DNA from: Crambe crambe
Taxonomy: Eukaryota; Porifera; Demospongiae; Poecilosclerida; Crambeidae
Reading direction: 5' to 3'
DNA length: 64,000 bases
Assembly: GCA_963924555.1 (NCBI GenBank)
Contig: OZ004592.1
Location: forward strand, 248,001-312,000
Shown: positions 1 to 64,000 of the stretch, in pieces
How the letters are laid out: each line of letters starts with the position of its first letter
How positions within the stretch are numbered: the stretch's first letter is position 1
The notes under the pieces: model-generated
Told to the model about the DNA's origin: nothing
The model's database searches: none
What the model saw: only the letters and a program-made list of their open reading frames with translations
Program-made: the position numbers and the translations under genes

Positions 1-1
1 C

Positions 2-3000
2 CCTCATCGTAAGGAGGGATTCAAACCCAACCTCCCGCAAACAAAAGACGCAAAAGAAGAGAAAGCTGGCACCAGCCCCTTCATTTATACTCCGTTTACT
101 CCTGGGAAGAGGAAAGGTGCTAAGAGAGAGGAAGTGTTGTGGGTGGAGAAAGACCCCGCAGAAATTGCCCTCAATATTGCCAACCCCTTACCATTTGAAC
201 TAAGAGTTGAAAATATGGTCAGCCGATTTGATTCTTGTGTTCCATTTCCTAACTCCCATGTGTTACCTGTAGGCCCTGATGATGGAGGGTTCTAAAGTGG
301 AGATCTATCCTTCCTCCCTGACACTTCCTAGCGAGTCGGAACAGTCTCAATTTGCTCTTGTCAGTATTCCCCATGAACCAGGCCAAGTCATTGTCCAAGG
401 TAATAACACCCCTGTCCCTTAATCCTTGGGGAGTGGCACTATCATGTGACCTCTTGCTATGTAGGTTATGAAGCTACTGTCTTTGGCGTGCACTACACGT
501 GTCATGTGAAGATTGCGGGGGACCCCATAATTAGAGTGATTCCTCAACTCCCCCTGCTGAAGGTCAGGGGTTACCCCTGCATGGCGATACCCGAGAGGAC
601 AGAGGACACAGGAGGCGCCAGTGAGAGGAAGATCAGCAAAGCTGGTGTGGAGGAGCTCAGCCTCTTGGATGGAGAGAGGTAGACAATGATTCCCAAGTAC
701 CTGTGTGTCAAGTTGCAAATTGTTTTTGGTTTGTTTTGTCATTAAACAGCTGCCAGTTTCAGTTTGAACTGGAGAGTGTGAACGAGACTGATATCACCTC
801 CATATCACTTGCCACCAAGGAATACAATAGTGAGTTTCAGTCATCTCATCTCCATTGGTGAACCTGTACCTCCATCCTCTCACTATAACCCCCCTTCCCC
901 ACTGACACACAGAGGACTACTGTAGCTTCACATGGGACGATGGGTCCCTGGAGTGCTTGCTCCCTCTCCATCGGAGGAAACCCTCTTCACTTATCGTCTC
1001 CATCAAGGCTCATATCCCATCCTGTTTTCGCCTCATCAGCGACTTCACTGCAGACATTTCAAATCCTGCTCTGTTCTCAAAGGTGGGAAAGGCACAGCAA
1101 GGTGGTTCCACTCAAGTCCCTGAGATCTCACAACCTCGAGACACACCTCCCAGTGGTACCACACCCACTCATACAGCCACAACCAGTTCCTCTCCAAATT
1201 TCAAAAGAGTTCCACGAGCAGCATTACAGAGTATACTATTGGGCCACAGACGCAAGGCAAGCAATGAGGGCTTGGAGAAACCCGAGGAAACCAATTCCTC
1301 ACTGATGGACTCACTCAACTTGGATCACCCTCTCCTCAACTCCAGAACTAACAGCGGCACACTACCCAATATGAGAGCCTCCACCTCCTCAAACAAACAG
1401 AATAGTTTTGTTCGTTCCAAGAAGACTGGATCCTCTCGTAGTGGCTATTCAAAGAAATTGGGGGTGGAGTCAGGTTGGGACTATGAAGGAGTTATCATTG
1501 GCCTTGACAAACGAGCATCCATCAGATCGGACCCAGGGGACAGAGATCAAGGAAAAGTGATGAAGGCTCATGTGGGATCAGGATCCGTTCATACTAGCCC
1601 CACCTCCTCCATGATGGCGATCCAATCCGACACCTCCTACCCCATCAACATACCTCATTCCACCAATACAAGTCACTCCGATCTCCACAGTAGTCCCATT
1701 CTCAAACCTGGTTCTGAACCGATCACCAAAACCCAGAGTTTGATAAGAAACACTAGTTTACAGAGCAAAGGGGGTGGATCAGTACGAGGGGGACGTCCAA
1801 GCATTAACAAGGGGAACATCTCCTTGCCCACTGGACCTCTGTACAAGGAGGTACCAACGCCCCCCAAGAAGATGAAAGTAACGGGGGACTTTCTCTTCAA
1901 GTATTCTGGAGGGCAGAGCTTGGCTGAAGGATACTACAGGGAAGCAGAAGCCAACATGTCAGTTGTGGTACAACCATGTCTCCTTTTTGAGCAGCTTGAT
2001 ATAAGCAACAGTGAAAAGTGAGTAGTGAATAATAGTGAAGTGAGTTAGCAGTGATTATGCTGAGTGGATTGTCATGCATGAAGCTGTAGTTGTGTCAAAG
2101 GGAAATTTTGTTTTATTGGACATGAATGTAGCAACATTTAGATGATTTTTCATGTTTACAGATCACAAGAGGTGTTTCAGTTCAGCTTCCTCATGGTCAA
2201 TGCATCCACTTATCAACTCTCTGTCACGTGCACAGTCAACCAAGGTCAGCCTTATAATTTCATGTATGAAAACTTTATGGCTTTTTTCTCTATTAGTGTT
2301 GGTTATATCGATAGTAAACTTCTCATTTGCCCTTTAGCGATAGTTATGATCATGAGTTGGTCATAATTTCAATTTAGTTTCAATTCCTTTGACTAAAAGT
2401 TTGACAATACTGTTAGTTAAGGAGTTCAGAGGAGTACTTCAGTGTTTTTCTCTTAAGCACATCAGGTTTAACAACTCATGATTGACTCTTCTTTTTTTTA
2501 GCTGGTCTGGCCAGTAGTAGTGAAGTGATGAAAAAGGTGTCTGAGAGTCTGGACCCCAACTCCAGCAAGAAGTTCACCTTGTTGATACAGAAGTTCAATC
2601 TGGACTCTGACCTGTCCAATTCATCAGGGACAACCACTGAGGTACAGCTTATGTTCAATCCCCCCTTCTGTTATTAGGCCACACCCAATACATGAATTAG
2701 GCCATGCTCATACCATTGGATTGGCTCTGTCAGTGGAAGCACAGCAATGTGATGCTTGTCGTGTGTCTGTTGATTTAGCTTAATGATCCTGGTCTCCCCC
2801 CCACATAAAAATTATCTTTTTCTGTTTATGTTGTTATTTGGTCTCTACATGTGGTTTTGCTACATCAAAATATCTATTTTCTAGATTCATCTGCTGAAAC
2901 ATTACTCCAAGAAACTAGCAGAGATGCTATCATTCCACTGGGAGGTGGAAGGGAGTGATCGCTCTGGACTCATCACCCTCGACATGCTCCATCTCCCCCT

Positions 3001-4175
3001 AGCCAGTATGGCCATCATGAAACCACTCCCCATACTCTTCAGTAAGATCTTACCATCTCATTTTTTCCACTCTCAATTGATGATATTCTGTAGGTGTTAT
3101 GATGAATCAACAATCCTACTCTCCATTGGATACGACTCATTCCAAGAATTTGAGTGTGGGCTCGCTGGTCAGAGCCTTCATCAAGCTGACCAATAACTCC
3201 CCTTCCCCCATGCCCCCCTCTTTTCTCATACTGGAACCCTACACCTTTTCTCAGGAGCTACGCATGATCCTCAAGAACTTGACAGGCCGCATGGTCCACT
3301 CAGGCAGTCTGATCACCAACATTCCCAAGGTAACCAACATAATACAGTCCCAAATTAGAGGGATGATAAAACTGATAAATCTTTTTTTACAGCTGTCTCC
3401 AGGTGCCAGTTTTGAGCATGAAGTTTGCATGACATTTCTATATAAAGGGAACTACTTAATGGATGTTAAGTGTGTAGTACCCACTCAGCAGGACCCCTCG
3501 ACTCCCCCAGCCCCATCTCCATCCCAGCCTCCACCACCTGACTCCTCAGATAAACTCACTCCAAAGGTGGATAAATCTAACGTTACCAGGAGTCCAATAA
3601 AAATTGCCAAAAGGCAGGTGCCCCCAAAGTTACCATTTGTACCTCCTGATGTCTCCTTGTCCCCTTCCTCCCCCTCGCCTCCACCCTATGTCCTCCAAAA
3701 GAGTGCTAAAGCTTTAGCCAGGAAATTTGAGATTGAGTTCTCAGACAAAAAGAAAGACTCACCACAAATTTCTAATGGACCCCAATCCTCACCTTCCTCC
3801 CCAAAGGGGAAACAATCTGATGTGGGTGTGTCTGATAGTGAGACTCCGCCCCCTGTACCCACTTCCAAACGTCCACCTATTGTTAAGTCATCCAGCGTTG
3901 AACTCACAAAACAAACTTCTTTTGAATCAAGAAAAAACCGGACTTTCTCCTCCTACAATGGGTCCATAACACTCACCAAACCAGTACCCTTCTCTCCTCT
4001 CTCCACAACCTCCTCCAAAACTCCCTCAACCCTCTCACATGCACTACATACCAAAGTTCAAAGTTCAGTCCTGCTCTCCTCTCGGTCCAAATACCAGAGT
4101 TTATCCAGAGACCACCGAGCCCAAAGTTCCATGCGTGTGGTATCCGGGCCCAATTTCTCATTCCATATCAACTAG
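2..4175 (+). CDS. TRAPPC9: TRAPPC9 (NIBP/Trs120) C-terminal half, 5' end outside window
   Basis: Subunit of the TRAPPII tethering and Rab-activating complex at the Golgi. Exons run from base 2. The first reads FIYTPFTPGKRKG and NPLPFELRVENM, then a roughly 60-base intron (donor ATG|GTCAGC) leads to KVEIYPSSLTLPSE. GYEATVFGVHYT follows at about 464, FKYSGGQSLAEGYYRE at about 1897, and LSPGASFEHEVCMTFLYKG at about 3396. These match human TRAPPC9 blocks from memory (PFELRVEQM, LNFKYSGGPGHTEGYYRN). Two parts look unusual: a Ser/Pro/Thr-rich insert of about 250 residues (about 1090-1850) before the FKYSGG block, and a low-complexity Ser/Pro tail of about 220 residues (about 3490-4175) after the last conserved strand. 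It is convergent with ACOT7 copy A. Family identity is firm; exon edges in the middle are approximate. Confidence 0.88.
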
Positions 4176-4333
4176 TGTTAATCACAATAAATATCGTATT
4201 AATTGTGTGTGCTTTATACTCTCCCTGTGACCATAAACTGTTAGTTTCAATTTTTAATACACATTCTCATAATGATATGATGAAAACTGAGCCATAAAAT
4301 CAATTTCCCTGCACTGGAAGGAAAAGTATAGCG

Positions 4334-5670
4334 CTACTTCCTGTTTTTCATGGCTTCCAGTCTTGCTGCTTTTCGTGTGAGATAGCGTTTCTTCCCTTCT
4401 TCAAAGCGCTCCTCTTCTTCCTTGGACTGTAGTTTGAGTTGGGGCACAGGAACTGACCCATACCCTTCCTTTCCAAGACACACAAATGTGAAGTGAGCAG
4501 TATTGGTGATCCTCCTACTCTTAGGCTCCAGTCCAGCTGCTTCTGTCATCACCTAAAACATTCTAAAAATCTTCAAGACAGTTCTTAAACCATGTAGAAA
4601 CTTTTGCACACCTCAATCTCCATGGATCTAGCACTGGTGAAGACCATCCGTGCTGTGACAAATACCACTTCCCCATTCATGACTGGCTCATGGAAATTGA
4701 TCACATCGATACCAGCAGTGACGGTGTGAGCAGAGCAGTGCCTAGCAGAACATATTCCTGCAGCATTATCCATCATCTTCATCAGTGCCCCTCCCATCAT
4801 GTGACCAGTGACAGCACAGTCTGATGGAAGCACAAGATTGGCTAATGTTGTCTGTGATGCCATGACAGTGTGTGACTCTGGGGAGTGAACAGGATAAGAA
4901 GGAGTGTGGTTAGAAACACCACCATTGACCTCTGTCCTGGTCTGCTTCTGGGCTTCATACCTCTTCCTTCCTGCTTCAAGTTGTGCACCACTCAGCCCAG
5001 TAAGTGGAGGGATGGAGGCTACTAACTCTCTTAGTCTTCCTGTCCACTTTGCCTTAGATTCCAACCCGACGTACCAAAGGAATGCTGTATTGGTACGTCT
5101 CCTCTCACATGTGATGACATTTTCTGCCCACACATCGACAGTGACCTCCATGGAATGGGGAGAGGTGTAGGTCACAGCGGCTTGGAGTTGTGCCACTTCC
5201 CCCACCAGCATTGGCTGTAGGAAGTCCATCCTCTCCAGGCGAACCAGGACAGTGGTGATAGGAGGGTCTCCCTCCTTCCTCTTGCCATTGCAGTGTCTGT
5301 TGGCCACCACATGTCCTGCCTGCTCAATCAGTTTGAGGATGGTTCCTCCATGGACATTGCCTGAAGGGTTGGTGTCATCTGGCAACATGACTCGACTGAT
5401 CTCGATGGACGTATCATGGGGAAGGGTGGGGTTTGGAGCCGAACTCTTTGATGTATTCACTATACATTGCATGGAGAAAGGTAGCTAGCTCCATCAGGAA
5501 ATTTAAAAATAGGTCATGTATACTAGTTCATGATTAATATTATTTTGTAGACAAGACCCACTAAGTAATTCACTTTGCTCCCAAAGAATGATAAAAAATT
5601 TCATGTTTCTTATAAAAGTGATCTACTGGTACTGACTCATAATTGCTGCATCTTCCCTACGGTACTCACT
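4334..5670 (-). CDS. ACOT7: Acyl-CoA thioesterase 7, tandem copy A
   Basis: Hydrolyses fatty acyl-CoAs to free acid and CoA. It has two hotdog domains. Domain 1 carries MLPDDTNPSGNVHGGTI and a SPHSMEVTVDVWAEN strand; domain 2 carries PSDCAVTGHMMGGALMKMMD and SARSMEIEV. A linker reads AGRKRYEAQKQTRTE and the tail is VPQLKLQ...RFEEGKKRYL, as in vertebrate ACOT7. The last exon is 4334-4552 and the main exon 4612-5459; the phases join SMEIE to VMTEAAG. The main exon begins with TG, and a good donor (ATA|GTGAGT, ending at 5670) would supply the A, so the start ATG may be built across the junction (MNTSKSS). Alternatively the in-frame ATG at 5472 is used. No targeting peptide is visible, which suggests a cytosolic enzyme. 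Copy B is a close paralogue upstream. Confidence 0.88.
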
Positions 5671-5809
5671 ATTCGGAGAAAGGGCGATGAAGAGATCGAG
5701 AGAACTTATTCTTGTCAGCACAAAAATTATATTTGCTCATTGAAATAAAAATAATATATATTAATTTTGATATCCGGTGGAAAACAGGTAAAGGGTCTTC
5801 AAGATGACA

Positions 5810-7259
5810 TTATTTCATGGCTTCCAGTCTTACTGCTTTTCTTGTGAGATAGCGTTTCTTCCCTTCTTCAAAGCGTTTCTCTTCTTCCTTGGACTGTAAT
5901 TTGAGTTGGGGCACGGGAACTGGCCTATATCCATCACCAAGAGATACGAATGTGAAGTGCGCAGTATTGGTGATCCTCCTACTCTCGGGCTCCAGTCCAG
6001 CTGCTTCTGTCATCACCTAGAACATTGCAAAATGGTTGAGCATTTGACTAATGTGATACTAAATCACATACCTCAATCTCCATGGATTTAGCACTGGTGA
6101 AGACCATCCGTGCTGTGACAAATACCACTTCCCCATTAATAACTGGCTCATGGAAATCTATGACATCAATACAGGCAGTGACAGTGCGAGCAGAGCAGTG
6201 CCTGGTTGCACATATTCCTGCAGCACTATCCATCATCTTCATCAGTGCCCCTCCCATCATGTGACCAGTGACAGCACAGTCTGATGGAAGAACGACATTG
6301 GCTAATGTTGTCTGTGATCCCATGACAGTGTGGGATTCTTGTATTTCTGTTGTGTTGTTAAGAGAAGGTGTGTTGTTCAAAATAGGAAGAGAAGGTGTGT
6401 ATTTGTTAAATTCTGTCCTGGTCTGCTTCTGGGCTTCATACCTCTTCCTTCCTGCTTCAAGTTGTGCATCACTCAGCTCCGTAAGTGGAGGGATGGAGGT
6501 TACTAACTCTCTTAGTCTTCCTGTCCACTTCACTGTAGGTTTCATTTTTGATTCCAACCCAACGTACCAAAGGAATGCTGTATTGGTATGTCTCCTCTCA
6601 CACGTGATGACATTTTCTGCCCACACATCGACAGTGACCTCCATGGAATGGGGAGAGGTGTAGGTCACAGCGGCTTGGAGTTGTGCCACTTCCCCCACCA
6701 GCATTGGCTGCAGGAAGTCCATCCTCTCCAGGCGAACCAGGACGGTGGTGATAGGAGGGTCTCCCTCCTTCCTCTTGCCATTGCAGTGTCTGTTGGCCAC
6801 CACATGTCCTGCCTGCTCAATCAGTTTGAGGATGGTTCCTCCATGGACATTGCCTGAAGGGTTGGTGTCATCTGGCAGCATGATTCGACTAATTTCAATG
6901 GAAGTTTCACGGGGAAGGGCGGGGTTAGGAGCAGGACTCCCTGATCGATTCACTACAGAGAAAAACCACAAACTATCAGCAAACCCAAACCACTTTGTAG
7001 TAATGACAACTATCACGAGTAAACATTCTGATCATGACATACTATCCACTATACCTTTCTTAAAGAAAGGGAGAGTTAAGGAAGTTATGATGAGGGGTCT
7101 TCTCCATCTGACCTCTGTTCCCTTTCGGCTCCGGAAGGGGTTAGTAAGCTGATATCCCTGACTATAGCTCAAATCCCTCAGTATCCTACGTCGAAAATTC
7201 GTTCTCCCACAAGCGGAGAGAAAATATAAAGACAATCTCTGTGAACCTCGAAGGGCCAT
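5810..7259 (-). CDS. ACOT7: Acyl-CoA thioesterase 7, tandem copy B, possible mitochondrial form
   Basis: Same two-hotdog architecture and same intron position as copy A, with most residues identical. The last exon ends with a stop at 5810; the main exon runs to 6952 after acceptor CTGTAG. The linker between the hotdogs is longer and diverged. A plausible first exon is 7163-7259. It begins MALRGSQRLSLYFLSACGR and is rich in Arg, Ser and Leu with almost no acid residues, which resembles a mitochondrial presequence. Its A|GTCAGG donor gives the phase needed by the TG-leading exon 2. That donor is not strong, so the start is inferred. Human ACOT7 is known to have cytosolic and mitochondrial forms from alternative first exons. 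The gene is divergent from GCLC copy 1. Confidence 0.85.
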
Positions 7260-7400
7260 TTTTTGCATTAGGTAAAGCGTCTCTATCAATGGCGCGCGCG
7301 GCCTGTAAGGCAGGGTCAAAGGTCATTTCATGCATAATGTAGAAGCTCTAAAAATGGGTGCACGGTATTTCCGGATTCCTTGCTATGCATCAGGCAAGGA
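7260..7400. promoter_or_regulatory. Bidirectional promoter between ACOT7 copy B and GCLC copy 1
   Basis: The 141 bases separate divergent start codons. The stretch holds a CpG-rich GGCGCGCGCGGCC block (about 7290-7302) and an ETS-like TTTCCGGA just before the GCLC start. No TATA box is visible. Function is inferred from position. Confidence 0.45.
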
Positions 7401-9550
7401 ATGGGTCTATTGTCTAAAGGCACGCCATTATCCTGGACTGATACAAAGAAGCACGCAGCATTGGTCCACAAAGTGGGAATCCTTGAATTCCTTGCATTGT
7501 ACCATAGACTGAAGGACAGGAAAGGAGATGTCTTGAAATGGGGGGATGAGGTAAGTTTCACCATGCATGCTATTAAATAGACAGGATTTTCAACTTCCAT
7601 CTCCAGATCGAGTACTCCCTGATTGCCATAGACGAAAAGGAGAAGAAAGCTAAAGTGAGTTTGATAGGGCCAGACATTTTGGATGGTTTGCAGCAACCAG
7701 AGAGATGTGACCCTCTCCATCACACCACCAAATGGAGTCCAGAGTATGCCAGCTACATGATTGAAAGTAAATCAGTATGAACTGTACAATATACGCTGTG
7801 GCTAGAGTACTGGCAGGAAGTCACATATATAATACAGTACTCTTTATCCAGCCCTAGCCCCACCCTTTGCCCATTATGGTCTGCCAGTATTCTAGCCACT
7901 CCGAACTTTTTTAAGCTGCTTCTCTCCCTGGTCAGGGCCAGTGGGCCACCTCTCTCTGCCAGTGGGCCTCTAGATGGACCACAGTTAAGAGATGTGGTTA
8001 ATTGTCACCACTAGAATCCATTATCATTTACAGGTACCCCTGGAGCAGTGCCTTATGGAGGATACCCTCAGCATTTCAACCAAGTGGAGGCCAATATGAA
8101 ACTCAGGTAGGTGTGAATGTGGGCAGTGATAGGTCCAGTGGGCTGATGGGCCGAACTTTCAATTTGAATTGCACACTGATTGAGTTCAGTTGTGTTTTTG
8201 CCTCTCAATCTTGATAAGGTGTCAAGAGATATGCATCTTGTTGTAAAGTGAGGCATATATCATCCATAGTTGCTGAAATACCTATTAAGTGCTTGCATCA
8301 GTTGTTGCTTGCTGTATACTCTGAAACTGACATCAACAATAATATATAATCATCTGAAGCAGATGGTCCAATAGCAGATCTTTATTATACTTATTTGCTC
8401 AGACGTCAACAGTTGATGGATGCTTTGAAGGACACATCTACCATTGCGCTTACTATCACATCACTGCCTCGTCTTGGCTGTCCTGGGTTCACTCAACCCG
8501 AGTATGCTCCAAGAACCACTGATGTCAACTCAGCATCTCAATCTCTGTTCTACCCAGATGAAGGTATCTGGAACGGCCACCCTCGCTACAGGTGAGTGTC
8601 TTCCACAATGGGCTACCCCTGCACAGATTGTATGTTATCTCCTTTTTGACCAGGACTCTCACACGTAACATCCGAGAACGGAGAGGGGAAAACCCTCCTA
8701 TTAATATACCAAGTAAGTGACATTCTCTAGTCCATAGCAGGAGTATAATCACCTTTCTCTTTCTCAGTTTTCAAGGACACGAAGACACTTTCTCCTTTTG
8801 TGGAAGAATTCCCGGCTGATAATGCTTGTGCTGCAAGAAATGCCCTTCCTGATCACATCTACATGGACTGCATGGGGTTTGGCATGAGTAGTTGTTGCTT
8901 GCAGGTCACCTTTCAAGGCACTGATATTGACGAAACCCGTCACCTCTATGATCAGTTAGCTGTGGTGTGTCCCATCATGGTGAGTCTTGTACCATAGTTA
9001 GAATAGGATTCATAATTGCACGACATTTAATATTATAGCAGGCACTGTCTGCAGCCACACCCATTTTTAGAGGCTATCTAGCAGATATAGACTGCAGGTG
9101 GCAAGCCATCTCTTATTCTGTCGATGACCGGACAGAAGAAGAGAGAGGGTTAAAGGTCAGCTACTTATTCTTTTTTATCAGTTGCCATGTGTATTATTGC
9201 AAATTGTTTCTCCTCAGCCTCTTAGTGAGAGCAAGTTCACAATTCCCAAATCTCGCTTTGACACTATTGATAGTTTCCTTGCTAATGAGGACTATAATGA
9301 CAGGGAAGTCGTCTATGATCCACAAGTCTTCCAGCAACTCAAAGAAGGAGGTGGGTGGGCATATCTGTTCCATTATGTATGTGTACTGACTGTTGTTGCA
9401 GGTGTGGATGATTTACTGGCACAGCACATTGCACATCTGTTCATACGAGATCCCATCTCCTTATTCGCTGAGAAGTTGGAGCAAAATGTGGAGACAGAGA
9501 CTGATCACTTTGAAGTGAGATAATAATATTATTGTGAACCTTGCATAATT

Positions 9551-9626
<76 letters not shown>

Positions 9627-10509
9627 GAATATCCAATCCACCAACTGGCAGAACATACGTTTTAAACCTCCCCCTCCCAATTCTCCTATTGGGTGGCGGG
9701 TGGAGTTCCGCTCTCTAGATATACAAATTACTGACTTTGAGAATGCAGCCTTTGTGGTGTTTGTGGTGCTCCTGACCAGAGCCATTCTCTCTTTCAAACT
9801 CAACCTTTACATTCCTGTCACTAAGGTAAGTGTCACCTCCTTCATAACTCCAAAACACACCCATTCAATGGAGTTTAGATGGAGGAGAATTTTAAGCGAG
9901 CACAAAAACGAAATGCTGTCCATTCTGAAAAGTTCTATTTTCGCAAGAGTCTTTTGCCAGAGGATGAAGAGGAGGAGGCTACCTCATCTGCCAAGAAAAC
10001 CACCAACTCTCATGATCATGAATTCACACTTATGAGTGTGGATACAATTATCAATGGCAAGGTACTAGACTGGGTAGAGGTATCAGGGGATAATATGTGA
10101 TGAGATCATGCTTTCCTGTAGGATGATTTTCCTGGACTGGTTCCACTGGTTAGGATGTATGTTAACAGCATAGATATGGATGTCGATACTTGCTGCACAA
10201 TACTCCAGTATCTCCGCTTGATCTCAAAGAGAGCCTCGGGTAAAAAATTTAATAATCTTTCTCTTGTTTTCATCTCCCTCCCTCCCTCACTCTTTCTCCC
10301 TCTCAGGAGAGCTGCTGACCACAGCAGGCTGGATCAGGAAACAGGTTTTGTCTCACCCTGACTACAAACAAGATTCTGTAGTGAGTGATAAAATCACCTA
10401 TGACCTGATATTAGCTATTAAGGAGGTAACAAGTTCAGTTTGCCCTGACCCTGACCTGCTTGGCTCTCTCTCCTCAAAAGCTCCAGCGACATACACTGTT
10501 CTTGAATGA
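7401..10509 (+). CDS. GCLC: Glutamate-cysteine ligase catalytic subunit, tandem copy 1
   Basis: ATP-dependent joining of L-glutamate and L-cysteine, the first and rate-limiting step of glutathione synthesis in the cytosol. The start [12 protein letters not shown] matches the family start MGLLSxGxPLSW. Family blocks follow in order: [116 protein letters not shown] and [15 protein letters not shown]. Roughly twelve or more short introns split it. Compared with copy 2 and my memory of the human protein, three otherwise constant sites differ: WRPEY is WSPEY, MIEGTPG is MIESTPG (the Ser codon spans an intron junction), and GFGMG is GFGMS. The frame appears intact. Confidence 0.92.
9555..9621 (+). 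repeat. (CT)n microsatellite in GCLC copy 1 intron
   Basis: About 65 bases of uninterrupted CT lie just before the acceptor of the exon starting NIQSTNWQ, so the repeat forms an overlong polypyrimidine tract. The same intron in copy 2 has only a few CT units. Confidence 0.95.
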
Positions 10510-10914
10510 AATTCCTAACTCATCTCGTAGTATTTAATCAAAGAAATTTTTTAAAGTTGTTTTTAAAAAATATTTTTATCAATACTGAATATAAAATTAA
10601 TTAAATTGGGGTGGGGTTGGGTTGGGTTAGCCTCGTCTGGGAGGGGCCTGGGGACGAAGCAAGCTGTAGTGATCGTGAGTATACAACGGTGCACAAAGTA
10701 CTTCCGGATTGGATGACTACAGTCGATTGCAGCTCCGTTCGAATTTCCGTCGGAAGCGTATGGTTTGTGCGGGCCATACAAATTTGGGCCTATCAACACT
10801 TCTTTTATGGCACGCACAAACCATATGCTCCATACGGAATGTTCGAACGGACTGCAATTGACTGTATAATAACTGACTCTCTGGCGTGATCTTGCACTAC
10901 AACTGGCAGGAAAA
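10510..10914. other. Intergenic region between the GCLC copies
   Basis: Holds the 3' flank of copy 1 (A/T-rich, about 10540-10605) and the promoter of copy 2. TTCCGGATT at 10701-10709 is an ETS-like site also found before copy 1. A 146-base hairpin element (10719-10864) fills most of the rest. Confidence 0.6.
10719..10864. mobile_element. Short MITE-like inverted-repeat element with TA flanks
   Basis: The arms of about 60 bases are imperfect reverse complements, roughly four in five bases matching by eye, with a loop of about 30 bases. Ends are CAGTCGATTGCAG and CTGCAATTGACTG, each bordered by TA (10717-10718 and 10865-10866). TA target duplication and CAGT ends fit a non-autonomous Tc1/mariner-type element. 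No ORF is present. The corresponding stretch before GCLC copy 1 lacks it, so insertion after the duplication is likely. Confidence 0.7.
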
Positions 10915-13594
10915 ATGGGTCTATTATCTGAAGGTAAACCGTTCTCCTGGGCTGATACGAAAAAGCACGCAGCATTGGTCCACAAAGTGGGGATTCTTCA
11001 ATTCCTTGCATTGTACCATAGACTAAAGGACAGGAAAGGGGACGTCTTGAAATGGGGGGATGAGGTAAGTTCCACCATGTATGCATGCTAATACTTGCCA
11101 ATAGACAGGATCCTCCCTTCCATCTCCAGATTGAATACACCTTGATCACCCTGGATGAAGAGGAGAAGAAAGCTAAACTGAGTTTGGTGGGGCCAGACAT
11201 TTTGGATGGTTTGCAACAACCAGAGAGCAGCGACCCTCTCCATCATACCACCAAATGGAGGCCTGAATATGCCAGCTATATGATTGAAGGTCAATTGGTA
11301 ATGTAAACCTTTTCCCTCAATAGAATTTATTCAGGTGGCTAGCCTCTACCACAATAATTAGCAATGTGGTTCTAGAGCACACATTGTTACAGGTACCCCT
11401 GGAGCAGTGCCTTATGGAGGATGTCCTCAGCATTTCAACCAAGTGGAGGCCAATATGAAACTCAGGTAGGTGTGAATTGGTGTGGGTCTGGAGTTGGGCA
11501 AATGATGAATTTCAATCTGAATTGCACACTGACTGAGTTCAGTTGTGTTTTGCCTCTCATCTTGATAAGGTGTCAAGAGATATGCATCTTGTTGTAAAGT
11601 GAGGCATATATCATCCATAGTTGCTGAAATACCTATAAGTGCTTGCATGAGTTGTTGCTTGCTGTATAATCAGAAACTGACATCAACTGGTTATAAATAA
11701 TCATCTGAAGTGATGATGTTTTAGTAATCTGATGCCCAATAGCTGTCTAGTTAGTATGGAGGTGCCATCACATATTAAGCACGACTTCTGCTCCATTTCG
11801 CATACTTCTTATCTGCTCAGACGTCAACAGTTGATGGATGTTTTGAAGGATACATCTACCATTGCTCTTTCCATTTCGTCCTTTCCTCGTCTTGGCTGTC
11901 CTGGGTTCACTCAACCCGAGTATGCTCCAAGAACCACTGACTCAGCATCTCAATCTTTGTTCTTCCCAGATGAGGCTATTTGGAAGAGCCACCCTCGCTA
12001 CAGGTGAGTGTCCACCAGAGAGGCTGGCCTGCATAGTCTGTAAACTGCCATCTCTTTTGACCAGGACTCTCACACGTAACATCCGAGAACGGAGAGGGGA
12101 AAACCCTCCTATTAATGTACCAAGTAAGTGACATTCTCTAGTCCATAGCAGGAGTATGATCACCTTCTCTCTCAGTTTTCAAAGACGCGAAGACACCTTC
12201 TCCTTTTGTGGAAGAGTTCCCAGCTGATAATGCTTGTGCTGCAAGAAATGCCCTTCCTAATCACATCTACATGGATTGCATGGGGTTTGGCATGGGTTGC
12301 TGTTGCTTGCAGGTCACCTTTCAAGGCACTGATATTGACGAAGCCCGTCACCTCTATGATCAGTTGGCTGTGGTGTGTCCCGTCATGGTGAGTCAGAGAC
12401 TTCATCATCTTCACTTTGTGATTGTGTATTATATTATAGCTGGCATTATCTGCAGCCACGCCCATCTTTAGAGGCTATCTAGCAGACATGGATTGCAGGT
12501 GGCAGGTTATTGCTGGTTCTGTTGATGACCGGACAGAAGAAGAGAGAGGGTTAAAGGTCAGCTACTCATTCTTTCAGTCAGTTGCCATGTTACAATTCAA
12601 TTGTTTCTCCTCAGCCTCTTAGTGAGAGCAAGTTTGTGATTCCCAAATCTCGCTATGACACTATTGATTGCTTCCTTGCTAACGAGGACTATAATGACAG
12701 GGAAGTCCTCTATGATCCACAAGTCTTCAAGCAACTCAAAGAAGGAGGTGGGTGGGACATATCTGTACGAGGTGTTCCATTATGTATGTGTACTGACTGT
12801 TGTTGCAGGTCTGGATGATTTACTGGCACAGCACATTGCACATCTGTTCATACGAGATCCCATCTCCTTATTCGCTGAGAAGTTAGAGCAAAATGTGGAG
12901 ACAGAGACTGATCACTTTGAGGTGAGATAATATTGTGAACCTTGCAATGTTGACATATAAGTCTCTCTCTGTCTAGAACATTCAATCCACCAACTGGCAG
13001 AGCATGCGTTTTAAACCTCCCCCTCCCAATTCTCCCATTGGATGGAGGGTGGAGTTTCGTCCCCTTGAGGTACAACTTACTGACTTTGAGAATGCAGCCT
13101 TCGTGGCGTTTGTGGTGCTCCTAACCAGAGCCATTCTCTCTTTCAAGCTCAACCTTTACATTCCTGTCACTAAGGTAAGTCTCGCCTTAAAACCTCCAAA
13201 CCACACCCATTCAATATCTTCTAATAATTGAGTTTAGATGGAGGAGAATATGAAGCGAGCACAAAAACGAGATGCTGTCAATTCTGAGAAGTTCTATTTT
13301 CGCAAGAGTCTTTTGCCAGAAGATGAAGAGGAGGCTGCCCCTTCTGCCAAGAAAACCACCAACTCTCATGATCATGAATTCACACTTATGAGCGTGGATA
13401 CAATTATCAATGGCAAGGTACTAGACTGGGTAGAAGTATCAGGGGATAATGAGATCATGCTTTCCTGTAGGATGAGTTTCCTGGATTGCTTCCACTGGTT
13501 CGGATGTATGTTAACAGCATAGACATGGATGTCGATACTCGCTGCACAATAATCCAGTATCTCCGCTTGATCTCAAAGAGAGCCTCAGGTAAAA

Positions 13595-13631
<37 letters not shown>

Positions 13632-13875
13632 AAAAGTTTTTCTCTTTTTTGCAGGAGAGCTGATGACCACAGCAGGCTGGATCAGGAAACAGGTTTTGTC
13701 TCACCCTGACTACAAACAAGATTCCGTAGTGAGTGATAAAATCACTTCTGACTTGATACTGGCAATGAAGGAAGTGACAGAGAGTTCAGTTTGCCCCGAC
13801 CTGCTTGGTTCTCTCTCCTCCAAAGCTCCGACGACATACACTGTCCTTGAATGTCCATCAAACACAAATCCTTAA
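10915..13875 (+). CDS. GCLC: Glutamate-cysteine ligase catalytic subunit, tandem copy 2
   Basis: Second glutathione-synthesis ligase, with the same exon layout as copy 1. It begins [19 protein letters not shown] and keeps the family-invariant sites changed in copy 1: [15 protein letters not shown] and GFGMG. Other blocks are [62 protein letters not shown] and SVDTIINGK. The C-terminus has NPDYKQDS-like [15 protein letters not shown] and ends ECPSNTNP, longer than copy 1. The large intron after VEANMKLR shares about 200 nearly identical bases with its partner in copy 1, so the duplication is not ancient. A MITE lies about 50 bases upstream of the start. Copy 2 is the better candidate for the standard enzyme. 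Confidence 0.92.
13587..13627 (+). repeat. (TC)n microsatellite in GCLC copy 2 intron
   Basis: About 40 bases of TC lie in the intron before GELMTTAGW. The partner intron in copy 1 has a CT-rich but irregular tract. Confidence 0.9.
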
Positions 13876-13959
13876 CTCGCCTCAATAATTTTTTTTAAAA
13901 ATCACAAAATCATGATGGGAACCAACTGAATGATGGGTATTTGTAAAGTAGTATTATCA

Positions 13960-15125
13960 TTATAATAGTCTTTTGATAGTTTTACCCTCTAGATCTTCAA
14001 TCAAAGTCCGACAGCGCTCGTGCTGCATAATAAGTTTTTATGTAGTCTAGTCTTACCACCCAATAATTTTACAAACCTCGTGTCTGCTGAGGAATTCTGT
14101 CTTTGGGGAGGGAGGGAGAGGTTCAAGAAAGGTCTTTAGTCGTACTGCCTCTAGGGAAGATGGTTGTGAGACTATCAGGTGTGCAAGTTCCTCCAACTAT
14201 TTAATAAGGGGAGATCAAATTAGAGAGTGTGTACCGTGTACAGGGACTTATGTTTGTCTGATTTACTAGGAAATTTTTTTTTACTCGGCTGTTGATACTG
14301 CCGCACCTTATTTTTCTCATGACCAATTCTTGCCCTTCTTAATCTGTATCTGGCTTCAGATGCCCTGTCACATGATAATCATATGATCAGTGCAGCATGT
14401 CTGATATACATTATAAGTGGACTTACTTGAGATGCCCAACCACTCCACTATTCCATTCGTTCTCAATGATTTCTTCTTCTGAAGGACCTTGCTTCAACCT
14501 GAAATTAGTGCCCACCACTGACTAATGAAACACCCCACAATCACTACTTACTCTCTTTCAGCCTCCATGATAACTCTGATTCTTTTCATTGACTCCGTCT
14601 GTTTGTCTTGGATATCTTTAGGTGGTGGCTGGTACTACACATGGACATATCAATATAACTATGATAGAAAAAGGGGACCAGACTTACAGCTAGATATCTA
14701 CTCCTCTGGATATCTGATAGTTTCCTCAGTTCTTTTTCTGAGAGTTGTTTCCAGTTTTTTGCTTCATATTTACTAGATCTGCTGCTGCAGCCCTTAGAGG
14801 TTGTTGACTTGTCTAATCCAGTCCCTTTGAATATAAAATCATACTGCTTTAATAGTTCTACTTAACTCTCTCAATACCCTGTGATAGCTCCTTCCTGAGG
14901 AGACCTTGGAGTTTTCTAGTGAGTGCTCTGGCACTGCGAGGTGTGGCAACATTGAAAGAAGGGTGCCTTCCATAAACGGGCACTTCGCCTCCTCCTGGAG
15001 TTTGTGGGTAGAGAGGAGGCAGAATAGAGATATGTGCACCGCTTGAAGCAACTCCCTACCCGGTTGATGAAGCTCATAATCACACACGATACTGTCACTC
15101 AACTTACTTCTGATTTTTCCGCCAT
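13960..15125 (-). CDS. Unidentified eight-exon gene
   Basis: Not recognised. I assembled it by splice phase on the minus strand. Exon 1 is MAEKSE (15108-15125, donor GTAAGT). Exon 2 starts at about 15056 (GVASSGAHISILPPL, then GEVPVYGRHPSFN and ARALTRKLQ). Exon 3 contains KNWKQLSEKELRKLSDIQ. Exon 4 begins YQPPPKDIQDKQ. Exon 5 is LKQGPSEEEIIENEWNSG. Exon 6 is ASEARYRLRRARIGHEKNK. Exon 7 has LEELAHLIVSQPSSLEAVRL. Exon 8 is HERCRTLIEDLEGKTIKRLL plus stop. All junctions from exon 3 onward keep one frame with AG acceptors and GT donors, which is strong evidence for coding. The exon 2/3 edge is uncertain; one fitting choice joins KLQ to GTGLDKS. The predicted protein is about 230-250 residues, charged and helical in its second half, with no signal peptide or membrane segment. 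It is convergent with GCLC copy 2 (84 bases) and divergent from ACOX1 copy 1. Confidence 0.65.
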
Positions 15126-15247
15126 TGATGTTTCTCTCATTGGGTCGTCATGGATACAAATTCTTCTTCTTCTTTTTGCCTCCACACAGTCAAAATGTCT
15201 TCTTTTTTGCCTCCACACGTGTCTTTTTGTTCATGAGCTGAAGGAAA
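15126..15247. promoter_or_regulatory. Short divergent promoter, unidentified gene and ACOX1 copy 1
   Basis: The 122 bases separate opposite start codons, so both promoters must lie here or overlap the first exons. A short direct repeat (AAATTCTTCTTC region and TCTTCTTTTTGCCTCCACAC, given twice around 15170-15220) is visible. There is no TATA box. Confidence 0.4.
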
Positions 15248-18200
15248 ATGGCAAGTGGGTTCGTGGTGCCGGAGCTCCGCCGTGAGCGAGAAGCCAGTAA
15301 GCTGGAGATTTCAGAATTGACATCGTTCTTAGATGGAGGGGATTTCATCACTGAAAAGAGAAGAAGAATGTGTAAGTTTGTGACATGATGAAAGTAGTTG
15401 TGAGTGTGGGTGTGGCATGTTGGGATTCTGCAGTTAAACTGGTGTGTGAGGATCCAGTATTCAATCTGGATGACAAGTACTTCCTGACACGTGAGGAAGC
15501 ATATGACAGAGCGATGGAGAAGTCTGTTCACTACATCAAGAAGTGCAGAGAACTGGACTTGGATGACCTAGAGAAAGAGTTCCTGCAAGTTAATTAATAG
15601 TCTGGCACAGCCAGCCCCAGGCACTTCCACAACTCCAGCACAAGGGTCTGGTAACACACTATGCATTGATGACATTTAATGACGTTAATCTTGTCATAGC
15701 AACACATCTTGCATGAAGAAAATGGCCTCCCGATCCTGTAATAATTCTTATGATTATTATAGCTACCACGCGTCATGAAATGCATTAAACATCATAATGT
15801 GTAGCAATTTCTGCTAAATGGGAACAAGTCAAAGTGTTATGTGTTACCAGACCCTCACACTGGAGTTGCGGAAGTGCCTGGGGCTGCAGACTAGTTAACA
15901 AGAGAAGCCATTCTTTGCCATTGCATTGTATTTCATATGCTAGTGTGGAAACTAGAATGTCTGTTGGTGAGAGGGTTTTAAGTGACCAAGGTAGTTTATA
16001 TTGTGCATGCTTTCCTGACAGTGGTGGTGGAATGTGTGAGGAGCAACCTATTGGCCTCCATGAGGGAATGTTTCTACCCACCATTGAGGTCAGTCTTCCT
16101 CTCTTTACCATTACTCACACCACACTGCAAACAGTGAGCTAGAGATTGTTCATAAGGCCATATTTTTACCATTCATCACCCCACACACAGCCACCCTGCT
16201 ACTTCAAGTGTGCCCACCTAGCATATCTGAAGTTGATTCTTCCCTAATGTGTCTTCCTGCCAACCATTCAGGATCAGGGGACTGAAGAACAGAAGAAGAA
16301 ATGGGTCCCACTTGCCAGAGACTTTAAGATCATTGGAGCTTATGCTCAGACTGAGCTGGGTCATGGTGAGTTAATACGAGACAGACACTACACAAAATCT
16401 CAACTCTGGTAATGTGTGCTTTGTTGAATGTCTATAAGCAATGCTATGAATGTTGTGTGCGCCTTTGCTCTGTAGGTACCAATGTGAGGGGACTGGAGAC
16501 TACTGCTACTTTTGATGAAAAGACACAAGAGTTTGTGATGCACACGCCCACTTTGACTGCCACCAAGTGGTGGCCTGGCACATGTGAGAAAGAACACACG
16601 ATCACACTTACTTGGATTTCATTTTGTTTGATCATTTATTTCAGTGGGCCACAGCTCCACACATGCAGTGGTGCTGGCCAGACTCATCACTAAAGGAGTG
16701 GATCACGGCATTCATCCCTTCATCGTACAAATACGCAGCCTCGAGGACCACACCCCTCTCCCTGGTATCACATGATCAGTTCTTGTAGAGTATAACTACA
16801 TAGGTATTGTAATGTGTGGAATATAGGGATAACTGTTGGTGACATCGGTCCAAAATTTGGCTACTTTGGGATGGATAATGGCTTCTTGGCTTTGAATAAC
16901 GTTCGGATCCCCCGTGATCAAATGCTGATGAAGTATTCTCAAGTGAGTATAACCCTTAATTATTAACACTCCGGTTACCATGGTAAATTCCAAGGTGAGA
17001 CCTGATGGGAGTTATGTTCAACCGCCTACCTCTAAGATAACTTATGGTACGATGGTCATGGTTCGCTCTGGAATAGTCGTATTTGCAGCCAGAAACCTTG
17101 CCAAATGTGTTACTATAGCAACCAGGTACAGTGTTGTGCGCAGACAAGGACAACCGGTAGAAGGGTAAGTATATCATGTGTATAGTGACTGTGACGACCC
17201 TTTACCTATATGTACAGAGGCCCTGAGTGCCAGGTGTTGGATTATCAGACACAGCAGATGAAACTCCTCCCACTAATAGCTTCCAGCTATGCCCTCATTC
17301 AAGCTGGGCAGTACATGTTGCGGCACTATGCTCAGGCAAGAGCTGAGATAGCCCAGGGGAATTTTGACTGTATGCCTGAGGTAAGTATCTCTTCCCTTTG
17401 ATGGGAATAAAATAAGTTCTCTCAATTCTGCAGTTACATGCAACTAGTTCTGGACTGAAGGCATTCAGTAGTGATGTCTCTACTCAAGGCATGGAGGTAT
17501 ATTTCATTGGTGGTTTCACTGCCCTGCACCTTTGAAATTTTACTCCAGATATGTCGTATAGCATGTGGTGGACATGGTTACTCCCGTGCTTCTGGTATCC
17601 CTGACATTTACGTGGATATGTCGCCTTCTGTCACTTATGAAGGAGAGAACACAGTCCTCTACCTCCAGACAGCAAGGTCCCTCACCCCTCGCCCTATAGT
17701 ATACCAGTGCTAAATATCCCTCCTCTTTCTCTCTCCTTAGGTATTTGAACAAGATGTTTTCCTCCAATCTATCTTCCTCTGAGTTGCCAGAGAACATTGC
17801 CTACCTTGGGAAGGACTTTGTAGTGCGTCCCACCTCTTCTGTGAAGACCCCATCTCAGTTCATGGATCCTCATGTGCAGCTGGATATCTACCAGCAGAGA
17901 GCTCGCAGGTACAAAGTCCACATTACAGTGTTAACATGACCTCAACTCTAATTGTCATTAGAATGGTTGAGTTGGCAGCTGGAACTTACCAGAGAGGTTT
18001 GCAACGAGGGTTGAAGCAGCCAGATGCTTGGAATGAATCTTCCTATGATTGGACTGTAGCTGCCAATGTGTGTCAGTCCAGCCTAAGTTATGACACATAC
18101 TGACCACTGTCATTGCAGGCTCACTGCCACTACATCACCCTGAAAGCATTCCGAGAGTCCATTCAGTACAGTTCCTTGTCTGGTAGCAATCTGGCCATGA

Positions 18201-18643
18201 TGGAGGCCTTGTGTGCTCTCTTTGCCACTTTCGGTGTCCTCAAATACGCAGGACACTTCAGTACTGTAAGTCACATGACAAATCACATGCAAACTCCCTA
18301 ATCTCTATTTCATTCTCGTAGGGAGGATACATGTCCTCAGAGCAAATCTCTTTTGCTCGAGAGGAGCTGTATGTCCTCCTCAAGGAAGTGAGGAAGGAGG
18401 CAGTACCTTTGGTCGATGCCTTTGACTTTCCTGATAAAATACTCAACTCAGCTCTGGGTCGCTCTGATGGCGATGTTTATAACCATCTCTACAAGTGGGC
18501 TCTAAAAGCTCCACGCAATAAGAAACAAGTAAGACCCTGCTCATCAGTAGAGGTGGTGTGTGTTTATGTGTTACCATGACTCACTGCAGGTACATGATAC
18601 TTACCACAAGCACCTCAAGAAACTGCTCAAGTCAAAGTTATGA
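15248..18643 (+). CDS. ACOX1: Peroxisomal acyl-CoA oxidase 1, tandem copy 1
   Basis: FAD enzyme that starts peroxisomal beta-oxidation by making trans-2-enoyl-CoA and hydrogen peroxide. It reads [15 protein letters not shown], then [50 protein letters not shown], the [11 protein letters not shown] block, [19 protein letters not shown], and [14 protein letters not shown], whose Glu aligns with the catalytic base. It ends LLKSKL with a PTS1 SKL. A MITE (15598-15894) follows exon 2. The visible GT donor there (CTGCAA|GTTAAT) breaks the frame into exon 3a (16022-16088), but a GC-AG donor (TTCCT|GCAAGT) restores it: [11 protein letters not shown]. Versions 3b and 3c of the exon are decayed here. 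Possibly functional through the GC donor, otherwise failing. Confidence 0.85.
15598..15894. mobile_element. MITE of about 300 bp with TTAA flanks
   Basis: The outer arms, about 60 bases each (15598-15660 and 15835-15894), are inverted repeats sharing blocks such as CCCAGGCACTTCC and GGGTCTGGTAACACA. The ends read TAGTCTG and CAGACTAG. TTAA lies on both sides (15590-15597 holds it twice; 15895-15898), the target signature of piggyBac-like transposons. There is no coding capacity. It abuts the exon 2 splice donor of ACOX1 copy 1. Copy 2 has no such insert at the matching intron. Confidence 0.75.
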
Positions 18644-18781
18644 GTCCTTTATATTTTGATAAAGTTCACATCCGCCATTTATATCATTTTATTTTATTTT
18701 TTGATTAATTTTTTTGCTCAGCATGCGCTTAATGCATGCAGCGAATAAAGGTCATTTTATTTTGTGACCTTTGTTTGAAAA

Positions 18782-19455
18782 ATGGCAGAAGCTAGTGGGT
18801 TCGTGGTACCGGAGCTCCGCCGTGAGCGAGAAGCCACTAAGCTGGAGATTTCAGAATTGACTGCGTTCTTAGATGGAGGGGATTTCATTACTGAAAAGAG
18901 AAGAAGAATGTGTAAGTTAGTGACAGGATGAAAATAGGTGGGTGTGGCATGTTGGGATTCTGCAGTTAAACTGGTGTGTGAGGATCCAGTGTTCAATCTG
19001 GATGACAAGTATTTCCTGACACGTGAGGAAGCATATGACAGAGCGATGGAGAAGTCTGTTCACTACATCAAGAAGTGCAGAGAACTGGACTTGGATGACC
19101 TAGAGAAACACTTCCTGAAAAGGTACTTTTACAAGAAAGGCTTTTGCTTGATTAATTATTTCATATGCCAATTAATGTAAAGTGTGGACTAGAATGTCTG
19201 TTGGTAGGAGAGGGTTTTAAGTGACCAAGGTAGTTTATATTGTGCATGCTTTCCATGACAGTGGAATGTGTGAGGAGCAACCTACTAGCCTCCATGAGGG
19301 AATGTTTCTACCTACCATTGAGGTCAGTCTTCCTCTCTTTACCATTACTCACACACCACACTGCAAACAGTGAGCTAGAGATTGCAATCTTTGTTCATGA
19401 GGCTATGTTTTTACCAGTCATCAAGGTCAGTCATTGCTAGAATTCATCCCCCCCC

Positions 19456-19486
<31 letters not shown>

Positions 19487-21962
19487 ACACACACACATCC
19501 ACCCTGCTACTCCCTCCACATGTGTGCCCACCTAGCATGTCTGAAGTTGATTCTTCCCTGGCTCTGCATGATGGTGTCTTCCTGCCTACCATTCAGGGTC
19601 AGGGGACTGAGGAACAGAATAAGAAATGGGTCCCACTTGCCAAAGACTTCAAGATCATTGGAGCTTATGCTCAGACTGAGCTGGGTCATGGTAAGTTGGA
19701 GAGAAGAACTCCATGATTTGTTGAATGTGTTGCACTGCATGGAATGGTGGATGGTATGTGCCTTTGGTCTGTAGGTACCAATGTGAGGGGACTGGAGACT
19801 ACTGCTACTTTTGATGAAAAGACACAAGAGTTTGTGATGCACACGCCCACTTTGACTGCCACCAAGTGGTGGCCTGGCACATGTGAGAAAGAACACACGA
19901 TCACACTTACTTGGATTTCATTTTGTTTGATCATTTATTTCAGTGGGCCACAGCTCCACACATGCAGTGGTGCTGGCCAGACTCATCACTAAAGGAGTGG
20001 ATCACGGCATTCATCCCTTCATCGTACAAATACGCAGCCTCGAGGACCACACCCCTCTCCCTGGTATCACATGATCAGTTCTTGTAGAGTATAACTACAT
20101 AGGTATTGTAATGTGTGGAATATAGGGATAACTGTTGGTGACATCGGTCCAAAATTTGGCTACTTTGGGATGGATAATGGCTTCTTGACTTTGAATAACG
20201 TTCGGATCCCCCGTGATCAAATGCTGATGAAGTATTCTCAAGTGAGTGTAACCCTTAATTATTAACACTCCGGTTACCATGGTAAATTCCAAGGTGAGAC
20301 CTGATGGGAGTTATGTTCAACCGCCTACCTCTAAGATAACTTATGGTACGATGGTCATGGTTCGCTCTGGAATAGTCGTATTTGCAGCCAGAAGCCTTGC
20401 CAAATGTGTTACTATAGCAACCAGGTACAGTGTTGTGCGCAGACAAGGACAACCGGTAGAAGGGTAAGTATATCATGTGTATAGTGACTGTGACGACCCT
20501 TTACCTATATGTACAGAGGCCCTGAGTGCCAGGTGTTGGATTATCAGACACAGCAGATGAAACTCCTCCCACTAATAGCTTCCAGCTATGCCCTCATTCA
20601 AGCTGGGCAGTACATGTTGCGGCACTATGCTCAGGCAAGAGCTGAGATAGCCCAGGGGAATTTTGACTGTATGCCTGAGGTAAGTATCTCTTCCCTTTGA
20701 TGTGGTGTGGAATGAAGCAAGATCTCTCGCTATTTTCCATTCTGCAGTTACATGCAACTAGTTCTGGACTGAAGGCATTCAGTAGTGATGTCTCTACTCA
20801 AGGCATGGAGGTATGTTCCAGCCTTAATAACTTCCTTTTCATTGGTGGCTTCACTGGGTTCATTTATTACTCCAGATATGTCGTTTAGCATGTGGTGGAC
20901 ATGGTTACTCCCGTGCTTCTGGTATCCCTGACATTTACGTGGATATGTCGCCTTCTGTCACTTATGAAGGAGAGAACACAGTCCTCTACCTCCAGACAGC
21001 AAGGTCCCTCACCCCTCGCCCTATAGTATACCAGTGCTAAATATCCCTCCTCTTTCTCTCTCCTTAGGTATTTGAACAAGATGTTTTCCTCCAATCTATC
21101 TTCCTCTGAGTTGCCAGAGAACATTGCCTACCTTGGGAAGGACTTTGTAGTGCGTCCCACCTCTTCTGTGAAGACCCCATCTCAGTTCATGGATCCTCAT
21201 GTGCAGCTGGATATCTACCAGCAGAGAGCTCGCAGGTACAAAGTCCACATTACAGTGTTAACATGACCTCAACTCTAATTGTCATTAGAATGGTTGAGTT
21301 GGCAGCTGGAACTTACCAGAGAGGTTTGCAACGAGGGTTGAAGCAGCCAGATGCTTGGAATGAATCTTCCTATGATTGGACTGTAGCTGCCAATGTGTGT
21401 CAGTCCAGCCTAAGTTATGACACATACTGACCACTGTCATTGCAGGCTCACTGCCACTACATCACCCTGAAAGCATTCCGAGAGTCCATTCAGTACAGCT
21501 CCTTGTCTGGTAGCAATCTGGCCATGATGGAGGCCTTGTGTGCTCTCTTTGCCACTTTCGGTGTCCTCAAATACGCAGGACACTTCAGTACTGTAAGTCA
21601 CATTACAAATCACATGCAAACTCCCTAATCTCTATTTCATTCTCGTAGGGAGGATACATGTCCTCAGAGCAAATCTCTTTTGCTCGAGAGGAGCTGTATG
21701 TCCTCCTCAAGGAAGTGAGGAAGGAGGCAGTACCTTTGGTCGATGCCTTTGACTTTCCTGATAAAGTACTCAACTCAGCTCTGGGTCGCTCTGATGGCGA
21801 TGTTTATAACCATCTCTACAAGTGGGCTCTAAAAGCTCCACGCAATAAGAAACAAGTAAGACCCTGCTCATCAGTAGAGGTGGTGTGTGTTTATGTGTGT
21901 CACTGCAGGTGCATGATACTTACCACAAGCACCTCAAGAAACTGCTCAAGTCAAAGTTATGA
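18782..21962 (+). CDS. ACOX1: Peroxisomal acyl-CoA oxidase 1, tandem copy 2
   Basis: Complete acyl-CoA oxidase with clean splicing. Exon 1 is 18782-18911 ([17 protein letters not shown]). Exon 2 is 18966-19122, ending FLK plus AG before donor GTACTT. A choice of three short exons follows (19262-19596), then [44 protein letters not shown], the GTMVMVRS region, [26 protein letters not shown] with the catalytic Glu, and the C-terminal alpha domain ending in the PTS1 SKL. The length of about 650 residues is normal for the family. From about 19780 on, it is almost identical to copy 1 (from about 16480), including most introns, whereas the 5' portions differ much more. It is convergent with the DGK gene about 130 bases away. 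Confidence 0.92.
19262..19596 (+). other. ACOX1: Mutually exclusive exon trio 3a/3b/3c of ACOX1 copy 2
   Basis: Three alternative versions of one exon. 3a is 19262-19322 (61 nt, [18 protein letters not shown]). 3b is 19371-19425 (55 nt, [18 protein letters not shown]). 3c is 19536-19596 (61 nt, [18 protein letters not shown]), fused directly to the next constant exon, which has its own acceptor CATTCAG at 19596. Each enters in phase 2 and leaves in phase 0. 3a and 3b are followed by the same donor GTCAGTC. Joining 3a to 3b gives GAG TGA; joining 3a or 3b to 3c gives CAT GTC TGA. Only single use keeps the frame. The segment corresponds to the LHLGMFLPT region of human ACOX1, within its known alternative exons 3. 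Confidence 0.8.
19448..19496 (+). repeat. Poly(C) plus (AC)n compound tract in ACOX1 copy 2
   Basis: About 25 C followed by about 12 AC units, lying between exon versions 3b and 3c. Copy 1 has no comparable tract. The length may be imprecise because such tracts sequence poorly. Confidence 0.9.
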
Positions 21963-22093
21963 GTCTATAATAATATGGTGTGTTTTTTTTCCTTTTTTTA
22001 CTAATTTTCACAAAAAAGAAAGAAAAATGAAATAAAAAAACTTAATGTCTCCACTGTTTAAAATAATCACAGTACTTGTTGAAATGTTTTCAC

Positions 22094-27663
<5,570 letters not shown>

Positions 27664-27842
27664 TAAGATCTTCTACTCGGTGTAGTATTAACTTACTGCA
27701 ACACAATGATAAATGGAGCCGAGCTGAGCTGATCGCCCACGCTTTAACCGCCAGCGGCGTCAATTTATAACCGGAAGTCATTAATAATAATTTGCGCGCG
27801 CAATACAATTACGTCACAAAAAATTGCTGCGCAGCTGCAAAG
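27664..27842. promoter_or_regulatory. Bidirectional promoter, DGKQ and KCTD5
   Basis: The 179 bases between divergent starts contain ACCGGAAGT (27770-27778, ETS consensus), GCGCGCGC (about 27794) and TTACGTCA (27809-27816, CRE half or variant). The motifs are visible; their use is inferred. Confidence 0.5.
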
Positions 27843-28825
27843 ATGGCTACCGATCTATCAGATGGAAATAAAAATGGTTTACCCGACACTAAATCGACAA
27901 CAGGTGGTCAATATGACCACTTATCTTCGAGGATATCGTCTAGAGATGAATGGGTAAAGCTGAATATTGGTGGAACCGTGTTTCTTACAACTAAGACCAC
28001 CTTATGCAGAGAGAAAGGTAGCTTTCTAGCCAGACTGTGCCAAAATGATCCTGATTTACCATCACTAAAGGTACAATCTCAGTATTTCTGATATACTTGA
28101 ATGCTTATAATTAAAAAAGAGAAAAAGATATTCTTTGGACTACTTCTCTAGGATGAGCAGGGGGCATTTTTGGTAGACAGGGATCCACGTTACTTTCCCC
28201 CCATCCTTAATTTCCTCCGCCATGGCAAGCTGATTGTAGATGCTAATCTCTCAGAGGAAGGCGTTTTGGAAGAGGCAGAATTTTACAACCTATCATCACT
28301 TATCCAGCACATCAAAGACAGAATCAAATTAAGAACTAATAAAGTAAGTCTTACCTTCTGCAGATTTACCACTGTAATGGATCAAAGACATCAACATCTA
28401 CAGAGAGAGGATCATCCCTGCAGTTAATTAATTTCTTTCCTCTGATTTTCAGAAACTCTATGATGACCCTAAAAATGTCTATCGTGTGTTACACTGCCAG
28501 GAGGGAGAACTTACTCAAATGTTATCAACACTCTCTGATGGCTGGAAGATGACTCAAGTGAGTGTGGATTGAAAACCGATTAAGTAAATTTAAGTCTCTC
28601 TCTCTCTCCCTCTCATAGTTGGTGAATATTGGATCTCAGTACTCGTACAGTAGTGAAGACCAGTCAGAGTTTTTGGTGGTCGTTTCCAAGGAATTTGGAG
28701 AACCTCATGGCCCAGACACAAAGCCCACTATCAAGGAACAGGTACACTTATCTCTTTTTGGTACAGGGTCAATGAACATGTTTTTATCATTACAGGCTTT
28801 GAAACAGCATGGCTCAAGAATGTGA
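27843..28825 (+). CDS. KCTD5: KCTD2/5/17-type BTB adaptor
   Basis: Cullin-3 ubiquitin ligase adaptor with a T1/BTB domain. There are five exons: 27843-28070, 28152-28343, 28453-28557, 28619-28741 and 28796-28825. BTB motifs are [39 protein letters not shown] and [17 protein letters not shown]. The C-terminal half reads [20 protein letters not shown] and [19 protein letters not shown], matching KCTD5 from memory, and it ends KQHGSRM like the human QERGSRM. An upstream in-frame extension exists, but [10 protein letters not shown] at 27843 is the natural start. About 225 residues, a normal length. Which of the vertebrate paralogues it corresponds to cannot be settled, since they split later. Confidence 0.9.
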
Positions 28826-29390
28826 CCTTATTGTCACTTTCAGGGGGGCACAGCCCAGAACTATGAATTGTCATGGTATGTACGTGTGCTGTTATAAAGT
28901 AATTTTAATGTTTTCACTGGTATTTTACATCATAATTTGCACCTCATCTGTGTAATGCCATGTTTTAAAAATGAAATAAATTTAATACTACATCACAACA
29001 TAATAATAAATTATCTATTATAACTGATCAGTAGAAAACAAAGGTTATAATGAAAACAGAATACCATCGTTTAGTGCCAATGAAGTGAGGAAGAGGGGTG
29101 GGGAAGAAAGTGCTCAAACTGTCACTTGTATGTTGCAATGTGCTTGGGGGATGGATGGATGAAAAGCTTGTACTTGGTGATCGCAAGGTATAGCCTAGCT
29201 AATAATATATAATGAGAGGTATACTTGACAAGAGATGAGAAAAAGAAATATGGTTTGACCAAAATGATGATGAATCTTACAGCAACTCACCAAAATTTAA
29301 TAATCTTTGGGATAGTTTCTAGAGCACAGTACATAAAGAGGGAAGGACTAGACAATCACAACATGATGACACAGAAAGGTGACCTTTGAG
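28826..29390. other. Convergent intergenic region, KCTD5 to E2F
   Basis: Contains AAATGAAATAAATTT (about 28969-28983), a likely KCTD5 polyadenylation signal, and the presumed 3' UTR of the E2F gene. No further ORF, RNA gene or repeat is seen. Confidence 0.5.
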
Positions 29391-32300
29391 TCACAAGTCA
29401 AACAACTCATGAATGCCTTCAGTTGAGTTGTCCATAGAGAAGCTAAAATCCTCAGTCTGGAGAGGAGGTGAGAGATGTTCGAACATGGCCATGTCTATTG
29501 TAGATAGGAGATTATTGCTATCTAAACGGTTCATGAAACCTTCTAAATCATCACTATTCACATCTGCAGCTGAACTCAGTGAAATGTCCAGTTCATTGGT
29601 GGGTCCTGTTATAGAGACTTGGGGATATGATGAATCCAGTGCTGACTGTTCTATGGTTAGGTCAGTTTGATCCTGTCGAACGCTTTCAGATGTTGGTGGA
29701 TGATGGTGGATCATGTGGTGGTGGCCCCGTTGTTGTTGTTGTTGTTGTTGTTGTTGTTGCTCTTGTCGCTGAGGATGCACCATGTCCAATACTAACTCCG
29801 AGGGATGAGGTTGATCCAAGACGGGATAGTTTGGTCTCACCACGTCACACATCTCGTTAGTCACAGAGGTAGAGGGAGGGTGAGGCGAATGTAAGGGCTG
29901 GCTCTCATCCTCAGGACAAACCAGGACATCGATAGCTCCATTTGTGCTCTTCAAATGCATTCTGTATGACTATAGCACGTGTATAAAGGAGAAAACATTA
30001 TCTTCAGGAATACACAAACGTTATAAATAAAAAATCAATTTTAAACACACCAACTGAAAGAAGGCTCAAAAAGAGGAACAAAAAAAACATCTAGAGAGAA
30101 GACACAATGGAAGGTCTATTCAGTATTGTGTACTTGAGAGCATTCAAAGGTTGGATACTACCAAGGCATGACATTATTGTTGCTTCTGATGAACTTTGAT
30201 ATAAGTGGTTGAGGTGATGGTGGATTTCAAGTTCCTAGCCAGGGCACAGATGTTTGTGCTAAAGGCATTACGGGTTTTCAGCAAACCAAAACCATCAGTC
30301 ATTCAACCACCCCAGGGAGTTGTTGTTATTAATCTCCAGGGTGGATGAGCTCAAAATGTGTGATTCAGTGAGGTATAGCCTGAAGATACATGTCATTTAC
30401 TACCATGCATGCCACACATACAAATTGAACACAGCATCTACACAGTGTGGTTGGGAAGCTACATAATGTGTAGAGCAATTCACTACTTACCTCCTGGACA
30501 TCACAATCCAGCACTGTGTCTGCAGGGGCTTTCACTGCCAAAATAGTCTTGTCCACAAATTCTGGAATGCTACGCAAGTCTTTATAAGTGACAGCCAATC
30601 TATACCCAAGGTCAAAGACTTAACCAAAAGGGTTGATGTACCAGATATACATTTTTTACTCATCTCCCACTCACCCATAATCAACCTTATACCAACTCTT
30701 TGAGGGGGTGCCACGGGGATAAAAGGTATCAGTACAGTCCTGTTAGGTGCATGCTATGGTATAGGATACTGCCAATTCTCTTGATTTTCCATCAGTAAAC
30801 TTAGTTCCTGTTTGCAGAGTTGAATCAGCTTGTCCAGGTGGCCTTCTTGCCTTGTTGCCAGGTCTTTCTTCATTTTCAGGTCATGAATCTTGTAGATTTC
30901 TTCTGGGTCAGAAGCCCTACAAAAAGATCATCAGCTGATAAATTTTAAGTAGACTGTCAAAGCTGGGTGGAGGAGGCTAGGGAGGGGGAAGCCATTACTC
31001 TTAAGAGAAAAATATGATCATCACACCACATGTTTCTAGGAAACCAATCATTTTAGCCTCAGGGAGTAATGGAGTAAAACCAGAAAGACGCAATTAAGGA
31101 CTAAAACAGTCTTCACACCCAAGATAGTTCAAAGAACCTGAGGGGAATTTGGAAACGAGGAAATGAAGTGTACATTCCATCACATGGTGAGTGTCCAAGT
31201 CGTTAAAAAAAAAAAAAATTATACTGGTAGCTGAAACACCCCTTAAACACCCCTTAAAACAGACACTTGTGTACTCAACAATAATGTTGAATTGAATATC
31301 ACCCTAGACTTCCCAGTCATCTACATTCTCATGAATGCATTCAAACTGGTTAACAATCCTTCATGAATGTGAGTAAGAGATTGATGTCGATAAGAGAAGA
31401 TGCTTGACATAACTCTAAGAACAGCCCTCCCCCCAAATGAAGCAAACTATGAATACGGGTCTGCCTAAACTCTGGATACAGATATGGGGCCTGATAACAG
31501 TCAATTCTGGGCACGATCAGTCACAATGCAACAGTCTATATTTAAAACAGCTGATGATGTGTCAGCTGAAGCGCATGGTAAGACATTTTCACATCTTTGC
31601 AGCATAGGCTTCACTGTAGGGCACCATTGGCTGGTGGTTTTGTACAGTGCCACTTCAAAACAGCTGGTAATAATTAGAAGTGGGCTGAATGTTTGCATTA
31701 GTCACGTGACCTAATACAGCCAGCTAGCCGGCCAGTTAGATAATGGCTGAAAACCAGCTGCATGCAAATTCAGCCAAATCAGCCCCGCTTATAAAATTAT
31801 AAAATATTTGCACCGTGAAACTGTCCCTCCATCCTTCCTAAATAGCCATACCCAACCACGTACTTCCAGCGAATGTGGTTCTTGGAGGCTTTTGTTATGA
31901 GCCCAACGCCTTCCAGGACGTTAGTGATGTCGTATATCCTCCTCTTCTGGACGTGTAGAGTCTCTGCAGCTTCATTGAGGTCCAAAACGCCGTCGGGCGA
32001 TGCATGCAGTAGCTCGCAAAAACGCTTAGTAAGCGCCCCGAGGGACGTCTCCGACTTTCTCTCTGAAGAAGGCGATTCTGGGGTGTAAAGATGGGGTGTG
32101 AATTGGTTGCCATAGTGCGTTGGCAACCACTTACTAAGATCCTCGCTGATGCTAGAACAGGCAGAACTCAGCCTTCTTCTTGTGTGCCTTTGGCTGCTGG
32201 GACTGTCCATCTCCAGCTTTCGTTTGGCCTGTAAGACATAACCCGTAGTAACCATATCCATCTTTTTTTCTCATGAATATTTTTTTCACAAAAATACCAA

Positions 32301-32522
32301 AACTGCACGATCAACAATTCTTACCAACCGTACCGTGCGTAGAACCATAGATATATGGTGCTTACCTGTGTGGCCCCGTTCAGAGAGAATCTGAAGTCCA
32401 TAGGCGTCTGGCTGGAGTCGTAGTCCAATAAAGAGAGAGCTGTATTATTGCTTGAAGGGGTACTTGTTAGTCTTTTCTTAGTGGCAGGCGTCTTTTCAAC
32501 TGTCACTTTTCTTCCAGACATA
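29391..32522 (-). CDS. E2F transcription factor (activator/RB-binding class)
   Basis: Cell-cycle transcription factor acting with a DP partner. Exon 1 (32366-32522) begins [20 protein letters not shown]. Exon 2 (31864-32228) carries the winged-helix DNA-binding domain with [19 protein letters not shown] and [17 protein letters not shown]. The following exons give the dimerisation and marked-box segments ([55 protein letters not shown]). The last exon ends [16 protein letters not shown], the RB-binding motif found in E2F1-5. One winged helix and an RB motif exclude E2F6, E2F7 and E2F8. A Gln/His-rich run is at about 29725-29760. One large intron (about 30920-31850) holds no recognisable gene. 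The vertebrate subclass (1-3 versus 4-5) cannot be decided. Confidence 0.9.
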
Positions 32523-32917
32523 GCGTTGTGAGAAACTAGGCTCCAGTTCGACTCTAGCAAGCATGCAGTCTGATACATGCCACGAAAGCAAAGAGGTATG
32601 TAGGTAGCCAGCTAAACCCAAAAATGCAACCTTACCTAGCTTCGAGCTTCCTGGCTAATCGCCCGCCAAAATAGTCTCCTTGAAAGGTTTGTTTCTGCAA
32701 TTCTTGTAAAGGTCCTTTTCAATAAAAAGGCGTTCCACACAGTAGGGAAAAGGGGTAGTGAAGCTACTAAGTCAAGTATTATATGTTACATGCACACCAC
32801 AAAGCCACTGTCAATCAATATGCATGCAAATTGACCCTGCCCACCTTCAAGTTTTCCCGGCAAATTTGCACGAGGCATGCGCAATAGATTAAGTTTAAAA
32901 CTGCATTATCAGCAAAC
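32523..32917. promoter_or_regulatory. Divergent promoter region, E2F and NDUFAF8
   Basis: The 395 bases lie between opposite starts. They hold a consensus E2F site (32658-32672) and, nearer NDUFAF8, GGCATGCGCAATAG (about 32874-32887), which resembles half an NRF1 site. Otherwise no feature is seen. Confidence 0.45.
32658..32672 (-). promoter_or_regulatory. Consensus E2F binding site in the E2F gene promoter
   Basis: On the minus strand the bases read ATTTTGGCGGGCGAT, matching the E2F consensus TTTSGCGS. It lies about 135 bases upstream of the E2F start codon. Autoregulation of E2F genes is known in mammals; binding here is inferred. Confidence 0.6.
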
Positions 32918-33221
32918 ATGGCTAATCTGACATCCAGAACTGGAACTGGGGCTGGAATGAGTATACTAGGTAGGCCATTTTCTCGAAATGCAGGTGCAGA
33001 AATAACAGGGAAAAAGCTGTCACTTGATGGAAACAGGATAAAAATGTGCTCAGAAGAGGTACCCCAAATCACAATGATCAGTTCACTATAGGTGACTGAC
33101 TCTTTTCACCCTCAACCAGGCTGCAGCATATGGTAAATGTATATCATCCAACTTAAAAGAACTCAAACAATACGACTGTCAGAGAGAATTTATTACTCTA
33201 TATAAATGCATGAAACATTAA
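32918..33221 (+). CDS. NDUFAF8: NDUFAF8-like twin CX9C complex I assembly factor
   Basis: Small intermembrane-space protein needed for NDUFAF5 function in complex I assembly. Two exons, 32918-33058 and 33120-33221, join in phase 0 (GAAGAG|gtacc ... accag|GCTGCA) to give about 80 residues. The protein starts MANLTSRTGTGAGMSILG. After splicing it has two CX9C motifs: C-SEEAAAYGK-C and C-QREFITLYK-C. The human protein, from memory, has AEAAAYGRC and CAREFEALRSC at these positions. The intron falls inside the first CX9C motif, so neither exon alone shows the family signature. It ends CMKH. The stop lies only 34 bases from the stop of the convergent SLC2A gene, so the 3' ends probably overlap. Confidence 0.82.
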
Positions 33222-33255
33222 TCAATTCCTGTAATATAATAATATAATTAACTAT

Positions 33256-35163
33256 TTAAATATTAATGGTGCCAATACCACTGGTTGCCTCCATGGCTAT
33301 CTCTCTTGTCGATTGGCACTTGCAAGAACAGGCAATAATCTTTCCTTTCTCAAAATGACTCTGAATCTCTTCTAAGGATTTCCCCTTTGTCTCTGGAAGG
33401 AACAGCAAAACAAAGATGATGCTGATCAGCATAACCAAACTGAAAGTCCACCAAGTAAACTTAATCGTCACAAGAGAGCTGTATGGCTTAAATGCAAAAG
33501 TAATGATCGTAGCAAATCCCCAGTTGGCGAACGTAGCAATACTGGCACCAAGTGTTCGAACCTGACTGGGCAAAAGCTCACTCATAGAGGACCAAGGTAT
33601 AGGGCCCCATCCAAGAGAAAAACTGATCATGAGCAATGCAACACCTACTATGGCAAGATACTCAAAATGTTGCGGTGTATCTTTCTTCTCTAGATCTTTC
33701 ACTAGGAAATATATTCCAAGCATGAACGTACTGGCCAGCATTCCAATGCTACTCACAATCAATAGTATTCTTCTCCCAAGATAGTCCACCAGTAACACTG
33801 AAATAAATGTAGCAATGACTTGGGTCACCCCCACAGCGATCAGAGTGACTAAGTTTGCTGTATCTGGATCATAGCCCACATCTTTGAAGACACTGGAAGC
33901 ATAGAAAACTGCCACATTTATGCCACTGAATTGCTGAAAGAACATCAGGAAGAGAATTAAGATCAATGGATGGTACACAGCTCTATTTTTGAACTCCAGC
34001 AGTTGTTCCTTGATGCTATACGTACGTCTGAGTGCTATTTTGATGCTATTGATCTCCTTTGCGATCTGAAACTGAGGTCCTCGCAGGATTTTGAGCACTC
34101 TAATGCCGTCATACTCCATGTTCTTGCTAAACAACCATCGAGGAGTTTTGTATGTGAACAACATCAAGATTTCAAATAAAACCACTATTCCGGCTGCCAC
34201 TAGAGCGATATTATAATACGGCATTCGATAGTTTCCAAATTTGATACCCAATAGATAAGACAGTAGGATCCCAATTGTCACTAATAATTGATTGCAGTTC
34301 CCAAACATGCCTTTCAACTTCGGAGAAGAGATTTCAGTAATGTACACCTGAGAAAGAGAATAGATTACTATCATTAGTCAGGGTAGATATTGAATTATTT
34401 CAGAACTCACAGATGCACAGAATATTGACCACCCAGTGGCAAATCCCACTAGGACTCTTCCCAGTAGGAGAACTGCAAGGAATCCAACTCCGTTTCCAGT
34501 GATTTGAACAGCATTTGCAAGCATGAGCCAGCCACACAGAAAGGGAACACCCCCCACTATGAGTGCTGCTTGCCGTCCAAGGAAATCCGAGATTGGCCAT
34601 GCAAATAAACCTCCAAACATGGCACCGATAGCAGCAAATGACTGCATAAGAATAGATTTGCAATAAGCCCATAACAGAATTCAAACAATCTGACCAGGTT
34701 TATTTAAGTGTAAGATGTAGGTACATTGTGAAATGTTTGCATAAAACTTCAAAGGCAAATCCATAAAAAATCTAACTGTCCCATTTCAAGGTGCTCTCAA
34801 TGTATTGCAAATTTTGAAATTGAATATTTTACTGGAACTCACCCCGAACAAACTGGAGTGGGTGGTATCATTTCCACTCACGAATAGCTCATTCTGTTGA
34901 AGTTGAGCCAGAGCCGGTGAAGTGAACCCTGAACTCATTCCACTGATCAAGGAGGCCAAGCATGCAATCAAGGCACACCGAGCCACCACGTACAACCGTT
35001 CTTTGCCACCAGCCAATTGGAGAGACACAGAGGATTTGGTAGAATGGGTGAAGCCAGAATGAGTTGTATCATTCTCATGGTCATCACTTATTCCATAGTT
35101 TGGAGTGTACCCTGTTCCAGGGAGGAGTGATGCTGATGTACCAGATAGACGATCTTCACTCAT
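33256..35163 (-). CDS. SLC2A sugar transporter, tandem copy 1 (GLUT6/8-like)
   Basis: Twelve-helix major facilitator for hexoses or trehalose. It starts MSEDRLSGTSASLLPGTGYT at 35163. Motifs include GGLFAWPISDFLGRQAALI (loop 2-3 signature), QVYITEISSPKLKGMFG (helix 5), MFFQQFSGINVAVFY (helix 7), DYLGRRILLI, SFSLGWGPIPWSSMSELLP (helix 10) and LPETKGKSLEEIQ (final cytoplasmic signature). Four or more exons match copy 2. The N-terminal SLL next to acidic residues could be a dileucine-type endosomal sorting signal, as in GLUT6/8; this is inference. About 560 residues. Substrate cannot be read from the sequence. Confidence 0.87.
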
Positions 35164-35458
35164 TCCTGCCCCTTGAACTTTAAGCAGTATTAATACAGCT
35201 ACCACTGGAACGTCAAGATATCGTTAGCTAGGTCTCTTAGTCTATGACTTACCGGTCAAGAAACTATAGTCTAACGTGTTGCTTGATCAGCTGACAACCC
35301 TTATATTAATTAACCCTTTATAGAGCCCACAATTAGTAGCGGTCATGTCGGGTGACACATAGTGACCTCAACTACCTTATACAAAAAATGCTAACTATAA
35401 TACAACAGCAGAAGGTAAATGAGGGGTAGGAAGGGAGGGAGGAAGGAAGGAAGGGATA

Positions 35459-37202
35459 CTAGTTAATATCAGAAGTGTTGCCATTAAACACTGAAGGGGT
35501 TTCTCTTCTTCGCATTCCACACTTGATGGCGATGATCTGTCCTTGTTCAAAACGTTCCTGAATCTCTTCCACTGAGCGACCTTTGCTCTCAGGTAGGAAT
35601 ACAATGACGAACACGATGCTTACTGCCATAACAATGGCAAAGGTGCCCCATGCATATTTGGGGGTTACTGCTTGTTGATATTTAGTAAAACAAGAAGTGA
35701 TGATCGTAGCAAAGGTCCAGTTGACCATGGTAGCCATACTAGCAGCCAAACCACGAACTCGGTTTGGTAAAAGCTCACCCATGGAAGCCCACGGAAGAGG
35801 ACCCCATCCAAGGGAAAATGAAGCAATAAAGATGACTACTCCTGCAATCGCCATGTAGTTAAGAGAACTGGCATCACCATTAGGCTTATGGATGTAGAAG
35901 TAGACGGCAAGAATGACACTACTGGCCATCATTCCAAAACTGCTAATCACTAGGAATATTTTTCGCCCAAAACGATCCACCAAGATCACAGAAATGAGAG
36001 TAGCCACAATCTGTGTCCCACCCACAGCTCCAGCTGTCATAATCTCTGCTGTATTACCACTAAATCCAGCTTGATCGAAAATGGTTGATGAAAAGAAAAT
36101 GGCAGCATTGATGCCACTGAACTGCTGGAAGAACATGAGCAAAAGGACAAGAATGAAAGGGTGGTAGACCCCCCTGCGCCTAAATTCCTTCAGCTGCTCC
36201 ACAGTAGAATATGTCTTTCTTATTTTAGCCTTGATTTCATCAATTTCCTTCATGATGTAAGCATTAGGGCCACGCAATATCTTCAAAACCCTGATGCCCA
36301 AGAATTCCTTATTGTGGAGGAAGAGCCAGCGTGGAGTCTCAAAGGTAAACAGCATCAAAATCTCAAAGATTACCACAATACCTGCAGCTACAAGTGCCAC
36401 CTCGTAGAATCTCAAGCGAAAATGGTTGAATTGGATGCCAAGGATGTAACTAATGAGGATACCGATGGTGATGAAGAGCTGGTTGCAACATCCAAATAAA
36501 CCCTTCAGTTTGGCAGAGGCCACTTCCACAACATACACCTGCAGCACAACACACCATACAATCAAATTCATCTCTAGCAAGATTTTAACTAATAGAACTA
36601 CTCACTGAAACACAATAGATACCCCATCCTGATGCAAAGCCTGTTAGCACTCGTCCAGTATACACAAAGGTGTAAAAACCGATTCGTGACTCGAAGATGA
36701 TTGATAGAGCTATAAATAACCACCCAACCAGGGCAGGGACACCCCCTAAGATTAGGGCTGCCTGACGACCAAAGGAGTCAGCAATAGGCCAGGCAAACAA
36801 ACCACCAAATATGGCACCAATGGGCATCAGACACTAACAAAGAGAAATGCATATGGTATGAGATACTCATTTATTTACAAAGTAACGTACTCCAATCAAA
36901 CTAGGGATGGTATTGCCTTCCCCAATTCTCCACTCCGGTGGAGTTATTATTGTTGAAGTTGTTGAATTCAACTCATTGATCAAGATGGAGGAGAAGCCCA
37001 GACTCATGCCTGTCACCATGGATATGGTGCATGCAGCCAGTGCACAATAAGCCACTACAGACCAGCGTTCTTTGCTATCAGAATGTAGCCCCTTTTTGGC
37101 AGATCCATTTGCTGCTGTATAGCTTTCATTGATTCCGTAAGATGGGGTGTACCCTGCTCCCAGCAAGAGGGAATCAGATCCTGTAACCGGTTTGGAGGCC
37201 AT
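35459..37202 (-). CDS. SLC2A sugar transporter, tandem copy 2 (GLUT6/8-like)
   Basis: Paralogue of the adjacent transporter with the same exon order. It begins MASKPVTGSDSLLLGAGYTP and holds GGLFAWPIADSFGRQAALI, QVYVVEVASAKLKGLFG, MFFQQFSGINAAIFF, DRFGRKIFLV, SFSLGWGPLPWASMGELLP and LPESKGRSVEEIQ. Relative to copy 1, PETKG is PESKG and helix residues vary widely, so this duplication looks older than those of GCLC or ACOX1. It is divergent from the sorting nexin gene, with 179 bases between starts. An unrelated AAGG-rich patch lies just beyond its stop (about 35425-35455). Confidence 0.87.
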
Positions 37203-37381
37203 CTGAAAAGGAAGTATCAGAGTGAAGCATAGTAAAGACAAGAATAACTTACTATGAAGTTTGTCCGAACGAAAAAAAAATAAAATGAAGGGGCCCCCGC
37301 AAACGATCACATGACACAAACTGTACATGACCTTTGACCCGTCATTGGCTGTGTGTAAACAGCTTGTCGAGTCAGGAGAAT

Positions 37382-40300
37382 ATGCTTCTCGATATCTTCC
37401 AGTTGACTCGGCAAAGGAACACTTCGTGGGTTTGTGTCCTACTGCTTCTTACTCTCGTGACTCTGTCCTGGTGGTTGTTCGGATTAGTGTGGACTACACT
37501 CTTATGCGCAGTGAGTGTGCTAAGTTACTGCGCAGCTTCATACACCTGCTACCGTCCGGAGGCTTTTAGATGGAGGGAGACCATAACTGAGAAGTATGAG
37601 AACTTATTTCTGTGGGCTCTTAATTACTCCCACAGCTCCTCTAAATCCGTACCAGTTGTAGAGCAATTTGATTCAGACCAAACCCCTCTCAATGTGGAAC
37701 CCACCCCCTCCTCCTTTGGTATTGGCTCTCAAGAGTTTGTGATAAGGGGAGAGCTGAGTTCAACTGGAGTGCTGAATGATGTGCGTCCACCTCAGCCTCA
37801 GGCCGTGGAGGTAAAAGAGGAGGGTGAAAGTGTGCAACCCATGAAGAAGTGCCACAACGAATCACAAAAGATGATCCAAATGATCATGAGGGATTTCATC
37901 CACACTTGGTACAACACTGTCACTAATGATACAGAGTTCCCTGAAGACGTTCAGAAGGTGCTGGAACACGTTGCTCTCGAAATCAACATTCGCATGCAGC
38001 AGATAGACTTGGAAGAAGTCATTGTTGAGCTTCTTGAACTCATTCTCCCATATTTGGAAGTACTGAATGAGGCAGGTGTACGGAACTTCAATGGTGTGGA
38101 GTTATTCGATGTCACTCACGAGAAGTGCATCAAGGAGTTTGAGGCCAATTCTAAAGTAGCCCATCCTGCAATGAAATCTCGTGCTCATGAACAGCGGTAT
38201 TACAGACAAGCCCTAGACGCTCTGATCCAGACTGCTTTCCCACCAGAATATGCCCAGTGTGACATTGCATGTATGTTTGTACGAGAAATCCTCCTAACCA
38301 ACATTTTTGAGATTCTGTTTAATTTGCTGTGTGATCCGGCCTTTCTCTATGAGGCTATTCCTCTGGTTCTGTCCAAGGCCTCTCCTGAGAAGATTAGCAG
38401 ACAGCTGGATGATATTGAGCACGAGAATGAAGTACTAGAGCAGGACCTGAACAGAGGTCGTCTGATCGTCCACATCACGGGTTCTCAGGGACGGACCAAG
38501 AGACGGTTCCATTCGACTTCAGGAAGGTTTGGAAAAAGTGCTCATTTTAGTCTTCCTTCTCCGGAATTGCCCATTAGAAACTCTGTCAAAGCACGCCCCC
38601 ATTCCATTGCTGCGTTCCCTAAATTGCAAAGAACATCCAGTGGGATTTATGAACCCAATTCTAGCTGGCTTACTCAAAGCTCACACCTTCCTCACCATAA
38701 GAATGAAGAGAGTGAAATAACCAAAACCACTTACCCTCCTCCTGTTTCTGCATTCAGAGCACCAACAATAACGACAACATCAACAAAGCCCTTCGAGGAG
38801 GGAATTCGTGAAGAGGAATTTGATGACGAGTCATACGACCATGTGGTGGATGGGAACTTTGCAGTGGTCCAGCTGACACCTATTTATATTGAGAGACATG
38901 TGCGTGTGGAAACCACAGGAGGTAGCAACTACACTGCCTACATATTCAAGGTTAGTTTGAGTCTGGTGGGATAGAAGGGGGTGGAATTAGATGTCCTTCA
39001 AGATAACTTTCTTGGATAGCATCAAAAAACTTGTCACCTTTAGATGGGCTGTTAATGTGTTGAGTCGTGTGTTGGTACAGTGAAGTCGCCTTGTCCAATG
39101 CATGATAAGCAGCAGCAGATCTTGTACCCTTCACTTCAAAGCGAGTGTAGTTACATATGGTAATTAATGAATTGTGCAGACAATAAGCATGGCAATATAT
39201 AGAATGACAGACAACCTCCATCCAGTAACTCGATGAAACGTCCAGTATTGTTCTCTTGAATGTGTGGGGTGTATAGCACCCTCTTTGAAATATTTCATTG
39301 TTTGTTATCAAAATGGTCTGAATAGAGATGAATAATTAGAGATTGTCCCTTCCTTTCAGTTTCCTAAATGGATGCTGTTGGATGAGGATTTGGAGGAGTT
39401 AGGAGTGCTGGAGAGTGACACTCATTTGGAAGGGATGAAGAGATACAGCGAGTTCTCCAAGTTCCATGACACTTTAATGGCCTCACCACTCCACATTTAT
39501 GCCAAAGGTCAGCTCTTTGATCTAAAATTTTTGAAGATGAAATTGTGGCATCGTCATATCTATCTATTAAATTTTATTACATAGGTTTGAGTCTTCCCAA
39601 CAAACACAATCTGTCCAGCTTTGTCTCCAAACTTCCTTTCACAAGTAACGAGTCCATTACAACTAAAATCATTGAGAGGAGGCAGGGTCTTGAAAAATAC
39701 CTGCAGGTGTGTGTGTGGAATATATTTTCAATGTTTATCTAAACCTCTGGCATGGAGGCAGGTGCTTGGGGTGTTATTATTATTATTATTATTATTATTT
39801 TTTTTTCATACAGTCTGTGTCCTCAGTGGAGTCAATCCTGAGCAGTAGTGATTTTCGCGAGTTTCTGAAATCTGGTGTGAAGATCCTCAAGGAGTCGAAT
39901 GTGGTCAACTCCCAAAGGACCAGGAAGCAGAATAAGATGGGCTTTCTGGGACGAGTTAGGTCGGATGACACTAAAAAGGCTGAGGTCAGTTTCTGCATGC
40001 AATGTAACAGTACTGACATTCTGATGTGTTGATAGTTTTAGACTCACTAAGGGTTGCCCTGGGGTTTATCACTGTTTATATATCCATGTTATTGTTATTT
40101 CTCAATAATACATACAGCCTGTCCCTAAGAGGCCGTTAGAGAGTGTGTTGAGCTCCTACTTGAACACACACCTTCCTCTCCCTTGCCACTCCTTCAACTC
40201 CGTTCAGTCCGCCAGGCAGAGGACACCAGTTAAGAATGACAAAACAACTGACATGGCTCAAAACTCGCTCAATATGGAGAGGTCACCTAGAAAGAGTACG

Positions 40301-41625
40301 AGAAGCTCATTTAGCTCACTGCATTCTGTAGCCTCCACGAGCTCCCTGGGTAGCAACCATGTTAACCCAAGCTCTCTAAATCGACTCAGTACTAGCTCGA
40401 TACCTCGCAGTGGCAGTATCCAAAGTGAGACGGACATGTGTAATGCTGATTTCTTTGAGCATTCTTCTACGACTGTCCCGGATGATGATGTAATGGAGTC
40501 TGAAACAATCCAACCCGCAATGGAGGCAATATATGATCTACCCAGTGCCAATACCTTCCACCTTCCAGAGAGAAAGGACTCCTTCGCATCCTCCTCACAT
40601 AGCTCACTTCAAATGTCAGGTTTCAATGAGGAGGAACATCAAACTATAGGGAGTTATAAAAATTCACTTACTCAGAAGGTCCATACAGGTTTACTATCTC
40701 TTCAAGGTAGGAGGAACTCTCCCTCTCAAAAGCCAAAAGTCACTTTCACAGATACAGAGCCGACACAGGAACATGTCAAGACTCCACTCTCTAAGCATGT
40801 AGTAACTAAGGAGACTCAAGAGCACAGTCAGCAAAAAAATGGCAAACTCAAGTCTTTATTTTATGGATTCATCGTCTATCTTCATCACTTTATCACCTGG
40901 GTGATATATATCGTTCAACAGGGCATGGAGCCTTACTCTAAACAAAACTCTCTTGTCTTACTTGCAGGCGAGAGGAAGTGCTCTCCACTCACCAATGCCC
41001 TATTCTGCCTGGGCAGTGAAGTCTCCACTAGACACTGCCCACAGCTCTGGGCCTGCTCTCAAAACACCCAGCTATCGCTCCTGGTGCTGGTCGGTGGAGG
41101 GATGGAGAGATTCCTGTGGAGGGAGTTGAGATCAGTGGTCTGTGACGAGGTGAAGTGGACCAGAGCCCTGTATAACCTCAGACACACACTCTGGCCTGGA
41201 GGAAAGCTCTTAAAGGACTCAAGGAAGAAGCTAATGGAGGCTGAGGTGGAACAGCTTAAGAGAAAAGCAGCAGATTCCCTCAAGAAATTCCTACCAAGTA
41301 AGTTATTTTAGCTGAACTTTGAACTCCTCTTAATTGAGTTATTTTTTCTTTTAGATTTTTTTCCTCACATCATTGGAGCAGAAGACTATGATCGAGCAGC
41401 AATACATTGTCTGGATTGCTTACGCAACCCAAGGATTAATAGGTAGTTAAAGTCCTGAAGTATCTGTTCACATTATCATTTTTTTCCTGCAGGCATTTTT
41501 TATTAAGAGTGATAGATCTCTTTATCACAAAACTTGTTCCTGAGACGGCCGACAAGAGCTTCCAGAAGCATTTATCTCAACTTCGAACCCTCCATCGTGC
41601 CCGATCTTTGTCTGACTATGACTAA
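37382..41625 (+). CDS. Sorting nexin with PXA, PX and nexin C-terminal domains (SNX19-like)
   Basis: Membrane-anchored phosphoinositide-binding protein of endosome/ER contact. The start is ATG 37382 (MLLDIFQLTRQR). Two hydrophobic segments follow (WVCVLLLLTLVTLSWWLFG; TTLLCAVSVLSYCAASY), then a PXA domain (about 37850-38400; MIMRDFIHTWYNTVTND to LDLEEVIVELLELILPYL-type text). A PX domain spans several exons (about 38860-39705; MKRYSEFSKFHDTLMAS, SLPNKHNLSSFVSKLPF). A Ser-rich linker is at 40145-40860. The C-terminal nexin domain ends HFLLRVIDLFITKLVPE and SLSDYD. No RGS domain is seen between PXA and PX, which favours SNX19 over SNX13, 14 and 25. The long exon at 40145-41311 contains no intron, unlike the rest. 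Confidence 0.78.
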
Positions 41626-41848
41626 CAACCCTCCACTGCATGGCATGCTGTTTGTGTCAAAAACCACTATGCCCACTACATAATGAGCAGCTGTCATTTG
41701 TTTGTGTGTGTGCTAGGTCTTTTTATCATTAATTTTTACTTTCAATATGTGTGGCCTGTGAATTTCGCAGATGCAAATAATTTGCGGTCGTATTAATTAG
41801 TTTAAAGTGTTTCTTTCCGAGTTACACTAAACCTCGAGCAGTGTTGTG

Positions 41849-42646
41849 ATGATGGCGCCGACTACTAATGGCTTGGCCTTAATGCTAGCCCTAGCTGTTC
41901 TCTGTTTTGGAACTATCAGAGTAAGCCAGTAGTGTTATAAATAATGTCAGAATATTAGCTGGCAACTAGATGCTATTATAAATGCTAGCTGTAAACGCAT
42001 CTTAATGACTGTATTTTATATGTAGGGAGAAAGTGAGCTAGATTGTCCTAACCAAGTGGAGTGTCGTGTTGATCCCTGCCAAGAGGCAAGATGCCAGCGT
42101 TTCCCGAATGCCCTGTGTGTGCCCAATAACTGTAATGGGACCTGTACTGCTGAGTTCAGGCATGTGAAACACAGCCATCATCGCATTACCAACTGCTCCC
42201 TTCGCACGTGTGACCACAAACGCTGCAAGGGAAAACACATTTGTGTTCATGAAGCATTTCCCACAGTCTGCCATAAAGGTCCTGGAACATGTAAGCAAGT
42301 GGTGAAGCCTCATTGTAGACGTCCTCCATCGCCTCTTCCTGCTATCAGCTGCCAGGAGCTCACTTGCACTGAAGGAAAGGCGTGTATTGTGTCCCATACT
42401 CGAATGGGTCCTGTGGCCAAGTGCTTGGCCAAACGTCCAGTCAACTGTGAGGAGTTGGGGCCGTGTGACGAGGGAATGGAATGCAAAGTCCTAGAGAATG
42501 AAGTACGATGCACTGCTAAGATGACTGTTCGAAAGCCTGAAGATTGCTCTGTTTTGAAAACTTGTCCGACTGGATTGGAGTGTATGGTGCTTGGATGGAA
42601 AGGAAGAGAACGGGCTAGATGTGTCTCCATCCCTCCCAAGAACTAA
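41849..42646 (+). CDS. Secreted cysteine-rich repeat protein, unknown family
   Basis: Two exons: 41849-41920, encoding a signal peptide (MMAPTTNGLALMLALAVLCF), and 42026-42646. The mature part has about 30 Cys in at least four or five related units of about 30-45 residues, patterned C-x2-L-x2-C-x5-C-x(n)-C. Examples are SCQELTCTEGKACIV...AKC, NCEELGPCDEGMECKVL...RC and DCSVLKTCPTGLECMVL...RC, with weaker copies near the N-terminus (ECRVDPCQEARC; NCSLRTCDHKRC). It has no membrane anchor and is basic overall. Not recognised; the disulphide-rich repeats suggest an extracellular matrix, protease-inhibitor-like or defence role, none of which can be proved here. Confidence 0.75.
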
Positions 42647-42974
42647 CTTACTCAAAACACTGACTTTAGTTACTTTCTTTGATCATAATTTTACTTCATA
42701 TTATGGTATCCCCCAACTGTTTTGTTTTAAGACCTTTTTTTCGATAATTATATTAACCAACCTGATTCATTACATGCTTTGAAACAACACACCAACACAC
42801 TCTGGTTCAATAAATATTATGCAGTGAAGGATTGATGGAAGACTAGGAAACTCCACTCCCCCACTACTCCAGTAATTTGAGCTGTAACACAGTCACACTT
42901 TATTACTCCAAATTATTATTTTATTAGTCAGGCATAGCTTAGCAATTAAGCTTACGCATGCGCAGATCTCAGCA
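42647..42974. other. Intergenic region, Cys-rich gene to PRPF6
   Basis: Contains a likely polyadenylation signal (CAATAAATATT, about 42809) for the upstream gene and an NRF1-like palindrome before PRPF6. The rest is A/T-rich with no ORF. Confidence 0.5.
42953..42964. promoter_or_regulatory. NRF1-like palindrome before PRPF6
   Basis: TACGCATGCGCA differs by one base from the NRF1 consensus YGCGCAYGCGCR and lies 11 bases before the start codon. Confidence 0.5.
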
Positions 42975-45900
42975 ATGAGCAACCTAGTTAGCAGACAGCG
43001 GAAAGCTTTCATAGGCCAAGCAGCACCAGCAGGATATGTCCCAGGTTTAGGAAGAGGGTGAGTACCATCGCATAGTGTAAGCATAAACCTATACGCTTTA
43101 TTAGCTCAATTTATGTTTCTAATTAAAGCCCACCTAGATAGAACTGTTATTTTGCTGTTACAGTGCTACTGGCTTTACTACTCGCTCTGACATTGGACCT
43201 GCTCGAGAAGCAAATGATATCTCGTGAGTTAGTGAATAAGTAATCTGATGAAAGGCTTGACCGGATTGTGTGCACACACACACACACACAAGTGATGAGC
43301 GTCATCCTCGACCAGGAACAAAGAGACCTCGTGAAGATGATGAAAATGAAGAGGAGGAAGATTTGAACGAATCTAATTATGATGAGGTGATACATCTGTC
43401 CCTATAAATAGTGTTCCAGGCCTGTGAATAGGTGCTGGGTGACTATGTTTTAACCCCCCTTTCAGTTTGCTGGTTATGGGGGCAGTTTATTTGCATCAGC
43501 ACCCTATGAAGCAGATGACCGGGAAGCTGATGAGATCTACTACACAATTGACACACGAATGGACAGTCGTCGTAAAGAACGCAGGGAAAAGAAATTTCAG
43601 GAGGAAATAGAGAAATTTCGTCAAGAAAGACCAAAAATTCAGCAGCAATTTTCTGATCTCAAGGTAATATTGAAACGGAGTTTGAAATTGAGTACGTAGC
43701 ATATTTTGCATGTCATGTGATTATCATGTGACTGTCATGTGATCCAGAGAGCTCTGAGTGATGTATCACCAGAAGAGTGGGTGAACATCCCGGAAGTAGG
43801 TGATGCCAGAAACAAGAAGCAGAGGAATGCTCATATCAGACCTGACCGCTACACTCCCATTCCTGATTCTGTTCTTGCTCGTGGGTTAGCTGATGGTGGC
43901 TCTCACACTTCCCTTGACCCACGTCAGCAAGTAAGTGGCTGTAGATTTTGCTGTGGAACTTTGCAGATAATGTTTGCTATTTTGCTGCAGTTGATGGGAG
44001 GGTTCATGACTCCATACCCTGGTGCAGCATCGGTCACTCCAGGATTTGCCACATCTACGAAAATTGACTTGAATCAAATTGGAGAAGCAAGAAACTCTAT
44101 GTTGGGGATAAAGCTGGACCAGGCAAGAGTTGAAACCAATGAATGCTTGATTTCATTACATGTGGTTTATAGGTATCGGACTCTGTTTCTGGACAGACAG
44201 TGGTGGATCCTAAAGGTTATTTGACTGACTTGAATAGTGCCACACCACACTCTTCAGGTGATATCAAGTGAGTTCATTACCTTTTTTTCCAGATCCATTA
44301 ATCATGAAATTAAATGTTTTGTAATTGGAAACAGTATGATTGCATTAACAACATTGTGTGTTTCATTTGTGTACATAGTGATGTGAAGAAAGCTCGACTG
44401 TTGCTCAAATCAGTGATCACCACCAACCCAAAGCACGCTCCTGGTTGGATAGCAGCTGCAAGACTAGAAGAAGTGACAGGTCATATGCAGAAGGCCAGAA
44501 ATGTAATCATGCAGGGTTGCAAGGAGTGTCCTAAAAATGAAGATGTCTGGCTGGAAGCAGCAAGACTTCAGGTGAGATCTGCTATTTCTCTGCAGTCAAC
44601 ATTAATTTTAATGTTTACTGTTTGCTCAGCCCACAGACCAAGCAAAGGCAGTTGTTTCTGAAGCAATTCACCATATCCCTCAGTCTGTCAAGCTCTGGAT
44701 GAAAGCGGTGGATTTTGAAGTGGATGTGCCAGCAAAGAGACGTGTGCTACGGAAGTCGCTGGAGACCATTCCCACATCCGTGAGACTGTGGAAGGCTGCA
44801 GTGGAACTGGAAGGGGTGGAGGATGCTAAGATCTTGCTGGGACGTGCAGTGGAGTGTTGTCCTCTCTCTGTGGAGCTCTGGTTGGCACTGGCACGTCTGG
44901 AGGATTATGACAATGCTAGAAAGGTAAGCATAGATGAATATTATTATGCCAGAGGATGGGGTGTGTCATGGGAGTGGTCTCCTATAGGTGTTGAACAAGG
45001 CTCGTGAGAACATCCCAACTGACAGGCACATCTGGATCAGTGCAGCCAAGTTGGAAGAAGCTAATGAAAACTTTCACATTGTACCCAAAATCATCGAAAG
45101 AGGTGAGACCCTCAAGCACTCCTAGCCCTAGCCCTAGCCCTGGCCCTGTTTCCATTGCAGCTGTGGCATCTCTGACTGCCAACATGGTAGAGATCAACAG
45201 AGATTTGTGGATAGCGAATGCCGAGGAGTGTGAGAAGGCAGGCTCTGTACGGACTGCTCAAGCCATCATGTATGTTTCATCTTCTTTGCCTACCATCATG
45301 TGATCTTGTTATGACTCACAGACGGACAGTGATTGCTATAGGGTTAGAAGAGGAGGATAGGATGGACCAGTGGATACAAGATGCTGAGAGTGTAAGTCTG
45401 GATTGGAAGACCCTGTAATTATTGGCTACATAATAATGTAATTGCCACTATGTAGAGTACCGCACATGAAGCATATGAGTGTGCTCGTGCCATGTATGCT
45501 CACGCCTTGACCACTTTCCCAAGCAAGAAGAACATTTGGTTGAGGGCGGCCTATTTTGAGAAGAACTATGGTACTCGTGAGAGCCTGGAGAGCTTGCTGC
45601 AGAAGGCAGTGGCTCACTGTCCCAAAGCTGAAGTCTTGTGGCTCATGGGAGCAAAGTCAAAGTGGTTGGCTGTAAGTAGAAATGAAATAATAACAGTAAC
45701 CTGTATAATACAGGACAGTGTTTTTTTGTTTATTATAATATTATTTTGTTTTTTGTTTTGTTTAGGGTGATGTACCAGCTGCTCGATCCATCCTAGCTCT
45801 AGCCTTTAAGGCCAATCCCAACAGCGAGGAAATCTGGTTGGCTGCTGTCAAATTGGAGAGTGAAAATGGGGAATACGAACGAGCTCGTTTGTTGTTGGAG

Positions 45901-46944
45901 AAGGCTTGGGCCAGTGCTGGTACTTCAAGGGTCATGATGAAGTCGGCCAAGTTGGAGTGGGTTCTCAACAACATCAAAAAGGCAATTAAGCTATTGGATG
46001 AAGCCCTTGAAAAACATCCCGACTACCCCAAAGTACGTGAACCTTTTGTTGCAGCAGAAGTGGTTATTCACTTATTATTGTGTAGTTGTGGATGATGAGA
46101 GGACAAATTGAAGAACAGAAGGGCAATGTAGATGCTGCCAGAGAAATCTACACCAAAGCGGTATTTTTATGTCTGTCTATTGTTTATAGTTTATTTAATT
46201 CCTTCATAATAGCTGAAGAAAGTGCCTCAATCTGTGTATCTTTGGCTACTTCTCTCTCGGTTGGAAGAGAAAGCAGGGCATATCACCAAAGCTCGGTCGG
46301 TCCTGGAGAAAGGACGACACAAAATCCCCCAGTGTCCTGAACTGTGGTTGGAGGCAGTGCGGATAGAAGCAAGGGGAGGAAAAAAGAACATTGCTCTGGC
46401 CAACATGGCCAAAGCCATGCAAGAGTGTCCTACGGCAGGCATCCTCTGGGCTGAAGCCATTTTCCTGGAGGCACGTCCCCAGCGAAAGACAAAGAGTGTG
46501 GATGCTCTGAAGAAGTGTGAGCATGATGCTCACGTCTTGCTGGCTGTGGCTAAGTAAGTCCAGCCCTCAGTCCTAAGCAATGTATAATGAGATGTTTGTC
46601 TAGGTTGTTCTGGTCTGAGAGGAAGTTGGCTAAAGCTCGAGAGTGGTTCCAGCGAGCAGTCAAGATTGAGCCCGATCTAGGTGACACTTGGGCTTATTTT
46701 TACAAGTTTGAGCTCCAACATGGCTCAGAAGTGAGATTACTCTCTTTATAAACTTGGTTATCTAATACCATCTGTGTATTATTTTATTTAGGCCCAGCAG
46801 GAGAAAGTATTCAAGAGCTGCGTGCTAGCTGAGCCTCGCCATGGAGAATTATGGTGTGCTGTCTCTAAGGACATAAAGAACTGGCAGATACATACAGACA
46901 AACTTCTTCCCTTGGTTACCAAGTCCATCTCTGTGCCAACATAG
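42975..46944 (+). CDS. PRPF6: PRPF6 spliceosomal tri-snRNP protein
   Basis: Bridges U4/U6 and U5 snRNPs in the nucleus. It begins [20 protein letters not shown] with the PRP1 N-terminal region ([73 protein letters not shown]). A long array of HAT/TPR helices then spans about 44380-46900 ([73 protein letters not shown]). Fifteen or more short introns. It ends [11 protein letters not shown]. Length is normal at about 930 residues. The first coding exon is tiny and an (AC)n run lies in the second intron. POLR3K starts only 95 bases after its stop. Confidence 0.95.
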
Positions 46945-47038
46945 CTGAATACCAATTTTCTCATCAAAATTTTAATTTGTCGATCTTTACCCATTCTGAT
47001 TTTATCGTTGGTGTGCTCTATTTGGGAGCTAGGATATC

Positions 47039-47471
47039 ATGCATCTATTTTGCCCTACTTGTGGCAACCTACTAATGGTCGAGGAAGGTCCAACCTGCTA
47101 CAGATTTGCCTGTAACACGTGTCCTTACGTCCAGAATATAGAACAAAAGGTTAGCAGCTTACTGAATCATCTTTGCTGTTGTCAGACAAACTTTTTAAAA
47201 GGTTTCATCATTCAAGTTTCCGAGACTTAAGGAAGTGGATGATGTATTAGGTGGATCTGCTGCTTGGGAAAACGTTGACACTACTGATGGTATTTTTGCT
47301 AGCTTAATAAATTTTAAGTTACACTTTCCCCTCTGACATGCAGAGACCTGCCCAAAGTGCGAGCACTCTAAAGCTTACTTCATGCAGATGCAGACTCGCT
47401 CTGCAGATGAGCCTATGACTATATTTTTCAAGTGTTGTAACCCTGAGTGTGGCCATCGCTGGAAAGAATAA
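47039..47471 (+). CDS. POLR3K: RNA polymerase III subunit RPC10/RPC11
   Basis: Small zinc-ribbon Pol III subunit needed for termination and transcript cleavage. Three exons give about 108 residues: [17 protein letters not shown] (N-terminal ribbon, CPTC and CNTC), then [20 protein letters not shown], then [20 protein letters not shown] and a second ribbon [12 protein letters not shown]. The [10 protein letters not shown] motif with its acidic pair is the TFIIS-like cleavage hairpin. The stop codon lies within AATAAA (GAATAAAC), so the polyadenylation signal overlaps the end of the ORF. Confidence 0.95.
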
Positions 47472-47574
47472 ACATCAATCATTTTCATTTCCTAATTAAG
47501 CGAATCGTTACCATGGAAATCAAAGAAAAATAACATAAGTTATTCTTTTCCCTGTTCAAATAGTTATCATTGCA

Positions 47575-48581
47575 ATGCCAGAGAAAGAGTTTTTAAGGAT
47601 CAAGGTGATCAGCATGGGAGCTGCAGAATGTGGGAAAGTATGTATCATAGACTTCATAGCTACATGTAGCTCCAGCAGTGAGTTTTAATAATTCTTTCTT
47701 AGAGTTGTCTCATCAAGCGTTACTGTGAAAAGAGATTTGTCTCCAAGTACATGGCCACCTTGGGTATTGATTTTGGTGTCACAAAATTGAAAACCACCCA
47801 TCATGATGTTAAAGTCAACATCTTTGACATGGCTGGGCAGCCCTTCTTCTTTGAGGTAGTTGGCACATGTACACAACACTAAAGTATCTTAACTCTTTTA
47901 TATAATCAAGGTTCGTAATGAGTTCTACAAAGATACACAGGGAGTGATGCTGATATATGATGTCACCAACCGCTCTAGCTTTGAATCTTTGAATGGCTGG
48001 CTGAAGGAGATGAGAGCACATCTTTCCTCTGCCTCTGATATGGACAACATAGTGTTTATAGTCTGTGCAAATAAGGTAAAGGATACAGTATACCTTTTGT
48101 AATGGTATTATATACTGTCTGTAGACTGACTTGGGGAGGAGGAAAGTGGACGAATCTGAAGGGAGGTTATGGGCAGAATCAAAGGGATTCCCCTACTTTG
48201 AAACATCAGCTCAATCTGGTCAAAATGTGGAGGAGATGTTCGAGACACTGATCCAGAAAGTGGCAGAAGTTGTAGCGAATGGAGGGAAGTTAGGAGGGCA
48301 GAAGCTGGAGTTAGCCTACACGCCTGAACAGGCAGCTCTGGTCTCCAGGATAAGGAGTTGTCAAGATAACTACCAGATCCTATCCCTCACTAGAAATGCA
48401 TCCAGGTAAGTTTGTGCCAGCTCACATTATAACGATTAATACTAATTACAGGGAAGAAATCAATAAATCCTACAAACATTTGGCAGTTCTGCTTCATCCA
48501 GATAAGAATTTAGCCCCAGGGAGTGAAGAAGCTTTCAAATCCATAGCAAAAGCAAGAGAAGAGCTTCTGAAAATCAGATAG
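47575..48581 (+). CDS. DNAJC27: DNAJC27 (RBJ): Rab-like GTPase fused to J domain
   Basis: Small GTPase with a C-terminal DnaJ domain; the family is linked to MEK/ERK signalling. It begins [20 protein letters not shown]. The P-loop GAAECGK|SC is split by an intron. Switch II region: [20 protein letters not shown], with Gln in the DMAGQ position where human has His. NKxD is CANKTDLG, and the SAK-like motif is ETSAQSG. The J domain reads [20 protein letters not shown] then [17 protein letters not shown] with an intact HPD. About 268 residues, as expected. It starts 104 bases after POLR3K. Confidence 0.94.
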
Positions 48582-48653
48582 CACCAAAATTATAATAAAA
48601 TCATGTTTAATATGCAATTAATTATGAACATGTATGTTAACAATACCGGCTAG

Positions 48654-48661
48654 TGACGTCA
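48654..48661. promoter_or_regulatory. Palindromic CRE before the DsbA-like gene
   Basis: TGACGTCA, a full CREB/ATF site, lies 28 bases upstream of the start at 48690. The motif is exact; use is inferred. Confidence 0.5.
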
Positions 48662-48689
48662 TGACCTAAACATTGATGATCGACATGTC

Positions 48690-49844
48690 ATGCCTCTGGC
48701 TAGACTTTTGCTGAGGACAACAGAGCTACAGAGTTGGAAGCTACTAAGTACTTTGCGAGGCACTACCTTACAGCAGCAGATGGCTAAAATTCAAGTGAAT
48801 GTTGACATCACTTCAGATGTTGTGTGTCCATGGTATGTAGTTAGTAATAGTCATCTTAGTAAGTATGATATAGCAGCAATGATGCAACTACGTTGATAGC
48901 TAAGGCCACTCAAAATAGCTAGCAATTTTAATGCAAATCACGATTAATCTCAAAAGTCGGAAAGATTTAGTAGTGAAGGCTAGAGATGAGAGATGGAAGA
49001 ATGATAGTGATGACTAGCTAGTGTTGTTGGTTCTTTACAGGTGTTGGATAGGAAAGAAACACTTAGACACTGCAATGCAACACCTTGCAGATGATTTTGA
49101 GTTCCACATTCGCTGGAAACCATTTCTTCTGAATCCCTTTCTTCCTGAACAGGGGATTCCCATCATGGATTATCTCCGCCTGAAGTTTGGAGATGAGGCT
49201 GCAGCACAGTTCCTCTCAGGATCATCACCGGTAGCAACTCAGGGACGAAGTCTGGTGAGCAGTATAAAAACTACAATGACTTTTGACTGTGATCTGCTGT
49301 TTTTCACAAACAGTGAATTTGATTCCAAGGACTCTTCCTTTTCCTAGATCCTATCTCATATCATTTTCATTATTCAGGGAATCGAATTTACCCCCAATCG
49401 ATTGGTTGTCGCCACGAAAAAACCTCACATTCTCCTAGATTTTGCATCCAAACATGGCAAGCAGCACGAACTACAGGAGGTGTTGTTTCAAGCTTACTTT
49501 TCAGAGGGTCAAAATGTAAGCTCAGATAAGGTGCTGAAGGAACTTGCAAGTAAGGTGGGGTTGGATACTGATAAGGCCATGGCTGCTCTGTCTGATAAAC
49601 AATATGCTTGTGACTTTGAAGAGGGAATTAAGGAGTCAAAAATGAAAGGTAAGAAGAATTTCTCTAGTGTATATTGGCATGCAAGGATTGTTTTTATTGT
49701 GGTTGTGTAGGGATAACAAGTGTACCCACGTTTGAGTTCTATCTCAAGGACAACCCTCATGTGAAGCAAAATTTTCCAGGAGCTCAACCTGTTGACACAA
49801 TAGTAGCTGTGTGCAGCAGACTAAAAACACTCTCTAACTTATGA
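48690..49844 (+). CDS. DsbA/FrnE-like thioredoxin-fold oxidoreductase
   Basis: Four exons: 48690-48832, 49041-49254, 49378-49648 and 49711-49844. The protein begins MPLARLLLRTTELQSWKLLS, basic and lacking acids early, so a mitochondrial presequence is likely. The core VNVDITSDVVCPW|CWIGKK contains a CPWC active site formed across the first intron. ITSVPTFEF supplies the cis-proline loop (SVPT). The helical insert (GIEFTPNRLVVATKKPH, LLDFASKHGKQHELQEVLFQ) fits the FrnE-like DSBA family (PF01323), common in bacteria and fungi and patchy in animals. It probably acts as a disulphide oxidoreductase or glutathione S-transferase kappa-like enzyme. About 253 residues. Confidence 0.85.
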
Positions 49845-50026
49845 CAAACCACTGCCAAGTTCACTATCCATTTGTATCACTGACACTCTGTAGCTAATAA
49901 TGTGACCAAAATGAAATTAATGAGTAAAATACAGATGCTGAAAGTAAACAGGAAGTCATGCACAGGCTCATGCAGAGTTGGAGACCGGCTCCTTTCACTT
50001 GATTGGATTCTTATTTAAAGGTCTTG

Positions 50027-50224
50027 TTACTTCTTAGGCTGCTCTTTGCTTGCAGTCTCCAGTGCTTCCTTCAGATGGAGCAACCTACTGTAGTCATCTT
50101 CTGATAGTCCTTCCTGTGTGCTCTTCTTCTTCAGGAACTCTGATAACCTGGCTTTCATTTCACTGCTGGGAATACCCTTATCCTCCACCACCTCACACAC
50201 CTCAGATTTCAGAGAAGTGGCCAT
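50027..50224 (-). CDS. Small unidentified protein, 65 residues
   Basis: Single-exon ORF with start ATG at 50224 and stop at 50027. It begins MATSLKSEVCEVVEDKGIPS and is strongly charged and helical (SSEMKARLSEFLKKKS, DDYSRLLHLKEALETAS), ending KEQPKK. No signal peptide or known motif. It lies between two genes with its own divergent promoter shared with MCM3AP (107 bases, with a CRE), which argues for a real gene. I do not recognise the family. Confidence 0.5.
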   Translation of the reverse strand: MATSLKSEVCEVVEDKGIPSSEMKARLSEFLKKKSTQEGLSEDDYSRLLHLKEALETASKEQPKK

Positions 50225-50234
50225 CTTTCAGGAA

Positions 50235-50242
50235 TGACGTCA
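50235..50242. promoter_or_regulatory. Palindromic CRE between small gene and MCM3AP
   Basis: TGACGTCA lies 11 bases upstream of the minus-strand start at 50224 and about 90 bases before the MCM3AP start. Confidence 0.5.
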
Positions 50243-50331
50243 CAAAGCACGCGCTATTGGATGAACTTTGAACTCAGCTAGACTAGAGTGACTCGATATG
50301 ATGCCCACCATGAATATATAGCTAGCAGGAG

Positions 50332-51833
50332 ATGGAGCGGTCCAAGTTGTTTAATTTGAAGACAGATTTAGCTCAGAGGAAGGTATGGTGAGACTGTATA
50401 ATTCAGTGTACTTTGCACATGATATTGGATGAATGTAGAAGAAGCAGGCTAGGAGACTATCTCAGTCAAGCAAGAAGAAGGCCATCTCTCCTCAAAGTGG
50501 TATGTCTCTGTCTTCTGCATACAAAATTTCCCTTTATTTCTCTGCACATTATTGCAGGAAAACTATATGTGAAGAGTGTGCGTGGGCGAGGAGGGGGTGT
50601 GGCAGGAACCAAAGGTCGACCGAGTAGTGGTAATAATCCTTTCCTGTGGACTAGTAATGCCAAGGGATTGTCTTCTGCTACTGCCTCAGCACCAGAGCAC
50701 TCGGCCAGTGCTGAAAACCAAGCTCCTCCAGAGGCCCCTCCTATGGTACATGGAACATCAAATAACCCTTTCTTTGCTGCTATCAGTAAGCCAACACTTC
50801 CATCTGGGCCCCCTAGTTATGCATCCATTGTTAGTGGAAGAGGAAGACCTTCAAAACCACCTTTGCAGCCACCTTTACCCACTTTCATAACTCATGGCCC
50901 AGGGGCGGTCAAACTAGTGGAAGAAGCCCCGTCTATTCTCACACAACCATCCAACATTAATCCTTTTTTGGCTAAGCAACAACAGACTATAAATATTGGA
51001 ACCCAAGAGGCAATACCTCCTCAAGTGGGTGTGGGTTCTCAAGTTCATGTGGGAGAGAGCTCTCAGGTGCCTGTTGGAGTCTCAGCCCCTCCCCCTTACA
51101 CTGGTGCAGCTCATCTACCTGTGATGTCCACTCCACCACGTCAGGGTGTGGGTTTTGATCCTCGAACACAAGCAGTTCCCCTTGGACGTTCCCGCACTGG
51201 CACTGTTGCAAGCACCAGCACTACTCTGCACTTGAAGGCTCTTCCTGCTCAGTTAAATGAAGAGACATGGTTACTCCAACACTTCTCAAAGTTTGGGAAA
51301 GTGTCAGACATCAAGTGTGACAGAAATAAGATGTATGCTACTGTGGCTTTTGAAACACATGTAAGTTTGACTAAAATTTCAATGCTGTATGTACCAGCTT
51401 CCAAAACGTTTTGTGCCATTACCTACTTATCTTGTCTTCAGGAAGATGCAGCTAAAGCCAAGAGGCATGGGAAATGGTTTACTCCTGGTATTGAAGTGAA
51501 GATATTTTGGTTTGATGACTCAAAACGTCAGCTGCGGGCCCCTCCCACTTCCAGACCTCTCCAACCACCTCCCACTTCCAGACCCCCTCAATTACCTCCC
51601 AGTTCTAGAGCAATCGTTTCTAAATCTCCATATGTCAATGTCCCTCAAGTCAGTGGATCCAGTACCGAGTCTTCTCGAGTATTGAGAACTGTCACCAAAC
51701 AGAATGTTGATAAAAGATCGCAGGTAACTGGCAATCTTCATCAGGTACAGATAAGTGGAAGAATGGAACAACAACAACAACAGCAACAACAACAACAACA
51801 ACTGGAGCAGCAGGAGGTACCACCACCACCACC

Positions 51834-51864
<31 letters not shown>

Positions 51865-54800
51865 GTGGAGCAGCAGGAAGTACCACCACAACAGGAGGAA
51901 GGACAAGGAAAAGCAAGTGGAATAGCTGAAGGGAAACGTTCTATTTTTGATCGTCTTGGACCGAGAGTGGGAGAGGGGGAGAGTGGAAAGGAACCAATAG
52001 CTAGACAGCGGCAGCCTGCAGTAAGGCAAAAAGGAAAGGTATGTCAAATCATGACACAGTAAGAACTGAAGGTTCCATCCATCCGATTCTATTTCAGCGA
52101 AAATTGTTAGCCTATGAGGACGAGGAATGGTTACCTAGGAGATCAGGGGAGGATGAGGAAGAGGAAGAGGAAGGGAAGGAGAGTGAAGCTGTTGCTATCT
52201 CTAAAACCATACTGGATGATCTTGGCAACAAATTCACAGGACATGAGATGGATACTATTGCCAGACACGTTTTACACAGTTATCACTTGCGTTCATTACA
52301 CCAACCCCTGCAATCAGATAGACCAAAGAACCCCAATCCACCTGAGCCTGCTCCAATTACTAATCCCCAAACATCACAACCCCATGTGACAGCAGTGGAC
52401 TGTCCCTATGTCATCCCCAAGCCACACCTCCCACCCCCTCCCACTCCAAAAGGCACCACGGCAAATGATTATTATGAAGCACTGGATGCCAGAGACCAAG
52501 AGATCAGAAAAGGTGAGCAGGATCCCTTCTTAATGTTAGACATCATTGACTGTTGGTATAGGTATGAAGAAGCAGACTTCATTGATGGAGGCGGATGTGA
52601 TTGTGGGAATGTGTCCTGATATGTGTCCTGAAAAGGAGCGATACAGGCGTGAAGATACACGCAGGCTCAGCTGGTTTGAGATATACCATGATGGCGAGCC
52701 AAGGGTGAGTGAGTCAAGTGGAATGTCTCTTTTCTCCCAATGTCAGCTCCTTTTCCCCCCTTCTCAGAATCCACGTGTCAATCACTCTTTGGCAGTGAAG
52801 GAGTACAGTGGATCTGCTGCAGATAAAGAAACACCCCTCCCACATGACCTTCGACCTCTTGGAGTGTTACAAATGACCATGGACTATTTGGTGACCACGG
52901 TGATGGATGCCGGAGCAGATAAGTTGTATGAATGGTATGATTTCCTCTGGAATCGAACAAGGGGCATAAGAAAGGTGAGGGTTGTTATGGGTGTGATGTG
53001 TTGTAGTAGCATCAATTTTATGATATTTAGGATATCACTATTCAACACCTTTGTTGTCCAGAAAGTGTTGAACTCACAGAGAAATGTGCCAGGTGTGTAA
53101 AATGAATTATGATGTATTTTATTGCTGCTTTAATATTATTAGATTTCATATCTTGTGTGCCCACCATTTGTGTGAGCAAGATATCACTACCTTTGACCCA
53201 AAGCTCAATAATGAAAATTTGAACAAGTGTTTACTGAGTCTCAAGCAATTTTACAGAGATCTAAGAATGGGACAGGTAATTTTTGTACGGTAGGTAATGG
53301 TCGTCAACAACGGGGAAATCCCCTTGCGGTGCGCATAATTATACGTACATTGCAAAAAAAAAAAAAAAATTAAAAAAAAAAATGGCTGAGCAACAACAAA
53401 ACCCTACAATAAGTCGCATGCGAGAAGAACTGAGCTGTGCAGTGTGCCATGATCTGTTTGATGCGCCCAAGACTCTTCCCTGCTTACACACATTCTGTTC
53501 TAAATGCCTGGAGAGGAGCGAGGTAGCCAGGCGCCGGATGAGGGGGAGGGGTGATAATGAGAACAAAATCGAGTGTCCAATTTGCAGCAGCATTTCTACT
53601 CACACCGGAGGCGCTAAATCTATCACTACTAACTTTGTGTACGTGAAACTGGTGGAGCATTTGAGTGTCCATGAGAGACTAACATCAGGAAGTCCGCTGG
53701 AATGCGGAAAGTGTGTGAAGAGTTCTGAAGATGACAAACTCAATATGTCTGTGTCGTTCTGCTATGACTGCAGGGTTCCTCTCTGTGAATTCTGTCAGCG
53801 TATGCACAAGCAGACGGTGGATTTATCTTGCCACCATATCTGTAGTCTGGATGAGATCAGAGAACTGGACCTCCTTCCACCAGTTACCACCACTCACATG
53901 AATGCAAGAAATGATGAAATTCTCTATGTTTGCAACAAGCACAGAGAACCTCTCAAGCTATATTGCTTCACTTGCAACGAGGTCATCTGTCGGGACTGCA
54001 CAGTCACTAAAAAGGAGCACCGAGACCACTCATACGAGTTTATTGCTGAAATTATCGAGAGTGAGAGAGTGGGGCTAATCGAGTGTCTGGAGCCACTGAA
54101 AACCATGCAGGAACAGTTCTCAAAATGTTGTAATATGGTCAAAGCATATGGAGAAGAGCTGAGAGAAAGACAAGAGAAGAGGAGGGAGAAGATTGATCGT
54201 GCCATGGATGAATCCATCAATTTATTGGAGTTTCGGCGCGTGTATTTGCAGGAGACTGCACAGAAAGTGTACGAAGTCAAGCAAAAGAATCTTGATCTTC
54301 AGCTGGAAGGGCTTGAGATGGTAAAGGGCTCTGTGGATAGTGCCATTGACTTCACACGAACTGCCATGGAGAAAGGGTCGGACATTGAGGTCATGTTGTA
54401 CAAAAAGGAGATCCTGGCACGCTCTGCCACTCTCAAAGAGATGTGTAGTCAGTACGATTCCTTTGAGATCACAGAAAAAGATTCAACTCACTTTGTCCAC
54501 GATTCAGATGTGATTAAGAACTTTGGGAAGTTGTGTGAGGCACCTTGTATGGAAACGAGTAAGGCATCAGGTGAAGGATTGGGTTACCCCATGCAGGATG
54601 AAAACACCACTTTCCTTGTGGAGGCCAAGGACGACAAGGGACAACCGCTGCTCCATGGAGGAGTCATGTGTTCAGCTCGCATCACGATCACTCCAGCTCC
54701 AACTGGTCGACAAGAAGTGATTGCTAATACGGTCACAGACAACCAAGATGGCACTTATAGCGTCTCATATAGACCACTATTCCCAGGAGTCAATAAAGTT

Positions 54801-57800
54801 GCTGTCAAGTTTGACAATTGCCACATCAAAGGAAGTCCATTTGATGTAAATGTGGTTCGTAACTACTCCAGACCAATTGGTGTCCCCTATGCTTTTCCTC
54901 TTCCCAACGCTAGTCCGTGGGGATTGGCCATGATCTCTGACACGGAAATGGCAGTGACTGCTTCAGACTGCATTGTCCATATTTATAACATTCAAGGCAA
55001 AGAGATTGACCAAGTCAGATCTAATTTCACTCGACCGTATGGCATCTCTACCGACTATGCAGGTTACCTCTGGATCACTGATCGGGAGGCACACACTGTG
55101 CAGAAGTTCTCCCGTGATAACAAAGGCGAGTTTGTCAAGATGTTCCAGTTTGGTTCACGTGGTATCAATGCTGGCCAGTTCTCCCACCCTCGAGGCGTTG
55201 CCGTCAATCCTGAGAATGGTTTCATTTATATTTCTGATATGAAGAACAATCGAATTCAAATCTTCAAGCCTAACTTCCCCACTCCGTGCTACAAAGATCA
55301 GTTTGGTGCTCCGGGAAAGATGCCTGGATTATTCAATCTTCCTGCTGGTCTTTGCTTCAACAAACAAGGACAGTTGGTGGTTTGTGACGACCATAATTGC
55401 CGTCTTCAAGTCTTTGATGGGGAAGGAAGATTTATAGAGACTCTGGGCACAACTGACGCCGAGAAGGGTCTTCTCTGTTCCCCCATTGGCATTGCCACTG
55501 ATTTTCATGGACGTTATGTCATCACCGAGTTTGGTAGTCACTGTGTTACCTTCTTGAGCCCTCGAGGGGATATTTTGAACTGTGTGCGCTCCATTGGGAA
55601 GGGGTATGGACAGTTTGTCCATCCACGAGGGATAGCAGTGGACTCCTCTGGATATATTTACATAGCTGACAATGAGAACATGAGAATTGCACGTTTTTGA
55701 TAGTATTTGTATACCAGCGTCTGTTTAGTATTTTTCTGATCAAATTATATTATTATAGTACCATAATCAAGTAAAAATGAATTTTATTCTCTAGGCAATC
55801 AGTTGTCCCAATGAGGCTGAGTTTTGTTGCTATGACATCCTTTTGCACTTAACTGAAGGAGATGTGTTGAAGTAAGTGTTCCATATTGCTGGATCTGATT
55901 TAACCCTTCCTCTCTCCTTCTTCCATCTAATAGCCTTGTTCAGGAATATTCCCCTGCCATCAGCCACTCCTCCCTTGTGGTTTTTGCAGTGAAAGTTGTA
56001 CTGGCATTTGAGACAAACAACTTCATCAAATTCTTCAACTTAGTCAAGTGTGTATGAAAATGGGGCATCACTGCCACATATAACACACCAATGTCAATCA
56101 CAGGGCTACTACATTCCTGAATGCCTGCATCTTACATTGCTACTTTCCTCTCATCCGAAGTCGTGCTCTTAAGGTTCTTAACCGCGCCCACAGCATGCAG
56201 AAACATTCCACCCCCTTTCCTCTCTCTGACCTTACCCGAATGCTGGCCTTTCCAGGTGAAGCTGAGGTGAACACTTTTCTCACTTTTGGTCACTTTATCA
56301 TTTCCTTGTGTGTTGAATTTATGCAGACTACTGCCTTCTGTGAGACATTTGATCTGATGCTGGATCCTGACAATCCTGATATTGTGCACTTTGATAGGCA
56401 GAAAACTTCAAGTATTTCTTTGGATGGACAACCCTTGCCTGTGGAACAAAGCCACGATCTTGTGCTATCCAAGAACACTAAATCAGTAGGAGAAGTATGT
56501 CCACAAATTACTCTATCTCATTTTTCACGCTAGTATCTTTCATCTTGTTTCTTCAGGTCATCCAGGGAGGGCCACTCCCTCCTTGCTATATCCACACCCC
56601 TCACTGTAGCTTCACATCAAGTCCCTCCACCCTGGGCACTGATACTCCAGATGGACCACCTTCCACAATGAGCTACTCTCCTGAAGACCTAATGGAAACA
56701 GTCACAGGACTTGTGGATGAAGAAGTTGATACCTTCCTCATAACGGAATTGATCCCACTCTGTTTAGCTGAGGTTGGTCAAGTTGGAGTGTCCATATCAT
56801 GTGTCTCTGATGGTGTTCATTCCAGGCTGAGGAGATCGAGCTGAAGAGGATTGAACTTGCTCTGTCTGAGGAATTTTGTGAGAAGGTGAGGGAAGAAGTG
56901 GTGAAGGAAATGAGCGTCAAGTTGGCAAGAGAGGCTGTGGATGAGACCATGTACGAGAATAGAGTCCGGCAAAATATATACAACAAAGAAATTGATAAAG
57001 TCTGTGGAAATGTAGTGGCTCAAATGGTAACAGAAATCTGTAGGTAAGTCTCTCATGGTTGATTTTTTGGGGTGTACTCAATTATTCTTTCTCCTTTGAA
57101 GATTAAGTTTATTTGAGATGGAAATGAGGGATGTAATGATAAAGGAGGTTAGCAGAGACATGTGGGAGGAAAGTGTTTGTCAGGAGGCCAGACTGGTGGT
57201 AGAAGAAACAGTTTCTCAAGCCAAGCAATTGAGAAAGGAAGAACTAGAGGCAGTGGAGCAGACATTCATGCAGAGGCGATTACTTCGCTTTTGGAAAAAG
57301 TATATCCTTAATCTTTCTTGTGCGTTTCTTCAGCCCTGCCCCTCACTCTTCCCCTCCTTTTCTCCTCCTCCTCCTCCTTCTCCTCCTTTTCCTCCTTCTA
57401 CTTCTCCTTCTACTTCTCCTTCTCCTCCTTCTCTGTGTTGGAAGATCTTTATTCTGTCTAATATTGTGGTTGGTACTGTAGGTGGTGTGATGCACTTGAT
57501 GTCAGACAGCACATTCAGCAATGTGCTGAAGCAGTGCCTGCCATCCCTCCCTTCATGACTCTTCCAGTGCAGCTAGACAGACTCCTCCCCCTTGAGAGCC
57601 GCCACCACTTGGACAGTTCCGGCTGGAGTTCTGTCAGCAGTCAACTACAAATCAGCAGAAGAAACATTGAGAAGAGAAGGTGCTAATACCATAATATCTG
57701 CTGCTGTCATTTATTTTGATTTTGTGTTCAGGAAAGAGTTTTTCTCAGCATTGAATCTTCCCTCATTGCTGTGTGATAATTTACTGGCGTCACGAATGCC

Positions 57801-60215
57801 AGACCATTCACCATCACCTCCTCCTGATATCTGTTGGAAATTAGTCTTTTTGCACCCTCAGGGTTGTCTCATGGACAGCCAGGAGAGAGACACTGTTTCA
57901 TGGCTCTCCAGCAAATTAAGCTTTTCACACATGCCATCCCCTTCACGACTCCCAACGATCGATTTAGAAAATCCTCTAGTCCCTCTGTGCATATCCTCTT
58001 CTCCCCTCATTCCCCCCTCCTCTCTCGACCATCAACTTCCAAACCACAGCAGTGCCAGGAAGATCATGCTGGCTGTCCAGAAACTCTCCACTGCTGCTCG
58101 TCATCTTGATCTTGCTTCCAGACAAACAGCAATCCAGGGGACTTGTTCCTTGGTGGTCTATGTGTCCTCACCGCAAAACCAAGATGCATTCACACAACCT
58201 CAAGTGAGAGATTTTGAATTTTACTTATTTTTTAGTTGTTATTATTATTGTTTGTTTGTTTGTTTATTTGTTTGTTGTTTTAGACTTTCATCACTGCTCA
58301 ACTGGACCCTGTGATGGATGTCTTTTGTAGGCCTGGGGCAAGGTCCTCTGTAAAGGTGCCCCTACTTGTTATCTATTCATCTGCACTGGAAGAAGAGCAC
58401 TTGGGTTTCTGGTACAGAAGTAGAAGATGTGAGTCTAGCTGTTTGATTCTATTATTTTGTTTAAACTAAAATGTGATTATAATTTGGTGCATACCCTCCC
58501 CTCGGCCTCTGCAGGGCTGGAGAGTTATTGTGTCGGCAAACCTGTGTCTCATATTCTGTGGATGAAGATAGACACACGAGCAGTCTCCAGTAACCAGTAT
58601 CCTGATTCAGTTGGGATAGAGGTGAGTATAATGCATGGTGTTTACTCCTAATAGTGCCCACCATGCTTCATTGGACATGCAGTTTTCTACGAATCTTCAG
58701 AAATTGGCAGCATATTCTCCTCCCCAACCATCCCTTTTTCATTGTCCCATCAAAGAATTCATTGAACAAGGTCCATACAAAATGGCAACACTAGTGAGTA
58801 CTGGTGATCAATATCATCTTTTTGTAGGTATCCTCAAGTACTTTGTTCCTTTGGTGAGCTCGGATAGCCAGAAGCGTGAGAGTGCAGGTCTCCCCCCTCA
58901 ATCCATGACTCCTCTTGTTTCACTATTTGATTCTGTGATGGAACATTTAACCTATCAAGCCACAAATGATAAACTCCTAGATCTTCAATGGCCTCTTCCC
59001 GAATTTGCCCCCCAACAGAAATTCTCCCTTGGATCCCTCCCTCCTGTTTATTGGAATACTCCTCTTTATTTTGAAGAAGTGAAAAGTTTCTTCAAGCAGC
59101 TATTGATGCAGAGTAATTGCAGGAACTTCCCTCCCACCACTGCTAAGGACTGGTCACAGCAGTGTGCTCAGTGCATCGAGTTTGTGAGCTCTCTTTGTCG
59201 GCCTGCATCTGACAGTCAAGCCTCTATTCTTCTCCTCTCAAGGTAGAACAAATTTAGCATGTCCTCTCTCATTTCCCAGCTTGGAGCAAGATTGACTGCA
59301 TATTTTCTCTCCATTTTATATTAATAGTGTCAAGTCATTGCTCTATCAACACTCCTCTAAATTCAAAAACGACCAATCATATCATGCAATTCCTTGGGAT
59401 CAGGTGATCCTAATCTGTATCGAGCACATTATTGCTTGGATAGACTCTGATCTCTGGATCAGTGGATTTTATGAGGAGACTGAGGGTAGCAAGCCTCTCC
59501 TTCCAGTGAAGTGGTTGCAGGCTCAAGCTGATACTTCTCTCAGTTCAGTATTCAACCTTGCTTCCAGTGCCCCTACCACTCCTCAATATTGCAGGCAAAA
59601 CAGGTGACAGTATTAGTGTGCATTAATTAGAGTAGGATACTAGGAGTTGTCATGACTGTGATTTCTATAGACACAAACGGCATTTGAGTGACCCTCCTCA
59701 CTTGGACATTACACAGACCACACCCACCACACTGCTGTATTCACGAAGTGTGGGTGTGTCCCCTGCAATCAACATGGAGGTGGAAAGGAAGAGGCTGAAG
59801 TTGGAAGAGTCGATACGAAGAGAGAAAATTTCGTCCACCAGGTAAATAGTGATTGTGATAATTATGTTACTAATGGGTGTTATTCTGTGGTAGTTTTGAG
59901 GATCAGCTGCGTGACTGGGTTTCAGAACCATTGTCTTCTAATATGCAACAATTTCCAGCAGCATCTGGTGAAGTTGTAGAGGAAAGAGACAGAGAAACCT
60001 CCATGCAACCAGTCCCTGGACCCACTGCCAGCAACCTCCAACAACTATCCACAAAGATCAGAAAGGCCAGGTGTGTGTAGTGTAGTGTCTCTGTTGTGTA
60101 TAATTGTATGGTTGTTGTTTTTTTTTGTAGGTGGGAGAATGCCATGGATGTGGTTTATCTCCACTCCTTGACTAATGATTACCCATTGGACCCACCATCC
60201 CATTATAATCAGTAA
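50332..60215 (+). CDS. MCM3AP: MCM3AP/GANP mRNA export factor
   Basis: Scaffold of the TREX-2 mRNA export complex at nuclear pores. Exon 1 reads [18 protein letters not shown] long N-terminal exon has NPF-type motifs and an RRM-like block ([39 protein letters not shown]), then polyglutamine. The SAC3 domain follows ([74 protein letters not shown]). After a 2.5-kb intron it continues [40 protein letters not shown], then a helical ENY2/centrin-binding-like stretch (about 56830-57300) and the MCM3AP C-terminal domain ([31 protein letters not shown]). It ends SHYNQ. Many residues match human GANP from memory. The host intron contains a complete TRIM gene. Confidence 0.92.
51767..51885 (+). repeat. 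CAA/CAG polyglutamine tracts in MCM3AP exon
   Basis: Two Gln runs, the first of about 14 and the second of about 13, mostly CAA, are separated by a [11 protein letters not shown] spacer and followed by a second [10 protein letters not shown] copy. The VEQQEVPP unit is duplicated together with the Gln run, so the region grew by unit duplication as well as slippage. Confidence 0.9.
53312..53323. promoter_or_regulatory. Palindromic kappaB site upstream of nested TRIM gene
   Basis: GGGGAAATCCCC is an exact NF-kappaB palindrome (GGGRNWYYCC class), 58 bases before the TRIM start and 35 bases inside the MCM3AP host intron. It probably belongs to the TRIM promoter; function is inferred. Confidence 0.6.
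53382..55700 (+). CDS. TRIM-NHL protein (TRIM71/TRIM2-3-like), intronless and nested
   Basis: A single exon of 772 residues begins [19 protein letters not shown]. Domains in order: RING ([20 protein letters not shown] ... CPICS, residues about 18-75); B-box 1 (CGKCVKSS ... [12 protein letters not shown], about 105-150); B-box 2 ([20 protein letters not shown], about 185-225); coiled coil (about 225-345); filamin-type Ig repeat (about 410-500; [27 protein letters not shown]); and NHL repeats (about 510-772; [40 protein letters not shown]). The RING-BB-BB-CC-filamin-NHL order is that of TRIM71 and TRIM2/3, which are E3 ligases and RNA-binding regulators. It sits wholly inside an MCM3AP intron on the same strand; neighbours average an intron every 150 bases, but it has none. 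An A-rich run precedes the ATG. Confidence 0.92.
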   Translation: MAEQQQNPTISRMREELSCAVCHDLFDAPKTLPCLHTFCSKCLERSEVARRRMRGRGDNENKIECPICSSISTHTGGAKSITTNFVYVKLVEHLSVHERLTSGSPLECGKCVKSSEDDKLNMSVSFCYDCRVPLCEFCQRMHKQTVDLSCHHICSLDEIRELDLLPPVTTTHMNARNDEILYVCNKHREPLKLYCFTCNEVICRDCTVTKKEHRDHSYEFIAEIIESERVGLIECLEPLKTMQEQFSKCCNMVKAYGEELRERQEKRREKIDRAMDESINLLEFRRVYLQETAQKVYEVKQKNLDLQLEGLEMVKGSVDSAIDFTRTAMEKGSDIEVMLYKKEILARSATLKEMCSQYDSFEITEKDSTHFVHDSDVIKNFGKLCEAPCMETSKASGEGLGYPMQDENTTFLVEAKDDKGQPLLHGGVMCSARITITPAPTGRQEVIANTVTDNQDGTYSVSYRPLFPGVNKVAVKFDNCHIKGSPFDVNVVRNYSRPIGVPYAFPLPNASPWGLAMISDTEMAVTASDCIVHIYNIQGKEIDQVRSNFTRPYGISTDYAGYLWITDREAHTVQKFSRDNKGEFVKMFQFGSRGINAGQFSHPRGVAVNPENGFIYISDMKNNRIQIFKPNFPTPCYKDQFGAPGKMPGLFNLPAGLCFNKQGQLVVCDDHNCRLQVFDGEGRFIETLGTTDAEKGLLCSPIGIATDFHGRYVITEFGSHCVTFLSPRGDILNCVRSIGKGYGQFVHPRGIAVDSSGYIYIADNENMRIARF

Positions 60216-60330
60216 CGAAATGCAAAGTTTATTCATCGATAATGCAATAAAAAATTTAAATTGTTTTTTTACAAATAAATGACTTGGAGGTTAAAAAGTT
60301 TGTGTGCTGTATATGCATACAGTACCTGTT

Positions 60331-62954
60331 TTAAGTCTGATCAGGAACTTCATTGCCTGTTGTGTCAGTGTCTGTGGGTGATGTTGGACCAGATCGTTCC
60401 TCCTGCAAGTCCATAATTAAAGGTCATAATGAAATGCTACTAAGTCTGTTCCAACCTTATCTTCTTCTTCTACCATCATGACTTCTTCAATGGTGTCTGG
60501 CTCCTGCTTTGTGTTGCTGGTTTGTTTGGTTAGGTTATCAGCTTGATTTGTGGATGTTGTGGTTGGCGACTGTTTTCTGTTGCTGGAGAGAACTGCAGAT
60601 GTGTTGTCTGGTTGTGGTTCCGATGATTCTGTGTCCTGTACCCATCACACACATGTACACAGGAAAGAAGTTAAACACGACCAGCTGGAATTATAACTAT
60701 CTCACTCAGAACAAGAGTCCCTGACTCCCTGTATCACGTACCTCATGATCACTTTGTTGTATCTCTCCACTCACATCACCTTCTGGAGGCACCATCTCCT
60801 CCACCTCAACAGCTTCTTCCTGATCAATGGGCTTCTCCACTTCAGTCTCTTTGCCCTCTTGTATCATCTCAGCCCCTGCTGTCTCAACTCGCTGTTCTTT
60901 AGCCTTAAACAGATCCCCTAAACACAGTTACAAGTATATTATCATGACAGATATGTAATTAGACAAGACAGTGTATCTCACCTTGGTTGACTTCTACATA
61001 CTCTTCACTGCTCTGTGTGACACTCACTGAGGTATCAGCATGAAAGATGCTGGCTTTCTTGTCAGAGTCTGATGACCCAGTATATGAATCACTCTTGCTA
61101 TGAACATTCCCATTCCCATCAAGTGTACCAGAATGAGCTGGACGAATAGCAATATCTGTCTGATCCTCAATAGGACTTGGGCTTTTAGTCTCAGTCCCTT
61201 CCATTCCAGGATGAGTATTTGAATCAGAGAGAGTGGTATCATCAGTTTCTGGATGGGTTGTTGAATGAAGATCTGGATCTTGAGGAACACTCTTGTCAAC
61301 AGTCTCAACAGAAGTAGGAGGAGTTCCAGTAGGTTCTTCTGATGATTCCACCTCAGGATGGGGGTGTTCAGGAGATGGTGTTGAAACAGTGGTAGGTGAT
61401 AATTCTTTGCTAGGGAATTCACCTTTTCGGTCTAGCGGATCAGGCAGTTGGTCTTCAGGTGATAATGATTTCACATCAATTGGTGAAGTAGGGAGTGGTT
61501 CCACATCAACATGGGGAGGAGAACTGGTGAATGGGTCTTCCAGTGATGTATCCATATTTGGATGATTTGTTGATTGAGAAAGTGGAGCCTCCTGTGACGA
61601 CTGCATATTGCTTGAGGTTTTTTCCTTGTCAAGTTCCAGCTCTGGTGGGATGTGATGATTAGGTCTTTTTAAAGGGGGAGATGGCATTTTGGCAACTCTG
61701 GTGCTATCATCAAGTTCAAAATCACGAGGACTGCCACCAAAAATTGAGTCCTGGACAAAGAGAGAGAAAGAGAGAGAGAAGATTTTTAAAAGATGAGGTG
61801 CAGAAAGAGTTATTACTTCTCTATGATCTTTAATAGCCTTTTCTCTTCCTTCTTTGTTCTTTCTTCCTGCCATTGGACGAATGCTTTTCTTTCGTTCTCG
61901 GGGACCTTTGTGAAGTGGAGGCAGTAGATGACCTGCTTTGTAAGAATTCTCTGCTTCAGGGCCACTCAAGTGCTCTGACTTATGCCGCATACGAACGGCT
62001 ATTCTAGGAATAGTCCTACATGGTGTGAAAATAAATATAATTAGCTATCACCAATACTAACGATATTTTCTGCTGACCTGAGTGATGTTAGTTTCTTGTC
62101 ATCAATAGCACAATATGCCACCTTCTGGAAAGGCCTGGACCCTTCCAATGCTACATACTTCCCTCCATCTTGTATTTCACTAACAGCATGGATGGCACGT
62201 CCATCCAAGGTATATATTCTCTTGGCTGGAGTGACCATTTGAGCTTTCACTGTGATCAGTTCCAATACATGTTCCCAAGATCCCATAATTTTCCGAGGGA
62301 GTAAAACTCTAACTCCACGATATTTCTCATCTCCATTACGAAATACACTACATCAGAGCAGTAGTGAAAACTTAGCTATGATAATTAATATTAATGACTC
62401 ACTGTATCACAAACGGTTTATCCACAGGTAATTTATATCGTGCACGAGCTATTATGAATGGTTGAGTCCGATGGGGCACATCAAACTAAAAAAAAAAAGC
62501 ATTTATTTTCTATGGAGCCACGCCCATCTCTTGATGAACTTCATTAATCAGGTATTGTTACCTCAGTTTTTTTTCTTGGGTGGATCTTTGGTAGCTCAGT
62601 GCCATATCTATAGAGTGACATATATAATTATTGATTTAATTTTTTTTATAGGAGTTGTGTTTCTTACGGAATTTTCTTGAAATGCTCACTCCCTCCAGCC
62701 ACATAGTAGCAGCCACTGCGCAGTTCATCCAGACTATGCACTTTATGCCCTTGAGCAGGAGTATAAATGTTTCTGACAGCTACTGGAGCACGGATGCCAC
62801 TAGTAACTCTGTTCAAGAAGGAACTAAAGTCGCGAATCTGTCTATCATTGATCACCATGCACTTGGGTCGCACGTATCTCGAACCATTTTTATATAGGTA
62901 CACTTTTTTGGCTGTTTTAGCCTCATAAGTAAGCCTATCCATCACTTCATTCAT
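60331..62954 (-). CDS. DCDC2: Doublecortin-domain protein, DCDC2-like
   Basis: Microtubule-binding protein, associated with cilia in animals. It begins MNEVMDRLTYEAKTAKKVYL. The first DCX domain has NGSRYVRPKCMVINDRQIRD, FLNRVTSGI and VRNIYTPAQGHKVHSLDEL with YYVAGGSEHF. The second has GVRVLLPRKIMGSWEHVLEL, KRIYTLDGRAIHAVSEI and KYVALEGSRPFQ. After this come a basic patch (RRKNKEGREKAIKDHRE-type text at about 61830) and a long acidic Ser/Pro/Thr-rich tail through several exons to the stop at 60331 (ends GNEVPDQT). Two DCX domains plus a disordered tail fit DCDC2 or its sisters; a DCX-CAMKL kinase is excluded because no kinase follows. It is convergent with MCM3AP (115 bases). Confidence 0.82.

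Positions 62955-64000
<1,046 letters not shown>

Follow-up and report, generated by a model that had tools for sequence, protein, structure and literature searches.

Does an acyl-CoA oxidase gene of the sponge Crambe crambe hold three interchangeable coding units at the site where mammalian ACOX1 switches between exons 3a and 3b, and, if so, do the sponge units share their make-up and origin with the mammalian pair? The question is raised by ACOX1 copy 2, the second of two ACOX1 genes arranged head to tail, with a gap of 138 bases between them, in the window (the 64-kb stretch of contig OZ004592.1 analysed here). The analysis covered one species and was performed on genome sequence alone. The locus is probably, though far from certainly, a cassette formed by tandem exon duplication within ACOX1, in which the reading frame would enforce the choice of a single unit.

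Gene pair and the three candidate units

Sequence comparison identifies copy 2 as ACOX1, its best matches among solved structures being rat and human ACOX1 over the full length (3a form against rat ACOX1, 1is2, E=3.3e-194, residues 10-662; against human ACOX1, 7q84, E=5.4e-194, residues 9-662). The domains PF14749 (Acyl-CoA_ox_N) and PF02770 (middle domain) scored above cut-off in fragments of all three predicted isoforms. The translation ends in SKL, a peroxisomal targeting signal, and exon 4 includes the stretch in which the FAD contacts of the ACOX family are expected. The coordinates of the gene models and of the units are given in Table 1.

Table 1. Features of the two ACOX1 genes and of the cassette (positions in the window)
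Feature	Position	Strand	Remarks
ACOX1 copy 1 (tandem paralogue)	15248..18643	+	Two open readings
Copy 1 unit 3a, 67 nt	16022..16088	+	Intact
Copy 1 3b remnant	16135..16180	+	9-nt gap, donor lost
Copy 1 region aligned to 3c	16212..16271	+	11-nt deletion, frame lost; end kept as exon 4 acceptor
ACOX1 copy 2	18782..21962	+	Exons 1, 2, one of three units, exons 4-16
Copy 2 exon 1	18782..18911	+	ATG at 18782; open frame into exon 2; donor GTAAGT
Copy 2 exon 2	18966..19122	+	Phase 2 at end; donor AAG/GTACTT
Copy 2 unit 3a, 61 nt	19262..19322	+	ORF and splice sites; joint top motif match; only unit intact in copy 1
Copy 2 unit 3b, 55 nt	19371..19425	+	ORF and splice sites; motif match 34.75; broken in copy 1
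C25 run (19448-19472) and AC repeat (19473-19496) between 3b and 3c	19448..19496	+	
Copy 2 unit 3c, 61 nt, continuous with exon 4	19536..19596	+	ORF; motif match 39.0
Coding end of 3c, pyrimidine tract and CAG of internal acceptor (3a-4, 3b-4 joining)	19576..19596	+	
Copy 2 exon 4, constitutive	19597..19690	+	Starts GQGTEEQ; expected FAD-contact stretch inside
Copy 2 exons 5-16	19775..21962	+	Translation ends SKL, then stop

Within the 143 Mb genome, a PF01756 profile search recovered the two window genes and one diverged acyl-CoA oxidase-like gene, and PF14749 yielded four matches, all within the two window ACOX1 genes; for both searches, scores are given for the best candidates only. The best PF14749 match (19552-19659, 48.1 bits) spans 3c and continues into exon 4. 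The diverged third gene is located on the same contig at 5334500-5343500 (~5.34 Mb) and is, by impression, taken to be ACOX3-like. Among the genome contigs searched, one relative was found, an ACOX sharing 52% identity with the sponge enzyme, on a contig labelled as alphaproteobacterium; a search of viral contigs for related loci found none. Inspection by eye of this MAG-derived ACOX showed an uninterrupted core and GQGT stretch, resembling 3c joined to exon 4, preceded by a stretch rich in glycine and serine. The contig is possibly a eukaryotic contaminant. Adjoining ACOX1 copy 2, minus-strand ORF pieces and cysteine/histidine-rich stretches were observed at about 22100-27000, which appear by motif to resemble a diacylglycerol kinase, and a long GA microsatellite is present at about 24362-24517.

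The initial annotation had described three candidate exons of 61, 55 and 61 nt that enter in phase 2, leave in phase 0 and exclude one another by frame. The lengths were borne out, as were the entries and exits, with AG preceding each unit and GT following 3a and 3b. Placed individually between exons 2 and 4, each unit gave a protein open to its stop codon (663 aa with 3a, 661 aa with 3b and 663 aa with 3c), in agreement with the annotated phases. Every pairwise joining was shown to stop early (first stop at codon 117 for 3a+3b, 119 for 3a+3c and 117 for 3b+3c), as did the joining of all three units (codon 117), and the skipping of all units led to a first stop at codon 131. The annotated fusion of 3c with the next exon, with a second acceptor inside, was likewise found: 3c passes without a break into exon 4 to form a single exon of 155 nt, in which a CAG occupies 19594-19596. 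As 3c continues into exon 4, introns do not flank each unit on both sides, and the cassette, which combines exclusive exons with an alternative 3' splice site, is not purely of the exclusive-exon type.

The homology of neighbouring units was evident from a motif scan, from Pfam scores and from alignments. When four solved ACOX core segments were used as the query against all six frames of the 64 kb, the four highest matches were unit 3a, with an equal score of 42.6 in both gene copies, followed by 3c and 3b, the next match (31.75) scoring slightly under 3b. On N-terminal fragments of about 260 aa each, PF14749 gave 120.5, 112.8 and 106.1 bits for the 3a, 3c and 3b forms, respectively, compared with 79.1 bits when the cassette was masked, representing a gain of 27-41 bits per unit. 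Homology between 3b and 3c is apparent at the protein level only, their DNA alignment being no better than shuffles (z -0.1). Comparison of the flanks of the three units revealed no clear similarity (z -0.6 to 1.6; the downstream flank of 3c is exon 4), and RNA folding across the cassette showed nothing unusual (z +1.0). The data support a set of three homologous units, only one of which at a time would fit into an mRNA that keeps its reading frame.

Copy 1 and the history of the cassette

The whole trio is also found in copy 1, where two of the three units are broken and only 3a is kept. Since copy 1 carries all three regions, the trio was present before the ACOX1 gene was duplicated. Copy 1 retains the 3a donor and the internal exon 4 acceptor despite its broken 3b and 3c. 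Conservation at the end of 3c is uninformative on coding, because the same 21 bases serve as the exon 4 acceptor and copy 1 retains 20 of them despite its dead 3c. Selection on the acceptor could by itself explain why the end of 3c is conserved, and the LALHDG codons ahead of the last 21 bases represent a better sign of coding in 3c than those bases.

Two readings of copy 1 were shown to be open. Reading A would employ a GC donor after 15584 (CCT/GCAAGT, score 3.07), keep the phase and encode 661 aa, and reading B would employ a GT donor after 15588 together with an acceptor before 16041 and encode 656 aa. Pairing this GT donor with the acceptor normally assigned to 3a, at 16022, was rejected, as the product stops at codon 99. 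A multi-copy inverted-repeat (MITE-like) element was observed at about 15597-15886, just 3' of copy 1 exon 2 and beside TTAA; at least 148 matching pieces, including the element itself, occur genome-wide (the best 40 of 155 candidates were scored). The element starts about 12 bases past the candidate GC donor and may have damaged the original exon 2 donor of copy 1.

Comparison of 16272-18643 with 19597-21962 revealed near-identity from exon 5 on, several introns included; exons 1-4 have diverged. Across exons 1-4, differences between the copies affect 8 of 87 synonymous sites and 9 of 333 non-synonymous ones (Fisher p=0.012; 140 gap-free codon pairs, with the ends of exon 2 and the start of 3a left out). 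Exons 5-16 contain two synonymous and four non-synonymous changes in 1,548 bases. Introns 5, 6, 8 and 11-13 are identical, whereas introns 4, 9 and 10 are clearly different, a pattern that fits patchy gene conversion between the copies, which would have spared the cassette end.

Signs of use and alternative readings

Among the three cores, 11, 4 and 17 of 33 sites differ at codon positions 1, 2 and 3, respectively, and the excess at position 3 over position 2 corresponds to a Fisher p of 0.0012, summed over three non-independent pairs. This periodicity is visible between 3a and 3c (2, 0 and 6 differences at positions 1, 2 and 3 over 11 codons), whereas the branch leading to 3b is without it (about 3.5, 2 and 2.5 changes). 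The donors of 3a and 3b scored 8.3 and 9.2, inside the range of 15 distinct constitutive donors (1.9-10.3), that of 3b being the strongest in the cassette. The entry acceptors of 3a (-2.97) and 3b (-3.63) exceed only two of 17 distinct constitutive acceptors (-5.7 to 13.3), and that of 3c (-10.75) is lower than all of them; the internal exon 4 acceptor scored 5.71 and is 81% pyrimidine. The spacer between 3a and 3b measures 48 nt, compared with 51 nt for the shortest of the 30 introns modelled in both ACOX1 genes, and could sterically hinder 3a-3b joining. Poly-C or CA-repeat splicing factors could bind C25/AC tracts, and the tract between 3b and 3c is possibly a regulatory element.

A rather unlikely reading, but one with several observations on its side, is that 3a alone is used and that the 3b and 3c of copy 2 are decaying remnants of duplicated exons, a state that both have already reached in copy 1. 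Both units have been lost in copy 1, 3c has an entry acceptor weaker than any constitutive one, and 3b is without codon periodicity. Furthermore, 10 of 96 aligned bases of 3b and 3c differ between the copies (6/46 and 4/50), a divergence that is not below the synonymous rate of exons 1-4 and is hence neutral-like. In neutral simulations of 4.6% change with substitutions only, 66% of runs ended with 3b and 3c both open and their splice dinucleotides in place, and intactness alone is for this reason weak evidence of use. However, the proportion dropped to about 9% when two indels were expected, as in copy 1, and to 4.5% when H, F and P of both cores were also required. Moreover, as read by eye from the alignments, those differences to which family conservation and splice sites assign a direction are changes in copy 1, and 3b and 3c each add at least 27 bits to the Pfam score. 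The intactness of 3b and 3c in copy 2 is modest evidence of use, given that this copy was noticed for being intact.

A switch between two states, 3a and 3c, by alternative 3' splice sites, with 3b already dead, would account for the mostly third-position differences between 3a and 3c and for the absence of such a pattern in 3b. This appears unlikely, as no donor in the cassette is stronger than that of 3b, the 3b acceptor scores close to that of 3a, and the weakest acceptor is that of 3c. An assembly or allelic artefact, which the C25/AC microsatellite within the cassette might suggest, is scarcely credible: the three units have open frames, the layout is repeated in copy 1, and a DNA search of the 143 Mb assembly with the cassette matched, at E 0.01, no locus other than the two in the window. 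Judged from these sequence features, use of 3a is near certain, that of 3c likely and that of 3b possible; 3a is probably the default form.

Place in the enzyme, origin and significance

The sponge junction K95/S96 aligns with K/N of rat ACOX1; the printed human alignment sets the gap differently there. On the assumption that the human unit starts at this junction, exactly 55 residues separate the K/S-equivalent junction from GHG in the human sequence, and sponge exon 4 also ends at GHG. With these 55 residues, 3c plus exon 4 (155 nt) is equivalent to the whole mammalian exon 3, and the sponge duplication would be limited to the 18-20 aa with which that equivalent exon begins. The human alternative region is given as 55 aa (PMC9741552), 28 of which are conserved between the forms, including all five predicted FAD-binding residues.

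A match to LCAD (chain 99-148 against positions 4-53 of 3a plus exon 4, 50 versus 50, E 0.0013, given as ranges only) places the cassette at the LCAD loop and at the beginning of helix E (134-148); the loop is represented by the part of the units that comes first and has diverged. The LCAD chain numbering was taken to start with residue 31 as index 1 (offset 30). Of the 25 LCAD cavity residues listed in PMC11153573, seven map to the cassette (C129, S130, G131, P132, G133, I136 and I140) and N128 does so by one residue of extrapolation, the other 17 lying outside. Wall positions in 3a/3b/3c are L/V/L and M/M/V. As the swapped residues, by this alignment, lie in the loop and at the beginning of helix E, next to the acyl pocket, and the flavin stretch is constitutive, a swap of units would likely alter the acyl substrate range with the flavin chemistry intact. 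The aligned stretch in LCAD, the P-loop and the start of helix E, is described as widening the acyl cavity (PMC11153573); it is fixed in the LCAD gene, whereas in sponge ACOX1 it would be chosen by splicing.

The initial annotation had placed the cassette at the site of mammalian exons 3a/3b. The two sites do overlap, but only the first 18-20 aa are swapped in the sponge, as opposed to 55 aa, and the duplicated unit is not the same. As with mammalian ACOX1a and ACOX1b, homologous units employed singly (by prediction in the sponge) lie at the substrate side of an enzyme of the same gene family, behind the same 5' junction in the rat alignment. Mammals, however, have two forms of 55 aa that include the FAD residues, whereas the sponge has three units, its flavin stretch is constitutive and its last unit is fused to the next exon. 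The further claim that the mammalian forms differ in chain-length preference is partly backed, a review table listing ACOX1a as less active on palmitoyl-CoA than ACOX1b (PMC12318918). The annotation had also left the choice between independent evolution and ancient sharing. Because the duplicated units differ, an independent origin of the sponge and mammalian units is likelier, and ancient sharing is disfavoured. Descent of the trio from an early animal, with later trimming of the sponge units, would fit the shared gene and the shared 5' boundary in the rat alignment (the gap in the human alignment being placed differently), but is improbable in view of the different lengths of the swapped unit and of the convergent origin of homologous exclusive exons in orthologous genes, which is documented (PMC9741552).

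Homologous exclusive exons are already known. Tandem duplicated exon substitution events in human, fly and worm similarly involve adjoining homologous exons, one per transcript there and, by prediction, in the sponge; unlike in those events, one sponge unit is defined by an alternative acceptor within a longer exon, and its coding end is a splice signal. The sponge cassette differs in having a narrower unit, a third unit and a fused unit with codons doubling as splice signal. Among the literature records listed, none described an exclusive ACOX1 exon set in sponges; no search combined sponge with acyl-CoA oxidase.

In the explanation that we prefer, a tandem-exon-duplication cassette, an ancestral exon corresponding to the whole mammalian exon 3 would have become today's 3c plus exon 4, and its first third would have been copied upstream to give 3a and 3b, an order of duplication that we infer from the sequence. 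Within this old exon, a run of codons with ATT CAG at its end would double as a 3' splice site, allowing 3a or 3b to be joined to exon 4. With exon 2 ending in phase 2 and the units leaving in phase 0, the predicted routes are 2-3a-4, 2-3b-4 or 2-3c/4, at least two of which would be spliced in copy 2, and multiple inclusion or skipping would create early stops. The outcome would be a swap of 18-20 residues in the wall of the fatty-acyl pocket, leaving the flavin stretch of exon 4 unchanged. In its fullest form, this explanation describes an independent, three-state, splicing-selected acyl-pocket module in sponge ACOX1 that is narrower than its mammalian counterpart, in which the codons of one isoform are the splice signal for the other two, and of which copy 1 has been fixed to a single state and copy 2 has kept three; we put this forward tentatively, as possible rather than probable.

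If real, two distant animal lineages would each have made ACOX1 switchable at this one pocket wall, through two different duplications, and this stretch of the wall would represent a favoured site for tuning the fatty-acid range by splicing. Unlike the mammalian 55-aa swap, the narrow sponge unit would separate effects on the pocket from those on the flavin, making the isoforms a clean test, and the two copies would provide a natural comparison, one being frozen and the other retaining all options.
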